IMG/VR virus record: IMGVR_UViG_3300013009_000061 | Coordinates: 1 to 52,424 of that record | DNA: 52,424 nucleotides | Origin: a virus | Reading direction: 5' to 3' (one strand) | In this document: positions 1 through 52,424 of the stretch, one piece after another | How positions within the stretch are numbered: position 1 is the stretch's first letter | Layout: each line of letters opens with the position of its first letter | Position numbers and translations under genes: made by a program | Notes under the pieces: generated by a model | The model's database searches: none | Told to the model about the DNA's origin: nothing | The model's input: only the letters and a program-made list of their open reading frames with translations

Positions 1-1704
1 CTATGACGCACGGACTGGATACGGCAGAGGATTGCATGAGGTGCTTGGCGGTGCTCGGCGAGCCCCAGCGGCTGCGGATTCTCCGGGCGTTGGCCGACGG
101 CGAGCAGACCGCGGGTGAGCTCTCCGAGCGCCTCGGCGTGCGGCAAAACACGCTTTCCCATCACATGAGACAGCTTCGCGAGCACGGGCTGGTGGAGGTT
201 CGCCTCCACCATGCATAACCCGAACTCGCAAGTTGCAGTCGAATTCGTCGGTTCCGTCGTCGAAAGTCAAGATGACGGAGTCGACGAATTCTTGTATGAC
301 AGCCTTCTTTGCCACGTCGTCTCCATGTAGGAGCTGGTACTTCTTTTCGCGGATCACAGCCTCAATCGCCGCGTCGTCCAGATGGTCTCGTTTTTTCATG
401 ACTTCGAGACGGACAAGCGCTTTTTCGATTTCATCCTTCCGGTCCTTAGCCTCATTGATGTACGACCAGACAAGTTCCTGATCTTTAATGCCTCTTAACG
501 AGTTCATCCAGGCCTGAATATCCTGATTAATTTCCGAGAGCTCGCGCCGCAGCACTTCTTCGTCTTGTTTCAATTGCGCGCGCTGCTCTGCATACAGCGC
601 TTGGATGTTCTTCACCATCATTTGAATGGACTCGTCTGTGAAATAGGTGTCAACCAAAAGTTTGATAATCGCATTCTCAATGTCAGACTTACGAATGCTC
701 GGAAGGCCACACTTCGCAGAACATGTGTAGTACTGATACTGACTTCCTTTGTTGGTATAGCTGTTGCCGTTACAACGAGCACCGCATTGGCCGCAGTACA
801 ACTTATCGCTCAACAGATACGTAGCATCGCCTTTGTAATAGCTCGGTTTGAATTTCCGTGTGGCCATGATCTGATTCACCCTCTCAAAGAGTTCACGGTC
901 AATGATGGGAGGAACTACACCCTCCACAACAACCTGCTCTTCTCTTGGTTTGAAATCATGATTATTCCGTGTTCCATCTTCTCGCTTTGAAGACCGTACG
1001 TCCCAAGTATAAATGCCGATGTATTTCTTGTTGCAGTGCCAACCGTCAAAACTATTGATGGTGAAAGGCCGTCCGCGTTGGGTACGGAAGCCGCGTTCAT
1101 TGAGCTCTGCAGCGATCTCCGACTTGTTTTTCCCCTCGGCAATACGGGTAAAGAAGATTCGGACGGCTTCTGCGGCACGTTCATCGATTTCCAAACGCTT
1201 GGTCTCTGGATTGACTCGATAGCCATAAGGTGGCCGTCCGCCTGTTGTCATGCCCTTTAGGGCGTTTTCCTTCAATCCTTTACGGCTTTCCCTTGCGAGG
1301 TTTTTGGAGTAGTACTCGGCCAAACCCTCTAATACTGATTCCAAAATAACACTTTCCGGTGAATCGTCCAAGCGCTCCAGGACGCTTTCAAGACGTACAC
1401 CGTTCCGCTTCAGAATGCGTTTGTAATACGCGCTGTCGTAACGATTGCGCGCAAAGCGATCTAATTTATGCACGACGACCACATCAAAGAGTCCTTTTGC
1501 ACTATCTTGGATCATCCGTTGAAAGTTCGGTCGATCATCGGTCGTCGCCGACCGTGCCTCGTCTGGGTAAACCCCAACTAGTTCGTAGCCCTTCTGTTTA
1601 CAGTACTCCTCGATCGCGCGCATCTGAGCGTCAATTGACTCTTCGCGTTGGTTATCGGAGCTATAGCGAGGATAGGCAACGGCCCGAATTTTCTTTTTAA
1701 CCAA
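1..1704 (-). CDS. Large serine recombinase (phage integrase), 3' end open into host DNA
   Basis: This site-specific recombinase would integrate and excise the phage. The N-terminal resolvase domain carries the catalytic motif YPRYSSDNQ, with Ser15 as nucleophile, and later the conserved VHKLDRFARNR. A recombinase domain follows (around GGRPPYGYR), then a zinc ribbon (CGQCGARC and YYTCSAKC) and a long coiled coil. The start is a TTG at 1702-1704 preceded by AAGAAGGTGAG at good spacing. Phage-like sequence ends near residue 500. After that the frame runs without a stop into GC-rich antisense host sequence and leaves the window. In the prophage the protein therefore probably has a host-encoded tail, whereas in the circular phage it would end at a stop beyond attP. 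The first gene of a minus-strand lysogeny set in map order. Confidence 0.92.
   Translation of the reverse strand: MVKKKIRAVAYPRYSSDNQREESIDAQMRAIEEYCKQKGYELVGVYPDEARSATTDDRPNFQRMIQDSAKGLFDVVVVHKLDRFARNRYDSAYYKRILKRNGVRLESVLERLDDSPESVILESVLEGLAEYYSKNLARESRKGLKENALKGMTTGGRPPYGYRVNPETKRLEIDERAAEAVRIFFTRIAEGKNKSEIAAELNERGFRTQRGRPFTINSFDGWHCNKKYIGIYTWDVRSSKREDGTRNNHDFKPREEQVVVEGVVPPIIDRELFERVNQIMATRKFKPSYYKGDATYLLSDKLYCGQCGARCNGNSYTNKGSQYQYYTCSAKCGLPSIRKSDIENAIIKLLVDTYFTDESIQMMVKNIQALYAEQRAQLKQDEEVLRRELSEINQDIQAWMNSLRGIKDQELVWSYINEAKDRKDEIEKALVRLEVMKKRDHLDDAAIEAVIREKKYQLLHGDDVAKKAVIQEFVDSVILTFDDGTDEFDCNLRVRVMHGGGEPPPARAREAVSCDGKACFAARRGARRAHPRSARRRPTPGESAAAGARRAPPSTSCNPLPYPVRAS
3..218 (+). pseudogene. 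ArsR-family transcription repressor, truncated by prophage insertion
   Basis: A 71-residue reading frame with the N-terminal winged-helix fold of ArsR/SmtB metal- or stress-sensing repressors. The segments LGEPQRLRILRAL and LGVRQNTLSHHMRQLREHGL are typical of helix 2 and of the DNA-recognition helix-turn-helix. In family members the sequence after GLVEVR continues through a beta-wing and a final helix. Here it ends after four unrelated residues at TAA (216-218). The simplest reading is that the phage integrated inside this host gene and removed its 3' half, so the product probably lacks the wing and dimer helix and is non-functional. The start may be the ATG at 3, but the window edge prevents a check for an upstream start. 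Confidence 0.75.
191..210. other. Probable attL crossover region (8-bp inverted repeat)
   Basis: GGTGGAGG (191-198), a TTCG loop and CCTCCACC (203-210) form a perfect inverted repeat exactly where the ArsR-like protein stops resembling its family and where the recombinase frame changes to low-complexity GC-rich coding. Large serine recombinases normally sit directly beside attP and use short imperfectly palindromic sites with a 2-bp crossover. The exact crossover cannot be fixed without the other end or an empty site. Confidence 0.5.
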
Positions 1705-1740
1705 AGAAGCTCACCTTCTTTTCTGACACAGTTAGTAACC

Positions 1741-2316
1741 TTAAGAAGAAACAAAACCTCCGCCATTAAACCAGAGGTCCGCTTCTATCCACTCTAAAGC
1801 CTCAAGGAACAACCGATTCCGGATAGCCCTGCTTAGATGATTGATACGCTTTTCAGCTGGTGTAAAATTGACATCACACTTGTTAGACAACACGGCTGGA
1901 ATGAGATCTTCAAGGCCGTTAAAACAGTAATCTGGGATTAGCAAGCGGGACGCGCACCAGTTTGCTTCGACCTCAAGTACGCCTCGAAGTTCGGGGGAAA
2001 TCCGATCGAGCTCATCAGTTGTATTCCAGGGTAAATCCCAATGAGCTAGAACATGGCTCAATTCATGTGCTAACGTCCACCGTTGTCGACGCCGAACTGT
2101 CTCTGCATCACCGCGCAAATCGGTCGCTATGTATATGTGGTACCCTGTACCCGTTCTAACGGTGTAGCCTTCCGGGCCCTTTAAGTAAGTAAATTGTATA
2201 CGACAATTAAATATTCGAGCTAGAGGTGTGAGATCGATTGGTGGCTGTGGATTTCCGATCTCCGCAAGAGCAACGTAGGCGATCTGTTCCATGGCTTTAA
2301 ATCGAGGAGAAGACAA
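1741..2316 (-). CDS. immA: ImmA/IrrE-type metallopeptidase
   Basis: A 191-aa protein with the zinc-peptidase motif HELSH at residues 84-88 and a downstream glutamate-containing helix (VLEVEANWCASRLLIP), as in ImmA/IrrE (COG2856). In ICEBs1 and related elements ImmA cleaves the ImmR repressor to induce the element. It lies directly downstream of the repressor on the same strand, which supports that role. The start shown is a TTG at 2316 with only a weak ribosome site. An ATG at 2290-2292 (residue 9) is the alternative, so translational coupling to the repressor is possible. Induction would then be by repressor proteolysis instead of RecA-stimulated self-cleavage. Confidence 0.85.
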   Translation of the reverse strand: MSSPRFKAMEQIAYVALAEIGNPQPPIDLTPLARIFNCRIQFTYLKGPEGYTVRTGTGYHIYIATDLRGDAETVRRRQRWTLAHELSHVLAHWDLPWNTTDELDRISPELRGVLEVEANWCASRLLIPDYCFNGLEDLIPAVLSNKCDVNFTPAEKRINHLSRAIRNRLFLEALEWIEADLWFNGGGFVSS

Positions 2317-2329
2317 GACAGAATGCTCA

Positions 2330-2695
2330 TTATTTGTGCTTGTTTCCGTGCTTCATCGCCTCCGCGAGCTGCTTCGTGAGCTCCAGAAATCGTGTATACG
2401 CTTCCTCCGAGAGCTCATCCCGGGCTCGAGTAATAAATTCAACTGCGTCCCTCAATTGTTCGTCTTCACCCGCATCTTGGGAATACCCGTGCGGGTCATT
2501 AGTACGCCCGAGTAAATAGTCTACCGAAACCCCCAACACCTCAGCAAGTTTTTGTAATCGCTCACTTGGCGGTATGGATTTATCCCGTTCGTAATTTGAA
2601 ATGTTTGCCTCGGTGACTCCTAAAGCCATTGCGATCTGACTTTGAGTTAAACCTCGCCGGATGCGCGTCTGCCGAATGCGTTGCCCCAACGTCAT
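2330..2695 (-). CDS. HTH_3 (Cro/CI-type) phage repressor, ImmR-like
   Basis: A 121-aa protein with an N-terminal XRE helix-turn-helix (LTQSQIAMALGVTEANISNYE, roughly residues 16-36) and a helical C-terminal part, without a LexA-like peptidase domain. I chose the ATG at 2693-2695 because it has AAGGACGGTGA upstream. The longer open frame has no ribosome site. It is divergent from the HTH gene at 2792, with a shared control region carrying the palindromic operator. With the neighbouring ImmA-like peptidase this is the expected lysogeny switch. Family assignment is firm; which operators it binds is inferred. Confidence 0.88.
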   Translation of the reverse strand: MTLGQRIRQTRIRRGLTQSQIAMALGVTEANISNYERDKSIPPSERLQKLAEVLGVSVDYLLGRTNDPHGYSQDAGEDEQLRDAVEFITRARDELSEEAYTRFLELTKQLAEAMKHGNKHK

Positions 2696-2735
2696 GTACT
2701 TCACCGTCCTTAAATAAAATTTTCGATTCACCCCC

Positions 2736-2764
2736 TTGCTTAAGCGATACTTAAGTGCTATATT
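2736..2764 (+). promoter_or_regulatory. Early rightward promoter with embedded operator 1
   Basis: A -35 TTGCTT (2736-2741), a 17-bp spacer and an extended -10 TGC-TATATT (2756-2764). The palindrome TTAAGCGATACTTAA (2740-2754; arms TTAAG/CTTAA, 5-bp centre) fills the spacer, so a bound repressor would block polymerase. The AGGAGGTGAG ribosome site and ATG of the HTH gene follow at 2773-2794. Confidence 0.7.
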
Positions 2765-2791
2765 CGAGGCACAAGGAGGTGAGGCCCCGAA

Positions 2792-3040
2792 ATGGTCACG
2801 CAAACATCATCCTCAACGCCTTTGCGCAGTCGGTTGCGCGAAGCCCGCAAGCAAAAAGGGACGCAGCGCAAAGTCGCAGCGGATCTCGGGATTACAGAGA
2901 CATACCTTCGAGCCATCGAACATGGTACTTACTTGCCAAGCATTCGTATCATGAAACGGATGGAGCATTATTTTGGTGTTCCTCTGGACGAGCTCTTTCC
3001 GGAGCTTAACGACCCTAGTTTCTATTTGTCTGATAGTTAA
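2792..3040 (+). CDS. Small HTH (Cro/XRE-type) regulator
   Basis: An 82-aa protein that is almost only a helix-turn-helix domain: LREARKQKGTQRKVAADLG, then ITETYLRAIEHGTYLPS as recognition helix and support, ending LDELFPEL. The GGAGGTGAG ribosome site is nearly ideal. First gene of the rightward early transcript and divergent from the repressor, which is the position of a Cro or an early activator. It probably binds the TTAAG-N5-CTTAA repeats on either side of it, but this is inferred from position. Confidence 0.82.
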   Translation: MVTQTSSSTPLRSRLREARKQKGTQRKVAADLGITETYLRAIEHGTYLPSIRIMKRMEHYFGVPLDELFPELNDPSFYLSDS

Positions 3041-3081
3041 GGGAAACTTGTTGTCGACGCCTATTATAAAGCATCAATTGA

Positions 3082-3144
3082 ACTTGCGCAAGTGACACTT
3101 ACGGTGAAGGGCTGTCTTATGCCTTCTACTTAAGCGAAACTTAA
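3082..3144. promoter_or_regulatory. Operator 2 and a second palindrome upstream of early genes
   Basis: TTAAGCGAAACTTAA (3130-3144) differs at one position from operator 1 at 2740-2754 and has the same 5-bp arms. About 40 bp upstream lies the perfect 12-bp palindrome ACTTGCGCAAGT (3082-3093). I see no convincing -35/-10 pair here. The 160-bp gap between the HTH gene and the 3200 gene is otherwise empty, so these are likely regulatory sites for the following early genes. Confidence 0.6.
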
Positions 3145-3199
3145 CTTTATCCTTGGACCAAATGTCAACTCACGAAGACCGGTCCAGGTGTGAACGGCC

Positions 3200-3418
3200 A
3201 TGACGCGGAAGGGGCTGACGCCAATCAAACGCGCGAAACCCATTCGTTTCACAGTGGAAGAGGTCCCACACCCCGAGCCAGAGCGGCTTGCCAAGGTTTT
3301 GGCGCAGTTCTTCTATCCCATCGTGATGGAGGAACTAGGCGTGACTTCAGAGTTGGAGAGCATTCGTGCCATCAAGGAAGGAGGCCGTATGGATGGCCAA
3401 ACTCACACTCAACCCTGA
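3200..3418 (+). CDS. Small early protein, unknown function
   Basis: A 72-aa charged, mostly helical protein (IRFTVEEVPHPEPERLAKVL). The ATG at 3200 follows AGGTGTGAACGGCC, a modest ribosome site. Its 3' end overlaps the Rha-like gene by 26 bp in another frame. Short proteins of this kind are common in early operons of Firmicutes phages. I recognise no catalytic motif. Confidence 0.55.
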   Translation: MTRKGLTPIKRAKPIRFTVEEVPHPEPERLAKVLAQFFYPIVMEELGVTSELESIRAIKEGGRMDGQTHTQP

Positions 3419-4046
3419 GTATCGGTTGTATGAGCGTGACGGGCAAGTGTTTTGCAGCAGTCGACAAGTAGCCGATGAGTTTGGAAAGCGTCACGACAAT
3501 GTCTTGCGAGACATTGCAAACCTCGACTGCAGCGAGGAGTTCCGACTCCTCAACTTTGAGGAGTCATATTACATCAACGAGCAAGGAAAGAAACAGCCTC
3601 AAATGCTCATGACCAAAGACGGATTCACCTTTTTGGTTATGGGCTATCGGGGAAAGAAAGCGGCGTGCTTCAAAGAAGCCTACATCCGACGCTTTAACGA
3701 AATGGAAGCCTTCATCCGCTCATTGCAGGCAGCGAAGATGGAGTTCCCGGCGTTCACGGAAGCCGTGATGAACGCGCACGAAGAGCCGAAGCATTACCAC
3801 TTCAGCAACGAGATCAACATGATCTATCGCATCGTGCTCGGCATGGACGCGAAAGCCTTCAGGCAACTGCACGGGCTGGACAAGGACGCGGTCATTCGCC
3901 CGTACTTGACGGTCGAACAAATACAAGCCATCGAAGCCCTCCAGCGGGTGGACATTGGATTGCTGGTGGCCGTACCGGATTATCAGCGACGCAAACAGCT
4001 GCTTCAAGAGCATTACGTGCGAATGCAGAGGAAACGAATCGCGTGA
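3393..4046 (+). CDS. Rha-family phage regulatory protein
   Basis: A 217-aa protein. Residues ~10-110 match the Rha domain (pfam09669): FCSSRQVADEFGKRHDNVLR, then MTKDGFTFLVMGYRGKKA and FKEAYIRRFNEME. The C-terminal half is a separate helical domain with HFSNEINMIYRIVLGM. Rha proteins of lambdoid phages affect growth in particular host backgrounds and are thought to bind DNA. The ATG at 3393 has AAGGAGG at 3376-3383; an earlier in-frame ATG at 3366 lacks one. Confidence 0.8.
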   Translation: MAKLTLNPEYRLYERDGQVFCSSRQVADEFGKRHDNVLRDIANLDCSEEFRLLNFEESYYINEQGKKQPQMLMTKDGFTFLVMGYRGKKAACFKEAYIRRFNEMEAFIRSLQAAKMEFPAFTEAVMNAHEEPKHYHFSNEINMIYRIVLGMDAKAFRQLHGLDKDAVIRPYLTVEQIQAIEALQRVDIGLLVAVPDYQRRKQLLQEHYVRMQRKRIA

Positions 4047-4060
4047 GAGGAGGGCTTCAT

Positions 4061-4222
4061 ATGAACACCATCGACAGTGACGACGTCTTGATGGAGTTTT
4101 GCGACAAGACCGGCTTTGAAGACCCACATCCCAACGATTTCCCTGTGTTTCTTGAGTTCTTGCAACACGAGTATCCCGATCTCGTCGATGCGGCGTGGCT
4201 CATCTGGAAGCAATGGTTCTGA
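4061..4222 (+). CDS. Small acidic protein, 53 aa
   Basis: A short frame beginning ATGAACACC, with AGAGGAGGGC upstream and tight packing between the Rha-like gene and the next gene. The product starts MNTIDSDDVLMEFCDKTGFE and ends AAWLIWKQWF. It is acidic with a tryptophan-rich C-terminus. Function unknown. The ribosome site and spacing make it credible. Confidence 0.6.
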   Translation: MNTIDSDDVLMEFCDKTGFEDPHPNDFPVFLEFLQHEYPDLVDAAWLIWKQWF

Positions 4223-4239
4223 AAGGAGGGCTTATCACA

Positions 4240-4596
4240 ATGGACGCCTATTACGTCCGGATTTACACCCTGCAAAACGGTGAACAGATTGAAGCGCCTG
4301 TCGTGTATCAATCATACGAGCAGGCGGAAGCCGACTTGGACAAGTTCCGCCTGCACCCTGAATTTGACCTCTCTCAAGTAGCTCACATTCGAATTGAAAA
4401 GCGATACTGCTCTCGGCCCTTCTGGGCGTCAGACGTAACTGAGAGCAAAACGGATGCCACGAACCGTGGAAACCAATACACCATCAAAGTTGCGCTCGAC
4501 ATGAGTGAGCTAGCTAATCAACTGCGAGAACTGGCAGACATTTTGAGCCCCCAAAACGGGGAGGGGAACGGTTCGCTGCTTAAAGTTTCAGATTGA
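4240..4596 (+). CDS. Conserved-looking early protein, unknown function
   Basis: A 118-aa protein starting MDAYYVRIYTLQNGEQIEAP, with AAAGGAGGGC upstream of the ATG at 4240. The N-terminal half looks like a small beta-rich domain and the C-terminal part is helical (VALDMSELANQLRELADIL). It ends 17 bp inside the convergent zinc-ribbon gene, so the two transcripts collide. No motif gives a function. Confidence 0.6.
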   Translation: MDAYYVRIYTLQNGEQIEAPVVYQSYEQAEADLDKFRLHPEFDLSQVAHIRIEKRYCSRPFWASDVTESKTDATNRGNQYTIKVALDMSELANQLRELADILSPQNGEGNGSLLKVSD

Positions 4597-4819
4597 TATG
4601 CGTCGTTTGCCTCCTAAGCAACTTGGATAAGTCGTCCAGTGTTCGCTGCACCGTGTCGATCGCTTCGCGATTGTCCAAACGGATCTCAGCGTTGCAGTGA
4701 GGGCAATGCACGACAGTGTCTGGTATGAACAAACTCTCAGCTGCCACTGAGAATTTGTTCTGACAACCCGGGCATTTCAGGTCTGCTGAATCACCCTTGA
4801 AAAAGTCTTTTGGTTCCAT
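4580..4819 (-). CDS. Small zinc-ribbon protein on the opposite strand
   Basis: A 79-aa protein with two CxxC pairs (KCPGCQNKFS and HCPHCNAEIRL) forming a zinc ribbon, followed by a helical tail (DTVQRTLDDLSKLLRRQ). The ATG at 4817-4819 has CTGGAGG at good spacing. The longer open frame upstream has no ribosome site. It lies against the direction of the early operon and overlaps the end of the preceding gene by 17 bp, as expected of a separately expressed cargo or regulatory gene. Confidence 0.68.
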   Translation of the reverse strand: MEPKDFFKGDSADLKCPGCQNKFSVAAESLFIPDTVVHCPHCNAEIRLDNREAIDTVQRTLDDLSKLLRRQTTHINLKL

Positions 4820-4914
4820 AACGTGCCTCCAGGACTTCCGCTCCCCTGGTGACAGTTTCGATGTGTGGACGGAAATTCCTGCATAAACAAAGTGCCTGAA
4901 AGGAGGTGACCCAC

Positions 4915-5241
4915 ATGGGCAACAGACGCAGGGGCAAACGGAAAAAGGGTTCCCGCGGCAACGGGAACCCAGGCGCAGCACGTCTGACACACACCAACAC
5001 CATAAGTGTACCAGACGTGCCTGTGTCTCCGCCAGCCCCTGCTGAGCCCGACATCTGGGACAGCGTGACCGTGGCGGACGTACGGGAGTTGGTACGCCGC
5101 TACGGCCATTGGGGACTGCGGTTCCCCGCCAAAGTGGTCATCAAACTGCTCGACGAGATCGAGCGACTGGAGGGACAGGCATGCACAAGTTCTACGTTGG
5201 ACAACCCGTCATCGTCGGCCCGCACGCCGAACACTCGGTAG
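4915..5241 (+). CDS. Small basic-then-proline-rich early protein
   Basis: A 108-aa protein with a very basic N-terminus (MGNRRRGKRKKGSRGNGN), a proline-rich linker and a C-terminal helical domain (DSVTVADVRELVRRYGHWGL). AAAGGAGGTG lies 7 bp before the ATG at 4915. An alternative GTG at 4906 sits inside the ribosome site. The basic tail suggests nucleic-acid binding, which is only inference. Codons 11-19 contain a strong hairpin, described separately. Confidence 0.55.
   Translation: MGNRRRGKRKKGSRGNGNPGAARLTHTNTISVPDVPVSPPAPAEPDIWDSVTVADVRELVRRYGHWGLRFPAKVVIKLLDEIERLEGQACTSSTLDNPSSSARTPNTR
4947..4970. repeat. Perfect 9-bp stem-loop inside the start of a gene
   Basis: GGGTTCCCG (4947-4955), a 6-base loop and CGGGAACCC (4962-4970). 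It lies about 30 nt into the 4915 gene and has no T-run, so it is not a terminator. It could be an RNA structure that tunes translation or a protein-binding site. Confidence 0.5.
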
Positions 5242-5462
5242 GCTGCCAAGGCCGCATTGAGCGAATCCGCGGACGGATGTGCGATGTCCGCGTCACCACA
5301 ACGCGAGGCAACTATCTCAGCACCTTTGATGCTCGCACGCTGGCACCGTCGGACAGCCACGCACTGCACCCGGAACGGGCACTCCAGCGCGCGTTGGACA
5401 AGCTCCTGGCTGAAGCAAAGGCGGCAATCGCCGCAGAGGAGGTGAAGACGACGTGGAGCTGA
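5181..5462 (+). CDS. Small early protein, unknown function
   Basis: A 93-aa protein starting MHKFYVGQPVIVGPHAEHSV. It has the look of an SH3-like or KOW-type barrel (VGQPVIVGPHAE, GRIERIRGRMCDVRV) and a helical C-terminus. TGGAGGGACA precedes the ATG at 5181. It overlaps the previous gene by 61 bp and the next by 10 bp. The fold guess is weak. Confidence 0.55.
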   Translation: MHKFYVGQPVIVGPHAEHSVGCQGRIERIRGRMCDVRVTTTRGNYLSTFDARTLAPSDSHALHPERALQRALDKLLAEAKAAIAAEEVKTTWS

Positions 5463-5920
5463 CCGTACGCATCGAAGCGCCCGAACTGACGCACGCCATT
5501 CTCGAGCTCGCCTCCGTCCTCGCCATGGGTGTGTCCGCGGAGGCGGCCAAGGTGTCATTGGCGCATGAGCGCGCCATCTCTGAGGCTACGGCACAGACGA
5601 CATCTGCGCCAAGTCCACAACCAACGGCGGCTCCGGCAACGGCGTCGGCCGCGGCAGCCGCAGCAACCCAACCTGCGGCCCCAACGGCACCAGCGGCACC
5701 CACACCGCCACCGGCGCCCTCAACTGCTGTGCCGACAGCCGCGCCGACCTACACCCTCGAGCAGCTGGCGGTCGCCGCGACACAGCTCGTCGACGCCGGC
5801 CGACGGGACGAACTCATCCAGCTGCTCCAGTCGTTCGGCGCGCAAGCGCTCACCGCCTTAGCACCTGAGCACTACGGTGCGTTCGCGACAAAGCTGCGCG
5901 AGATGGGGGCGAAGCTCTAG
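5453..5920 (+). CDS. Early protein with Ala/Pro-rich linker, unknown function
   Basis: A 155-aa protein in three parts: an N-terminal helical segment (residues 1-48), an Ala/Pro/Thr-rich low-complexity linker (~49-98) and a C-terminal helical domain (YTLEQLAVAATQLVDAGRRD). The start is a GTG at 5453 with GAGGAGGTGAAG upstream. Its position directly before the replication genes is typical of a conserved small phage protein of unknown role. Confidence 0.6.
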   Translation: MELTVRIEAPELTHAILELASVLAMGVSAEAAKVSLAHERAISEATAQTTSAPSPQPTAAPATASAAAAAATQPAAPTAPAAPTPPPAPSTAVPTAAPTYTLEQLAVAATQLVDAGRRDELIQLLQSFGAQALTALAPEHYGAFATKLREMGAKL

Positions 5921-7104
5921 TGGTCGCGACACACGCAGAACGCCCTCACGCACTGCTCAGCGCGTCTGCAGCACATCGATGGCTGGCCTGCCCGCCGAGT
6001 GCCCGGCTGTGTGAACAATTCCCGGACACGACGAGCGAGTATGCGGCTGAGGGGACTTTAGCGCATGAGCTCGCCGAGCTCAAGCTACGCAAAGCGTTGA
6101 AACTCGGCAATCTCAACGCGCGGGAATTCAACAAGCGCCGCAAAGAAATTGAGTCGCATCCGCTCTACAGTGCTGAAATGGACACTTACACGGATAGCTA
6201 TGTCGACTACGTCCTTGGTATCGTGCACAGCTATCGCGTGCCACCTTACGTGACGGTCGAAAAGCAGATTGACTACAGCGCCTACGCGCCTGAGGGTTTT
6301 GGCACCGGCGATTGCATCGTGATCGGCGGCGAAACCTTACACATCATCGACCTGAAGTACGGGAAAGGCGTGCGAGTGAGCGGAGAAGGCAACCCACAAA
6401 TGCGTCTCTACGCGCTCGGCGCCTTGCAGGAGTACGGGTTCCTGTACCCGATTACGGAAATCCACACGGCCATTGTGCAACCGCGCCTCGAGAGCATCAG
6501 CGAAGAGACGATCTCTGTCGACGAACTGCTTGCCTGGGGCGAATCTATCAAGCCTATCGCCGAGATGGCGTATCGAGGCGAGGGTGAGTTCAACGCGGGG
6601 GAGCACTGTCGCTTCTGTCGTGCGAAGTCCGTCTGCCGCGCTCGGTCTGAACAGTACCTGGCGCTCGAAGCGTTCGGACAAGCCAAGCCTCCGCTCATCA
6701 CGGACAGCGAGGTCGGGGAAATTCTGCGTCGAGCCAAGGCATTAGCAGAGTGGGTAACGGACCTCGAGGAATACGCACTGCAACAATGTTTGGCTGGCAA
6801 CCAGATCCCCGGCTGGAAAGCTGTCGAAGGTCGCGGTTCGCGGCAATACGTCGACTTGGATGCCGCGTTCAAAGCGCTCATCGACGCCGGCATCGATGAA
6901 GCGGTGCTCTACGAACGCAAGCCACTCACTGTCGCGCAACTCGAAAAGGTACTCGGCAAAGCGCAGTATCGACAGCTACTCGAAGAACCGGGACTCGTGA
7001 GGAAGGAACCCGGCAAACCGACACTCGTGCCTGAATCGGACAAGCGTCCCGCGATCACCGCGAAAATTACGGCCCAAGAAGCCTTTGGAGGAGACGAACG
7101 ATGA
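5920..7104 (+). CDS. DUF2800 PD-(D/E)XK-type phage nuclease-like protein
   Basis: A 394-aa protein of the DUF2800 family (pfam10926), related to the Cas4/RecB-type nuclease fold. The N-terminal HALLSASAAHRWLACPPSARL and GTLAHELAELKLRK are characteristic. The core carries ETLHIIDLKYGKG, where D and K fit the PD-(D/E)XK active site, and a Cys cluster CRFCRAKSVCRARSE resembles a Cas4-type iron-sulphur site. The GTG start at 5920 overlaps the preceding TAG. It pairs with the DUF2815 gene that follows with a 4-bp overlap, a linkage common in Firmicutes phages. A recombination nuclease role is inferred. Confidence 0.82.
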   Translation: MVATHAERPHALLSASAAHRWLACPPSARLCEQFPDTTSEYAAEGTLAHELAELKLRKALKLGNLNAREFNKRRKEIESHPLYSAEMDTYTDSYVDYVLGIVHSYRVPPYVTVEKQIDYSAYAPEGFGTGDCIVIGGETLHIIDLKYGKGVRVSGEGNPQMRLYALGALQEYGFLYPITEIHTAIVQPRLESISEETISVDELLAWGESIKPIAEMAYRGEGEFNAGEHCRFCRAKSVCRARSEQYLALEAFGQAKPPLITDSEVGEILRRAKALAEWVTDLEEYALQQCLAGNQIPGWKAVEGRGSRQYVDLDAAFKALIDAGIDEAVLYERKPLTVAQLEKVLGKAQYRQLLEEPGLVRKEPGKPTLVPESDKRPAITAKITAQEAFGGDER

Positions 7105-7739
7105 CGAAACCGACGACCGTGACGACCGGACAAGTGCGTCTGAGCTACGTGCATTTGACGAAACCGTATGCCGCGAATCCCGGGCAAGAGCCGAAGTACA
7201 GCGTGACGCTTCTCATCCCGAAATCCGACGTGCAAACGAAGCAACGTATCGATGCGGCTATCGAAGCGGCCATCCAAGAAGGCGTCCTGTCGAAGTGGGG
7301 TGGCGTGCGACCCCCGGTACTCAAGATCCCCGTCCACGACGGAGACGGCGTGCGCCCGAACGGCGAACCATTTGGACCTGAATGTAAGGGTCACTGGGTA
7401 GTCACTGCCTCCAGCAAACAGCCGGTCGAAGTGGTCGACCTCAATCTGAGTCCGATACTCGACCAAACGCAAATCTACAGCGGCATGTACGGGCGCGTGT
7501 CGATCACCTTCTTCGCTTTCAATACGAACGGCAACCGCGGTATCGGATGTGGCTTGAACGCCGTGCAGAAGGTCGCCGACGGTGAACCACTTGGCGGACG
7601 AATCAGTGCCGCGCAGGCCTTCGGTGATGGTTTCACGCCAGCTACGACTACCACACCAACTGCGCCGCCAACGGCTGCGAAACCTGCCATCGATCCGATT
7701 ACTGGCCAACCGCTGAGCGGAGGCGTGATGGGGTTGTGA
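7101..7739 (+). CDS. DUF2815 single-stranded-DNA-binding-like protein
   Basis: A 212-aa protein matching DUF2815 (pfam10991), with RLSYVHLTKPYAANPGQEPK near the start and IYSGMYGRVSITFFAFNTNG in the core. These proteins have an OB-like fold and usually lie beside DUF2800 and family A polymerase genes, where they are thought to bind ssDNA. The C-terminus is Pro/Thr-rich and flexible, as in many SSBs. The ATG overlaps the previous stop (ATGA). Confidence 0.82.
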   Translation: MTKPTTVTTGQVRLSYVHLTKPYAANPGQEPKYSVTLLIPKSDVQTKQRIDAAIEAAIQEGVLSKWGGVRPPVLKIPVHDGDGVRPNGEPFGPECKGHWVVTASSKQPVEVVDLNLSPILDQTQIYSGMYGRVSITFFAFNTNGNRGIGCGLNAVQKVADGEPLGGRISAAQAFGDGFTPATTTTPTAPPTAAKPAIDPITGQPLSGGVMGL

Positions 7740-7742
7740 GCG

Positions 7743-9029
7743 ATGCGACATTTGAGCGTGGACATCGAGACGTACTCCAACGTCGACATCAAGAAGAGCG
7801 GCCTGTACAAGTACGCGCAAAGCCCTGACTTCGAGATCTTGCTGTTTGCGTACTCGTTCGACGGAGGGCCCGTCGAGGTCGTCGACCTGGCTCAGGGAGA
7901 GCAGCTGCCGGCAGACATTCTGTCGGCGCTGCAAGACCCAGGCGTGATCAAACACGCTTACAACGCGGCCTTTGAGTGGTACTGCATCAATCGGTTCTGG
8001 CCATCTCCGCTCGAGCAGTGGCGCTGCACCATGGTGCACGGTCTGTACTGCGGGTATCCCGCAGGTCTCGCCAACGTCGCCAAAGCGCTCCAGCTCAACG
8101 AGGACAAGCAGAAGATGAGCGTCGGTGCCGCACTAATTCGGACGTTCTGTGTGCCGTGTAAACCCACCAAAGCGAACGGAGGGCGCACACGGACGCTCCC
8201 GCATCACGAGCCCGAAAAGTGGGCGCTCTTCAAGGAGTACTGTCGGCGCGACGTCGAGGTCGAGATGGAGGTTGCGAGGCGTCTGGCAGCCTTCCCGGTG
8301 CCTGAAGAAGAACAGCGACTGTGGGTACTCGATCAGCGCATCAACGCGTACGGCGTGGCCATCGACACGGACCTTGTGGACGGTGCCCTGGCCATCAACG
8401 AGACCGTGACCTCGGAGCTGATGGACGAAGCCGTCCGACTGTCCGGACTGGACAACCCGAACAGCGTGCAACAGCTCACCAAGTGGCTGACCGAGGAGTT
8501 GGGCGAAGAGGTCACGGACCTGCGCAAGGATACGGTGGAGACGCTGCTGCAGTCCATCGACGATGGCGCAGCCAGACGCATGCTCGAAATAAGGCAAGAG
8601 TTATCAAAAGCATCCGTCAAAAAGTACGCCGCCATGCGCGACGCGGTGTGCGCGGATGGGCGGGCGCGAGGGCTGCTCCAGTTCTACGGGGCCAGCCGCA
8701 CAGGGCGATGGTGTCTAGCCGAAGGAACGCCCGTACTTGTGCGAACACAAGAAGGCGAAATCCTGGAAAAGCCCATCGAATCTGTATTGCTTACAGACCG
8801 AGTTTGGGACGGAGAGCAGTGGGTAACTCACGAGGGGGTAGTGTTCAGCGGTGACAGGGACGTGATCACCTGGGACGGTATTACTGCGACCCCTGAACAC
8901 ATCGTGTACATCTCCGACACCGAATCAATGCCACTGGCCGAAGCCAAGAGAAGGGGGTTGCGACTGTGGAGAGGCAATTCACCGTTTACCGCATCATCGG
9001 ACCAACTGGCAAACAGTACATCGGCGTGA
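7743..9029 (+). CDS. DNA polymerase family A, exonuclease half, fused to split N-intein
   Basis: Residues 1-323 are the N-extein, a proofreading 3'-5' exonuclease. Exo I is DIETYS (D7, E9), Exo II is HAYNAAFE (71-78) and Exo III is YCRRDVEVE (Y166, D170). It ends at GASRTGRW, just before the conserved GRLIQPQNLPR of phage PolA. Cys324 then begins an intein: block A CLAEGTPVLV, a short linker region, and block B DGITATPEHIVYI with its TxxH. The frame ends at 9029 without block F or G. The last ~20 residues are encoded in DNA that also encodes the start of the GIY-YIG gene. No polymerase motifs are present, so this protein cannot polymerise alone. Its partner is encoded from 9841. Confidence 0.93.
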   Translation: MRHLSVDIETYSNVDIKKSGLYKYAQSPDFEILLFAYSFDGGPVEVVDLAQGEQLPADILSALQDPGVIKHAYNAAFEWYCINRFWPSPLEQWRCTMVHGLYCGYPAGLANVAKALQLNEDKQKMSVGAALIRTFCVPCKPTKANGGRTRTLPHHEPEKWALFKEYCRRDVEVEMEVARRLAAFPVPEEEQRLWVLDQRINAYGVAIDTDLVDGALAINETVTSELMDEAVRLSGLDNPNSVQQLTKWLTEELGEEVTDLRKDTVETLLQSIDDGAARRMLEIRQELSKASVKKYAAMRDAVCADGRARGLLQFYGASRTGRWCLAEGTPVLVRTQEGEILEKPIESVLLTDRVWDGEQWVTHEGVVFSGDRDVITWDGITATPEHIVYISDTESMPLAEAKRRGLRLWRGNSPFTASSDQLANSTSA

Positions 9030-9841
9030 CCAGCATGTCAGTGACAGAACGTTGGCGTCACCACATCAATCACGCCGATTCGGCGCCGATAGACCATCCT
9101 TTTTACTCGGATGTCCGTAAGTACGGCCGAGATGCGTTCATGGTTGAGACGATTCGCTCTGGATTGGGCTTCACCGAAGCCCGTAAGGCGGAACGTGCAC
9201 TCATCGCTGTCACCCCAGAGCACTTGCGTTACAACCTCTCTCCAGGCGGAGCGGAAGACGCGAAATTCGGCGGAATCGTGTTCTGGGAAAGGCTCAATGC
9301 GGATCCGGAAGCCCGACAGATTTTCCTGCAAAAGCTTTCAGAGGTAAAGAAGGCGCGCGATTGGTCAGACTATGAGTCCATGTCTGAGGCTGCGGAATCC
9401 TGGCGCAAGGAACATCCCAAAGAAGCGTACAGGCTCGCGTACCGGGCCATCCGCCTGGCACGCAAAGCTCGACCGCAGCCTGTTCGCAAGGAAGATACAC
9501 GTCCTCTGAAGGAGCGGCTCATGTGGAAGCACAAGCGCTCAGAGATGACGCGCAAGCATGCATTGGCGCAGTGGGCCCGCAGGACCGAAGCCGAACGCGT
9601 CGCAATCGGAGCAAAGATCTCCAAGAAACTGAAGAAACGAATGATGGATAAGGCGATCCTTCCTGATTTCAAGCAGGAAGAATGGCCGTTTGCAAAGGCT
9701 ACGGTTTTACGAAAGATGCGGCAGGGAATGTCGAGAGAAGAAATCATCGCAGACGCTATCAAGGTTGTCAGGCAACGCGGATCCCATTGGCGCGACGTAC
9801 AAGCCAAACTACAGGCCATGCGAAAAGAGGGGCATCTCTGA
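8966..9841 (+). CDS. Free-standing GIY-YIG homing endonuclease in the intein gap
   Basis: A 291-aa protein with an N-terminal GIY-YIG nuclease domain. TVYRIIGPTGKQYIGVT holds the two motifs (the first as TVY, the second intact as YIG), then ERWRHHINHA supplies the catalytic Arg region and TEARKAERALIA the likely metal-binding Glu region. The rest is lysine/arginine-rich and helical, as expected of a DNA-binding tail. The GTG at 8966 has AGAAGGGGG upstream. It overlaps the N-intein frame by 64 bp and ends in a TGATG overlap with the C-intein start. It sits in a third reading frame between the two polymerase halves and probably spreads the split-intein allele to intein-free polymerase genes. 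Confidence 0.9.
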   Translation: MERQFTVYRIIGPTGKQYIGVTSMSVTERWRHHINHADSAPIDHPFYSDVRKYGRDAFMVETIRSGLGFTEARKAERALIAVTPEHLRYNLSPGGAEDAKFGGIVFWERLNADPEARQIFLQKLSEVKKARDWSDYESMSEAAESWRKEHPKEAYRLAYRAIRLARKARPQPVRKEDTRPLKERLMWKHKRSEMTRKHALAQWARRTEAERVAIGAKISKKLKKRMMDKAILPDFKQEEWPFAKATVLRKMRQGMSREEIIADAIKVVRQRGSHWRDVQAKLQAMRKEGHL

Positions 9842-10911
9842 TGCGAACGTACGACATCATCAATGCAGGACCGAAGAACAGGTTCATGGCAAACGGCCGG
9901 ATTGTATCAAACTCAGGGCGGCTCATCCAACCCCAAAATCTGCCAAGAAATCACTTGGATTGCATGTCCTTGGCACGAGACCTCGTCAAGGCGCGCAAGC
10001 TTGATGCCATCCGAGTGATCTACGGCAACCTAGCGGACACACTCTCGCAGCTCACGAGGACTGCGCTCATCCCGTCTCCAGGACACCTCTTCGTCGTCGC
10101 CGACTTCTCCGCTATCGAAGCACGCATCACCGCATGGCTAGCGGGCGAAGAGTGGGTGCTCGAAGTCTTTCGGACGCACGGCAAGATTTACGAGGCCACG
10201 GCTGCGCAGATGTTCGGCGTGCCGCTAGAGCGGATTGTCAAAGGCAACCCGGAATACGAGCTGAGGCAGAAGGGCAAGGTCGCGACTCTCGCACTTGGGT
10301 ACGGCGGCGGTTCAGGAGCGCTCATCAACATGGGCGCGTTGAAACAAGGTCTCACAGAGGATGAACTGCCTGAGATCGTACAACGCTGGCGTGCCGCCAA
10401 CCGGCGCATCGTTGGCCTCTGGTACACCGTTGAAAACGCCGCGCTTGAAGTGATGCGCACGGGACAAGCCGTCGGTGTACGAGGGCTCATCTTCGCACGA
10501 GAGGGCGACGGACAGCAGGACTGGCTCACCGTACGGCTACCGAGTGGTCGCAAGCTCTATTACGCGAAACCCGCTATCGAGCTCAACGACCGCGGGAACG
10601 AACAGCTAAGTTACCAGGGCACCACGATGAAAGGCGGCAAACCGGAGAGGACGTCGACGTGGGGCGGGAAGCTCGTCGAGAACTTGGTGCAGTCCATCGC
10701 CCGCGACTGTCTGGCGGTGTCGCTCATGCGACTTGCCGCGGCAGGCTACAAGATCGCGTTTCATGTGCATGACGAAATCGTGCTTGATGTACCGGCTGAA
10801 CAAGCAGACGTCGATGCGGTGACGACCATCATGGGACAACCCATCGACTGGGCGCCAGGGCTACCGCTTAAAGCCGAGGGCTTCGTTTGCGAGTACTACC
10901 GAAAGGATTGA
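9841..10911 (+). CDS. Split C-intein fused to DNA polymerase family A, polymerase half
   Basis: A 356-aa protein. Residues 1-24 are a minimal C-intein: block F TYDIINAGPKNRFMANG and block G ending in IVSN with terminal Asn24, followed by Ser25 as the +1 nucleophile. The C-extein resumes with SGRLIQPQNLPR and carries all polymerase motifs: A (VVADFSAIEAR, D88), B (R142, K146, Y154-G155 in LALGYGGG) and C (HVHDEIVLD, D311). Splicing with the 7743 product would give a 655-aa exonuclease-polymerase, the normal size for this group. The ATG at 9841 overlaps the endonuclease stop (TGATG) and has AGAGGGGC upstream. Confidence 0.93.
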   Translation: MRTYDIINAGPKNRFMANGRIVSNSGRLIQPQNLPRNHLDCMSLARDLVKARKLDAIRVIYGNLADTLSQLTRTALIPSPGHLFVVADFSAIEARITAWLAGEEWVLEVFRTHGKIYEATAAQMFGVPLERIVKGNPEYELRQKGKVATLALGYGGGSGALINMGALKQGLTEDELPEIVQRWRAANRRIVGLWYTVENAALEVMRTGQAVGVRGLIFAREGDGQQDWLTVRLPSGRKLYYAKPAIELNDRGNEQLSYQGTTMKGGKPERTSTWGGKLVENLVQSIARDCLAVSLMRLAAAGYKIAFHVHDEIVLDVPAEQADVDAVTTIMGQPIDWAPGLPLKAEGFVCEYYRKD

Positions 10912-10916
10912 GGACC

Positions 10917-11147
10917 TTGCATGAAACCTGCTTCTACTGCGGCCGCGCGACCGAAGAGCCTCTTAATCGATACGGCGTACACGACTATTGCTGCTACGAA
11001 CAGGAGGACGACACATGCGAGACACCGCGCTCACAGTGGGCCAGCGAATCATCGCCATGGACTGTCTCGGCATCGGGCCGCGTGCTGGATATCGCTACGT
11101 GGGCGGCACCATCGAATACCTCTCTCCTCGAGGCTGGGCAACCGTAA
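10917..11147 (+). CDS. Small Cys-rich protein, possible zinc binder
   Basis: A 76-aa frame from a TTG at 10917, preceded by AAAGGATTGAGG, with a CFYCGRATEE-like CxxC, a CCYE pair and another Cys. This is suggestive of a treble-clef or zinc-finger protein. The C-terminal half overlaps the 11015 gene in another frame and is less convincing, so the true product could be shorter. Function unknown. Confidence 0.4.
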   Translation: MHETCFYCGRATEEPLNRYGVHDYCCYEQEDDTCETPRSQWASESSPWTVSASGRVLDIATWAAPSNTSLLEAGQP

Positions 11148-11251
11148 TGCTCGATTTTGGATATCGGGAGTGCTTCTGGCTGGAGGAACTCGAGCCTGTG
11201 GAGGAGGCGGCACCATGGGAGAACTGTGGGAACGTGCTTTACGCGCCTTAA
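11015..11251 (+). CDS. Small beta-rich protein, unknown function
   Basis: A 78-aa protein starting MRDTALTVGQRIIAMDCLG, probably a small SH3-like barrel (GYRYVGGTIEYLSPRGWATV, CFWLEELEPVEE). AGGAGGACG precedes the ATG at 11015. It overlaps genes on both sides within the replication operon. No functional motif. Confidence 0.55.
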   Translation: MRDTALTVGQRIIAMDCLGIGPRAGYRYVGGTIEYLSPRGWATVMLDFGYRECFWLEELEPVEEAAPWENCGNVLYAP

Positions 11252-11553
11252 AGGCACGCGTTGATGCCGGCGAACTCGACCCTGAAGACGTCATCACACG
11301 GTTGACCGATACCATCCTGCACCCAGAATCCCCTACATACGACCCGGTCAACCATCCTCGTCACTACGTAACCGGCGGTATCGAGACGATCGACTTCATC
11401 GAGGCAAAGCTCGGCCCGGAACGGTTTGAGGGCTATTGCATTGGCAACGCCATCAAGTATCTCTCACGTTATCAGCACAAGGGCGGCAAGGAAGACCTTC
11501 AAAAGGCCGTTTGGTACCTCAACCGCATCATCGAAAGGAGCCAAGAAGTATGA
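11215..11553 (+). CDS. DUF3310 nucleotide-kinase-like small protein
   Basis: A 112-aa protein whose C-terminal ~65 residues match DUF3310 (pfam11753): PVNHPRHYVTGGIETIDFIE, then GYCIGNAIKYLSRYQHKGG and LQKAVWYLNRII. The family is widespread in phages and its role is unclear. GAGGAGG precedes the ATG at 11215. It ends in an ATGA overlap with the clamp-like gene. Confidence 0.85.
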   Translation: MGELWERALRALKARVDAGELDPEDVITRLTDTILHPESPTYDPVNHPRHYVTGGIETIDFIEAKLGPERFEGYCIGNAIKYLSRYQHKGGKEDLQKAVWYLNRIIERSQEV

Positions 11554-12638
11554 CGACGACCACTGATCTGACCCTTGAAATCACGAAACCCATTCTCGAC
11601 GCCATGAAAACCGCCGCGCGGTTCGCGCCGAAGAAATACCCCGTACACGCCTATGAATACATCCGTGTCACCGCAAAAGGTGGGGACCTGATCATCGAAG
11701 CCGCAAATAGCGACGCGTACTACCGTCGGACCCTCTTCATGCCGGATGTAACGGTGCCCTCACCGACGGCCGCGGTACTACATCGCGATGTACTCCTGAA
11801 CACCAAGGCACCGACCACCTTGCAATTCGGCGACCGCCCGCGCTTGGGCCCGATGGTGCTTTGCCCTGATATCTTACCTGAGGACTTCCCGTCAGCCCCG
11901 CCGAAGGCGACAAGCGAAGCCGTGAATTGTGGTGCGGCTTACTTTCACGCGCTTGAACGCGCCGCACTTTCCGCATCGAAGTCAAAGGTTCGCCCAGTGC
12001 TGCAAGGCATCTGCCATCGCGGAAATGCAATGTTTGCCTCAGACGGCCTGTGCGCGTATTGGGCGAAAACAGATCAGTCCTGGCCGCAAGATCTCGTTTT
12101 ACCTGCCTCGTACGCGGCGACACTCGGGAAACTATTCGCGCGGTCAGGAGCATACATGGCCTGGAACGACTCACACATCTGGTATTGGGGCAACGGGCAT
12201 CAGATCGCAATTCGGCCTCTTGTACGCCCTGTGGATGGGCGACATTATCCCGATGTCGAAGGGGTCTTTCCACGATCAACACCGATTGCGAGCGGCACGC
12301 TTGATCGCAAAGCGTGGATGCAGGCACTCGATTCTGTGATCTCGCTCTATAAGTCGGTCAAACGCCGTGATCTCGAATTCCGGATGACCATCGAGGGATT
12401 CATCGGAAAAGCCGTCATCTGTGCACGTGTGGAGGGACATGAACTGCAACAGGAAGTACCCTGTCAAGCCAGCGTGTCCTTCTGGCTACGGATCAACGCG
12501 CAGTTGCTCCATCAGGCGCTACAACAGTTGGATGACAGTAACGAAGTCGAATTCGAATTTTACGGTTCGGAGACGCCGTTTCTACTCTCGCAACGTAACG
12601 GACAACGCAAAGCCTTGATCGCGGTCATGACCAAGTGA
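11550..12638 (+). CDS. DNA polymerase sliding-clamp (beta)-like protein
   Basis: A 362-aa protein of about the length of bacterial DnaN (~370 aa). The segments RPVLQGICHRGNAMFASDGLCAYW and VDGRHYPDVEGVFPR parallel the DnaN repeats around the T/SDG...RL and Y-P-D elements, and the repeated beta-alpha pattern fits a three-domain clamp. As a processivity factor it would serve the phage's family A polymerase encoded just upstream. AAAGGAG precedes the ATG. Sequence similarity to host clamps looks low, so the assignment rests on these motifs, length and context. Confidence 0.65.
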   Translation: MTTTTDLTLEITKPILDAMKTAARFAPKKYPVHAYEYIRVTAKGGDLIIEAANSDAYYRRTLFMPDVTVPSPTAAVLHRDVLLNTKAPTTLQFGDRPRLGPMVLCPDILPEDFPSAPPKATSEAVNCGAAYFHALERAALSASKSKVRPVLQGICHRGNAMFASDGLCAYWAKTDQSWPQDLVLPASYAATLGKLFARSGAYMAWNDSHIWYWGNGHQIAIRPLVRPVDGRHYPDVEGVFPRSTPIASGTLDRKAWMQALDSVISLYKSVKRRDLEFRMTIEGFIGKAVICARVEGHELQQEVPCQASVSFWLRINAQLLHQALQQLDDSNEVEFEFYGSETPFLLSQRNGQRKALIAVMTK

Positions 12639-12649
12639 GGTGGGACGCA

Positions 12650-12838
12650 ATGGGCACTCCCGTCACTTCCGATGTCGTCATCGTCGAAGCTCGCCCGCTA
12701 AAGATGCACAAAGGCTTGCCCACGGTCATCGAGCTCACGTATGTCGTCGGTCAACAGGTCCACGTGCTCGACTACATCCTGCGTCACCCCGACCAGGGCA
12801 AAGCCCGACCTCGCAGACACGAGGTGGACAAGCCATGA
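12650..12838 (+). CDS. Small protein, unknown function
   Basis: A 62-aa protein starting MGTPVTSDVVIVEARPLKMH, with GAGGTGGG before the ATG at 12650. It has a beta-rich core (TVIELTYVVGQQVHVLDYIL) and a basic C-terminal tail. It overlaps the MazG-like gene by 4 bp (ATGA). Function unknown. Confidence 0.5.
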   Translation: MGTPVTSDVVIVEARPLKMHKGLPTVIELTYVVGQQVHVLDYILRHPDQGKARPRRHEVDKP

Positions 12839-13650
12839 CGTATCGGAACTATCATCGCACACTCGCCGGTACCCCGGTCCCACGTGCGGACCGGGAACGC
12901 GCGGCAGAGCAATCCAGCGAAATGGTGGTGTATCACATGAGCAAAGCCGAGATGGAAGCCTATCTCGAGGAGCGATACGGGAAAAAGCGCAAGGACAAGC
13001 CTGAACCTACACAAGAGGCGTACCTCGCATTACGCCTGAATGGCAGAGGCCGAGCACAGGCCATTCGAGAGCTCTTCAACTCGCACAGTCAGGGCTATCA
13101 GGCGCTCGAACGGTGGGGGCTGAAAGACAAGCATGCGGAGGCAGCTGCGCTCGACGAGATGCGTCGCCGATTCACTGCCAAGACGGGCGAAGTGGCGCCG
13201 GCCGTCGAAGCAAACAGCACGGCGGAAGGCCTCGACACACAAGACCATGCACAAGATGCCGCGCGCGTTGAGGCACAAGAGGAAACCCCTGATGAACCCG
13301 AAGCCGAGCCATCGATTACCTTCACCCTCGTGTGCCACGAGGACATGGCGCGGACGGTGCTTGAGGCGCTCATCGAAGACGTACACGTCACCGCGCGCAG
13401 CAAAGGCTGGCACGATACCGAAACGCCGTTGCCGGTGCATCTCGCGCTCATTCACTCCGAGGTCAGCGAAGCGCTCGAAGCGGACCGCAAAGGTTTTGGC
13501 ACTGACCTAGTGGCCGAGGAGCTCGCTGATGTCGTCATCCGTACGTTCGACACCGCCGCCGCGCACGGGCTGAAACTCGCGGATGCGCTCCTCGCCAAGA
13601 TGGCGCGAAACAAGGCACGGGCGTATCGTCACGGCGGTCGGAAGTACTGA
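12835..13650 (+). CDS. MazG-like nucleotide pyrophosphohydrolase with N-terminal extension
   Basis: A 271-aa protein. The C-terminal ~100 residues show the all-alpha NTP-pyrophosphatase signature: HSEVSEALEADRKG (ExxE), then VAEELADVVIRTFDTAAAHG (ExxD). These coordinate the metal needed to hydrolyse NTPs to NMPs. Phage MazG-like enzymes adjust nucleotide pools or (p)ppGpp during infection. The N-terminal part includes a possible HTH-like helical segment (QAIRELFNSHSQGYQALERW) and an acidic linker (~140-175). The long extension is unusual for a MazG-like protein. Confidence 0.75.
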   Translation: MTYRNYHRTLAGTPVPRADRERAAEQSSEMVVYHMSKAEMEAYLEERYGKKRKDKPEPTQEAYLALRLNGRGRAQAIRELFNSHSQGYQALERWGLKDKHAEAAALDEMRRRFTAKTGEVAPAVEANSTAEGLDTQDHAQDAARVEAQEETPDEPEAEPSITFTLVCHEDMARTVLEALIEDVHVTARSKGWHDTETPLPVHLALIHSEVSEALEADRKGFGTDLVAEELADVVIRTFDTAAAHGLKLADALLAKMARNKARAYRHGGRKY

Positions 13651-13688
13651 TGGCGTCATCAACGCCGCGAGCGGGAGGAAAAGGCGCA

Positions 13689-14207
13689 ATGAGCGCAACG
13701 AACCGCGACACAGCAAGACGCGAGTATGATGCGTACCAAACGCCGCGATGGGTCATTGCAGCCCTGTTGGACAAGATCGGGCCACTAGTACACGGCAAGA
13801 CAATCCTTGAGCCGTGCGCCGGAAAGGGTGAGATCGTTCGAGCACTTCAAGACCGCGGCGCGGTGGTGACAGCCTACGATATTCAATCCGGGACTGACTT
13901 TCTGACGATGGACTGTGCCGGTATGCACTGGGACTGGTGCATCACCAACCCGCCGTACCGATACGCGCAGGAGTTCATTGAGAAAGCAATGAGCGTAGCC
14001 GACGAAGTTGTGATGTTGCTCCGTCTAGGTTTCCTTGCAGGGCAAAAACGAAAGGACTGGTGGCAAGTCAATAGACCGAAAGTTGTTTACGTCTTGTCCA
14101 AACGCCCAAGCTTCACTGGACGAGGAACCGACAGCGCGGATTATGCGTGGGTGTTATGGAGGCCAAGACGGCACGACACGTCTTGCACGCTTCTGGAATG
14201 GATGTGA
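13689..14207 (+). CDS. N6-adenine DNA-methyltransferase-like protein
   Basis: A 172-aa protein with an AdoMet-binding motif I (LEPCAGKGEIVRAL) and motif IV TNPPY, the signature of N6-adenine methyltransferases. It is shorter than typical solitary Dam-type enzymes and lacks an obvious target-recognition domain. It may be a minimal phage methylase or a degenerate relative. GGGAGGAAAAG precedes the ATG at 13689. An upstream in-frame ATG at 13650 overlaps the previous stop. Confidence 0.72.
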   Translation: MSATNRDTARREYDAYQTPRWVIAALLDKIGPLVHGKTILEPCAGKGEIVRALQDRGAVVTAYDIQSGTDFLTMDCAGMHWDWCITNPPYRYAQEFIEKAMSVADEVVMLLRLGFLAGQKRKDWWQVNRPKVVYVLSKRPSFTGRGTDSADYAWVLWRPRRHDTSCTLLEWM

Positions 14208-14221
14208 GGGGGGCTAGAAAC

Positions 14222-14485
14222 ATGAACGGACAGCTAGCGCCTGGCACAAGAGTTCGATGGTTCATCCGACACCGCGACGAGCGAATGCAGATGACGGGCT
14301 CCGTCATCGCGTTCGTGCCCGCAGGACATGCGGCACTAGCATACACACCAAAGGGAACGCCGAGCGACTGGCTTAAGGCCAAGAATATGGCGAAGGTGGA
14401 CAGGTATCTCGTAGAAGTACGCCCGTCATTAAACGTTTGGTTGTACTACTGCCCGCGCGCGTCACAAGTAGAAATCGATGAATAA
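14222..14485 (+). CDS. Small early protein, unknown function
   Basis: An 87-aa basic, beta-rich protein starting MNGQLAPGTRVRWFIRHRDE. GAGGGGGGCTAG lies before the ATG at 14222. No motif recognised. It continues the replication operon. Confidence 0.55.
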   Translation: MNGQLAPGTRVRWFIRHRDERMQMTGSVIAFVPAGHAALAYTPKGTPSDWLKAKNMAKVDRYLVEVRPSLNVWLYYCPRASQVEIDE

Positions 14486-14564
14486 CCGAGGGAATGCATT
14501 TCGCGAAACGTCATACGAGCCGTCAGCGCTGATCCGTTGGCGGCTCAACCTAGGAGTGAGACGG

Positions 14565-14855
14565 ATGAAAGTCTACATAGCGGGCCCCATGACCGGGCTA
14601 CCCGACTACAACTATCCCGCGTTCTTTCGCGCTGCGGAAGTCATCCGCGCGTTGGGTGATGAGCCGCTGAACCCCGCGGAAGGCATGATCGACCTGCATC
14701 AACCGTGGGCCTGGTGCATGCGACGGGCGCTACGGTTGTTACTCGACGCAGACGCTGTAGCAATGCTGCCGGGGTGGCAATCCTCCCGCGGTGCACGGCT
14801 TGAGTATGTGATCGCACAGCAGCTCGGCATGCCCGTCATCGAACTGGACGAATGA
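14565..14855 (+). CDS. DUF4406 nucleoside 2-deoxyribosyltransferase-like protein
   Basis: A 96-aa protein of the DUF4406 family (pfam14359). It opens with MKVYIAGPMTGLPDYNYPAF and has DADAVAMLPGWQSSRGARLE, the two conserved blocks of this Rossmann-like fold related to nucleoside 2-deoxyribosyltransferases. In phages the substrate is unproven; a role in nucleotide salvage or modification is inferred. AGGAGTGAG precedes the ATG at 14565. Confidence 0.85.
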   Translation: MKVYIAGPMTGLPDYNYPAFFRAAEVIRALGDEPLNPAEGMIDLHQPWAWCMRRALRLLLDADAVAMLPGWQSSRGARLEYVIAQQLGMPVIELDE

Positions 14856-14862
14856 GGATGTG

Positions 14863-17445
14863 ATGGCGATGCAATACGACAAGCTTCTCACCATCGCAGC
14901 GGCAGGCAGTCGCAAGGCCACGCATTGGCCGGCCCAGCAAATCTACTGGTCTGAGCTCGTCGAACGCTTGCGCGTGCCGGTGCGAGGTACGGAGACGCTC
15001 GAGCAATATCTCCAGCTCCCAAAGGCCCAACAGGACGATCTGAAGGACGTGGGCGGCTTTGTCGGCGGCTGGTTCCACGGAGACCGCCGCAAGGCCGCGA
15101 ACGTAGCAGGGCGGGATCTCATCACCCTCGACCTCGACCATATCCCCGCGGGCGCCACGGACGACGTCCTGCGCCGGCTGGAGGCACTCGGGTGCGCCTA
15201 CGTCGTCTACAGCACCCGCAAGCACGAACCGGCGAAACCTCGCCTGCGCGCGCTCTTCCCGCTCAGCCGCACGGCGACGGCAGATGAATATGAGCCGGTC
15301 GCGCGGAAGCTCGCGTCCATTCTCGGCATTGAGCTATGCGACCCGACGACGTTTGAGGCCTCACGGCTCATGTACTGGCCGTCCTGTTGCGCCGACAGCC
15401 AGTACGTCTTCCACTACGGAGACAAGCCGTTCGTCGACACGGACGGCCTCCTGGCGCTCTACGTCAACTGGCGAGATGTGTCGGAGTGGCCGCAGGTACC
15501 AGGCGTACATGACGCGCAGGTGAAGCGCGCGGCGAAGCAGGCCGATCCCACGACGAAGACAGGCATCGTCGGTGCGTTCTGCAAAGTCTATGACATCTAC
15601 AGCGCGATGGATAAGTACCTCCCTGGGGTATACGAGCCGACCGAACACCCGGACCGTTATACCTACACTGGCGGCACGACGACCGGCGGCGCCATCGTGT
15701 ACGACAACGGGTTGTATCTATACTCCCACCATGCCACGGATCCAGTCAGCGGTCGACTCGTGAACGCATGGGATCTTGTGCGGCTACACAAGTTCGGCGA
15801 CCTCGACGATGACGCGGCGCCCGGCACACCGCCTGCAAAGCTGCCCAGCTGGTCCGCCATGCGACAGCTCGCCATCCAGGACCCGGACGTCATGGCGGTG
15901 CTCGATGCGGAGCGTTACGCCCAGGTGCGCGAGGCGTTCGCGGACGAGACGACCGCTACCGCTGAGACGCCGGCAACTGAAGTGAGCGTTTCGGGAGCAC
16001 CCGCAGAGACGCCTGCTGAGACGGACCTCAGTTGGCTGAGGAAGCTGAAGCGCAACCCAAACACCGGCGCTCCGGAGAAGAGCGCGTACAACGTGCAGGT
16101 GGTCCTTGAGAACGACCCCGCGCTCAAGGGACGTATCTATCTGGACACGTTTGCGGACCGCATCATGGGCATCGCACCGCTCCCGTGGGGCATGCGAAAA
16201 GAACAGCGCGGCGAATTCGTGTGGAGCGATTACGATGACGACGGTTTGTGCGTGTATCTGGAGCTCCTGTTGAACACATCAAACGCCAATCTCGTTCGCA
16301 TGGCACTTCGGGATCACGCGGCCAAACACCAGCGAAACCCGGTGGCAGAATATCTGAACAGCTTGCAATGGGACGGCACACCGCGACTCGATACGCTACT
16401 GATTGACTATCTGGGCGCGGAAGACTGTGCGTTCATACGCACGATCACCCGGAAACTGTTCGTCGCGGCCGTGGCGCGCGCGATGACGGATGAGGGCGTC
16501 AAGTTCGACAACATGATCGTCGTCTGTGGGCCGCAGCGAATCGGAAAGAGCACCTTGTTTCGAAAGCTCGGGAAGCGATGGTTTTCCGACAGCATTCGAA
16601 GTTTTGAAGGCAAAGAGGCAGAAGAGCTGATTCAAGGACGTTGGATTGTCGAGATCGCTGAACTCCAAGCGTTTAACAAGACGGACATCAACCGTATCAA
16701 ACAGTTTCTAAGCAAGATTGATGACCAATATCGAGCTGCGTATGGACGACACGTCAAAACCCAGGTACGTCGGTGCGTGTTTGTGGGAACGACCAATGAT
16801 CATGAATATCTACGCGACCCGACTGGGAATCGGAGATTCTGGCCTGTTGACGCCATGGTCCAACCCCCAACGAAATCTGTGTTTGCGGATTTAGACCAGG
16901 AAGTCGACCAGATTTGGGCCGAAGCCGTGATTCGTTGGCGCACTGGGGAGCCAGTATTTCTGACCGAAGAGATGGAGCATGAAGCCGACAGACGCCGAGA
17001 ATCGCATATGGAATCGGACCCGCTGCAAGGGCAGATTGAGGAGTTTCTGAGTAAACCGATACCTGAGGACTGGATGAAGTGGGGACTCGGTCGACGGCTC
17101 ATGTATTGGGGAGGCGAAATGCAGACCGACCACCTCAAACTCGTCCCACGTGACCGCGTATGCGCCTTAGAGATTTGGAGGGAATGCTTAAACGAACGGC
17201 GCACCATGACCAAAGCGGACGCGAAACGGATCAACGATATCCTGCAACGGATGCCGGGATGGGAACGGGCGAAGCCGTTGAATTTCGGAGCCGGATACGG
17301 CAACCAAAGAGGGTTCAAACGAGTAACACATTACCTCATTGCCCATAACATTCCTGACCTACATTCGCCCGTTTCGCCTACATTCCCTCAAAAAGGAAAA
17401 CTACATTCTCTACAAGAAGAAGGGGAATGTAGGCAGGGAATGTAG
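14863..17445 (+). CDS. VapE-type phage primase/SF3-like helicase
   Basis: An 860-aa replication protein. The N-terminal third resembles an archaeo-eukaryotic primase-like domain (RDLITLDLDHIPAG), then a region with HATDPVSGRLVNAWDLVRLH as in phage primases. The C-terminal part is a virulence-associated E (VapE, pfam05272) ATPase with Walker A GPQRIGKST (K562), then IVEIAELQAFNKTDINRIK as the Walker B region and RRCVFVGTTNDHEYLRDPTG with the sensor Asn. It should prime and unwind at the phage origin. The last ~30 codons lie inside the repeat-rich origin-like region. The GTG at 14860 and ATG at 14863 are both possible starts; GAGG at 14854 slightly favours the ATG. Confidence 0.88.
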   Translation: MAMQYDKLLTIAAAGSRKATHWPAQQIYWSELVERLRVPVRGTETLEQYLQLPKAQQDDLKDVGGFVGGWFHGDRRKAANVAGRDLITLDLDHIPAGATDDVLRRLEALGCAYVVYSTRKHEPAKPRLRALFPLSRTATADEYEPVARKLASILGIELCDPTTFEASRLMYWPSCCADSQYVFHYGDKPFVDTDGLLALYVNWRDVSEWPQVPGVHDAQVKRAAKQADPTTKTGIVGAFCKVYDIYSAMDKYLPGVYEPTEHPDRYTYTGGTTTGGAIVYDNGLYLYSHHATDPVSGRLVNAWDLVRLHKFGDLDDDAAPGTPPAKLPSWSAMRQLAIQDPDVMAVLDAERYAQVREAFADETTATAETPATEVSVSGAPAETPAETDLSWLRKLKRNPNTGAPEKSAYNVQVVLENDPALKGRIYLDTFADRIMGIAPLPWGMRKEQRGEFVWSDYDDDGLCVYLELLLNTSNANLVRMALRDHAAKHQRNPVAEYLNSLQWDGTPRLDTLLIDYLGAEDCAFIRTITRKLFVAAVARAMTDEGVKFDNMIVVCGPQRIGKSTLFRKLGKRWFSDSIRSFEGKEAEELIQGRWIVEIAELQAFNKTDINRIKQFLSKIDDQYRAAYGRHVKTQVRRCVFVGTTNDHEYLRDPTGNRRFWPVDAMVQPPTKSVFADLDQEVDQIWAEAVIRWRTGEPVFLTEEMEHEADRRRESHMESDPLQGQIEEFLSKPIPEDWMKWGLGRRLMYWGGEMQTDHLKLVPRDRVCALEIWRECLNERRTMTKADAKRINDILQRMPGWERAKPLNFGAGYGNQRGFKRVTHYLIAHNIPDLHSPVSPTFPQKGKLHSLQEEGECRQGM

Positions 17446-17605
17446 GCCGAAAAACCTAGTCGTAGCAAGGATAAATACGTATTACCTACATTCTCTACAT
17501 CATCAATATAAAACAGTACGTAAATAAGGATTTATAGATGCAAATGGAGCTTATAGAGTCTATAAATCCTTTAATTTCGAGTGCTCTATACGCGCGTACG
17601 CGCGT
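17358..17605. other. Origin-like region: CCTACATTC iterons, inverted repeats and a GC palindrome
   Basis: Six copies of a 9-bp motif CCTACATTC occur in 136 bp. Four are in direct orientation (17358, 17377, 17400 with one change, 17485) and two inverted (17425, 17438). Copies 2 and 5 sit in a perfect 13-bp inverted repeat (17376-17388 with 17435-17447), with copies 3 and 4 nested inside. An AT-rich stretch follows with a perfect 13-bp inverted repeat AAGGATTTATAGA (17526-17538) and TCTATAAATCCTT (17559-17571), then a 16-bp palindrome ACGCGCGTACGCGCGT (17590-17605). Directly downstream of the primase/helicase, this fits a replication origin. The repeats could also bind a regulator. Confidence 0.65.
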
Positions 17606-17632
17606 GTAGGCGAACCGGAGAAGGTGAACGAG

Positions 17633-17917
17633 ATGGTCCTTGAACGCGACATCGAGGCCTACCTGCGTAAGCGCGTGGATGCGTTGGGTGGACGAGCCTA
17701 TAAATTCGTCTCGCCGGGGAACGCCGGCGTCCCTGACCGCCTGGTCCTCTTGCCTGGCGGCAGAGTGGTGTTCGTGGAGCTGAAGGCACCGGGGCGGCGG
17801 CCGACGCCGCTCCAGATGGTGCAGCAGGAGCGGATCCGTGCGCTGGGGTTCGATGTGAGGGTGATTGACAGCTGTGAGGCTGTGGACGAGCTTATCCGAG
17901 AGTACAAGGGGAGGTGA
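17633..17917 (+). CDS. VRR-NUC domain nuclease
   Basis: A 94-aa stand-alone VRR-NUC (pfam08774) protein. It contains LERDIEAYLRKRVDALGGRAYK, GNAGVPDRLVLLPGGRVVFVE and LKAPGRRPTPLQ, where PDRL and VELK supply the PD-(D/E)XK acid and lysine. Phage VRR-NUC proteins act as structure-specific nucleases, probably on replication or recombination intermediates. GGAGAAGGTGA lies before the ATG at 17633. Confidence 0.9.
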   Translation: MVLERDIEAYLRKRVDALGGRAYKFVSPGNAGVPDRLVLLPGGRVVFVELKAPGRRPTPLQMVQQERIRALGFDVRVIDSCEAVDELIREYKGR

Positions 17918-17924
17918 CGCACAC

Positions 17925-18611
17925 GTGAGGTTCATTGATTTAACTGGACGCAGGTTCGGACGCCTCACTGTTGTACGTCGCGTAGAAGATAGAGTCACGC
18001 CCAGCGGACGAAGAATTGCGCAATGGCTTTGTTATTGCGAATGCGGAGGGCAATGTGTTGTTCAAGGGTGGAATCTAAGTCGTGGGTTAACCCGATCATG
18101 TGGTTGTTACGCACGGGAACAACATGTGAAACGTGGGCAGACCATGAATCTGAAGCACGGCCATAATCGTAGGAAGGCTGTATCGCCTGAATATCAGTCA
18201 TGGCGGTCAATGATTCAACGATGCGAGAACCCGAACGCGTATGACTATGCGAGATACGGCGGCCGTGGAATCACAGTTTGTGAGCGGTGGCGTAGCTGTT
18301 TTGAAAACTTCCTTGCTGACATGGGGCCAAGGCCGTCGCCGCAACACACTTTGGATCGTATTGACCCGAATAGGAACTATGAACCCGGGAATTGTCGCTG
18401 GGCCACGAAGGCGGAACAGAGCCGTAACGTACGCCCGCGGCAGTCAAATGTAATCGGAGTAAAGGGTGTTCGGAAATCCGGCCGGAACTCCTACGCGGCA
18501 AGTATCTCCGTCGACGGTAAAAGCGTGTACCTGGGTGTTTTCCCAACGGTTGAGGAGGCTATTCAGGCCCGACGAAAAGCCGAGCAACTCTACTGGGGTG
18601 GAGAGCGATGA
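17925..18611 (+). CDS. HNH endonuclease with AP2 DNA-binding domain (homing type)
   Basis: A 228-aa protein. The N-terminal part carries four Cys (CYCECGGQC and SCGC), probably a zinc site. The middle contains an HNH-like core with TLDRIDPNRNYEPGNCRWAT, typical of phage free-standing HNH enzymes. The C-terminal ~45 residues resemble an AP2 domain (IGVKGVRKSGRNSYAASISV, YLGVFPTVEEA). The start is a GTG at 17925 with GGGGAGGTGA upstream. It overlaps the helicase start (ATGA). Such genes are selfish homing elements inserted between conserved genes, here VRR-NUC and SNF2 helicase. It is the second homing-type endonuclease of the replication module. Confidence 0.85.
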   Translation: MRFIDLTGRRFGRLTVVRRVEDRVTPSGRRIAQWLCYCECGGQCVVQGWNLSRGLTRSCGCYAREQHVKRGQTMNLKHGHNRRKAVSPEYQSWRSMIQRCENPNAYDYARYGGRGITVCERWRSCFENFLADMGPRPSPQHTLDRIDPNRNYEPGNCRWATKAEQSRNVRPRQSNVIGVKGVRKSGRNSYAASISVDGKSVYLGVFPTVEEAIQARRKAEQLYWGGER

Positions 18612-20002
18612 CTGTATTTCGACCTTTCCCGTATCAGCGCTATTGCATCGAGCGCGTGATTCAAGACGAAGCCCTGATTCTCATGTTGGACATGGGCCTT
18701 GGCAAAACGGTGATCACGTTGACCGCGATCAACGACCTGAAGTACAACCGGTTCGCCGTTTCGAAGGTCCTCGTCATCGCGCCGAAGAAAGTGGCGGAGT
18801 CGACATGGATTCGTGAGGCGCGGAAGTGGGACCACCTGCGCCTGTTGCGAATTGTCCCGGTGCTTGGGTCGCAGACGAAGCGTATTCGGGCGCTTAATAC
18901 GCCGGCTGATGTCTACGTGATCAACCGCGAGAATGTGCCGTGGCTTGTCGAGTATTATCGCAACGCATGGCCGTTTGACATGGTCGTGATCGACGAGTCG
19001 ACGTCGTTCAAGAACCCGAAGTCGAAGCGGTTTCGCGCGTTGAAGCTGGTACGGGGCCATATCAAGCGCATCGTCGAATTGACCGGCACCCCCGCGCCGC
19101 ACGGGCTTGAGGACTTGTGGGCGCAGGTGTACCTGCTGGACCAGGGCGAGCGATTGGGTAAGTCGTTCGCTGGGTTTCGCGAGCGCTATTTTGACCCGGA
19201 TCAGCGTGACCGGGATCACATCTGGACCTACGCGCCGAAGCCAGGCGCTGACGAGGTCATTCGGCGCCTCATCGGCGACATTGTCATCAGCATGAAGGCG
19301 GAGGACTATCTTGAGCTGCCGGAGATCACGTATGTCACGGTGCCGGTGGCCCTTGACGCGAAGGCGCGCAAAGCCTATCAGACGTTGGAGCGCGACATGC
19401 TGTTGCGGGTGGACGAGAACACGATTGACGCCGGCAGCGCAGGCGTCTTGACCGGGAAACTGCTGCAACTGTGTAACGGCGCGGTGTACGACGAGGAGCG
19501 TCAAGTCGTGCCGATTCACGATTGCAAGCTGGAGGCCTTCTTGGAACTCGTCGAAGCCCTGAACGGTAAACCGGCGCTGGTGTTCTACGGCTTTCAGCAC
19601 GACGCGGCGCGTTTACAGGCGGCGCTGGCGAAGACCGGTCTTCGTGTGCGACAGTTACGCGGGCCGCAGGACGAGGACGACTGGAATGCCGGGCAGATCG
19701 ACATCTTGCTGGCGCATCCGGCCAGCGCGGCGTTTGGTCTGAATCTTCAGCAAGGCGGCAATCATGTGATCTGGTTCGGCTTGACGTGGAACTTGGAGTT
19801 GTACCAGCAGGCTAATAAGCGCCTGCACCGTCAGGGGCAAACGGAACGCGTGATCGTGCATCACCTGGTGGTTGAGGACAGCGTGGACGAGGACGTGATG
19901 GAGGCCTTGGAAGGCAAAGCGGATGCGCAAGAGCGGTTGATTGAGGCCTTGAAGGCGCGCATTGAGCGCATGCGTTCCGAGTCCGCGGTCGTGGGGGTGT
20001 GA
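18608..20002 (+). CDS. SNF2-family DEAD/DEAH-like helicase
   Basis: A 464-aa SF2 ATPase with Walker A MGLGKT (29-34), a DEST box (~128-131), motif III LTGTPAPHGLEDLW and the C-terminal motifs GFGLNLQ-like (AFGLNLQQGGNHVIWF) and QANKRLHRQGQ (motif VI). This compact SNF2 type is common in Firmicutes phages beside VRR-NUC genes. It is thought to act in replication or recombination, although the exact DNA substrate is unknown. The start overlaps the HNH stop (ATGA). Confidence 0.92.
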   Translation: MTVFRPFPYQRYCIERVIQDEALILMLDMGLGKTVITLTAINDLKYNRFAVSKVLVIAPKKVAESTWIREARKWDHLRLLRIVPVLGSQTKRIRALNTPADVYVINRENVPWLVEYYRNAWPFDMVVIDESTSFKNPKSKRFRALKLVRGHIKRIVELTGTPAPHGLEDLWAQVYLLDQGERLGKSFAGFRERYFDPDQRDRDHIWTYAPKPGADEVIRRLIGDIVISMKAEDYLELPEITYVTVPVALDAKARKAYQTLERDMLLRVDENTIDAGSAGVLTGKLLQLCNGAVYDEERQVVPIHDCKLEAFLELVEALNGKPALVFYGFQHDAARLQAALAKTGLRVRQLRGPQDEDDWNAGQIDILLAHPASAAFGLNLQQGGNHVIWFGLTWNLELYQQANKRLHRQGQTERVIVHHLVVEDSVDEDVMEALEGKADAQERLIEALKARIERMRSESAVVGV

Positions 20003-20005
20003 GCG

Positions 20006-20476
20006 TTGACGACGTACGTGGTGGATAAGGCGCGCACCCGCCAAGCGGTGCAAGCGTATTTCGCGGTGTATCGACGCTTCGTGCAGTTGCTTAACGCGGG
20101 TACGGTTCCGCGTGAAGAGCTGCAGCCCGTGCCAGGCTACGAGCATGCACAGCACCCAGATACCATCCACGCGCCGGGGTTTCGATCGACTTGGCCGCTG
20201 GTCGAGAAAATCGACGGAAAGCTGCGGTACATGCAGTGGTTTGTCCGGGATGTCGAGCGTGTGGTAGCGGGTTTGCCCCGGTATCAGGAGGCGATTTTGC
20301 GGACGCAGTATATGGGGCGCGAGCAGCTGTCGAACGAGGAGACGTACGAGGCGTTGTTGCGTGCAGATTCGCGGTGGTGTTATAGCGAACGTTATTTTCG
20401 TGAGCAGCGCGCAGATGCGCTTCTGACGGTAGCGGATGTGTTGGGTCTAACCTTATATCTGGAAGATTCCCAGTAA
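20006..20476 (+). CDS. ArpU-like late transcription regulator
   Basis: A 156-aa protein with a C-terminal helix-turn-helix of the ArpU/RinA type. VVAGLPRYQEAILRTQYMG is followed by LSNEETYEALLRADSRWCYS and a final helical segment (DALLTVADVLGL). These regulators activate late (structural) promoters and usually lie just before the terminase genes, as here. The TTG start at 20006 follows GGGGGTGTGAGCG. The product is a candidate binder of the phased GTGCC repeats just downstream. Family call moderate, role inferred. Confidence 0.7.
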   Translation: MTTYVVDKARTRQAVQAYFAVYRRFVQLLNAGTVPREELQPVPGYEHAQHPDTIHAPGFRSTWPLVEKIDGKLRYMQWFVRDVERVVAGLPRYQEAILRTQYMGREQLSNEETYEALLRADSRWCYSERYFREQRADALLTVADVLGLTLYLEDSQ

Positions 20477-20479
20477 ACC

Positions 20480-20524
20480 GTGCCACTTTTGTGCCGTTTT
20501 TGTGCCGACATCGCATGATACAAT
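20480..20524 (+). promoter_or_regulatory. Candidate late promoter with helically phased GTGCC repeats
   Basis: GTGCC occurs at 20480, 20491 and 20502, exactly 11 bp apart, each preceded or followed by T-runs (TTTTGTGCCG). Immediately downstream is an extended -10, TGA-TACAAT (20516-20524). The -35 is poor, as expected of an activator-dependent promoter. It sits between the late-regulator gene and the terminase genes. It is inferred to drive the morphogenesis operon. Confidence 0.6.
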
Positions 20525-20565
20525 GCCCTTGGAGAAGTGCACCCAAAATTCGAGATGAGCGATTC

Positions 20566-20590
20566 GGCTGCCCTGCGGGGCGGCCTTTTT
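20566..20590 (+). terminator. Intrinsic terminator before the structural genes
   Basis: GGCTGCCC (20566-20573), a TGCG loop, GGGCGGCC (20578-20585) and TTTTT. It lies about 40 bp downstream of the candidate late promoter, so it either ends early transcription or works as an attenuator for late transcription. Confidence 0.75.
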
Positions 20591-20615
20591 CGTTGACGCG
20601 GAGGAGGTAGGCATC

Positions 20616-20861
20616 GTGTTATGCCAGGAGGGTTACCCGTGCGTGTACATGACGCGGCTATCCGGGAGCCGTGCGAAATGCGCCTTGCCGCGGTGCGTGA
20701 TGGAGCGTTACGGGAACTTTGTGCATGACACGATGACCGACCGTGTGACGCGCTATGTGACGCAACCGATACGCGAGACAAGCGACGAAACGACGAATCG
20801 GGAATACGTGAAACGCGAACGGCACCGACAACTACGCGCGAAACGAACCTCATGCGTGTAA
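20616..20861 (+). CDS. Small Cys-containing protein before the terminase
   Basis: An 81-aa basic protein from a GTG at 20616 with a strong GGAGGAGGT ribosome site. It has CQEGYPC and CALPRC, a possible zinc site, and an Arg-rich C-terminus (YVKRERHRQLRAKR). The position between the late promoter and small terminase suggests a DNA-binding or packaging accessory, but nothing proves that. Confidence 0.55.
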   Translation: MLCQEGYPCVYMTRLSGSRAKCALPRCVMERYGNFVHDTMTDRVTRYVTQPIRETSDETTNREYVKRERHRQLRAKRTSCV

Positions 20862-20873
20862 GAAGGTGGTGAA

Positions 20874-21428
20874 ATGGCAAAGTGTGGTGCGAAGACGCGT
20901 AAAGGGACACCGTGCCAAAGCAACGCGATGGCGAATGGACGATGCCGTATGCATGGCGGTAAGTCGACTGGCGCGCCGCCGGAAAAGTTGCGGGGTAACA
21001 AAAACGCGGTCACGACAGGCGAGTACGAGACGATATGGCTGGACACGCTGGACGACGCGGAACGCGTACTCTTCCACGCGATTGACATCGATGCACTCGT
21101 GCAACTGGATAACGAGATCCGTCTAACCGAGATTCGAGAACGGCGCATGCTCCAACGGATTCAGCGACTAAGGCAAAGCGAAGATCTCGGCGTAGAGCAG
21201 CTCGTCCGCAGCGAGTCTGCGGACGAGACCGGCACGAAGACGTCAGAGACCGTCGTCATGCAGCCCGTATTGAACACCATTCAGCGCATTGAGGAGGCGC
21301 TCACGCGCGTGCAGGAGCGCAAGCTGAAGCTCATCGAGTTGAAACACCGTCTGCTGTCCGGAGACGGACGTGATCTCGATAGCTTGAGTGGTCTCGTCGA
21401 AGCGATCCGGGAGAGCTCTCGGACATGA
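20874..21428 (+). CDS. terS: Terminase small subunit
   Basis: A 184-aa protein. The N-terminal CGAKTRKGTPCQSNAMANGRC and MHGGKSTGAPPEKLRGNKNA are typical of a Firmicutes phage TerS subfamily (a small Cys-containing motif, then HGGKSTG). The rest is a long coiled-coil-rich helical oligomerisation region. It recognises the packaging start on phage DNA. AGAAGGTGGTGA precedes the ATG. It overlaps TerL by 4 bp. Confidence 0.88.
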   Translation: MAKCGAKTRKGTPCQSNAMANGRCRMHGGKSTGAPPEKLRGNKNAVTTGEYETIWLDTLDDAERVLFHAIDIDALVQLDNEIRLTEIRERRMLQRIQRLRQSEDLGVEQLVRSESADETGTKTSETVVMQPVLNTIQRIEEALTRVQERKLKLIELKHRLLSGDGRDLDSLSGLVEAIRESSRT

Positions 21429-22642
21429 CCTTCGCGTGGGGGAGCTTCAGCGACAAACAGTTGGCTTCGATACGCGATTCGACGGCGCGCCTGAATATCT
21501 GGGAAGGCGCTGTTCGCTCCGGCAAGACCATCGCGAGCATTGTCCGATGGCTTGACTACATCGCCACGGGCCCGGCCGGTGACCTGCTGATGGTCGGGAA
21601 GACCGAGCGAACACTGAAGCGCAATATTCTCGATGTGCTCGAGCAGATCCTCGGCCCGCGACTGTACCGCTACAACAAGGGTGAGGGCGAGGTCTACATC
21701 TGTGGCCGTAAGATTTACGTCGTCGGCGCGAACGACGAGCGAGCAGAAGGCAAGATCCGAGGCATGACTCTGGCTGGCGCGTATGGCGACGAGGTGACGC
21801 TGTGGCCGGAGAACTTCTTCAAGATGCTCCTGTCTCGCTTGAGCGTGGCTGGAGCGAAGTTCTTCGGCACGACCAACCCCGACAGCCCATATCACTGGCT
21901 AAAGGAGCAGTACCTCGACAATGCGGAGCTTGATCTCGTGTCGTGGAGCTTCAAGCTTGAGGATAACCCGAATCTCGACCCGGCGTACGTTGAATCGCTT
22001 AAACGCGAGTACACGGGCCTCTGGTATAAGCGATTCATTCTCGGGCTTTGGGTTATGGCGGAAGGTGCCATCTATGACATGTGGGACGACGAACAAAACA
22101 CGTTCTCGGATGATGAGATGCCTCTGGGGCTCAAGACCACGGCGCGCCGGTATGTATCGGTGGACTACGGAACGCAAAATGCGACGGTATTCCTCGACTG
22201 CTGGGATGATGGACAGACGCTTTGGATCGTCGACGAATACTACCACAGCGGAAGAGATCAAGGGAGACAAAAGGAAGATGCCGAGTACGCCGAAGATCTC
22301 ATCCGCTTTGTCGGAGCGGATCGCCCGCGCTTTGTCATCGTCGATCCATCGGCGGCGAGCTTCAAGGTGGCTTTGCGTCGGCGCGGGTTCATGGTGCGTG
22401 ATGCCGAGAACGACGTCCTGGAAGGCATCCGCATGACGTCGACGATGATCGCGAAGCGGAGATTGCGCGTGAATCGCGACCGATGCAAGAACCTCATCAA
22501 AGAGATCTCGAGCTATGTATGGGACGAGAAAGCGGCGGAACGCGGACAGGAGAAACCGGTCAAGCAAAATGACCATGCGTGCGACGCATTACGGTATCTC
22601 GTTGCGACAGTCGTTAATCCGCGTCGGCTGCACGCCATCTGA
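21425..22642 (+). CDS. terL: Terminase large subunit (PBSX-type)
   Basis: A 405-aa packaging ATPase/nuclease. Walker A is GAVRSGKT (28-35), the Walker B region is GAYGDEVTLW, and the coupling motif is FGTTNPDSPYHW. The C-terminal RNase H-like nuclease starts at RYVSVDYGTQN (D247), continues through FVIVDPSAAS and ends with NDHACDALRYLV. Length and motifs fit the Terminase_3 / PBSX group. Confidence 0.96.
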   Translation: MTFAWGSFSDKQLASIRDSTARLNIWEGAVRSGKTIASIVRWLDYIATGPAGDLLMVGKTERTLKRNILDVLEQILGPRLYRYNKGEGEVYICGRKIYVVGANDERAEGKIRGMTLAGAYGDEVTLWPENFFKMLLSRLSVAGAKFFGTTNPDSPYHWLKEQYLDNAELDLVSWSFKLEDNPNLDPAYVESLKREYTGLWYKRFILGLWVMAEGAIYDMWDDEQNTFSDDEMPLGLKTTARRYVSVDYGTQNATVFLDCWDDGQTLWIVDEYYHSGRDQGRQKEDAEYAEDLIRFVGADRPRFVIVDPSAASFKVALRRRGFMVRDAENDVLEGIRMTSTMIAKRRLRVNRDRCKNLIKEISSYVWDEKAAERGQEKPVKQNDHACDALRYLVATVVNPRRLHAI

Positions 22643-22662
22643 GACGAAGGGGGTGAAAAGGC

Positions 22663-24213
22663 ATGAAGACGTTGAAAGCCTCTGCGAGCGATCCAAAAGG
22701 GCTCATGCTCGATGAGTTTGCGAAGGTGCTGTCGCGTGTGGTCACGATGGACGCCTTCAGCAACCCTCTTGCCCGTCTCGGCTATGGTACGCCGAACCTC
22801 ATTGAGGGCACTGAGTATCCGTTGACGCGACTCACGCAGAACTATCAGTTGTTGAATAGCTTGTATCGCAACAACTGGATTGTGCGGCGTGTGGTCGACA
22901 TCATTCCGGAGGATATGTGCCGGAACTGGATCACGATCCATACTCAGATCCCTCCGGAAGCGCTCGACAAGCTCAATCGGATGTGGCGCTCGAAACGCCT
23001 TAAACAGAAGATCCTGCAAGGACTGAAGTGGGGACGCCTGTACGGAGGCGCCGCAGGGCTTATCCTCATTGAAGGGCATGAGGATATCCTCGATCAGCCA
23101 CTCGACTACGACACCATCATGCCGGGGTCGTTCAAGGGATTGCAGATCGTGGACCGTTGGACGGGCGTGTATCCAAGTGAAGAACTGGTCGAGGACATCG
23201 ACGATGTCGAGTTTGGCCTTCCGGCCTACTACCTGATGACACTGGAGGACGGCCAAGTACTTCGGATTCACCATAGCCGTATCCTCCGCTTCACGGGCCG
23301 CGACCTTCCCTACTGGGAGCGGCTTGCAGAAGTCCACTGGGGTTTGTCTGAGGTCGAGGTGGTGTACGAGGAACTCCGCAAGCGCGACAACACGTCCTAC
23401 AACATCGCGTCGCTCATCTTCCTCGCGAACCTGCGCGTGATCAAGATGAATGACTTGGGACAGACACTGGCGCTTGGCGACCAGCAGGCGCAGACGGACC
23501 TGTATAACGTCCTGCAAGCTCAGAATTGGCTCATGTCAAACATGGGCATCTACGTGATGGATAAGGACGACGAATTCCAGCAATTCCAATACACTTTTTC
23601 GGGTCTTAACGAGATATACGAATCGTTCATGATGGACGTGTCCGGCGCGTGTCAAATCCCTGTCACGCGCCTCTTCGGGCGGTCGCCGGCGGGGATGAAC
23701 GCAACTGGCGAGAGCGACTTGCAGCACTACTATGAGACGGTGCAGCAGGCGCAAGAAACGTATTTGGCTCCAGCGCTCGATAAGCTGTTGCCAGTCATGT
23801 GCATGTCCGAGTTTGGTGCGATCCCGGACGACTTGGACTATTCGTTCAATCCCATTCGCAACCCGTCGGACAAGGACATTGCGGACCTTGTCGAGCAAAA
23901 AACAAACGCGCTTGTCAATCTGTACAACGCCGGCATTATTTCGCAGAAGACGGCGCTGCAAGAGCTGCGTCAGATGTCGGATACGACGGGCATGTTCACG
24001 AACATCACGGATGAACAGATCGCGGCGGCCGACGAAGGCACGTCGCCAGGCGAGGTGATCCCGGACGATGCCTTCTCGCCGCTATCCTCGGCATTATCCG
24101 CTGTGGGCGCCGAAAATGCGCATCGAGATGGAGTACCGCAGGGCGATTCGAGCGGCGCTTCGGCAGCTCGGAAGTTTGTTGACTGGCTTAGAGGATCCAA
24201 GCGAAATCATTAG
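22663..24213 (+). CDS. Portal protein (DUF1073 type)
   Basis: A 516-aa portal vertex protein directly after TerL. The segments NNWIVRRVVDIIPEDMCRNW, LQGLKWGRLYGGAAGLILIE and DVSGACQIPVTRLFGRSPAG match the phage portal family that includes DUF1073 (pfam06381). It forms the dodecameric ring through which DNA enters. GGGGGTGAAAAG precedes the ATG. The last 146 bp overlap the head-morphogenesis gene in another frame. Confidence 0.92.
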   Translation: MKTLKASASDPKGLMLDEFAKVLSRVVTMDAFSNPLARLGYGTPNLIEGTEYPLTRLTQNYQLLNSLYRNNWIVRRVVDIIPEDMCRNWITIHTQIPPEALDKLNRMWRSKRLKQKILQGLKWGRLYGGAAGLILIEGHEDILDQPLDYDTIMPGSFKGLQIVDRWTGVYPSEELVEDIDDVEFGLPAYYLMTLEDGQVLRIHHSRILRFTGRDLPYWERLAEVHWGLSEVEVVYEELRKRDNTSYNIASLIFLANLRVIKMNDLGQTLALGDQQAQTDLYNVLQAQNWLMSNMGIYVMDKDDEFQQFQYTFSGLNEIYESFMMDVSGACQIPVTRLFGRSPAGMNATGESDLQHYYETVQQAQETYLAPALDKLLPVMCMSEFGAIPDDLDYSFNPIRNPSDKDIADLVEQKTNALVNLYNAGIISQKTALQELRQMSDTTGMFTNITDEQIAAADEGTSPGEVIPDDAFSPLSSALSAVGAENAHRDGVPQGDSSGASAARKFVDWLRGSKRNH

Positions 24214-24934
24214 TCGTTTGTTCTCTGCCACGAATGAGCCTTGGTTCGTTCGGTATGCCGAAGCCGCTGCGATGAAGATGGTCACCCATCTCTTTACGGA
24301 TGCGGGCCGGACATGGCGGCAGGCAGCGAAGGTCAACAGCCAAGGTCGTATGATCTATGAGGCGCTTCAGCGCGAGCTTCAAGGCCCTCTAGGTGGTGCC
24401 GTCGTAGCGCAGGTTCGCAGGAATGCGGAGCTCATCCGTTCTGTCCCTGCGGACATCGCGCGCGAAATGACGGAGCACATCATGCGACGGTCATTCGAGG
24501 GTATCCGAGCTTCCGATATCGCACAGGAACTTCTCTCGCTGTATCCCCATATCTCCGAAGTCAAAGCGAATCTCATCGCGCGCACCGAGACGAATAAGAC
24601 GTCAACGGCACTCACGCAGTCTCGGAGCGAAATGCTCGGCATTCGGTGGTATCGATGGCGGACGTCGGAGGACGCACGTGTACGAGAGAGCCACCGCATC
24701 ATGGATAAAGTGCTGGTTGCGTGGGATGACCCTCCGAGTCCGGAGGAGTTGGCGCATGAGCGCAGCTACGGGCACTACCATGCAGGTTGCATCTTCAATT
24801 GCCGCTGCTACGCCGAACCTTTGATCGACCTCGACTTCGTGGACTGGCCGTGCAAAGTGTATCGAAATGGCGTGATTCGCCTCATGACGCGGAAGGAATT
24901 TGAGTCGATTTGGTCACCGAGCATGGCCGGATAA
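24068..24934 (+). CDS. Phage head morphogenesis protein (SPP1 gp7/Mu gpF type)
   Basis: A 288-aa minor head protein. The hallmark C-terminal region is present: LIARTETNKTSTALTQSR, then WRTSEDARVRESHRIMDK and the C-x-F-N-C-R-C segment CIFNCRC. Family members bind the portal and DNA. The ATG at 24068 has GCGAGGTGATC upstream and lies inside the portal gene. The 146-bp overlap is long but occurs in related phages. An internal ATG at 24116 is the alternative start. Confidence 0.9.
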   Translation: MPSRRYPRHYPLWAPKMRIEMEYRRAIRAALRQLGSLLTGLEDPSEIISRLFSATNEPWFVRYAEAAAMKMVTHLFTDAGRTWRQAAKVNSQGRMIYEALQRELQGPLGGAVVAQVRRNAELIRSVPADIAREMTEHIMRRSFEGIRASDIAQELLSLYPHISEVKANLIARTETNKTSTALTQSRSEMLGIRWYRWRTSEDARVRESHRIMDKVLVAWDDPPSPEELAHERSYGHYHAGCIFNCRCYAEPLIDLDFVDWPCKVYRNGVIRLMTRKEFESIWSPSMAG

Positions 24935-24955
24935 AGGACCCGTTGAAGGGAGGTG

Positions 24956-26581
24956 ATGCTTACGGCTAGGGCGTATTATGGTTCGCGCTTTTCACCCAAT
25001 CAGACGATGACGCCGGAAGGATTTCTGGTCGCACATAACGTCCCAATCGCTCGAACGGGATGGTACGAGTACTGGGCGAGCGAGATTGGCGCGGACACAT
25101 CGAATGGAGATCGGGTCGTGAAAGTTTATCGGTCTCCTGAAGAGGTGTTTGCACCTGCAGCCGTGGCAAGTTTCGAGGGCAAACCTGTGACGGACGACCA
25201 TCCGCCGTCCGTGGTTACGCCCGAGAATGCCCACCTCTACGCCAAAGGTGCGGTGCAAAATGTGAGGCGCGGGTCCGGCGAGAACAGCGACCTTTTGCTG
25301 GCTGACCTTGTCATCTACGACGAGCAACTCATCCAGGAAATCCGGGCTGGAAAGCGAGAGGTATCAGCCGGTTACGAGTGCGACTATGTGGCCAATGGCG
25401 ACGGTACGTACTCACAGCGCAATATCGTCGGCAACCACGTGGCCGTTGTCTACGCCGGAAGGGCTGGTGATAGGGTACGAATCCTGGACCAGAAGCCGGA
25501 TGTGGACGACGAAACGAAAGAAGCGTCCCGGAAGTATGGGATCGCGCCGAAGAGGGACGGACATCGATCACCGCCCAAAGGCTACCCGGAGGATCGCGAG
25601 AAGTACGGCGATCCTGTGAACTATAAGTACCCCATCGACCGGGAGCACATCGAACCAGCCGTCCAGTACTTCAACCGGGCCGGCCAGCGCGAGGACGGCG
25701 AGTATACGCCGGAAGAGTGGTCTATCATCGGCAAGCGGATAGCAACCGCCGCGAACCGTCTGCTGGACGATGGATATGAGTACAAGGACGGCAAGATTAT
25801 CACTCCAAACGACAAGAAGGAGGCACAAGATCGTATGAGCACGAAGCTGAAGTTGCCTGCGCGCAAGCGCTCGCGTGTGACAGACTTTCTGGCGGCTATG
25901 GGTCTAAAACACTTCGCCCAAGATGCTGAGCCGGAAGACATCATGGAAGCTGTTGATGCGATGGCTGAAGAGAAGGCAGAAGATCCGAACGCTACAACGA
26001 ACGACGAAGATACACCCGAGGACGTGAAGGCCATCGAAGAGCTGAAGTCACAATTCGAAGAACGCTTCGCTGCACTTGAGGAGATGTTGAAGCAAGCGTT
26101 AGCGAAGGATGAGAACATTGAGGAGAAGTCCGCAGAAGAACTCATCGACGACGCCATCGCGCAGATGGAGGACCCCGAGAATACGCCTCCGCGCGAGGAT
26201 GAGAATGAGGAGAGCCACACGATCGACCCTGAGATGATTCAGGACGGAGACCCGGACGAGGGCCCTGTGGCACCCAAGGAAGATCGGCCGCAAAACGGGT
26301 TTGCGACGCTCGACACGGCATATAAGATTGCGGCGCTTCGAGCTATCAAGCCCATCATTGCAGCAATCCCGGATCCTGCGGAGCGTAAGCGCGCTGCGGA
26401 CGCCGCGATTAAGGCCATTAAGGGTAAGCCGAAGACCAATACGTATGCGCAGATTGAACGCGGACGGAAGCGGGCCGCGCAAGATGCCCAAAAGCAAGCG
26501 CCGAGCATCGTCGTCGATCCGAACTTAGGACGCGAGTGGGCGAAGAAGTACAATCCGCACTACAAGAACCGGGCGCAGTGA
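24956..26581 (+). CDS. DUF2213 prohead protease/scaffold fusion
   Basis: A 541-aa protein. Residues ~1-175 are the DUF2213 prohead-protease-like domain (RTGWYEYWASEIG, GKPVTDDHPP, LIQEIRAGKREVSAGYECDY). Residues ~180-280 resemble a small inserted domain of the DUF6582 type (KYGDPVNYKYPIDREHIEPA). The C-terminal ~250 residues are acidic and coiled-coil-rich, as in scaffold proteins. AAGGGAGGTG is very close to the ATG at 24956 (GTG at 24953 is even closer), an unusual spacing with no better in-frame start nearby. An internal start could give the scaffold alone (separate entry). Confidence 0.85.
   Translation: MLTARAYYGSRFSPNQTMTPEGFLVAHNVPIARTGWYEYWASEIGADTSNGDRVVKVYRSPEEVFAPAAVASFEGKPVTDDHPPSVVTPENAHLYAKGAVQNVRRGSGENSDLLLADLVIYDEQLIQEIRAGKREVSAGYECDYVANGDGTYSQRNIVGNHVAVVYAGRAGDRVRILDQKPDVDDETKEASRKYGIAPKRDGHRSPPKGYPEDREKYGDPVNYKYPIDREHIEPAVQYFNRAGQREDGEYTPEEWSIIGKRIATAANRLLDDGYEYKDGKIITPNDKKEAQDRMSTKLKLPARKRSRVTDFLAAMGLKHFAQDAEPEDIMEAVDAMAEEKAEDPNATTNDEDTPEDVKAIEELKSQFEERFAALEEMLKQALAKDENIEEKSAEELIDDAIAQMEDPENTPPREDENEESHTIDPEMIQDGDPDEGPVAPKEDRPQNGFATLDTAYKIAALRAIKPIIAAIPDPAERKRAADAAIKAIKGKPKTNTYAQIERGRKRAAQDAQKQAPSIVVDPNLGREWAKKYNPHYKNRAQ
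25835..26581 (+). CDS. Possible nested scaffold protein (internal in-frame start)
   Basis: Within the DUF2213 gene, AAGGAGG (25817-25823) precedes an in-frame ATG at 25835 (11-bp gap). It falls exactly at the junction between the protease/insert domains and the acidic coiled-coil part. Translation would give 248 aa starting MSTKLKLPARKRSR. Lambda C/Nu3 is the established precedent for a scaffold nested in a head protease gene. The ribosome spacing is longer than ideal, so this is a reasoned candidate. Confidence 0.5.
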   Translation: MSTKLKLPARKRSRVTDFLAAMGLKHFAQDAEPEDIMEAVDAMAEEKAEDPNATTNDEDTPEDVKAIEELKSQFEERFAALEEMLKQALAKDENIEEKSAEELIDDAIAQMEDPENTPPREDENEESHTIDPEMIQDGDPDEGPVAPKEDRPQNGFATLDTAYKIAALRAIKPIIAAIPDPAERKRAADAAIKAIKGKPKTNTYAQIERGRKRAAQDAQKQAPSIVVDPNLGREWAKKYNPHYKNRAQ

Positions 26582-26635
26582 TGTCGACAAGACACAAGGC
26601 GCCCTATTCTTTTATCTGCTAGAGGAGGTATACAC

Positions 26636-27160
26636 ATGCCGGGCAGTGTGATTGGTAAAACGCTGAATCTGGGCTATCCGGGGAACGTGTCGCGCAGTGC
26701 AGATGCTGTGATCGTGAATCGTCCGGTGCGTCCGACGGATACGAACCCCATCCCGTTTGGCGCGCCTGTGGTGCTGAATGCGGACAACACATATTCCCTG
26801 TTTGGCGCGTCGAATACTGCCGCGGATTTCGCGGGTGTCGCCATCCGCGAAGTTAAGCAAGCGACGAGTTATCTTGGCGCGCCGTATGGGATCACGCAGT
26901 ACAACCCTGGCGACCCGTGCGACGTCATCGAGCGTGGCAGCGTGACGGTGACCTGCCAGCTCGGTACGCCCACGGCTGGTGGGCCTGTCTATATCCGCGT
27001 AGCGACCAATGCGTCGTATCCGAATGCGGTGGTCGGCGGGTTTGAAGCCCAGGCGGACGGCACGAACAACATCCTGATCCCGAATGCCGTGTGGAAGACC
27101 GGCAAAATGGACGGCAATAACACGGCTGAAATCACCATCTTGAACCGCAACAAGCCGTAA
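26636..27160 (+). CDS. Head decoration/cement-like structural protein
   Basis: A 174-aa beta-rich protein just before the major capsid gene, the usual place of decoration proteins. GAPVVLNADNTYSLFGASNT and GVAIREVKQATSYLGAPYGI fit a capsid-cement fold in which a beta-barrel domain processes solvent-facing sites. AGAGGAGGTATAC precedes the ATG. Assignment rests on context and length. Confidence 0.7.
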   Translation: MPGSVIGKTLNLGYPGNVSRSADAVIVNRPVRPTDTNPIPFGAPVVLNADNTYSLFGASNTAADFAGVAIREVKQATSYLGAPYGITQYNPGDPCDVIERGSVTVTCQLGTPTAGGPVYIRVATNASYPNAVVGGFEAQADGTNNILIPNAVWKTGKMDGNNTAEITILNRNKP

Positions 27161-27207
27161 CGGAAGTCATCGCAGAAAGCTGGTCAACTTAAAGGAGGTA
27201 TCAACGC

Positions 27208-28215
27208 ATGGCAGTTGTGCCTGGTTTGAAGACATACACCGTGGATGGACTCGGTGGCGGTGTGGTCACGAATGACGCCGCCATTGCGAGTGGCCTGGCG
27301 TTTCTGAATGCCGAACTCGAAAAACGAGACCCTCGGCTGCTCGAGCCTCTGCAAAGTGTCACCTGGCCACGGGATATCGTGGCACGCACGGGTGGCGGTT
27401 GGGTCGAGTTCAGCAGCCAGTACTTCGTCGATTACGCCACGACGGGCGGTTCCGACGGCGGCATCGTCGGCGGCGAGACGAACGACATCCCTGTGATGCA
27501 AGCCAACATCTCAAAGGATATCTGGAAGGTGTTCACCTTCTCGAATATCCTCAAGGTTCCGTTTGTCGATCAAGCCAAGCTGCAGGGTATCGGTCGCTCG
27601 CTTGACGAGATCCTCGATAAGGGAATCCGCCTCAACTACAACAAGTCCATCGACAACATCGTGTATGTCGGCCTGCCGTCGCAAAACATCTACGGGCTGG
27701 TCAACAACCCGTCGATCACGGCGATGGCGGCTCCGAACGGCGCGAGCGGTCAGTCGACTTGGGCCAATAAGACGCCACAAGAAATCCTGGCTGACATCAA
27801 TACGGTCATCGAGACAACCTGGGCGAACAGCCAGTACGACTTGACGGGCATGGCCAACCATATCTTAATTCCGCCGGCACAGTACGGTTACATTGCGACG
27901 GAACTGGTGTCTCAGGCCGGCAATCGCTCGATCTTGGATTACGTGCTCGAGAACAACCTCGCCCACAACCAGGGCGTGGACCTGTACATCTATCCATCCC
28001 GTTGGTGCATCGGCGCGGGCGTCGGCGGTAAGGACCGTTTGGTGGCCTACGTCAACGATGAGGATCGCGTGAACTTCGACCTGACGGTTCCGCTGTCGCG
28101 TGTCATGACGCAGCCAATGGTGACCGAGATGGCGTATATGACGGCGTATGCGGCGCAGTTCTCGCAGGTCAAGGTCCTTTACACGCAGACGATGGTCTAC
28201 ATGGACGGTATCTGA
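27208..28215 (+). CDS. Major capsid protein (DUF2184 type)
   Basis: A 335-aa protein of the DUF2184 (pfam09950) capsid family, with a very strong AAAGGAGGTATCA ribosome site as expected of the most abundant virion protein. GGGWVEFSSQYFVDYATTGG, DIWKVFTFSNILKVPFVDQA and the C-terminal VTEMAYMTAYAAQFSQVKVL are characteristic of its HK97-like P- and A-domains. It has no long N-terminal delta-domain, consistent with a separate scaffold. Confidence 0.92.
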   Translation: MAVVPGLKTYTVDGLGGGVVTNDAAIASGLAFLNAELEKRDPRLLEPLQSVTWPRDIVARTGGGWVEFSSQYFVDYATTGGSDGGIVGGETNDIPVMQANISKDIWKVFTFSNILKVPFVDQAKLQGIGRSLDEILDKGIRLNYNKSIDNIVYVGLPSQNIYGLVNNPSITAMAAPNGASGQSTWANKTPQEILADINTVIETTWANSQYDLTGMANHILIPPAQYGYIATELVSQAGNRSILDYVLENNLAHNQGVDLYIYPSRWCIGAGVGGKDRLVAYVNDEDRVNFDLTVPLSRVMTQPMVTEMAYMTAYAAQFSQVKVLYTQTMVYMDGI

Positions 28216-28229
28216 TGGGAGGCGACATC

Positions 28230-28544
28230 ATGCGTATCTTCGCGCGGCAGGCGTTACGGTTCGACCATCCCCAGAAGGCAGAGGCGCCCGTTTTTGTACG
28301 GGCGCTCGATTTTTCGGATGTGCCGGATTGGGTTGCGGAATCGACGATGTTCAAGTGGGCCGAAGAAGAAGGAACGGTCATGCGCGTCGATTCCAAAGCT
28401 GATGAGGTGAAGGCTGAAACCTCAGTGACCGACCAGGACCTGAAGGAACTTCGAAACGTGGCAAAAGAACTTGGTATCCCAGGCTACACCAAGATGAGCA
28501 AGGAGCAGCTGACGCAAGCGATCGAAGCCGCAAAGGCATCGTGA
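28230..28544 (+). CDS. Small head-completion region protein with Rho-N/SAP-like C-terminus
   Basis: A 104-aa protein starting MRIFARQALRFDHPQKAEAP. Its N-terminal part has a predicted beta-strand pattern. The last ~40 residues, DLKELRNVAKELGIPGYTKM followed by SKEQLTQAI, resemble a Rho-N or SAP-type helical motif that can bind nucleic acids. Such domains recur in small phage head genes. GGGAGGCGAC precedes the ATG at 28230. Confidence 0.65.
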   Translation: MRIFARQALRFDHPQKAEAPVFVRALDFSDVPDWVAESTMFKWAEEEGTVMRVDSKADEVKAETSVTDQDLKELRNVAKELGIPGYTKMSKEQLTQAIEAAKAS

Positions 28545-28561
28545 ATCGCGGGTGATGGGCG

Positions 28562-29059
28562 ATGAGCATCAATCCGACGTTCATGGATGCCTACGGCTTT
28601 TATGCGTTCGGCGACGGCTCCAACCTACGGACCGGGTCCAACCCGCCCTACGGCGTGTCTGATTTCCTCTCGATGTTCCCGCAATTCGGTCCGGACTCGA
28701 ATGGGAACTATGTCGTGCCTCAATCCGTGATCCAGTCGTTTATCGGCATGGCGAACGCCTGTCTCCAGCAAGCAAGATGGCGTAGCGTTTGGCCCTTGGC
28801 GATGGGCTGGTTCGTTGCGCATTTTTGCACGCTTTGGTTGCAGAGTCAGGCCGATCCCAATGGGGGCGCCGCTGCCGTGCTCGAGGCTGGGCGTGCTCAA
28901 GGCGTCATCACCGGTGAATCGGTTGGCGACATTTCCTACTCAGCCGATCTGTCGCTAGCTACGGTCAACGGATGGGCGGCATGGAATCTCACGAGTTACG
29001 GTCAGCAATTGGTCACGTACGGCAAGCTCATCGGGAAGGGCGGCATGTACGTGTGGTGA
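28562..29059 (+). CDS. DUF4054-type head-tail connector
   Basis: A 165-aa protein with SDFLSMFPQFG near the start and a helical core with LMxxAxxxL-like packing (MGWFVAHFCTLWLQSQADPN). It ends YGQQLVTYGKLIGKGGMYVW. This pattern matches DUF4054 (pfam13262), a head-tail connector of myophages. It sits between the capsid and neck genes. GTGATGGGCG is a weak ribosome site. Confidence 0.78.
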   Translation: MSINPTFMDAYGFYAFGDGSNLRTGSNPPYGVSDFLSMFPQFGPDSNGNYVVPQSVIQSFIGMANACLQQARWRSVWPLAMGWFVAHFCTLWLQSQADPNGGAAAVLEAGRAQGVITGESVGDISYSADLSLATVNGWAAWNLTSYGQQLVTYGKLIGKGGMYVW

Positions 29060-29075
29060 GAGGAAGTGGTGGTGC

Positions 29076-29744
29076 GTGCTCAAAGCGCTCGCGAAGGTGA
29101 CAAGTTCGAAGGACTTGACCAAACGGGTGCGACAGTCGCTACAGTCGCTTGAGAAGACCGATGTGTATGTTGGTATCCCTGAAGGCCAAGACGGCAACCA
29201 TCCCAATATAACGAATGCGCAACTGATGTACGTCTTGACTCACGGCGTACGGAGGAAGGAAATGCGCGATGCCATGGATGAATACATGGGTCTGACACCC
29301 GGTGGCATGCCCATTATGCGCGACTTCGAGCGCTTCCTCACCAACATGGAGACGATGCCTTACAGCGCCGCCTATCAACTCTATCTCTACGAGCACGGGT
29401 CTCCACTCTGGCGCATACCCCCGCGGCCAATTTTGGAGCCGGCAATCAACCATTACAAGGACATCATTGCAAAACCGCTTCGGCAAGCAGCTGTTAACGC
29501 GTTAGATGGTAGCGACCCAATGCCTTCGCTTCATAAAGCTGGAGAACTTGGTGTTGAAGCGGCTAAAGATTGGTTCGTGAATCCGCTCAACATGTGGCCA
29601 CCAAACTCGCCGGTCACCGTTCACGGGAGCAAACCTGATAAGCACGGCAAAAAGTTCATCAAGGGGAAAGGGAGCGACCAGCCGAACATCGACACCGGCA
29701 ACCTCCGCAACTCAATCACCTATGTGGTGGCGAATGCGCCATGA
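29076..29744 (+). CDS. Neck/head-tail joining protein (HK97 gp10-like)
   Basis: A 222-aa protein from a GTG at 29076 (AGAGGAAGTGG upstream). RQSLQSLEKTDVYVGIPEGQ and the C-terminal IDTGNLRNSITYVV are typical of neck proteins of the gp10/HI1506-like group, where the final TG-L-R-xSI motif is conserved. It has an insertion of about 60 residues in the middle. It overlaps the next gene by 4 bp. Confidence 0.72.
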   Translation: MLKALAKVTSSKDLTKRVRQSLQSLEKTDVYVGIPEGQDGNHPNITNAQLMYVLTHGVRRKEMRDAMDEYMGLTPGGMPIMRDFERFLTNMETMPYSAAYQLYLYEHGSPLWRIPPRPILEPAINHYKDIIAKPLRQAAVNALDGSDPMPSLHKAGELGVEAAKDWFVNPLNMWPPNSPVTVHGSKPDKHGKKFIKGKGSDQPNIDTGNLRNSITYVVANAP

Positions 29745-30100
29745 ACGTAGGACGAGTGGTGAGCGGGCGATTAGCTCAGGATGTCACGGTTTATCGAAAG
29801 TCGGGTAGTTGGGTCGGCGGGCGTTGGGTCGGGAGCGAAACAGCGCTTACGGTACGCGGGGTTGTAGACATTCCAGACCCGACGGAGTTGGAGCAAATCC
29901 CCGAGGGCGACCGCCAGCGCGGCGCGATACGGCTGCACACGACAGCTCCTATCCTGATCACGTCCACGTCCGGCACCTCGGACGAGATCCTGTGGCGCGG
30001 GAATCGTTATCGCGTGATGCAGGTGGTGCCTTATGTGGACTACGGCTACTATAAGGCGATTGCCGTCAAGATGGATCCATCTTCAGAGGTGACGCCGTAA
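29741..30100 (+). CDS. Head closure/connector protein
   Basis: A 119-aa beta-barrel-type protein: GGRWVGSETALTVRGVVDIP, then IRLHTTAPILITSTSG and DEILWRGNRYRVMQVVPYVD. The latter resembles head-closure (SPP1 gp16-like) proteins, in which an RGxxYRV element is conserved. It lies between neck genes with ATGA and single-base overlaps. Confidence 0.68.
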   Translation: MNVGRVVSGRLAQDVTVYRKSGSWVGGRWVGSETALTVRGVVDIPDPTELEQIPEGDRQRGAIRLHTTAPILITSTSGTSDEILWRGNRYRVMQVVPYVDYGYYKAIAVKMDPSSEVTP

Positions 30101-30663
30101 TGGCGGATACTGTGTTGTCTCTCGAACAACTCGAAGACTTTTTTCAATCATGGACAAGTCAAACACTCGGGACGACCGATCCATCTGCAGTGCGCATCAG
30201 CTGGCCGACGGACGGATCGCCAGGGTGGCAGGTCACCGACGATGTCTGTTTTTTGATGGTGCAGTACGCAGACAACTCGTACACGCGTCAGATCCAAACG
30301 GAATACGCCCAGTTGGACGTTGCGGATGCACAGGTGAGTCAGGTCTACACGGTGGGGATTCGAGCCACATGGACGTTCTATGGACCGAATGCGTGGTCCA
30401 ATGCCGATATGGTCCGTGCGTCGCTCTATCGTGACGCGACGACGCAGATGTTGGCCGCCAACAATCTGTCCCTCATCCCTGACGTTCCGATGCCTGTCAG
30501 GGTACCAGAGTTGTTTAACGGCCAGTGGTGGAATCGCGTGACGTTCTTCGCTGACTTCTATGAGCTGGTGATCCGCCAGACAAGCGTGCCGTACATCGCG
30601 GAAGTCGACGTCACAGTAGCATCAGAAGACGAAAGCGAAGGCGTCCAAATCATCGAAGGGTAG
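30100..30663 (+). CDS. Tail terminator/neck protein (LIC_12616-like)
   Basis: A 187-aa protein in the position of the tail terminator, immediately before the sheath gene. VCFLMVQYADNSYTRQIQTE and YTVGIRATWTFYGPNAWSNA followed by LSLIPDVPMPVRVPELFNGQ agree with the phage neck terminator family. It would cap the tail tube and join it to the head. Confidence 0.72.
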   Translation: MADTVLSLEQLEDFFQSWTSQTLGTTDPSAVRISWPTDGSPGWQVTDDVCFLMVQYADNSYTRQIQTEYAQLDVADAQVSQVYTVGIRATWTFYGPNAWSNADMVRASLYRDATTQMLAANNLSLIPDVPMPVRVPELFNGQWWNRVTFFADFYELVIRQTSVPYIAEVDVTVASEDESEGVQIIEG

Positions 30664-30672
30664 GTGCTTTAT

Positions 30673-31785
30673 GTGACGGCACAATCGCTAAGCAATATCG
30701 TCAATGTGACCGTGAGCGTTTCGCCGTCCTTACCCGCGGCACCGTCGCTCAACGTCGGATTGATTGTCGGTACGTCGACGGTCATTCCGACGTCACAGCG
30801 CATCGCCACGTATAGCAGCACCACGGATATGCTCGGTAGCGGATGGAAAGGCACAGAGCCTGAGTTTCTGGCGGCGGAGGCCTATTTTTCACAGTCACCT
30901 GCGCCCACCAAGGTCATGATTGGTCGCCAGGACGTCACCGTGCCCGAGACTGCGTTGGAGGCTGTTCAGGCGTGCCGGGTCGCGAGCAACGGATGGTACG
31001 GGGTGTACGTCTGCGGGGCCGCTGATAGCGACATTGAGGCGATTGCACAGTACGTGCAAAGCGCGCAGCCGCAGACGATGTTCTTCTACGATACGTCGGA
31101 TACAGCTGTCGCTTCCGGTACCACCCCCAACATCATGTCTGCGTTGCAAGGGGCGAAGTATAGTCGGTCCTTCGGCGTGTATTCCGCGACGGAGCAGTAT
31201 TCGGGTGCCGCGGCTATGGGGCTTGCCATGGGGTCGAATACGGGGCTTGCGAATAGCGCCTTCACTATGGCGTACAAGTCGCTGGTGGGTGTCCAGCCAG
31301 ATAACCTGACTACGCAACAGGTGAACAACATTCTCGGGTGGAACGGCAACGTTTATACGATTTATGGAAACGGCTATGAGTTGCTTGTACAAGGTCGCAT
31401 GGCTGATGGGACACCGCTGGACCAGGTCTTGTACCTCGATGTGCTCACGGTCGACATCCAGACGGCCGTAATGAACGCACTCGTATCAGCTCCAAAGATC
31501 CCGCTGACTGACTCCGGCGTTACGACATTGATGAATGTCATCGGCGTCGTCTGCGATCAGGCCGTCGAGACCGGTTTCTTGGCGCCGGGTGTCTGGAACG
31601 GGCCGCAGATTTTAACGCTTTCGCCGGGCGCAAACCTGTCCAAGGGTTACATGATCCTCGCTGAGAAAGTGTCCACCCTTACCCAAGAGCAAATTCAGCA
31701 GCGGCAGGCGCCTCCGATTTATGTGTGCGTGAAACTTGCGGGCGCCATTGAGCATGCCATCATCGGCGTGCAAGTGAGTCTGTAA
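30673..31785 (+). CDS. Contractile tail sheath (DUF3383)
   Basis: A 370-aa protein of the DUF3383 sheath family (pfam11863). LSNIVNVTVSVSPSLPAAPS at the N-terminus and LAPGVWNGPQ with YVCVKLAGAIEHAIIGVQVS near the end are diagnostic. I prefer the GTG at 30673 because GGGTAGGTG lies 8-10 bp upstream; a GTG at 30664 lies inside it. Shorter than T4-like sheaths but normal for DUF3383. Shows that the phage is a myovirus. Confidence 0.9.
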   Translation: MTAQSLSNIVNVTVSVSPSLPAAPSLNVGLIVGTSTVIPTSQRIATYSSTTDMLGSGWKGTEPEFLAAEAYFSQSPAPTKVMIGRQDVTVPETALEAVQACRVASNGWYGVYVCGAADSDIEAIAQYVQSAQPQTMFFYDTSDTAVASGTTPNIMSALQGAKYSRSFGVYSATEQYSGAAAMGLAMGSNTGLANSAFTMAYKSLVGVQPDNLTTQQVNNILGWNGNVYTIYGNGYELLVQGRMADGTPLDQVLYLDVLTVDIQTAVMNALVSAPKIPLTDSGVTTLMNVIGVVCDQAVETGFLAPGVWNGPQILTLSPGANLSKGYMILAEKVSTLTQEQIQQRQAPPIYVCVKLAGAIEHAIIGVQVSL

Positions 31786-31799
31786 GGAGGGATGACGGC

Positions 31800-32240
31800 A
31801 TGCCAACCACCACGACTTATAGTTTCGCGGATTGCATCGTGGTTATCTCGCATCCCGCCCTCGGCCAGTACTCCGCTCAAGGGACGGGCATCGGGAGCAT
31901 CACGGTCACGATGTCCACGGACCGAACGGCACACGACGTGGCGGCCGACGGTTCGGTGCTGATTAGCAAGATTGAAGGGAACAACGGGACGATCTCGTTC
32001 CAAATTCAGCAGACCTCCGGCTTCAACGCATGGCTCGTCCGCGCTTTTGACTACCTCATCACGGCGGACCCGTCGCAATGGGCGCAGATGGCCGTGACCA
32101 TCCGGTCTGTTTCGTCGGGCAGCCTCATCAACGCGACGGGTGTATCGTTCCAGAACCGTGCAGAGTTGTCCCTTCAGGCGCAGGGACAACAACGGACGTG
32201 GAACCTCATGGCGGCGAGTATCACGGAGACAGCGGCTTGA
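31800..32240 (+). CDS. Tail tube protein (DUF3277)
   Basis: A 146-aa protein right after the sheath. YSFADCIVVISHPALGQYSA, GIGSITVTMSTDRTAHDVAA and NGTISFQIQQTSGFNAWLV match DUF3277 (pfam11681), the tube protein of this myophage type. AAGGAGGGATGA precedes the ATG. Confidence 0.9.
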   Translation: MPTTTTYSFADCIVVISHPALGQYSAQGTGIGSITVTMSTDRTAHDVAADGSVLISKIEGNNGTISFQIQQTSGFNAWLVRAFDYLITADPSQWAQMAVTIRSVSSGSLINATGVSFQNRAELSLQAQGQQRTWNLMAASITETAA

Positions 32241-32257
32241 CGAGAGGAGTAGCTTGA

Positions 32258-32734
32258 ATGGAACGGTACAAGGTCGTGAAAGTCAAGGAGCGCGAATATC
32301 GGATCGGCAAGTGGTCGGCGCGCGAAGGCGTGTACATCGTCACCAAATTGGCTGGACTCCTGGCGCCGGTGTTTGCGCCCTTACTGAAGGGCATGGATGT
32401 GAACAAAGCGTTGAACGCGAAGGCGCCGTCGGATATCGACCTGCAAAATGTCGATATCGCGTCCATGTTCCAACCGCTGGCCTCTATCCCGGAGGCGGAT
32501 TTTCTCTACTTGCAGGATAAGTGCCTGAAAGTCGTGCAGGTTAAGTTGCCGGCTGGATGGATTGATGTGGTGAATGACAACGGCTCATTCGCCCTCCAAG
32601 ACCTCGAAGAAGACGGGATGCTCCTGTTGACGTTGATGGTCCATGTCATCATTCACAACTTGGCGGGTTTTTTCGACGGAAGCCCCTTGATGGGGTTGTT
32701 TGGCGCCATCCAGGGTACGAGCTCTGCAACCTGA
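32258..32734 (+). CDS. Tail assembly chaperone, short product (G)
   Basis: A 158-aa protein between tube and tape-measure genes. The N-terminal half (KVKEREYRIGKWSAREGVYI, then GLLAPVFAPLL) is typical of tail chaperones. A -1 frameshift near its end would make a longer form (separate entry). As in lambda gpG/gpGT, the two forms bind tube and tape-measure proteins during assembly and are absent from the virion. GAGAGGAGTAG precedes the ATG. Confidence 0.85.
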   Translation: MERYKVVKVKEREYRIGKWSAREGVYIVTKLAGLLAPVFAPLLKGMDVNKALNAKAPSDIDLQNVDIASMFQPLASIPEADFLYLQDKCLKVVQVKLPAGWIDVVNDNGSFALQDLEEDGMLLLTLMVHVIIHNLAGFFDGSPLMGLFGAIQGTSSAT

Positions 32735-32913
32735 CCAACATCGATCCGTTCTTGTACGCTCCGGTTGTGGCTGGCTTCTGGAGCCATCGCGATCTGATCG
32801 AGGATGTGTTCACGCTTGATGACTTGTTGGACGCTCATGAGATCTTGCAGGTGCGCGCCGAGAATGAATGGCGTTACGCAGAGTATCTACGGGAGAGGAG
32901 CGAGATGCCGTGA
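32258..32913 (+). CDS. Tail assembly chaperone, frameshifted long product (GT)
   Basis: GGGTTTTTTC at 32665-32674 is read GCG GGT TTT TTC in the zero frame. It contains two overlapping X-XXY-YYZ heptamers, GGGTTTT and TTTTTTC. A -1 slip there enters a frame open from 32545 to a TGA at 32911-32913, adding about 79 residues (218 aa in total). The extension contains VWRHPGYELCNLTNIDPFLY, LDDLLDAHEILQVRAENEWR and a charged end, a plausible chaperone C-terminus. The extension has no ATG or ribosome site, so a frameshift is the only sensible way to express it. Its stop overlaps the GTG of the tape-measure gene (GTGA). Confidence 0.88.
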
Positions 32914-34685
32914 TCGAGACCATCAAGGAGTATCTCGTTTCTCTGGGGTTTTCTGTCGATAAGTCGTCCTATGACAACACGGAGAAGGCCATCGAGGGGA
33001 TCGGAAAGGTCGTCAACAACTTTGCGACAGGGGCTATGCGGATTTTCGGGCAGGCGTCGATGGCGATGGCGGCGTTTGCGACCACAGCTGCAGTGGGTAT
33101 GACCAAGTTCCTTGCAGGTCTCGGTAACCAGGAGATCCAGATGGAAATCCTGTCGCGTCAGTTGTGGACGACCCAACAGCAGGCCATGGCCTTTAACGCC
33201 ACGCTGAAGGCGCTCGGCGCGAACCTGCAAGAGCTGTACTTGTCACCCACCCTTATGCAGCAATATGAAAAGCTGCACGCTGTGGCCGAGCAGATGCAGA
33301 CGCCAGGGGATTATCAGCAACAGATTCAGATGGTCCAGAACTTGCAGCTGCAATTCCGGCAGTTGCGGCTTGAGGCGTACTACTCACTTCAGTGGGTCGG
33401 GTACTACTTCATCAAGTACATGAGCGGACCGATCACGCGCGTGACCAATGTGCTTCAGGCCATCAACGATGCCATCGTCAAGAACATGCCGACATGGACA
33501 AAGCAGGTTGCGCAAGTGATGGTGAGCTTTGTTCAGGCAGGACAGTATATCGTCCAAGCCCTGACGTCCGTGTGGAACTGGCTGCGCAATCTGGCTCAGT
33601 ATGTACCGCAGTGGGCGAAGGTTGTGGGAATGGCGCTAGCGGCGCTTGCGATCTCGAACCCGTTTTTCCGTATGATCACGGCACTTAGTACGTTGATTCT
33701 GTTATTTGATGATTTCGAGACGTACCTGCACGGCGGCAATGCGATGTTTGGCCCGTTTTGGGCCCAGCTTGTCCAGTTCTTTGATCATATCTCGAAGGAC
33801 GGAGACGGTCTGAAGACGCTCAAGGATGCTGTGCTGGCGGTGATTACGGCCATCTTGGGCGCAAGGGTTTTGCGTAGTGTAGTACCGATCTTGAAACTTG
33901 TCCGGGCCGCCTTTGTAGCGTTATTTGCCGTGTTCGAGGCGGATCCCATCGTCGCTGCTCTTACGTTGATCGGCGTCGCCATTGGTGCGTTTATCGCCCG
34001 TTTAGCGCTTGCGAATCGAACAGGGAAACAAACGCAGGGCATTCTGCAAGGCTTGCAAAGCGCGTTTGCGTGGCTCAATCAACAGGTGGACAAGGCCGTG
34101 TCCTTCTTCTCGAAACTCTACGATCGATTCCAACAAAACGGAACGATCAAGGCCATGACTTCAGCGATACGGTCGTTGTTCAATGCCTTTGCCGATTTGG
34201 GTGGCGCCATTCTCAATGTTGTATCGGCCGTCGGGGATCTGTTCGGAAAAATCACGAACTCAAGCAATAAGAGCGGTCTGCAGAACTTCTTTCAGATGAT
34301 CGCCGACATGGCGATTGGTGCAATTGATATCGTAGCCAAGCTTGTCGAAGGTCTCGCTGATGTAGTGCAGATTGTCGGAGACGTGCTGCAAGGTAAGTGG
34401 GGCGCGGCATGGGACTTCATCAAGGATAAGCTTTTATCCGGGCCGACCGTCGCTCAATATGCAGCTGCGCAACAACATGGTGGCAGTTCGACCGCAGGGC
34501 AGACCGCAAACTCGAAGAACGCTTACCCTTATATGTTCCAAGGATCGTCCACCACGACGAAGCACATCACGGTGAACGTAAGTCAGACCAATCATATCCA
34601 CGGGAGCAGCCCGCAAGCGACTGCGAACGCTGTCACGCGGTCGTTTAATCGCAACTTGCACAACATACGCGGGGTGATTAACTGA
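32910..34685 (+). CDS. Tail tape-measure protein
   Basis: A 591-aa, mainly helical protein in the tape-measure position. I chose the GTG at 32910 (GAGAGGAG upstream, overlapping the GT stop), giving MIETIKEYLVSLGFSVDKSS, a common opening. The protein has hydrophobic segments near residues 230-270 and 330-370 (VITAILGARVLRSVVPILKL; AALTLIGVAIGAFIARLAL) that may insert in the host membrane. At ~1.5 A per residue its length suggests a fairly short tail of under 100 nm, an estimate only. Confidence 0.88.
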   Translation: MIETIKEYLVSLGFSVDKSSYDNTEKAIEGIGKVVNNFATGAMRIFGQASMAMAAFATTAAVGMTKFLAGLGNQEIQMEILSRQLWTTQQQAMAFNATLKALGANLQELYLSPTLMQQYEKLHAVAEQMQTPGDYQQQIQMVQNLQLQFRQLRLEAYYSLQWVGYYFIKYMSGPITRVTNVLQAINDAIVKNMPTWTKQVAQVMVSFVQAGQYIVQALTSVWNWLRNLAQYVPQWAKVVGMALAALAISNPFFRMITALSTLILLFDDFETYLHGGNAMFGPFWAQLVQFFDHISKDGDGLKTLKDAVLAVITAILGARVLRSVVPILKLVRAAFVALFAVFEADPIVAALTLIGVAIGAFIARLALANRTGKQTQGILQGLQSAFAWLNQQVDKAVSFFSKLYDRFQQNGTIKAMTSAIRSLFNAFADLGGAILNVVSAVGDLFGKITNSSNKSGLQNFFQMIADMAIGAIDIVAKLVEGLADVVQIVGDVLQGKWGAAWDFIKDKLLSGPTVAQYAAAQQHGGSSTAGQTANSKNAYPYMFQGSSTTTKHITVNVSQTNHIHGSSPQATANAVTRSFNRNLHNIRGVIN

Positions 34686-35260
34686 TGGCCTCTCCGATTC
34701 TTGATCTGACCAAAGCTCCCATTAAAAGCTGGGTGTACGCGAAGACGAACATCGGCGGATGGTTCTTTGATGCGGTGCTGCAGGCTACGCATACGAGCAC
34801 GCTGACCATCACGCAGCACCCAGTGCAATCCGGTTCGTCTATCACTGACTATGCCTACATGCAGCCGAGGACGCTTTCGTTGACGATCGGAATGTCCGAC
34901 GTGGCGAAGAGTTTCATCCCAGGTCAGTTCAGCGGCGGCAAGTCGCGGTCTGTGCAGGCGTATCAAGTGCTCCTGCAGTTGCAGCAGATGCGAATACCTG
35001 TGCAGGTCTATACGAGACTTGGCTTGTACCAGAACATGCTCATTGAGACGCTGACAGTACAGGACGACAACACGACAGCACACGGGTTACGGTGCACAGT
35101 GGACATGTCGGAAGTGTTCGTTGCGACGGTCCAGACAGTCAAGATTAGCTCGAAACCGTCCGTCACCAGCTCCGCGAACAAGGGAAAGCAGCAGGCAAGA
35201 CAGGTGCCGCAGTCTATCATGGAGACGCTGTCCCAACTGTTGAACGGCAAAGCGAGTTAA
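34685..35260 (+). CDS. Dit-like baseplate protein
   Basis: A 191-aa protein just after the tape measure. WFFDAVLQATHTSTLTITQH, then LSLTIGMSDVAKSFI and LLQLQQMRIPVQVYTRLGLY, fit the Dit-like / DUF6046-type N-terminal domain of contractile baseplate proteins that bind the tail tube. The C-terminal ~35 residues are basic and unstructured. The next gene (35318) is an apparent insertion that separates it from the rest of the baseplate genes. Confidence 0.75.
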   Translation: MASPILDLTKAPIKSWVYAKTNIGGWFFDAVLQATHTSTLTITQHPVQSGSSITDYAYMQPRTLSLTIGMSDVAKSFIPGQFSGGKSRSVQAYQVLLQLQQMRIPVQVYTRLGLYQNMLIETLTVQDDNTTAHGLRCTVDMSEVFVATVQTVKISSKPSVTSSANKGKQQARQVPQSIMETLSQLLNGKAS

Positions 35261-35297
35261 ATATACAGCATCTTTCGCATATCCTGTATGGTATATT
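35261..35297 (+). promoter_or_regulatory. Promoter-like dyad region before the inserted DUF4352 gene
   Basis: An AT-rich stretch between tail genes with nested inverted repeats: AATATAC (35260-35266) with GTATATT (35291-35297), and ATACAG (35263-35268) with CTGTAT (35284-35289). TATATT (35292-35297) could be a -10. No good -35 is present. It probably gives the inserted gene its own, possibly regulated, transcription. Confidence 0.4.
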
Positions 35298-35317
35298 CCA
35301 AGAAAGGAGGGATAAAG

Positions 35318-36040
35318 TTGCGGTGGATTACCATTCTGGGTTGGATCGTGGCACCTTACATCATGATCTTTGTAAAATGGCGTAACATGAAGCCGTGGCT
35401 GCGCGGTTTGGGAACTCTGTGGTCTTTCATCATCTTTGCGAATACAATATACCTCATTCGCGGCTTTCCAAACTCCGACTCTCCAAACCCTGTGTCACTT
35501 AACACTTCAGTGAATCAAGCTTCTAATAGCATAACTCAAACGGTGAAGGAAAACAGCACGTCAACAGCGTCGTCACTTCATAGCAAGACGAACACAACCT
35601 CTCCGAACTCAGAATCGTCGAAGCATGTTGATGTCGGGTCATTTGGCAAGGTTGGAAGTCTTGATATTCGGGTGAACTCGGTCCAAGAAGCTAAGAGCGT
35701 GGGATACGCAAGCTTGGGCGAAACAGCAAGCGGAGCGTACTGGATCATCAATATCACCGTGGTCAATGACGGATCCAGCCCGCTTGGGGTAGCCGATGAT
35801 ATGTTCTATCTTCGAGATCTAAACGGAAAAACTTATGATCCGGACACACCAGCTGAAATCTATGCAAACGCGAATGGAAATTCTCTTCCGTCAACGCTCA
35901 ATCCTGGCGTGTCGATGACCACGAACCTCGTGTTTGACATGCCAGATTTTGCGACATCCCGACATATTGGGATGAACTATAACCTGGTAGCGTCATACGG
36001 ACTGTTTGGTTCGAAAGAAACGGTCTTTAACCTGCCTTGA
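35318..36040 (+). CDS. Membrane-anchored DUF4352-like protein (moron)
   Basis: A 240-aa protein starting at a TTG (35318) after AAAGGAGGG. Two N-terminal membrane segments (ITILGWIVAPYIMIFV and LWSFIIFANTIYLI) and a Ser/Thr/Asn-rich linker are followed by an Ig-like DUF4352 domain (YWIINITVVNDGSSPLGVAD, DMFYLRDLNGKTYDPDTPAE). DUF4352 domains are usually surface-exposed and of uncertain function. The gene lies between baseplate genes with its own promoter-like region and a strong terminator, and it looks more AT-rich than its neighbours. It may alter the lysogen's surface. Not a virion component by any evident signature. Confidence 0.8.
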   Translation: MRWITILGWIVAPYIMIFVKWRNMKPWLRGLGTLWSFIIFANTIYLIRGFPNSDSPNPVSLNTSVNQASNSITQTVKENSTSTASSLHSKTNTTSPNSESSKHVDVGSFGKVGSLDIRVNSVQEAKSVGYASLGETASGAYWIINITVVNDGSSPLGVADDMFYLRDLNGKTYDPDTPAEIYANANGNSLPSTLNPGVSMTTNLVFDMPDFATSRHIGMNYNLVASYGLFGSKETVFNLP

Positions 36041-36055
36041 TCCATAGATTTCTTT

Positions 36056-36079
36056 GGCCGCTTTGGCGGCCTTTTTTTT
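36056..36079 (+). terminator. Strong intrinsic terminator after the moron
   Basis: GGCCGC (36056-36061), a TTTG loop, GGCGGCC-type right arm (GCGGCC, 36066-36071) and eight Ts (36072-36079). It lies inside the late tail operon, so late transcription must read through it or be antiterminated. Confidence 0.9.
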
Positions 36080-36095
36080 GTTGGAGGTGATCGCG

Positions 36096-36455
36096 TTGCC
36101 TAGTGTCGTCGTGCCCATTGCGTCTGGGACCAACCAAACGGTCACGTGTACCTTGCCGGTGAACGGGGGCAACGTCACGCTCACCTTTTCGTTCATGTGG
36201 AACGACGTAGGCGGTTACTGGTTCATGTCGATCACGGACAACAACGGGAACCTGCTCCTTGACGCCATCCCAGTCATCACAGGCCAGTACCCGGCGGCGG
36301 ACATCCTACGCCAATACCAATACCTGAACATCGGAAGTGCTTATCTAGTCCCTGCATCCGCAGGTTTGCCGGACAACCCTTCGTTCGATGACCTCGGGAG
36401 CGACTATTTGCTGGTGTGGACAGATAACGGGGGTTATCTCAGCATAGGAGCGTGA
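36096..36455 (+). CDS. Baseplate plug-like protein (Pam3 gp18/DUF6983 type)
   Basis: A 119-aa protein from a TTG at 36096, with GGAGGTGATC upstream. LPVNGGNVTLTFSFMWNDVG, GYWFMSITDNNGNLLLDAIP and LQYQYLNIGSAYL-like QYQYLNIGSAYLVPAS followed by LGSDYLLVWTD match the small baseplate plug family. It would seal the tip of the tail tube near the hub. Confidence 0.78.
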   Translation: MPSVVVPIASGTNQTVTCTLPVNGGNVTLTFSFMWNDVGGYWFMSITDNNGNLLLDAIPVITGQYPAADILRQYQYLNIGSAYLVPASAGLPDNPSFDDLGSDYLLVWTDNGGYLSIGA

Positions 36456-36459
36456 GACC

Positions 36460-37923
36460 ATGGCGATTCAAGTTGATTCGTACGTCATGCAACTCGCGCA
36501 AATGGCATCTCAGATTTGTGGGCTCGACGTGAATGTGATCCTCGCACAATGGCAGTGCGAAGAAGGCATCTCAAGCGCGAACTGGCCCAGCAATAATCCA
36601 GCGGGTATCACGCCGGGGAATCCGAACGTCGACAAGTTGGCTACTGGAGTCAACGCAGCTGGATTTCTCATTTTCCCCACTCCGGCTGCGGGCGCTCAGG
36701 CGTACGCTCTCCTCATCAAGACCGACCCGAATTATGCAGGAATCCGCGCGGCCATCCAAACAGGGAATCCTATTGCCGAAATTCAGGCCATCGTCGCTAG
36801 TCCGTGGGACTCGGGTCACTACATGGAGAGTGGTTATAACCACCTCCTAACCGCCTACAACGAGATCACGGGACAGCATATCCAGCTCGTCAATAACACG
36901 AACACGAGTAGCTATGCATTCCCAACTGACTCAACCTCGACATCCGGCATCGCGAATCAGGTAACCTTTCCGCCTACCAACTACAGCGTGGTAGCGAACA
37001 GCCAACGTACCGGTAATGTCCTCTACGGGCGCCGCTATCGGGTGATCGTGGCGAATTCCGGTGGGATTGCACTCGACGTTTCGGATCTGCACTGCACATT
37101 CGACATCCAGTACGTGGTCAATCAGCAACCCCCATTCAGCACCATCGTCATCTACAATCTAAACCCTGTCACCGAAGACTTCATCCTGAACTACGGAGAC
37201 CGCGTCATCGTGGAAGCAGGCTATGAAGGCAATCAGTATGGCGTGATCTTCGACGGAGAAGTCGTCGAACCCATTCGAGACAAAGAGGACAACGTAACCT
37301 ATCGCCTCACGATCAACGCATTGGCTGGAAACTCACTGCTCAATCAGTCCTTCGTGAACTTCACACTGAATCGCGGTCAATCTGCGCGGAGCATTGTGCA
37401 GAATCTCGCGAGCATGGCCACGCATCCATCGCCGATTGGAGAGCTTTCGCCACAACTGAGCGCAGCACAGCTGCCGCGCGCCAAAGCGGTGTTCGGGTTG
37501 ACGCGCGACTACATACGCCAGATTGCCCAGGCAAGTAACCTCGCCTTCTATACCAAGAGCGGCGAGATCAATCTCATACACGCAAGTGACCCGCCGAAAG
37601 GCGAAATCCTTGACCTTACCCCGGAGAGTGGGCTTATCGGTCAGCCGACACAGCAAGATCTAGGGGTCTCGTTCCGGTGTCTGCTTAACCCAGCCATCCA
37701 AATCGGGACGATGGTGCATATCGACAGCAGCTTGATTCAGGCGCAGACCTACCAAATTGGGCAGGTTCCGCGGCCACTGGACGCACAAGGGATTTACCGC
37801 GTGGTCGGAGTGGAGCACGTCGGAGACACACGCGGGAATGATTGGTACACCAATTGCGTCACGGTCAGTCAGGCTGGCGGTATCCCGAACATGATCGCAT
37901 CGAGCGCCTATGGTCCCTGGTGA
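36460..37923 (+). CDS. Baseplate hub protein with N-terminal muramidase-like domain
   Basis: A 487-aa protein. Residues ~1-140 look like a glucosaminidase/lysozyme-type domain (VNVILAQWQCEEGISSANWP, then NNPAGITPGNPN and AQAYALLIK). Residues ~175-480 are a hub domain of the gp27/XkdQ-type (FDIQYVVNQQPPFSTIVIYN, GDRVIVEAGYEGNQYGVIFD, QSARSIVQNLASMAT). Fusing a wall-cutting domain to the hub puts it at the site where the tube must cross peptidoglycan. In many phages the two functions lie on separate genes. The catalytic Glu is plausibly in QCEEG. Confidence 0.8.
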   Translation: MAIQVDSYVMQLAQMASQICGLDVNVILAQWQCEEGISSANWPSNNPAGITPGNPNVDKLATGVNAAGFLIFPTPAAGAQAYALLIKTDPNYAGIRAAIQTGNPIAEIQAIVASPWDSGHYMESGYNHLLTAYNEITGQHIQLVNNTNTSSYAFPTDSTSTSGIANQVTFPPTNYSVVANSQRTGNVLYGRRYRVIVANSGGIALDVSDLHCTFDIQYVVNQQPPFSTIVIYNLNPVTEDFILNYGDRVIVEAGYEGNQYGVIFDGEVVEPIRDKEDNVTYRLTINALAGNSLLNQSFVNFTLNRGQSARSIVQNLASMATHPSPIGELSPQLSAAQLPRAKAVFGLTRDYIRQIAQASNLAFYTKSGEINLIHASDPPKGEILDLTPESGLIGQPTQQDLGVSFRCLLNPAIQIGTMVHIDSSLIQAQTYQIGQVPRPLDAQGIYRVVGVEHVGDTRGNDWYTNCVTVSQAGGIPNMIASSAYGPW

Positions 37924-37941
37924 CAAGGGGGAGGTGATGGG

Positions 37942-38490
37942 ATGCTCACCATCAACGACATCTTGCCGAATAATCAAGAAGAGGTCTACCGGACGCTCAT
38001 GGACACGATTGCGGCAAACATCCGTGTCGCCATTCCCGGCATCATTCAAGCGTTTGACCCTGTTGAGCAGATCGTATCCGTTCAGCCGGCCGTCCGCGAG
38101 CGCATTCGCAACCCCGACTTGAGTTACTCATGGGTTAAACTCCCCATCCTGCTCGACGTGCCCATCGTCGTTCCGCGCGCGGGCGGCTTCGCGTTGACGC
38201 TCCCGCCAAAGCAGGGGGACGAGTGCCTGATCGTCTTCGGGGACATGTGCATCGACGGATGGTGGAAGTATGGGGGCATCCAGAATCAGCCCGACAAGCG
38301 GCGTCATGATCTAAGCGATGGCTTTGCGATTCTGGGTACGTGGTCGCAGCCGCGAGTGTTGTCCAATTACGCAACTGACGCGGCGCAGCTGCGCACCGAC
38401 GATGGGCAGACGTACATCAGCATGCGGCCTGGTGAGATTGATATTGTTGCAGCCACCGTGAAGGTCAATGGGACGGTGATCTCGCCTTGA
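37942..38490 (+). CDS. Baseplate spike protein (Gp138-like)
   Basis: A 182-aa protein with an N-terminal OB-like domain of the phage Gp138/gpV type: DPVEQIVSVQPAVRERIRNP, VVPRAGGFALTLPPKQGDEC and LIVFGDMCIDGWW followed by RRHDLSDGFAILGT. The short C-terminal beta-rich part (TYISMRPGEIDIVAATVKVN) would form the trimeric needle. GGGGGAGGTGATGGG precedes the ATG. Confidence 0.85.
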   Translation: MLTINDILPNNQEEVYRTLMDTIAANIRVAIPGIIQAFDPVEQIVSVQPAVRERIRNPDLSYSWVKLPILLDVPIVVPRAGGFALTLPPKQGDECLIVFGDMCIDGWWKYGGIQNQPDKRRHDLSDGFAILGTWSQPRVLSNYATDAAQLRTDDGQTYISMRPGEIDIVAATVKVNGTVISP

Positions 38491-38858
38491 TCTATCGCAA
38501 GTTATCTCCAACAGGGGATTACGTGCTTGGCAGGCCCAACGAGTTCTGGACGGATGCAGACGCCGTTGCACAAGCCATCTACACGAGCCTGAAGCTCTTG
38601 CAGGGCGAGTGGTGGGAAGATACATCGGCCGGCTTCCCGCTCTTCCAAGTTGTGCTCGATACGCCGGGCTCTCCCGAACACATACGAGGGATCGATATGG
38701 TCGTTCAAGAGGCTATCTTAAATGTCCCAAACGTCCAGGCCATCACGAACTTCTCGAGTGTGTATGACAATACGACACGAACGTACACCATTGAGATTTG
38801 CACTGTGGAAACAGTGTTTGGTGAAGTCGCTGTGAAGGGGGTGGCGTTCTCGCCGTGA
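38487..38858 (+). CDS. Baseplate wedge protein, gp25/GPW-like
   Basis: A 123-aa protein from a TTG at 38487 overlapping the preceding stop. EFWTDADAVAQAIYTSLKLL, QGEWWEDTSAGFPLFQVVLD and VVQEAILNVPNVQAITNFSS fit this family (T4 gp25-like), which starts sheath assembly on the baseplate. Confidence 0.85.
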   Translation: MIYRKLSPTGDYVLGRPNEFWTDADAVAQAIYTSLKLLQGEWWEDTSAGFPLFQVVLDTPGSPEHIRGIDMVVQEAILNVPNVQAITNFSSVYDNTTRTYTIEICTVETVFGEVAVKGVAFSP

Positions 38859-40030
38859 GCTATTTCGCGCCATACATCGACTCCGCCGGATTCCACATGC
38901 CGACGTATCAGGATATCGTCGACCAATTGGTGGCGGATGCCCAGAACATCTTTGGCCAAGATATCTATCTCGGCTACGACAGCCAGGACTATCAGATGAT
39001 TAGCGTGTTTGCACGCATGATCTATGACTCGTTCCTCGCGGCTCAAGCTGCGTACAACAGTCGTTCGCCTTCCACGGCATTAGGGAGCGCGTTGGACGCC
39101 ATCGTGGCGGTCAACGGGCTTGTGCGCAAGCCTGCGACTTATTCCACGTGCCAAGTGACCATATCCGGCACACCGGGCACGATGATCGAGAACGGCGTCG
39201 TTAGTGACGTGAATGGCTACAACTGGTCGTTGCCGACACCAACTGTGATTGGCTCAAACGGCACGGTGACCGTGACTGCGACATGCCAAACACCGGGCGC
39301 CATCACGGCGAACCCAGGGGATATCAACACCATTGTCACGCCGCAGCTTGGTTGGAACTCGGTGACGAATCAGGTCGCCGCAATCCCTGGCACGCCCGTG
39401 GAGACCGATTCCGAGTTACGTGCCCGTCAAGCGGTGTCGACTGCGCAACCCAGTCAGAACATGGTCGACAGCCTCATCGCGGGGCTTTCGGCTATTCCGG
39501 GCATTGGCCGCTTCCGCGTGTATGAGAACTACACGAGCCAGACGGATGCAAACGGCATACCGCCGCATTCGATTTGGTGTGTGGTGGAGGGTGGCGATGC
39601 ACAAGACGTCGCCAATGTGATTTGGCTGCGTAAGGGCATCGGCTGCGGCACGTATGGCAGCACAGCGGTCCAGGTCACAGACTCACAGGGCGTCGTCAAC
39701 ACGATCTACTACGATGTCCCACAGTATGTCGACATCGACGTCACTATTAACGTGAAGAAGCTACAAGGATTCACGCAAGACACGCAAACCGCCATTGCGA
39801 ACGCGGTGTACGCGTATCTGAATAACTCGGAGATCGGCGTGCCTGTGTATAACTCCGCGCTGTGGGGTGCTGCGCTGTCGGCGAACCCGACACCAAACAA
39901 CCCAACCTTCTCCGTTACAAGCGTCACCGCAGCCGTACACGGGCAAACACAAAGCACCTCCGATATTCCCATCGCCCTGAATCAAGTAGCGCGCGGAAAT
40001 CTGTCATACATCACGGTCAACGCGAGCTAA
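38855..40030 (+). CDS. Baseplate J-like protein
   Basis: A 391-aa protein of the baseplate J family (COG3299, T4 gp6-like), from a GTG at 38855 overlapping the previous stop. MPTYQDIVDQLVADAQNIFG, TETDSELRARQ-type PVETDSELRARQAVSTAQ and IWCVVEGGDAQDVANVIW are classic. It forms the baseplate wedge ring and is followed, as usual, by the DUF2612 gene. Confidence 0.93.
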   Translation: MSYFAPYIDSAGFHMPTYQDIVDQLVADAQNIFGQDIYLGYDSQDYQMISVFARMIYDSFLAAQAAYNSRSPSTALGSALDAIVAVNGLVRKPATYSTCQVTISGTPGTMIENGVVSDVNGYNWSLPTPTVIGSNGTVTVTATCQTPGAITANPGDINTIVTPQLGWNSVTNQVAAIPGTPVETDSELRARQAVSTAQPSQNMVDSLIAGLSAIPGIGRFRVYENYTSQTDANGIPPHSIWCVVEGGDAQDVANVIWLRKGIGCGTYGSTAVQVTDSQGVVNTIYYDVPQYVDIDVTINVKKLQGFTQDTQTAIANAVYAYLNNSEIGVPVYNSALWGAALSANPTPNNPTFSVTSVTAAVHGQTQSTSDIPIALNQVARGNLSYITVNAS

Positions 40031-40047
40031 GGCAGCGAGGTGAGAGC

Positions 40048-40608
40048 ATGTCGATCGCACCCTATTTGTCGCTCATCACCTCTGAGCACTCGGACAAGCC
40101 CAACTACATGGCTTGGTTGTCGGCGCTCCTGCAAAAAGTCGACGATGGCATGTCCGCATCGAATTCGATACCGAGCGCTTTTAGCCTAAATACAGCCGAA
40201 GGTGTCCAACTGGACATCTTAGGCCAACTGATCGGTCAGCCGCGGGATATCGGCATCCCGTTGACGAACAGCTCATCGATTCTCGACGACGAACACTATC
40301 GTATGGTTTTGCGGTCCAGGATTGTCCGCAACCAATGGGACGGCACGGTCGGAGAGATTTATGATATCTGGAACGCGGCTTTTCCCGGCACGCAACTCGC
40401 ACTGGTCGACAACCAGGATATGACGATGACGGCCAACATCACGAATCTCGAGGATAACCTATCTGCGGAGCTCGTGACAGCAGGTCTGATCATTCCGAGA
40501 CCGATGGGCGTCCTGCTCAACATCATGGCGAATACTGGAGTCGTTGACCAAGTGTTTGTCGGGGGTCTTGTGAGTGGAGGAGATGTGATAAAGCTACAAG
40601 TGGTCTGA
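40048..40608 (+). CDS. DUF2612 baseplate/tail protein
   Basis: A 186-aa protein with a C-terminal beta domain. SLNTAEGVQLDILGQLIGQP, DDEHYRMVLRSRIVRNQWDG and TVGEIYDIWNAAFPGTQLAL are the diagnostic blocks of DUF2612 (pfam11041), which lies after baseplate J and links wedge to fibres. GCGAGGTGAGAG precedes the ATG at 40048. Confidence 0.9.
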   Translation: MSIAPYLSLITSEHSDKPNYMAWLSALLQKVDDGMSASNSIPSAFSLNTAEGVQLDILGQLIGQPRDIGIPLTNSSSILDDEHYRMVLRSRIVRNQWDGTVGEIYDIWNAAFPGTQLALVDNQDMTMTANITNLEDNLSAELVTAGLIIPRPMGVLLNIMANTGVVDQVFVGGLVSGGDVIKLQVV

Positions 40609-40618
40609 GATCAAGAGC

Positions 40619-40637
40619 GAGGGCACGAAAGGCCCTC
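40619..40637. terminator. Weak stem-loop between convergent genes
   Basis: GAGGGC (40619-40624), a 7-base loop and GCCCTC (40632-40637) lie between the stop of the DUF2612 gene and the stop of the minus-strand zinc-ribbon gene. T-runs are short on both strands. It may be a weak bidirectional terminator. Confidence 0.45.
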
Positions 40638-40640
40638 ATC

Positions 40641-40844
40641 TTAACAAAGATTGGTGTTGTCATCTTTTTGTGTTTGTGTTCTTTTTACGTGATCTGGCAT
40701 TAGATATGAAAACCAGATTTCCGGGTGTTTGCACACCGAACAATACCCTGAGGCTACATATTGTCCATCTTTATCACCTTCAATATGCGTGATGATGAAG
40801 TCTTGGTCTTTTCTGCAAATTACACAATGCATCCGTTCTTTCAT
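40641..40844 (-). CDS. Small zinc-ribbon protein, minus-strand cargo gene
   Basis: A 67-aa protein with two CxxC pairs (CVICRKDQDFII and CSVCKHPEIWF), a classic small zinc ribbon. I chose the ATG at 40842-40844, preceded by AAAGGGGTGG; an in-frame ATG 19 codons earlier lacks a ribosome site. The gene is AT-rich, opposite to the tail operon, and separates baseplate from fibre genes. Together these suggest recent acquisition. It is distinct in sequence from the zinc ribbon at 4580. Function unknown. Confidence 0.7.
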   Translation of the reverse strand: MKERMHCVICRKDQDFIITHIEGDKDGQYVASGYCSVCKHPEIWFSYLMPDHVKRTQTQKDDNTNLC

Positions 40845-40946
40845 GTCGTCCACCCCTTTATTTAGCCTTGTTCGTTCTTTCACTATCATCTCCTTGTTCA
40901 TAGTTGTACCAAATTAAAGTTCGAATGTAGAAAGGAGATGGCACAT

Positions 40947-42113
40947 GTGGCCGTTTACGGCAACATGGTCGTCACCAAACAAGGCCAGGCGCTATATGCC
41001 AAAGTGCAAGCGGGTACCCAAATGCAGTTTACCCGGCTCCAAATTGGTAGCGGGCAACTCACGACGCAGCTGAGCAGTGCCCTAACCTCGGGGACGTCCT
41101 ACACTTCCATACCCGTACAGGCGCTCACATCTCCTGTCGCGAGTGGTCAGACGATCACAATCGGCACAGGTAGCACGACGCAAACAGTCACGGCAAGTGC
41201 CGCGGTGTCCATCGGAGCCACGAGCATCCCGGTTGCGTCATTTACTGCGAACGCGAACTATCCTGCGGGCACCACGGTGACGTTGGTTTCCGACCCGACC
41301 ACGCTCACGGGGTTGCTCAGTCCGATTGATTGGGTGCCAATTAACTCGATCTCGACAAACGGCAACACAGCAAATATCCTCGCTATCTACCAGAACACGA
41401 AACTCCAGCAACCTACGTACACGTGCGAGATCGGGCTATTCGCGCAAGACCCGCAGGCGGGTGAGATCCTATACGCCTACGCTAATGCTGGGGCTCAAGG
41501 GGACACCTTTCCGCCGTACTCAGCCGGGCCGTACTCGCGGCAGTTTCAGCTGGCGATTGCCATCGGGAACGCGACACAAGTGACGGCCAACGTCCCGACG
41601 GGTACCTGGATCCCGGTGTCACAGATGGGGGTACCCAATGGAGTAGCGACCCTCGATGCCACCGGCAATGTGCCGTTGTCACAGCTCGGAAACGTGCCAA
41701 AGCCGGGAACGGCATCATCAACAGCGTTGGGGCTTATTCAGTTACCACCGTCAGCCGGCACACCCACCAACCCCGTCGCCGTGTATCGCCCCGTCAGTGT
41801 CCGAGACATGACCCTCACGTCCACATCAGCCACGACTGTACTCAGCTACACGCCAGCCGCATCAGGACAGTTTAAGGTGAGCGGCTATCTACGTGTGGCC
41901 AACGCGGCGACCGGCGTGACAGTGACGCTGACGTACACCAGTCCATCCGGTTCACAGACCATTACGCTTGTGCCGCAGTACACCTTGGCGGTCGGTGACT
42001 ACACCATAACAGCTACGACTTTTGAGGCTACAACAAGTAGCGCCATCACACTTACAGCTACAGCAGGCACAGCGAACAACGTGACAATCTCCGCAGTACT
42101 GGAGGCGGTGTGA
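40947..42113 (+). CDS. Tail fibre/collar protein with DUF3751-type N-terminus
   Basis: A 388-aa protein. AVYGNMVVTKQGQALYAKVQ, then MQFTRLQIGSGQL and NTKLQQPTYTCEIGLFAQDP, match the N-terminal baseplate-binding domain of phage tail-collar fibres. A Ser/Thr-rich beta segment (residues ~45-115) is inserted into that domain. The C-terminal part is another Thr-rich beta domain. I chose the GTG at 40947 because AAAGGAG lies 9 bp upstream; the ATG at 40938 directly abuts it. Confidence 0.85.
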   Translation: MAVYGNMVVTKQGQALYAKVQAGTQMQFTRLQIGSGQLTTQLSSALTSGTSYTSIPVQALTSPVASGQTITIGTGSTTQTVTASAAVSIGATSIPVASFTANANYPAGTTVTLVSDPTTLTGLLSPIDWVPINSISTNGNTANILAIYQNTKLQQPTYTCEIGLFAQDPQAGEILYAYANAGAQGDTFPPYSAGPYSRQFQLAIAIGNATQVTANVPTGTWIPVSQMGVPNGVATLDATGNVPLSQLGNVPKPGTASSTALGLIQLPPSAGTPTNPVAVYRPVSVRDMTLTSTSATTVLSYTPAASGQFKVSGYLRVANAATGVTVTLTYTSPSGSQTITLVPQYTLAVGDYTITATTFEATTSSAITLTATAGTANNVTISAVLEAV

Positions 42114-42116
42114 TAC

Positions 42117-43001
42117 ATGAGTCAAGCGATTGTACCTTCATCTGCAGTTCCGTTTGGCGCGCCCGCAATCACAGCAGGCGGTATCAACGGACTTGGTAGT
42201 TTACGATTCGTGGGCACCACAAACGGAGGCCCACCGACGAGCGGGACGTACAACACGAGGGATGTGGTGTTGGATCTCAACACGCTGCTCCTGTGGATCT
42301 GTACCTCCGGCGGCACCCCTGGCACGTGGACGGGTTTGAGTTACTTGCGAACGGATAGCGGCGCGCCGAATCCGCAGATGGTGCAACAGCCGGTAGTATT
42401 TCAATCGAATGCAAACCAATCAAGTCAGCAACCGATTCTTGCCAAATCCCCTGACGGGAGCTATATCGCTCTTGCTCCTAGTGTAACAGTAGGAAGCTGG
42501 AATGCCCTCGTTCAAGCCGGGGATGAAGTGCTGGTATTCGTTAGCAAAGGCAATCCTACAAATCCATCCTTTTTGTCTATTGTGCCTTGGGCAAGCAAAA
42601 CCGCTGGAATCCGAATCGGAAGCGATGGAACAGTCAAAAGTGCCAACAACACTCTCGATGACGGTTCTGGTGGCATCGTAGCGGCTGGAGCTATGAAAGC
42701 GCAAGGTGCTTATTTTGTGCTAGAAGCGCTGAGCGGAGGGTACAAAATCCAGTCAGGCGCCGCTAATATCTCAAATGTATCGCCGAACACAGTATACACG
42801 ACTACCATCACGTTTCCTGTACCCTTTTCTTCCGCCCCGTATGTCTACGTCACATCCAATACGAACACAGTAAACAATAGCTATACGGTCTATTTATCTG
42901 CCTACGAAAATACCGCCACTCAATTCACGGTTGAAGGCCTAATCTCAGGCACTGCAAACCCGGGTACGATTAGTTTCAGTTGGATAGCGATTGGAAATTG
43001 A
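42117..43001 (+). CDS. Tail fibre tip protein with H-type-lectin-like C-terminus
   Basis: A 294-aa protein. The N-terminal ~85 residues are a small fibre-attachment-like domain (LRFVGTTNGGPPTSGTYNTR). The last ~80 residues (TTITFPVPFSSAPYVYVTSN, FTVEGLISGTANPGTISFSW) resemble H-type-lectin or similar carbohydrate-binding fibre tips. It follows the collar fibre and probably contacts the host surface. Base composition becomes more AT-rich from ~42,400, which suggests a swapped tip. Confidence 0.75.
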   Translation: MSQAIVPSSAVPFGAPAITAGGINGLGSLRFVGTTNGGPPTSGTYNTRDVVLDLNTLLLWICTSGGTPGTWTGLSYLRTDSGAPNPQMVQQPVVFQSNANQSSQQPILAKSPDGSYIALAPSVTVGSWNALVQAGDEVLVFVSKGNPTNPSFLSIVPWASKTAGIRIGSDGTVKSANNTLDDGSGGIVAAGAMKAQGAYFVLEALSGGYKIQSGAANISNVSPNTVYTTTITFPVPFSSAPYVYVTSNTNTVNNSYTVYLSAYENTATQFTVEGLISGTANPGTISFSWIAIGN

Positions 43002-43015
43002 AGCGAGGTGAAACC

Positions 43016-43876
43016 ATGAATTATTTCTTTCTGTATACAGAGACCACAGGTCAAATCTATGGTGCTCCATATCTCGGTACAGCAGAAGAGTGGACCAACA
43101 TCCCCGAAGGCTGTGGGGTTATCGGCCCGATTGACCAATCCGATTCGACAGCGACGGATGCTTACCAACACCCAGAACGATATCTCGTCCAAAACGGCGA
43201 ACTGGTGCTCCAGCCGTACATCACAATCACATCGTCAGAGTCAAGCGGCTCCTACAACATCACCGCAACCCTCAACAACCCACCCTCCACGCCTCCGTCC
43301 AGCGTCACGTTCACGATTGGCTCATGGACGCAGACTTCAACGCTTGCCAACAACCAGGCCAGCATCACGGTGCAGATGCACCCATCACTCTCATCGTATG
43401 CGGTGCCTGTGTCCGTTTCTGCGACGGGATGTGTAGGGGCGTCGGCGACGATTGGTGGGACACAACCACTCCCCATCGGTATCCAGGTCTTCACTCCATC
43501 TGGTTCGAGTACGCCGATGGTCGCTCCTGTCGGCCCTGGGTCAAAGAGTTTCCTTGCGGCGTATTACTCGCTTTCCGCAGGATCGCTTGAAACGTATCTC
43601 GCCGACATCGGAACGGTCATCAGTCTGCTGACCGACGCCGTGTTCAATGTGCTGTTCCCGGCGGTAAATCCGACGTTGAACGCCAATCAGCAGAACGCCT
43701 ACAACGATATCAAGGCCAACGCATTGCCGAATCTGTACACAACGCTCAACAACGCCTATCCGTCCGGCGGAACGAAACAATTGCAGTACGCAGATTATCT
43801 CGCTGGCCTATCGAGCACGTTCAAGGCATACGAGAGTTACGCACAAGACCTTGAGACGATTCCTGGACTTGAGTGA
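43016..43876 (+). CDS. Tail-associated protein, unknown (fibre partner)
   Basis: A 286-aa protein starting MNYFFLYTETTGQIYGAPYL, with GCGAGGTGAAAC upstream of the ATG at 43016. The N-terminal ~65 residues resemble small proteins found after fibre genes. The middle is beta-rich (ITITSSESSGSYNITATLNN) and the end is helical. It is the last gene before a terminator. It may be a fibre assembly partner or a second fibre. I do not recognise a family with confidence. Confidence 0.55.
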   Translation: MNYFFLYTETTGQIYGAPYLGTAEEWTNIPEGCGVIGPIDQSDSTATDAYQHPERYLVQNGELVLQPYITITSSESSGSYNITATLNNPPSTPPSSVTFTIGSWTQTSTLANNQASITVQMHPSLSSYAVPVSVSATGCVGASATIGGTQPLPIGIQVFTPSGSSTPMVAPVGPGSKSFLAAYYSLSAGSLETYLADIGTVISLLTDAVFNVLFPAVNPTLNANQQNAYNDIKANALPNLYTTLNNAYPSGGTKQLQYADYLAGLSSTFKAYESYAQDLETIPGLE

Positions 43877-43895
43877 CCACATCTTCTGTTTCCTC

Positions 43896-43920
43896 AGCGC
43901 TCCTTCGGGGGCGCTTTTTT
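43896..43920 (+). terminator. Intrinsic terminator closing the tail operon
   Basis: AGCGCTCC (43896-43903), TTCG loop, GGGGCGCT (43908-43915) and TTTTTT. It separates tail genes from the peptidase/lysis region. Confidence 0.9.
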
Positions 43921-43943
43921 CATGCCTGAAAGGAGTGTCCATC

Positions 43944-44690
43944 ATGCCGAAGTACCGCTACCTCCAGACGGCCACTGTCCCGTACTATCAGCCGCACGGA
44001 AACGGAAAAGTGGAAGTGGACCTGCGGCAATATTTTGGGCCTATCTACAACCAGGGCGACCTAGGCGCATGCTCCGCCTTTGCCGCGACCGCTTGGTACG
44101 CCGCGTGGCGCGTGAAGCACGGTTATTCGTGGGTCGAGTACAGCGAATTGGCTCAGTATTACGAGGAACGCAAACTGGAGGGCACCGTCTTCCAGGACTC
44201 CGGCGCGACCATCTGGGACGCTGTCCAGGTGCTCGCCACATACGGCGTTATGCCCGAGCAGGATGACCCGTACAATCCCGCGGACTTCACCAATCCGCCG
44301 CCTGAGCAGGACTTCATCCCTGGATCGCAATTGCCGCTCAACCTCGTCCGTCGCCTTCCGCTCTCTCGCCTCGTGGACTACGCCATGGACGCGCTCAGCA
44401 ACGACATGCCCATTCTGTTCGGCGCAGCGGTGTTCTCCGAGCTTGAGTCGCAAGAAGTGGCGGAGACAGGCTATCTCTCCATGCCTGCGCCGTATGAACA
44501 GCCCATCGGCGGTCACGCGATGGTGGCCGTCGGCATGGACGTCGGCAAGCGCCTGTTCCTCATCCGCAACTCGTGGGGCGCTGACTGGGGCATCGGCGGC
44601 TACTTCTGGATGCCATTTGAGTACTGGCAGGACTTCGTGAGCGAGGCATACGTCATCGACGATTTGGTAGAGGACAAGAAGGTGGCCTAA
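43944..44690 (+). CDS. Papain-like (C1A) cysteine peptidase
   Basis: A 248-aa protein with all catalytic residues of the papain family: Cys43 in NQGDLGACSAFAAT, His191 in GGHAMVAVG and Asn209 in IRNSWGADWGIGGYFW. It has no signal peptide or propeptide. C1A enzymes act on protein, and their presence in phages is uncommon. Possible roles are virion maturation or an effect on host proteins. The ATG at 43944 has AAAGGAGTG upstream. The downstream gene starts in a TAATG overlap, so the two are probably co-translated. Confidence 0.88.
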   Translation: MPKYRYLQTATVPYYQPHGNGKVEVDLRQYFGPIYNQGDLGACSAFAATAWYAAWRVKHGYSWVEYSELAQYYEERKLEGTVFQDSGATIWDAVQVLATYGVMPEQDDPYNPADFTNPPPEQDFIPGSQLPLNLVRRLPLSRLVDYAMDALSNDMPILFGAAVFSELESQEVAETGYLSMPAPYEQPIGGHAMVAVGMDVGKRLFLIRNSWGADWGIGGYFWMPFEYWQDFVSEAYVIDDLVEDKKVA

Positions 44691-45187
44691 TGCTGGAGCC
44701 AGGCGACCTCATCTTTGTACGCGGGCGTTGGTGGGACCCGATTGCAGACGCCATCAAACTGGGGGAAGTCCTCATCAACCATGAAGAGAAGCTGCCGCTC
44801 GCGCGTCTCTACACCCACGTCGCAGTCTATCTCGGCGGCAACAACATCGCGGAGGCGCAGGGCCTTCGCGTATCAGGGACGGGGCGAATCGGTGCATATG
44901 CAGGCGAGTACGACATCGGCCATGTGGTCGGCATGACGTATGACCAGCGCCAGCAGTTTCTTGCCGCACTCCAGCGCGAGAATGGCTTTCCTTACGACTG
45001 GGTGGGCATCTTCTGGCTGGCGGTCAAGGCTATCACGGGCTACAGCAAGAAGTACGAGGAGCACAAGACGCGGTACTGCTCGACCTATGTGGGATGGGCG
45101 CTCAGGCAAGCAGGCATTGTGGTGGACGATGAGACACCTTCCACACTGGCGCTTGACCCGCGTATTCACATCGAGATTGTTTGCTGA
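44690..45187 (+). CDS. Permuted NlpC/P60-like (YiiX-type) hydrolase
   Basis: A 165-aa protein. LEPGDLIFVRGRWWDPIADA, YTHVAVYLGGNNIAEAQGLR and TRYCSTYVGWALRQAG follow the order H...C of permuted NlpC/P60 (LRAT/YiiX-like) proteins, with likely catalytic His in YTHVAVYLG and Cys in YCSTYVGWA. Members act as amidases, peptidases or acyltransferases, so the substrate is open. It overlaps the papain-like gene by one base, which suggests a joint function. Confidence 0.75.
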   Translation: MLEPGDLIFVRGRWWDPIADAIKLGEVLINHEEKLPLARLYTHVAVYLGGNNIAEAQGLRVSGTGRIGAYAGEYDIGHVVGMTYDQRQQFLAALQRENGFPYDWVGIFWLAVKAITGYSKKYEEHKTRYCSTYVGWALRQAGIVVDDETPSTLALDPRIHIEIVC

Positions 45188-45201
45188 GAGGGGCGGTTGA
45201 A

Positions 45202-45504
45202 GTGCATGAGAACCACTCCCCTGATACCCGGCTAGCGGTGGCGGCCAACGACATCGCGTGGATCAAACAATCCCTGAAGGAGATCAAGGAGAAACAAGAG
45301 GAACTATCGGACCAGATACGCGCGCAGAACGACCGAGCGTCGGAGTTCGCCACAAAATCCGACATCGAACAGCTTAGCAAGGACGTCCAAGACCTGCAAC
45401 GATGGCGTTCATGGCTGACGGGGGCCTATCTTGTCGGCGCAGGCATCATTGGGGCGCTATTTGAGTACGGACGTCAGTGGTTGACAGGAGGTGGTGGCAA
45501 ATGA
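45202..45504 (+). CDS. XhlA-like haemolysin/membrane-associated lysis protein
   Basis: A 100-aa protein: a soluble coiled-coil region (DIAWIKQSLKEIKEKQEELS) and a single C-terminal transmembrane segment (WLTGAYLVGAGIIGALFEYG). This is the arrangement of XhlA (pfam10779), which helps holin-mediated lysis in PBSX-like phages. I favour the GTG at 45202 with GAGAGGGG 8 bp upstream. Confidence 0.75.
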   Translation: MHENHSPDTRLAVAANDIAWIKQSLKEIKEKQEELSDQIRAQNDRASEFATKSDIEQLSKDVQDLQRWRSWLTGAYLVGAGIIGALFEYGRQWLTGGGGK

Positions 45505-45860
45505 TACGGCGGATGAATGCGTGGCTAGCTGAACGCATGGCGAACATGCTTTCGAGTATGTGGCTCTTTTGGGGCTTGACCATCCTCATTTGGGCGACAG
45601 TCATCTTGCAGCGCCCTAGCGGGCCGCAAGGGTGGATATTGTTTCTCGTTTCCGTGTTCTTTCAGGGCGTATCTCTGCCAGTTCTGGCTTTCGTGAGTAA
45701 CATCCAAGGGGATAGAACAGAAAAACTGTTGCGTGAAACCCACGACGCTGTCATGTCCGAGCTTACGGAACTTAGGCGCATGCATGAGGAACAGGCGACG
45801 GAACTTGCGGAACTAAGGGCCGTCCATCGCGAACTAGGGAGGCGTTCGCATGACCGCTAA
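45501..45860 (+). CDS. Small two-helix membrane protein, possible lysis partner
   Basis: A 119-aa protein with two membrane segments (WLFWGLTILIWATVIL and WILFLVSVFFQGVSLPVLAF) and a cytoplasmic coiled-coil tail (TELRRMHEEQATELAEL). The ATG at 45501 has AGGAGGTGG upstream and overlaps the XhlA-like stop. This could be a holin or antiholin, but the shape also resembles DUF1003-like membrane proteins of unknown role. Confidence 0.6.
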   Translation: MIRRMNAWLAERMANMLSSMWLFWGLTILIWATVILQRPSGPQGWILFLVSVFFQGVSLPVLAFVSNIQGDRTEKLLRETHDAVMSELTELRRMHEEQATELAELRAVHRELGRRSHDR

Positions 45861-46413
45861 CCGCGTCGTGGAGGAGCATGAGGTCACGGAGAAGGTCACG
45901 GAATACGTCGTGTTCCCGGAGCACTCGCAAAGGACGGAAAGCGAACTGTTCCGCACGAACAAGCATAAGCTTGTCCACGAAATGAACCTCCCGTGCTTCA
46001 AGTGTGCCATGAAAGCATGGCCGGACAAACCGCCGCCGGAAGCGTACCATAACCGCGAAGTCCACCACTGGCTTGTCGAATGGGCCGTGTGGAACGCCGC
46101 TGATCCAGCGAAGGTGCAACGCCTGCTGGATAGCGGCTTTTTTGATCCCTACGGCTTCTCGGCACATATGAAGGGACAACCCTTCGATTCCCCAGACGAC
46201 ATCCGAAACCTCATCGTGCTCTGCGAACGCCATCACCGAGACGGTCATATCGGCGTCCACCACTCGACGGCTCCTGAGTGGTTGTCTGACCTCGTGGCGA
46301 AAGACGGCGTAGACATTCTGCTCACGGATGAGGAGTGGCGACTGCTCGCAAGCGGGCAAGCCGAACTCGGAGACGACGGCAAGCTCATCCCGAAGGAGGC
46401 CAATGATGAATAA
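45850..46413 (+). CDS. HNH endonuclease-like protein
   Basis: A 187-aa protein with an HNH-type treble-clef arrangement: Cys pair LPCFKCAMK, REVHHWLVEWA, then NLIVLCERHHRDGHIGVHHS. The His-rich ends supply metal and catalytic residues. Many phages carry such nucleases near packaging genes or as homing elements. This one lies in the lysis region, with overlaps on both sides. The N-terminal ~35 residues are charged and unique. Confidence 0.75.
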   Translation: MTANRVVEEHEVTEKVTEYVVFPEHSQRTESELFRTNKHKLVHEMNLPCFKCAMKAWPDKPPPEAYHNREVHHWLVEWAVWNAADPAKVQRLLDSGFFDPYGFSAHMKGQPFDSPDDIRNLIVLCERHHRDGHIGVHHSTAPEWLSDLVAKDGVDILLTDEEWRLLASGQAELGDDGKLIPKEANDE

Positions 46414-47452
46414 GCATCTTACGCGTGCGCTAGCCGCGATATCGCTCGCTGGCGCTCTTGGTTTTCCGGCTGTGGCACATGCGCAGAACGTATCATACCC
46501 AACCATCAAAGCAACGGTTAACGGCGTGAGCGTGCCTGCGATTGTCGTTCGAAACACCACTTACGTCAGCACCAGAGCCCTTAGTGTTGCGCATACGGCC
46601 TACGAACAGGTGAACAGCAGCACGTATGACGTGCTCGGATGGAACGAGTCGGTGGTCACATACAACGGCCAATCTTACATCCCGTGGGCGTGTCTAGCGC
46701 CGAGCGTGAAGGCGACAAAGATACCTGGCGGGTGGGCCTTCGCGGCAGATCAAGACTATCAACTCAAGCTTGTCTATGATCCGCAAGCCTTTGCAGGCAA
46801 CTGGGATATGGTCAGAATCTACACGCTCGACGGGAATCGGCCAGCCCCAGGCCAAGCATTCGACATGAAAATCTACTATGGGGGAACGAACGGCGCGCCT
46901 GACGAGATCATAGACAAAACATCGCAAGATGGCGCATATGAGTGGGGCTTCAACGAGGTCAAGCCTACGTCCGATAGCATCGTGCTGACGTGGACAGACC
47001 CCGAAGGAATCAAGCATGTTGGCACCGCCACAGTTACGTTCGTGTCGCAGACCCCTTCTTCAACACCTATCCCTCCAGACGACCACCTCGTCGCGCAGAC
47101 CGCTATCAGCGTGATCAACGACGAAGTGCTATTCGATGCGCAAGTGAACGGTGTGGATATGACATTCCAGCTTGATACTGGCGCTATGATGCCGCTCATT
47201 TCTGCCAACGATGCAAAGAAACTCAACCTGCCCAATCTAGGGACAATTGAGGTTGCGGGCGTCGGCGGGACAAACCAAGCCTATCTCAGTCAAATGAATG
47301 TTACCATCGGGGGCGTCACGTTCGAGAACGTCCCCTGCATCGTTGACCCATCGTATCAGTATAACTCGCTATTCGGCTATTCGTTTTTCGCGGACCATCA
47401 GTATGACCTGCTTGTGTCTCTTAAACACCACACGCTCAGCATTCTCGACTAA
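46406..47452 (+). CDS. Secreted retropepsin-like aspartyl protease
   Basis: A 348-aa protein. It has a clear signal peptide (positive start, hydrophobic core, AHA-QN cleavage near residue 26), then a copper-amine-oxidase-N-like/beta domain (VNGVSVPAIVVRNTTYVSTR), a mid region and a C-terminal retropepsin-like domain with FQLDTGAMMPLISANDAKKL (D257-T-G) and LFGYSFFADHQYDLLV. The single-lobed DTG layout requires dimerisation. AAGGAGG precedes the ATG at 46406. An exported protease of this type is unexpected in a phage lysis region and may be cargo acting at the host surface. Confidence 0.82.
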   Translation: MNKHLTRALAAISLAGALGFPAVAHAQNVSYPTIKATVNGVSVPAIVVRNTTYVSTRALSVAHTAYEQVNSSTYDVLGWNESVVTYNGQSYIPWACLAPSVKATKIPGGWAFAADQDYQLKLVYDPQAFAGNWDMVRIYTLDGNRPAPGQAFDMKIYYGGTNGAPDEIIDKTSQDGAYEWGFNEVKPTSDSIVLTWTDPEGIKHVGTATVTFVSQTPSSTPIPPDDHLVAQTAISVINDEVLFDAQVNGVDMTFQLDTGAMMPLISANDAKKLNLPNLGTIEVAGVGGTNQAYLSQMNVTIGGVTFENVPCIVDPSYQYNSLFGYSFFADHQYDLLVSLKHHTLSILD

Positions 47453-47471
47453 TTCTGGGGGATGAGGGACC

Positions 47472-48437
47472 ATGCCTACGGTGATAGCAAAGGCTATTGA
47501 TTGCACGGTCAAACTCACGCCCCAACAAGCACAGGCTATTGCGCAGGCGGGATATAGCGTTGTGATGCGGTATCTCGGTAACTGGGCGAAGTCTCTCACC
47601 GCCGATGAGGTGGCTGCTATCCGTGCGAGCGGCCTGAAAGTCGGCCTCATCTGGGAGAGTGACCCGACATATGTGGGCTACTTTACGCCGTCACAGGCGG
47701 CGCATGACGCAGTTGCAGCGATGGCTTCTGCGGAAGCGCTCGGCGCGCCGAAGGGAACGGCTATCGCCTTCACGGTCGATTACGACGCCGCCCTCAATGA
47801 CATGGAGGCCATCATCGCGTACTTCGGCGTCCTCTTGAGCAAAGTCACGGACTACAAGGTGGGCGCGTATGGCGATGTGATTGTCATCGATGCGCTATAC
47901 AACACCTACGGCAACAAGCTCTGGTATTGGCAGACGAGCGCATGGAGCAACGGGCAGACGAACGCGAACAATGCCATGTACCAGCACACCTACGATGCCA
48001 TGGTCGGCGGCGTGCAGGTGGACGTGAGTGACGTATACGCGGACCCGGGCTTCTGGGAACCGTCTTCGACACCCGCACCTAGCCCGTCGCCGTCGCCATC
48101 ACCGAACAACGGAGGTGACATCGTGACAATTCTTCAACTCGGCAGCACGGGCGACGCCGTGAAGCAGTTGCAAGAGGACTTGAACAAAGTCCTAGGTATC
48201 CATCTCGCCGTGGATGGTATCTTCGGACCGGCCACGCAAGCGGCGGTCAAGTCGTTCCAATTGCAGCACGGTCTCACGGTGGACGGCATCTACGGCCCTC
48301 AGACCGCACAGGCCATGTACGAGGCACTGTTGGCCCTCGCGAACAAGGGAAGTACCATCACCGTGGACAAGGCCAAGGTGCAGGCGCTTGTGACGGCGCT
48401 TGAGTCGGCACTGAACGCGGCGAAGGCGCTGCTCTAA
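47472..48437 (+). CDS. Endolysin: DUF1906 hydrolase plus peptidoglycan-binding domain
   Basis: A 321-aa protein. Residues ~1-195 are a DUF1906 (Rv2525c-like) glycoside-hydrolase-type domain, with AKAIDCTVKLTPQQAQAIAQ, TAIAFTVDYDAALNDMEAII and LWYWQTSAWSNGQ. A Pro/Ser linker (SSTPAPSPSPSPSPNN) leads to a PG_binding_1 domain (LQLGSTGDAVKQLQEDLNKV, GIFGPATQAAVKSFQ). It should degrade the cell wall at lysis. There is no signal peptide, so release depends on the holin. An internal GTG in the linker can give the binding domain alone. Confidence 0.88.
   Translation: MPTVIAKAIDCTVKLTPQQAQAIAQAGYSVVMRYLGNWAKSLTADEVAAIRASGLKVGLIWESDPTYVGYFTPSQAAHDAVAAMASAEALGAPKGTAIAFTVDYDAALNDMEAIIAYFGVLLSKVTDYKVGAYGDVIVIDALYNTYGNKLWYWQTSAWSNGQTNANNAMYQHTYDAMVGGVQVDVSDVYADPGFWEPSSTPAPSPSPSPSPNNGGDIVTILQLGSTGDAVKQLQEDLNKVLGIHLAVDGIFGPATQAAVKSFQLQHGLTVDGIYGPQTAQAMYEALLALANKGSTITVDKAKVQALVTALESALNAAKALL
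48123..48437 (+). CDS. Possible separately translated cell-wall-binding subunit of the endolysin
   Basis: GGAGGTGA (48111-48118) lies 7 bp before an in-frame GTG at 48123, in the endolysin linker. Translation would give 104 aa with just the peptidoglycan-binding domain (starting VTILQLGS). Several Gram-positive phage lysins are known to make such truncated binding subunits that assemble with full-length enzyme. The ribosome site is one of the best in the window, hard to explain as linker coding alone. Confidence 0.6.
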   Translation: MTILQLGSTGDAVKQLQEDLNKVLGIHLAVDGIFGPATQAAVKSFQLQHGLTVDGIYGPQTAQAMYEALLALANKGSTITVDKAKVQALVTALESALNAAKALL

Positions 48438-48518
48438 TCAAATGCCATATCCGTCATGGTTTAGTCACGGCCTCGCGCAGACCAGCGTGGGGCCTCATCT
48501 TTTGAGGGAGGGATTCTG

Positions 48519-48908
48519 ATGGCTGCACCTATCACGAGCGTGGAGTTGCAGATCCTTGAGGACGTGCTGAGCGCGTTTGGTCTTGCGTTTGGCGGAGCGG
48601 TCACGTACTTGACGACCAAGGTCGTGCCGAAGTACATCCATAGCAAGACCGCGCAGAACGCCATAAGCGGCCTCGCTTCCATTGCTGAGAGCGTCGTGAC
48701 GCAGTTCAACCAGACGATTGTGAGCGACGCCAAGGCGAACGGCGTCTGGAACGCGACACTAGCCGCGAAGGTGAAGCAGGACGCGGTGCAGGCCGTGTTG
48801 TCGCAGGGCGCGAATTTGGCAAAGCTCGCGGAGAAAGTCGTCGGGGATGTGCCAGAGCTCGTCTCGACGCTCATTGAGCAGGCAGTGGCGAAGGAGAAGA
48901 CAAAGTGA
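48519..48908 (+). CDS. Holin, LLH type
   Basis: A 129-aa protein with one N-terminal hydrophobic segment (LSAFGLAFGGAVTYLTTKVV), then an amphipathic helical tail rich in Ala, Val and Lys (SIAESVVTQFNQTIVSDAKA). This matches the LLH/superfamily VI holin layout (pfam09682). It lies directly after the endolysin. TGAGGGAGGG precedes the ATG. The holin would form the lesion that releases the endolysin. Confidence 0.8.
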   Translation: MAAPITSVELQILEDVLSAFGLAFGGAVTYLTTKVVPKYIHSKTAQNAISGLASIAESVVTQFNQTIVSDAKANGVWNATLAAKVKQDAVQAVLSQGANLAKLAEKVVGDVPELVSTLIEQAVAKEKTK

Positions 48909-48986
48909 TATAGTGGTGCTAAGAGAGCCTGCCACGCGAGCCATGAGGCAGCGGACCAGGGCAGGCCAGTTCGTGTGGAGATTCAA

Positions 48987-49024
48987 GGCCCGATGCGAAT
49001 GAAGCACCGGGCCAAAAATTTTTT
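48987..49024. terminator. Terminator closing the lysis region
   Basis: GGCCCGATGC (48987-48996), a 7-base loop and GCACCGGGCC (49004-49013), with one mismatch in a 10-bp stem, then AAAAATTTTTT. The flanking A/T tract means that it can work in both directions. Confidence 0.75.
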
Positions 49025-49033
49025 CTCGGAAAC

Positions 49034-49074
49034 GTCGACAAAACTATTGAATTCGTCGACGAAACGTGTATACT
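49034..49074 (+). promoter_or_regulatory. Strong promoter with palindromic GTCGAC operator
   Basis: A -35 TTGAAT (49047-49052), a 16-bp spacer and -10 TATACT (49069-49074). The 12-bp palindrome TTCGTCGACGAA (49052-49063) fills the spacer, and another GTCGAC lies 21 bp upstream (49034-49039), two helical turns away. A dimeric repressor could bind both. It drives the accessory operon from 49133. A GCCCCG/CGGGGC hairpin follows in the leader (49098-49114). Confidence 0.75.
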
Positions 49075-49132
49075 GAGAATCAGAAGGAACAAACAAGGCC
49101 CCGACGGACGGGGCGATGAGGAGGGTAAGGAA

Positions 49133-49735
49133 ATGAAGGCGTACCGCATCCAACCTGCCGACCGCGACGTGAATCTCCTTCTCCAGCCCGAGCACCAAGT
49201 CTCTCGGTGCTGGACGTACACCGAGCGCCCGTGCCCGGAGTGCAACGGGGAAGGCCGCCGGTGGCACTACGGGGAGGAGATCGTATGCGAGGCTTGCGGC
49301 GGCGATGGTTGGGTCGAAGATGTACGCCACGGTGTCAGCGCCTGCCTCACGTTGGACGACCTCAGGGCGTATTTCCTCTCGCGGGGCGCCGACCTGGAGG
49401 ACACCGTCCTCGTCGAAATGGAAGCCGAGTGGGCCGAGGATGAGGACTTCGACGTTGACGCCGGCGCGGTGCTCGTCATCCCGCGAGAGATCGTGCGGGT
49501 GACGCCCATCGAGGAGACGGGGCTGTTCCGTTTCTTGGGGCATTCGCTCGACGAAATCCTCGCAGACGTCGAGGAGCGGTTCGCCGACCAAATCCGCGAG
49601 GCCGACGATGAGCGCTGGACGCTGGCTCAAATCCTTGAGTCCGAGTGGGACTTGAGCGAGGAGCAGGGGCAGTTCCAGTACCGTTCGGAGTGGACCAGCA
49701 AGGTCGAGGCATTCCTCGACCGAATTCTTGGATGA
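49133..49735 (+). CDS. DnaJ-type zinc-finger accessory protein
   Basis: A 200-aa acidic protein. RPCPECNGEGRRWHY and VCEACGGDGW are CxxCxGxG motifs of the DnaJ cysteine-rich domain, one zinc site with two of these half-motifs. No J domain is present. The C-terminal ~120 residues are acidic and helical (DEILADVEERFADQIREADD). GAGGAGGG precedes the ATG. First gene of the promoter-driven accessory operon. DnaJ-like zinc fingers in small phage proteins are of unknown role. Confidence 0.75.
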   Translation: MKAYRIQPADRDVNLLLQPEHQVSRCWTYTERPCPECNGEGRRWHYGEEIVCEACGGDGWVEDVRHGVSACLTLDDLRAYFLSRGADLEDTVLVEMEAEWAEDEDFDVDAGAVLVIPREIVRVTPIEETGLFRFLGHSLDEILADVEERFADQIREADDERWTLAQILESEWDLSEEQGQFQYRSEWTSKVEAFLDRILG

Positions 49736-49742
49736 GGAGGAA

Positions 49743-49979
49743 ATGAAAATGTTGGAGCAAAAGGCGTATTGGTTGGGCTATAAGGCGGCAGAACCTTATC
49801 TTGCCGCCAAACCGGGTACATCACTGCTCTCGCGCCGTGAGGCGCATGCGAAAGGTTTGGAAAAGCTGAAATTTTTAATTTCTGGCTTGAATGACAGTGA
49901 CGCGTTTTTCATGCACCGTGAGTTCGAGCGCGGTTTTCGAGACCGCGAACACGGCGGCCCCGGGAAAAGCGGCATCTAA
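49743..49979 (+). CDS. Small accessory protein, unknown function
   Basis: A 78-aa protein starting MKMLEQKAYWLGYKAAEPYL, with GATGAGGAGG upstream of the ATG at 49743. It is helical with basic stretches (SRREAHAKGLEKLKFLI and FERGFRDREHGGP). Second gene of the accessory operon. No motif recognised. Confidence 0.55.
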   Translation: MKMLEQKAYWLGYKAAEPYLAAKPGTSLLSRREAHAKGLEKLKFLISGLNDSDAFFMHREFERGFRDREHGGPGKSGI

Positions 49980-50059
49980 CCCAGCCGCTAAGCTCGTTGC
50001 CCGTAGCTAGGGCGCCCGACTCGCTCGGGCTCCCCATGGTGCGGACAACGCACACAAAA

Positions 50060-50075
50060 GCCGCCTTTGGGCGGC
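50060..50075. promoter_or_regulatory. Hairpin directly before the ring-nuclease ribosome site
   Basis: GCCGCC (50060-50065), TTTG loop and GGCGGC (50070-50075), immediately followed by AAAGGAGG (50076-50083). There is no T-run in the sense direction. It may shape translation of the next gene, or protect the downstream half after RNA processing. Confidence 0.5.
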
Positions 50076-50091
50076 AAAGGAGGAAAGTTTC

Positions 50092-50379
50092 ATGATCATC
50101 ACTGTAACACTTCAGGCCGGGCTGCTCCAGCCCGAGCAGTTGCCGGATCTCATCGCCGCCATGCCTTCCGCGGGAGGCACGGAGGGCATCATCCTGAGCG
50201 GGCGCCTGCCTGTGTGGGCGTTCGCGACGCTGGTGCACCATTTCCATCCCAGGCCGTGGGTTGCTACTTACGAGCCAAGGCTTGGACTTGGCGTCGTGGT
50301 AGCCTCCCATACTCCAGCAGTGGTGGTCGGGCAGACGGTCCCGACCGACGGACATGAGACTCTGGAGGTGTTGTTCTGA
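50092..50379 (+). CDS. Csx3/Crn3-like ring nuclease, candidate type III anti-CRISPR
   Basis: A 95-aa protein that follows the Csx3/Crn3 family over its whole length: GLLQPEQLPDLIAAM near the start, GIILSGRLPVWAFATLVHHF matching the conserved SGRGPIW...H core, then WVATYEPRLGLGVVVASH matching the conserved YDPRLG and the following strand. Family members are small enzymes that degrade cyclic tetra-adenylate, the alarm signal of type III CRISPR. Phage-encoded ring nucleases can act as anti-CRISPRs (established for the DUF1874/AcrIII-1 family). There are no CRISPR genes nearby. The usual Asp in YDPRLG is Glu here. The strong AAAGGAGG ribosome site suggests high expression. Confidence 0.85.
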   Translation: MIITVTLQAGLLQPEQLPDLIAAMPSAGGTEGIILSGRLPVWAFATLVHHFHPRPWVATYEPRLGLGVVVASHTPAVVVGQTVPTDGHETLEVLF

Positions 50380-51170
50380 TGAACGAGCATCTAACTCAAT
50401 TTTGCACAGCCTGGGCTCTCGCCCGTGCTTACTGGCACGGGTGGGCAGCCGACTACGGCACGTCCTTCACGGACATGGTAGAGGACGTCCATCTCGCCGC
50501 CTCTGCGGAGGAGGCGTGCGAGCGCATCCGCGCTCGTTACAAAGCACTACCGTCGTTTCCTGGCCAAATCGCGGGCATCGAGTGCCCGGAGCTGGCGGGA
50601 GATAACATCGTCCACACGACGGGCACTGGGCGTCTGTCGTGGGTTGTCCGCCCTGACGGCTCCGTATCGTTCACCGTCTCCACGCCGTATGGCGTCGTCG
50701 CGCAGGCCGAGGTGTCCGCGCCCGAGGTGGCGCGTACGCGCTACGGCGAGCCTTACATCCGCCGCACAGCCAATATGTGGGCTCGCGACGCTCGTCCGCG
50801 CCACGTCATGGCCTTAAACAAGGCCATAAGTGTGCTCGCCACGATACCAGAGTGCCCCGATGGAGACGTGCTGGAGTTGGCACGCTTCCTGCAGTCTCCG
50901 TTCGGTGAGTGCGAGGGCCTGCGTGTCGAGGTGGACCTGGACGGCTCCAAGTCCACGATGGGTCCTGGAGTCTGGTTCGAGGGTAGCTGGCCCACTGCGG
51001 CCAGCGGCGTGTTCGTGCCGCTGTTCACGCCGTTCACGCAACGTGACCTCGGGCGGGCGTTTGCCCACCTCGCCCGTACGGTGGATGCCGAGTATGCCTC
51101 CCTCGCCCGCGCCTTGGGCGAGAATGTGCCAGACTATATGCTGTTCCGCCCCGAGCCTGTCAGCGAGTAA
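50379..51170 (+). CDS. Accessory protein, unknown, co-translated with the Csx3-like gene
   Basis: A 263-aa protein whose ATG overlaps the ring-nuclease stop (TGATG). An N-terminal helical part (TQFCTAWALARAYWHGWAAD) and two beta-rich regions (TGRLSWVVRPDGSVSFTVST and EGLRVEVDLDGSKSTMGPG) give no family match that I can name. Its tight coupling to the Csx3-like gene suggests a joint function, perhaps in counter-defence, which is inference. Its 3' end overlaps a strong terminator. Confidence 0.55.
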   Translation: MNEHLTQFCTAWALARAYWHGWAADYGTSFTDMVEDVHLAASAEEACERIRARYKALPSFPGQIAGIECPELAGDNIVHTTGTGRLSWVVRPDGSVSFTVSTPYGVVAQAEVSAPEVARTRYGEPYIRRTANMWARDARPRHVMALNKAISVLATIPECPDGDVLELARFLQSPFGECEGLRVEVDLDGSKSTMGPGVWFEGSWPTAASGVFVPLFTPFTQRDLGRAFAHLARTVDAEYASLARALGENVPDYMLFRPEPVSE

Positions 51171-51193
51171 GCTGACGGGCTAGGGGCGTTTTT
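51148..51193 (+). terminator. Long-stem intrinsic terminator ending the accessory operon
   Basis: A 17-bp stem (GCCCCGAGCCTGTCAGC at 51148-51164 with GCTGACGGGCTAGGGGC at 51171-51187; one mismatch, one G-T pair), loop GAGTAA, then GTTTTT. The left arm encodes the last residues of the 50379 gene and its stop codon. Confidence 0.9.
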
Positions 51194-51213
51194 GTGTTTT
51201 GAGGAGGAAATGT

Positions 51214-51684
51214 ATGGAAGACAAAGACATCACCTGCCTGGGCGGCACACTTCGCCGCGTCGGCCCAAACCAATGGGAGTGGATAGACGGCACACCGGAG
51301 CCGCGCGTCCGTGACATGCTCCGCGCTGACCTCGCGCCGAACTTTCGCGTCATCGGTGGACGTAACGGCGATGTGGAAATCCCACGGAACTGGCGCGACT
51401 ACGTGGACGACCCGGCTATCGAGATGGCCATCGAATGGCTCATCAAGGAGCACGGTCGTCCATCCGACATCTTCGGCGAAGGTATCGCGGAGGCACTTGG
51501 GGACCATCGTGTCTTCGTGCGCGGGTATCGTGTGCCCGTGCAGAAGTGGGACGAGGTCATGATGGTCCCCACGGGAGTGGAGTGGGACTTGGAGCACGAG
51601 GAGGACATCTTGCAGCGAGCAGAGATGCTTAGAAGGAAGATGGAACGAGAGGAGGCGGAGAATGCCGAGACCCAGGAAGAGTAG
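51214..51684 (+). CDS. Accessory protein, unknown function
   Basis: A 156-aa acidic protein starting MEDKDITCLGGTLRRVGPNQ, with GAGGAGGAAATGT upstream of the ATG at 51214. A beta-rich N-terminal part is followed by helical segments and a charged coiled-coil end (LQRAEMLRRKMEREEAENAE). It begins after a strong terminator and overlaps the next gene by 23 bp. No motif recognised. Confidence 0.55.
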   Translation: MEDKDITCLGGTLRRVGPNQWEWIDGTPEPRVRDMLRADLAPNFRVIGGRNGDVEIPRNWRDYVDDPAIEMAIEWLIKEHGRPSDIFGEGIAEALGDHRVFVRGYRVPVQKWDEVMMVPTGVEWDLEHEEDILQRAEMLRRKMEREEAENAETQEE

Positions 51685-52051
51685 CGGATACCGTATCACG
51701 TGGAGGGTGACGGAAGACCTTGAGCCGTTTATCCAGCGGTTTGTGGAAGCCTTCTGCGAAGTCCCGGCGGCGATGGATACCATCGTGCGCCGGTATCGTC
51801 GTTCGCGAGAGGTCGGGGAAGAACGTCTCCGCGAACTGTTTTCGCCCGCGGAACTCAACTGGCTGATGCAGACCCTCGTGCCGCCAACCGAAGGTACAGG
51901 CATTGAATATATCACAGCCCAAGTATCGGAGGCAGTGCGACTCGGACAAACGGATGGCGTCGATGGTGAATCCATCCTAAGCAGAATCGTCCACTTGTCA
52001 GACATCGAACTGTTCGCGCTCGATGAGCGGAGGCGCATGTATGCCGAGTAA
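51662..52051 (+). CDS. Small helical accessory protein, unknown
   Basis: A 129-aa protein starting MPRPRKSSGYRITWRVTEDL, with AGAGGAGGCGG upstream of the ATG at 51662. It is helical throughout (FIQRFVEAFCEVPAAMDTIV) with a basic N-terminus. A DNA-binding role is possible but unsupported. It ends shortly before a terminator. Confidence 0.55.
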   Translation: MPRPRKSSGYRITWRVTEDLEPFIQRFVEAFCEVPAAMDTIVRRYRRSREVGEERLRELFSPAELNWLMQTLVPPTEGTGIEYITAQVSEAVRLGQTDGVDGESILSRIVHLSDIELFALDERRRMYAE

Positions 52052-52054
52052 AAG

Positions 52055-52087
52055 GCCCTGCTCACCACGTCGGTGGGCAGGGCTTTT
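52055..52087 (+). terminator. Intrinsic terminator at the end of the accessory region
   Basis: GCCCTGCTCACC (52055-52066), loop ACGTC, GGTGGGCAGGGC (52072-52083), with one T-G pair in a 12-bp stem, then TTTT. Confidence 0.88.
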
Positions 52088-52169
52088 GCGCACAATCCGA
52101 TAAGCCCAGACATATGTCGATCTCGATTTTCATACACTCTTAAAAAGTCTTGTGTCGGGGGAAAAACTT

Positions 52170-52424
52170 ATGGACTTTTGGCGCGCAAAGCACTACGATG
52201 AGGGCAAAGACCCGAGAAAAAAGAAGGTGATCCGCATGGCATCCCCTATCGATACCCACGTTCACACCGAACCGATTGAGCGCTATCGCATTCGTCATTC
52301 CGAAATTGAGGCTTGGAAGCGTACTTCTGGCCTTTTGACCGGCAAGATCCCGTATGGGGATGATGGCGAGACTCTGAGCGAGTATATTCATCGGAAGCGC
52401 GCCGAAGAGAGGGAGAGAGGCTAA
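52170..52424 (+). CDS. Small protein at the window edge, unknown
   Basis: An 84-aa protein starting MDFWRAKHYDEGKDPRKKKV, with a GTCGGGGGAA stretch upstream of the ATG at 52170, ending in TAA at the very last base of the window. It is charged (YIHRKRAEERERG at the C-terminus) with no recognised motif. Because attR has not been passed, it is still probably phage DNA. Confidence 0.5.
   Translation: MDFWRAKHYDEGKDPRKKKVIRMASPIDTHVHTEPIERYRIRHSEIEAWKRTSGLLTGKIPYGDDGETLSEYIHRKRAEERERG

What the first reader, a model, noticed from the sequence alone, without database searches (positions are those of the whole stretch)
7743..10911. Fractured DNA polymerase gene: split intein with a free-standing GIY-YIG endonuclease in the gap
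The exonuclease half (7743-9029) ends with intein blocks A and B after RTGRW. The polymerase half (9841-10911) begins with intein blocks F and G and continues with SGRLIQPQNLPR. Between them, in a third frame, is a complete GIY-YIG nuclease gene (8966-9841). Residue counts add up: 323 + 332 = 655 aa of extein, the normal length for phage PolA. The junction Cys1, C-terminal Asn and +1 Ser are all intact, and the three frames differ, so protein trans-splicing is the only clear route to an active enzyme. Similar 'fractured genes' with split inteins and free-standing homing genes are known from viral metagenomes; an intact example in a temperate Firmicutes phage polymerase would be valuable.
Basis: partly seen in the sequence, partly recalled or inferred. 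Interest (0 to 1): 0.92.

Follow-up and report, generated by a model that had tools for sequence, protein, structure and literature searches.

The report
Phage polymerase split by trans-splicing intein
In this temperate phage the DNA polymerase gene is broken in two by a mobile element that carries both a DNA-cutting gene and two halves of a self-splicing protein, which most likely stitch the polymerase back together after translation; this arrangement ("fractured gene") is known but rare, and here related copies and an uninterrupted close relative were found to support it.

Summary
polA is cut exactly between RTGRW and SGRLIQ by a 1201-bp insert: IntN (105 aa, Cys1, block B TPEH), an out-of-frame GIY-YIG homing endonuclease gene, and IntC (24 aa, ...VSN|Ser). 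A syntenic relative (L002; 86/96% identical extein halves) has the perfect empty site, as do 76 of 79 other viral polAs compared. The same three-frame architecture recurs in independent assemblies (L088, L111, L117; partly L113, L114), and L087 carries a continuous 139-aa mini-intein at the same junction. Extein, IntN and endonuclease are under purifying selection, so sequencing error is excluded and decay unlikely. The endonuclease models as I-TevI-like with its catalytic residues; no intron was detected. Homing is indicated by empty/filled alleles, by inteins more similar than their host genes, and by a foreign tract directly 5' of the insert. Splicing itself is inferred. It is a new member of a known kind (Dassa-type fractured gene; AceL NrdHF is the GIY-YIG precedent). 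More novel side result: continuous sister inteins encode an HNH endonuclease out of frame inside the intein reading frame, which is kept open against expectation.

The parts
7743..8711 (+). polA N-extein: 3'-5' exonuclease half, 323 aa, ends ...SRTGRW
   Evidence: PHROG 17 DNA polymerase E 1.6e-56; 86% identical to L002, adjoining the C-extein with gap 0 there
8343..8711 (+). diverged tract directly 5' of the insert (codons 201-323); possible co-conversion footprint
   Evidence: dS 1.76 against L002 here, 0.38 in codons 1-200 and 0.45 in the C-extein
8712..9029 (+). IntN, 105 aa plus stop: CLAEGTPVLV... block A, GITATPEH block B
   Evidence: 56-71% identical to IntN at the same site in L087, L088, L095, L111, L112, L113, L114; family profile vs Npu DnaE intein hhalign probability 95%, E 3.8e-8
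8949..8957 (+). Shine-Dalgarno-like AGAAGGGGG before the endonuclease GTG start
   Evidence: sequence
8966..9841 (+). GIY-YIG homing endonuclease, 291 aa, overlaps IntN by 64 bp
   Evidence: PHROG homing endonucleases E 1.5e-12; TIGR01453 E 9.6e-9, below curated cut-off; AF2 model matches I-TevI catalytic domain, Foldseek probability 1.00; 46% identical to the endonuclease at the same place in L088
9650..9829 (+). C-terminal ~60-aa domain of the endonuclease (residues 229-288), shared with HNH endonucleases of other polA inteins
   Evidence: tblastn 42-44% identity, E 4e-10 to 4e-13 to L112, L115, L116, L119, L121, L122
9826..9832 (+). Shine-Dalgarno-like AGAGGGG before the IntC ATG; TGATG stop/start overlap follows at 9839-9843
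   Evidence: sequence; L088 has an ATGA overlap at the same place
9841..9912 (+). IntC, 24 aa: MRTYDIINAGPKNRFMANGRIVSN
   Evidence: 79-96% identical in L087, L088, L095, L111, L112, L117
9913..10911 (+). polA C-extein: polymerase half, 332 aa, starts with Ser+1 SGRLIQPQNLPR
   Evidence: Pfam DNA_pol_A E 2.5e-17; 96% identical to L002

Best explanation
The insert 8712-9912 is a mobile fractured-gene element. One transcript is translated into three proteins: exonuclease half + IntN, GIY-YIG endonuclease, and IntC + polymerase half (translation start of IntC coupled to the endonuclease stop). IntN and IntC associate into a Hint-fold class 1 intein; Cys1, the C-terminal Asn and Ser+1 splice the exteins into a normal 655-aa family A polymerase with sequence ...RTGRW-SGRLIQ.... 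The endonuclease cuts the empty polA allele of co-infecting or resident phages, and repair copies the whole element in (homing). Shown computationally: anatomy, empty site, recurrence, selection, endonuclease fold. Inferred: trans-splicing, polymerase activity, cutting of the empty site.
For: Exact empty-site relative L002: joining extein ends gives gap 0, and about 6 kb upstream plus 7 kb downstream align at 83-91%. 76 of 79 other viral polAs also have gap 0 at this junction. Same-site split intein + GIY-YIG in three frames in L088, L111 and L117, plus partial L113 and L114. Same-site continuous mini-intein in L087. Splice residues kept: C1, block B TxxH, terminal Asn, Ser+1. Selection: window/L002 C-extein dN/dS 0.017/0.447; in the close fractured pair L113/L114 IntN dN/dS 0.030/0.453 and GIY 0.065/0.434, against 0.089/0.131 and 0.142/0.078 in wrong frames. 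IntN more similar than exteins (65-71% vs 46-50% for L087, L095, L111) although the nearest extein relative lacks the element. Endonuclease: Y8, Y18, R29, E76, N90 invariant in six copies; I-TevI is the top three Foldseek hits with probability 1.00. SD-like sites before both inner starts. No Rfam intron.
Against: No splicing, expression or cleavage data. The intein family lies below Pfam and NCBIfam intein thresholds; the AF2 model of the L087 mini-intein is poor (pLDDT 50) and its best structural hits, Npu DnaE inteins, are not significant (E 0.18). IntC is short (24 aa, against 36-48 in characterised typically split inteins) and the block F His is Lys here. L117 shows a frameshift in IntN, so some copies may decay. 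The diverged 5' tract could be ordinary recombination rather than co-conversion. The dN/dS between window and L002 partly predates the insertion.
Confidence: 0.92

Rival explanations
1. Genes in pieces without splicing: the two polymerase halves work as a non-covalent heterodimer and the intein pieces are relics, as with the endonuclease-split ribonucleotide reductase of a T4-like phage (Friedrich 2007, cited in PMC10448857).
For: Precedent for an endonuclease-split gene that stays active as two peptides. The cut falls between the exonuclease and polymerase parts.
Against: IntN and IntC keep every splice residue in divergent copies; IntN is under purifying selection and IntC is the best conserved part of the locus, 92-96% in L087, L088, L111 and L117 against 44-51% for exteins.
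Confidence: 0.04
2. Decaying pseudogene: the intein once carried an in-frame GIY-YIG domain and frameshifts have broken it; the polymerase is dead.
For: L117 has a frameshift in IntN. Three frames would be expected after two indels.
Against: Same frame order and same endonuclease start position in L088; SD-like sites and TGATG/ATGA couplings at the new starts; low dN/dS throughout.
Confidence: 0.02
3. Programmed frameshifting (two -1 events) yields one long precursor with an in-frame endonuclease.
For: Frame order 2, 1, 0 would fit two -1 shifts.
Against: No X XXY YYZ heptamer in the IntN or GIY frame; separate starts with SD-like sites.
Confidence: 0.01
4. Group I or II intron, or an assembly error.
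For: GIY-YIG endonucleases are common in group I introns; TIGR01453 'group I intron endonuclease' is the NCBIfam hit.
Against: No Rfam hit at gathering or relaxed threshold; insert ends encode intein blocks A and G; independent assemblies repeat the arrangement.
Confidence: 0.01

Closest known systems
Fractured genes (Dassa et al. 2009 NAR 37:2560; known to me from memory and citations, full text not held)
   Same: Conserved phage-type enzyme gene interrupted by a split intein with an endonuclease gene between IntN and IntC
   Different: Host gene here is a family A phage polymerase; endonuclease is GIY-YIG and overlaps both intein pieces; whether Dassa's set holds a polA could not be checked
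AceL NrdHF split intein (PMC7891396)
   Same: Phage-like contig, fractured gene with an intervening GIY-YIG putative homing endonuclease, split at the usual endonuclease position
   Different: Class 3 intein (no Cys1), 98 + 48 aa, in nrdHF; here class 1 type with Cys1, 105 + 24 aa, in polA
Aes123 PolB1 split intein (PMC11923092)
   Same: Naturally split intein named for a DNA polymerase gene
   Different: Cysteine-less, 120 + 39 aa, PolB1 rather than PolA
[quoted passage not shown]
   Same: Homing endonuclease encoded out of frame in an insert of a phage gene
   Different: No splicing domain in ShiLan; here the endonuclease lies in a split intein
I-TevI
   Same: GIY-YIG catalytic domain fold and Y, Y, R, E, N residues
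   Different: Lives in a group I intron; different DNA-binding part

Membership tests
Fractured gene with split intein | Conserved enzyme gene cut in two at a junction that is continuous in relatives | tested here: met
   Gap 0 in L002 and 76 of 79 other polAs; 13 kb synteny
Fractured gene with split intein | IntN and IntC on separate ORFs at the junction | tested here: met
   Frames 2 and 0, stop at 9029, start at 9841
Fractured gene with split intein | Endonuclease gene between the intein halves | tested here: met
   PHROG homing endonuclease and I-TevI fold match
Fractured gene with split intein | Protein trans-splicing restores the enzyme | not testable with these tools
   Needs expression; sequence requirements are met
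Class 1 intein (Hint) | Nucleophile Cys/Ser at position 1, block B TxxH, C-terminal Asn, C/S/T at +1 | tested here: met
   C1, TPEH, N24 of IntC, Ser+1; conserved in same-site copies
Class 1 intein (Hint) | Detectable homology to known inteins | tested here: met
   hhalign to Npu DnaE 95%, E 3.8e-8; PDB profile search, top four hits are inteins, best E 0.0057. Below Pfam/NCBIfam cut-offs
Class 1 intein (Hint) | Hint fold of the joined halves | tested here: inconclusive
GIY-YIG homing endonuclease | GIY-YIG fold with catalytic Y, Y, R, E, N | tested here: met
   Y8, Y18, R29, E76, N90 invariant in six copies; I-TevI Foldseek probability 1.00, TM 0.73 by target length
GIY-YIG homing endonuclease | Cuts the empty allele | not testable with these tools
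   Only indirect: empty/filled alleles and a diverged 5' tract
Group I/II intron | Catalytic intron RNA | tested here: not met
   No Rfam match

The most novel reading that the evidence does not exclude
Phage polA inteins form a lineage in which the homing endonuclease is encoded out of frame across the intein's own reading frame. Continuous members are dual-coded (the intein frame is kept open through an overlapping HNH gene); fractured members such as this one arise when stops appear in the intein frame and IntC gains its own start, and the nuclease part (HNH or GIY-YIG) is exchanged. That would be a concrete route from cis- to trans-splicing inteins.
Probability: 0.5. Interest if true: 0.78.

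Novelty: new member of a known kind. Interest (0 to 1): 0.62.

Why it matters
It is an intact, selected example of a split intein in a core phage replication enzyme, with an empty-site relative, a continuous mini-intein at the same junction and several split copies, so splicing, homing and the step from continuous to split intein can be tested side by side. The 24-residue IntC, if active, would be a short natural C-intein useful for protein ligation. The related dual-coded inteins suggest how fractured genes originate.

Tried and rejected
Single-protein scan of viral contigs with the endonuclease found nothing; the alignment scan gave L088 again (as L106) and four loci matching the GIY domain only. 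No close homologue of the endonuclease in 50,697 phage records, and none of the phage hits inspected has this fractured site. phmmer of IntN and of the endonuclease against PDB gave nothing useful. The structure of the mini-intein was too uncertain to use as proof. The apparent match of residues 14-24 of the C-half in intein-free polAs is a chance resemblance of FMANGRIVSN to FYGASRTGRW, since the extein-only query aligns with gap 0. The hypothesis that the inteins of Streptococcus, Ruminococcus and Gardnerella phages (first seen) sit at the same site was rejected: they lie at ELA|C...HN|CGYGG. Papers: no report of this polA site found in the open library; Dassa 2009 is not held.

Full report
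1. The observation. The three ORFs and all quoted residues are present. The N-half 7743-9029 is 323 extein + 105 IntN residues; the endonuclease ORF is 8966-9841; the C-half 9841-10911 is 24 IntC + 332 extein residues. They lie in three frames. Phage polymerase profile PHROG 17 runs through the cut without loss: positions 670-975 in the N-half, 976-1228 in the C-half. The endonuclease gene overlaps IntN by 64 bp and IntC by 1 bp (TGATG).

2. Empty site. In 80 related viral contigs the extein halves were located separately; in 77 the gap between them is exactly 0, and the other three have partial or shifted matches. The closest, L002 (86% N, 96% C), is syntenic with the window over about 13 kb at 83-91% identity, broken at the insert (window 8712|9913). 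The insert is 1201 bp, not a multiple of three.

3. Relatives with the element. L087 has a continuous 139-aa mini-intein at the same W|C...N|S junction (IntN 65%, IntC 92%). L088 repeats the whole split: IntN ORF, GIY-YIG ORF (45-46% over 270 aa, start at the same codon offset), IntC ORF starting MRTYDIVNAGP. A scan of bacterial genomes added L111 (Ruminococcus MAG) and L117 (Clostridia MAG, IntN frameshifted) with all parts, and L113 and L114 (Ruminococcus MAGs) with IntN + GIY but no 3' part on the contig. These are independent assemblies, so the frames are not a sequencing artefact. IntN is 65-71% identical where exteins are 43-50% (L087, L095, L111), while the nearest extein relative has no insert: the distribution of a mobile element.

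4. Selection. Window versus L002: C-extein dN 0.017, dS 0.447. Among fractured copies L113/L114: IntN dN/dS 0.030/0.453, GIY 0.065/0.434; the same DNA read in wrong frames gives 0.089/0.131 and 0.142/0.078. So intein and endonuclease are both maintained in the split state. Between window and L002, dS jumps to 1.76 in codons 201-323, directly 5' of the insert, from 0.38 and 0.45 on either side: a foreign tract, consistent with co-conversion during homing but not proof; no donor was identified (best match 75%).

5. Parts. All splice residues are present; the block F His is not conserved. The endonuclease model (pLDDT about 80-92 over residues 1-90) has I-TevI as its three best Foldseek hits, probability 1.00, with Y8, Y18, R29, E76, N90 invariant. 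SD-like AGAAGGGGG and AGAGGGG precede the two inner starts; L088 has an ATGA stop/start overlap where the window has TGATG. There is no intron by Rfam and no slippery heptamer.

6. Mechanism. Most likely: three proteins from one transcript; IntN + IntC fold together and ligate the exteins; the endonuclease spreads the element into empty polA alleles. The anatomy, empty site, recurrence and selection are shown; splicing, polymerase activity and cutting are inferred from the families.

7. Wider picture. Split polA inteins with HNH instead of GIY-YIG endonucleases, inserted about two codons further on (GRWSG/A|C), occur in L098/L099, L101, L103, L104, L105. At another polA site (ELA|C...HN|CGYGG) inteins are continuous but carry an HNH gene out of frame within the intein frame: L082, L085, L089, L093, L115, L116, L122. 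Reshuffling synonymous codons of the HNH gene gives on average 4-16 stops in the intein frame; the real sequences have none (P at most 0.0005 in each). Residues 229-288 of the window's GIY-YIG enzyme are 42-44% identical to the C-terminal end of these HNH enzymes (E 4e-10 to 4e-13), whereas the L088 enzyme ends differently: the nuclease and C-terminal parts have been shuffled. This suggests that fractured genes derive from inteins with overlapping, out-of-frame endonuclease genes. Out-of-frame HNH genes without an intein are published (ShiLan, PMC11855218); the intein version was not found in the open library, but the library is incomplete.

8. Comparison. A fractured gene with GIY-YIG is known (AceL NrdHF, PMC7891396), as is a naturally split PolB1 intein (PMC11923092). 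The window is therefore a new member of a known kind, distinguished by host gene, overlapping layout and the 24-aa IntC.

Noticed in passing
L082 4496-5272, L085 4523-5329, L089 5104-5742, L093 5090-5812, L115 2235-3122, L116 5062-5916, L122 2314-3195: Continuous phage polA inteins carry an HNH endonuclease ORF out of frame inside the intein coding frame; the intein frame has no stop where synonymous shuffles give 4-16 on average. Also seen in L091 (second intein), L100 (a helicase) and L124-L130 by ORF inspection.
   Followed up: partly
L098/L099, L101, L103, L104, L105: Second group of fractured polAs, split intein about two codons downstream of the window's site, with HNH endonuclease ORFs between the halves.
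   Followed up: partly
window 9650-9829 and L112, L115, L116, L119, L121, L122: C-terminal ~60 aa of the window's GIY-YIG enzyme match C-termini of HNH endonucleases nested in inteins at another polA site: domain exchange between nuclease families.
   Followed up: partly
L112 5320-6078 minus strand: In a Blautia MAG the gap between IntN and IntC holds an inverted DUF3800 gene instead of an endonuclease (Pfam E 1.6e-12).
   Followed up: no
L095 2454-2867: The gap between IntN and IntC holds an ORF of 138 aa with no family match and no endonuclease; a second, cis mini-intein lies further on in the same polA.
   Followed up: no
L127 1552-4740 (Sodalis phage SO-1): The polA is annotated as containing a 'type I self-splicing intron' with an HNH gene; the frame is open throughout with intein motifs, so an intein with a nested HNH gene is more likely.
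   Followed up: no
L092 5001-6182: Apparent split intein with HNH endonuclease at a third polA site (LCEN|C...N|CVQAVAR).
   Followed up: no
window 1-1704 minus strand: Large serine recombinase (Resolvase + Recombinase domains), consistent with a temperate phage.
   Followed up: no
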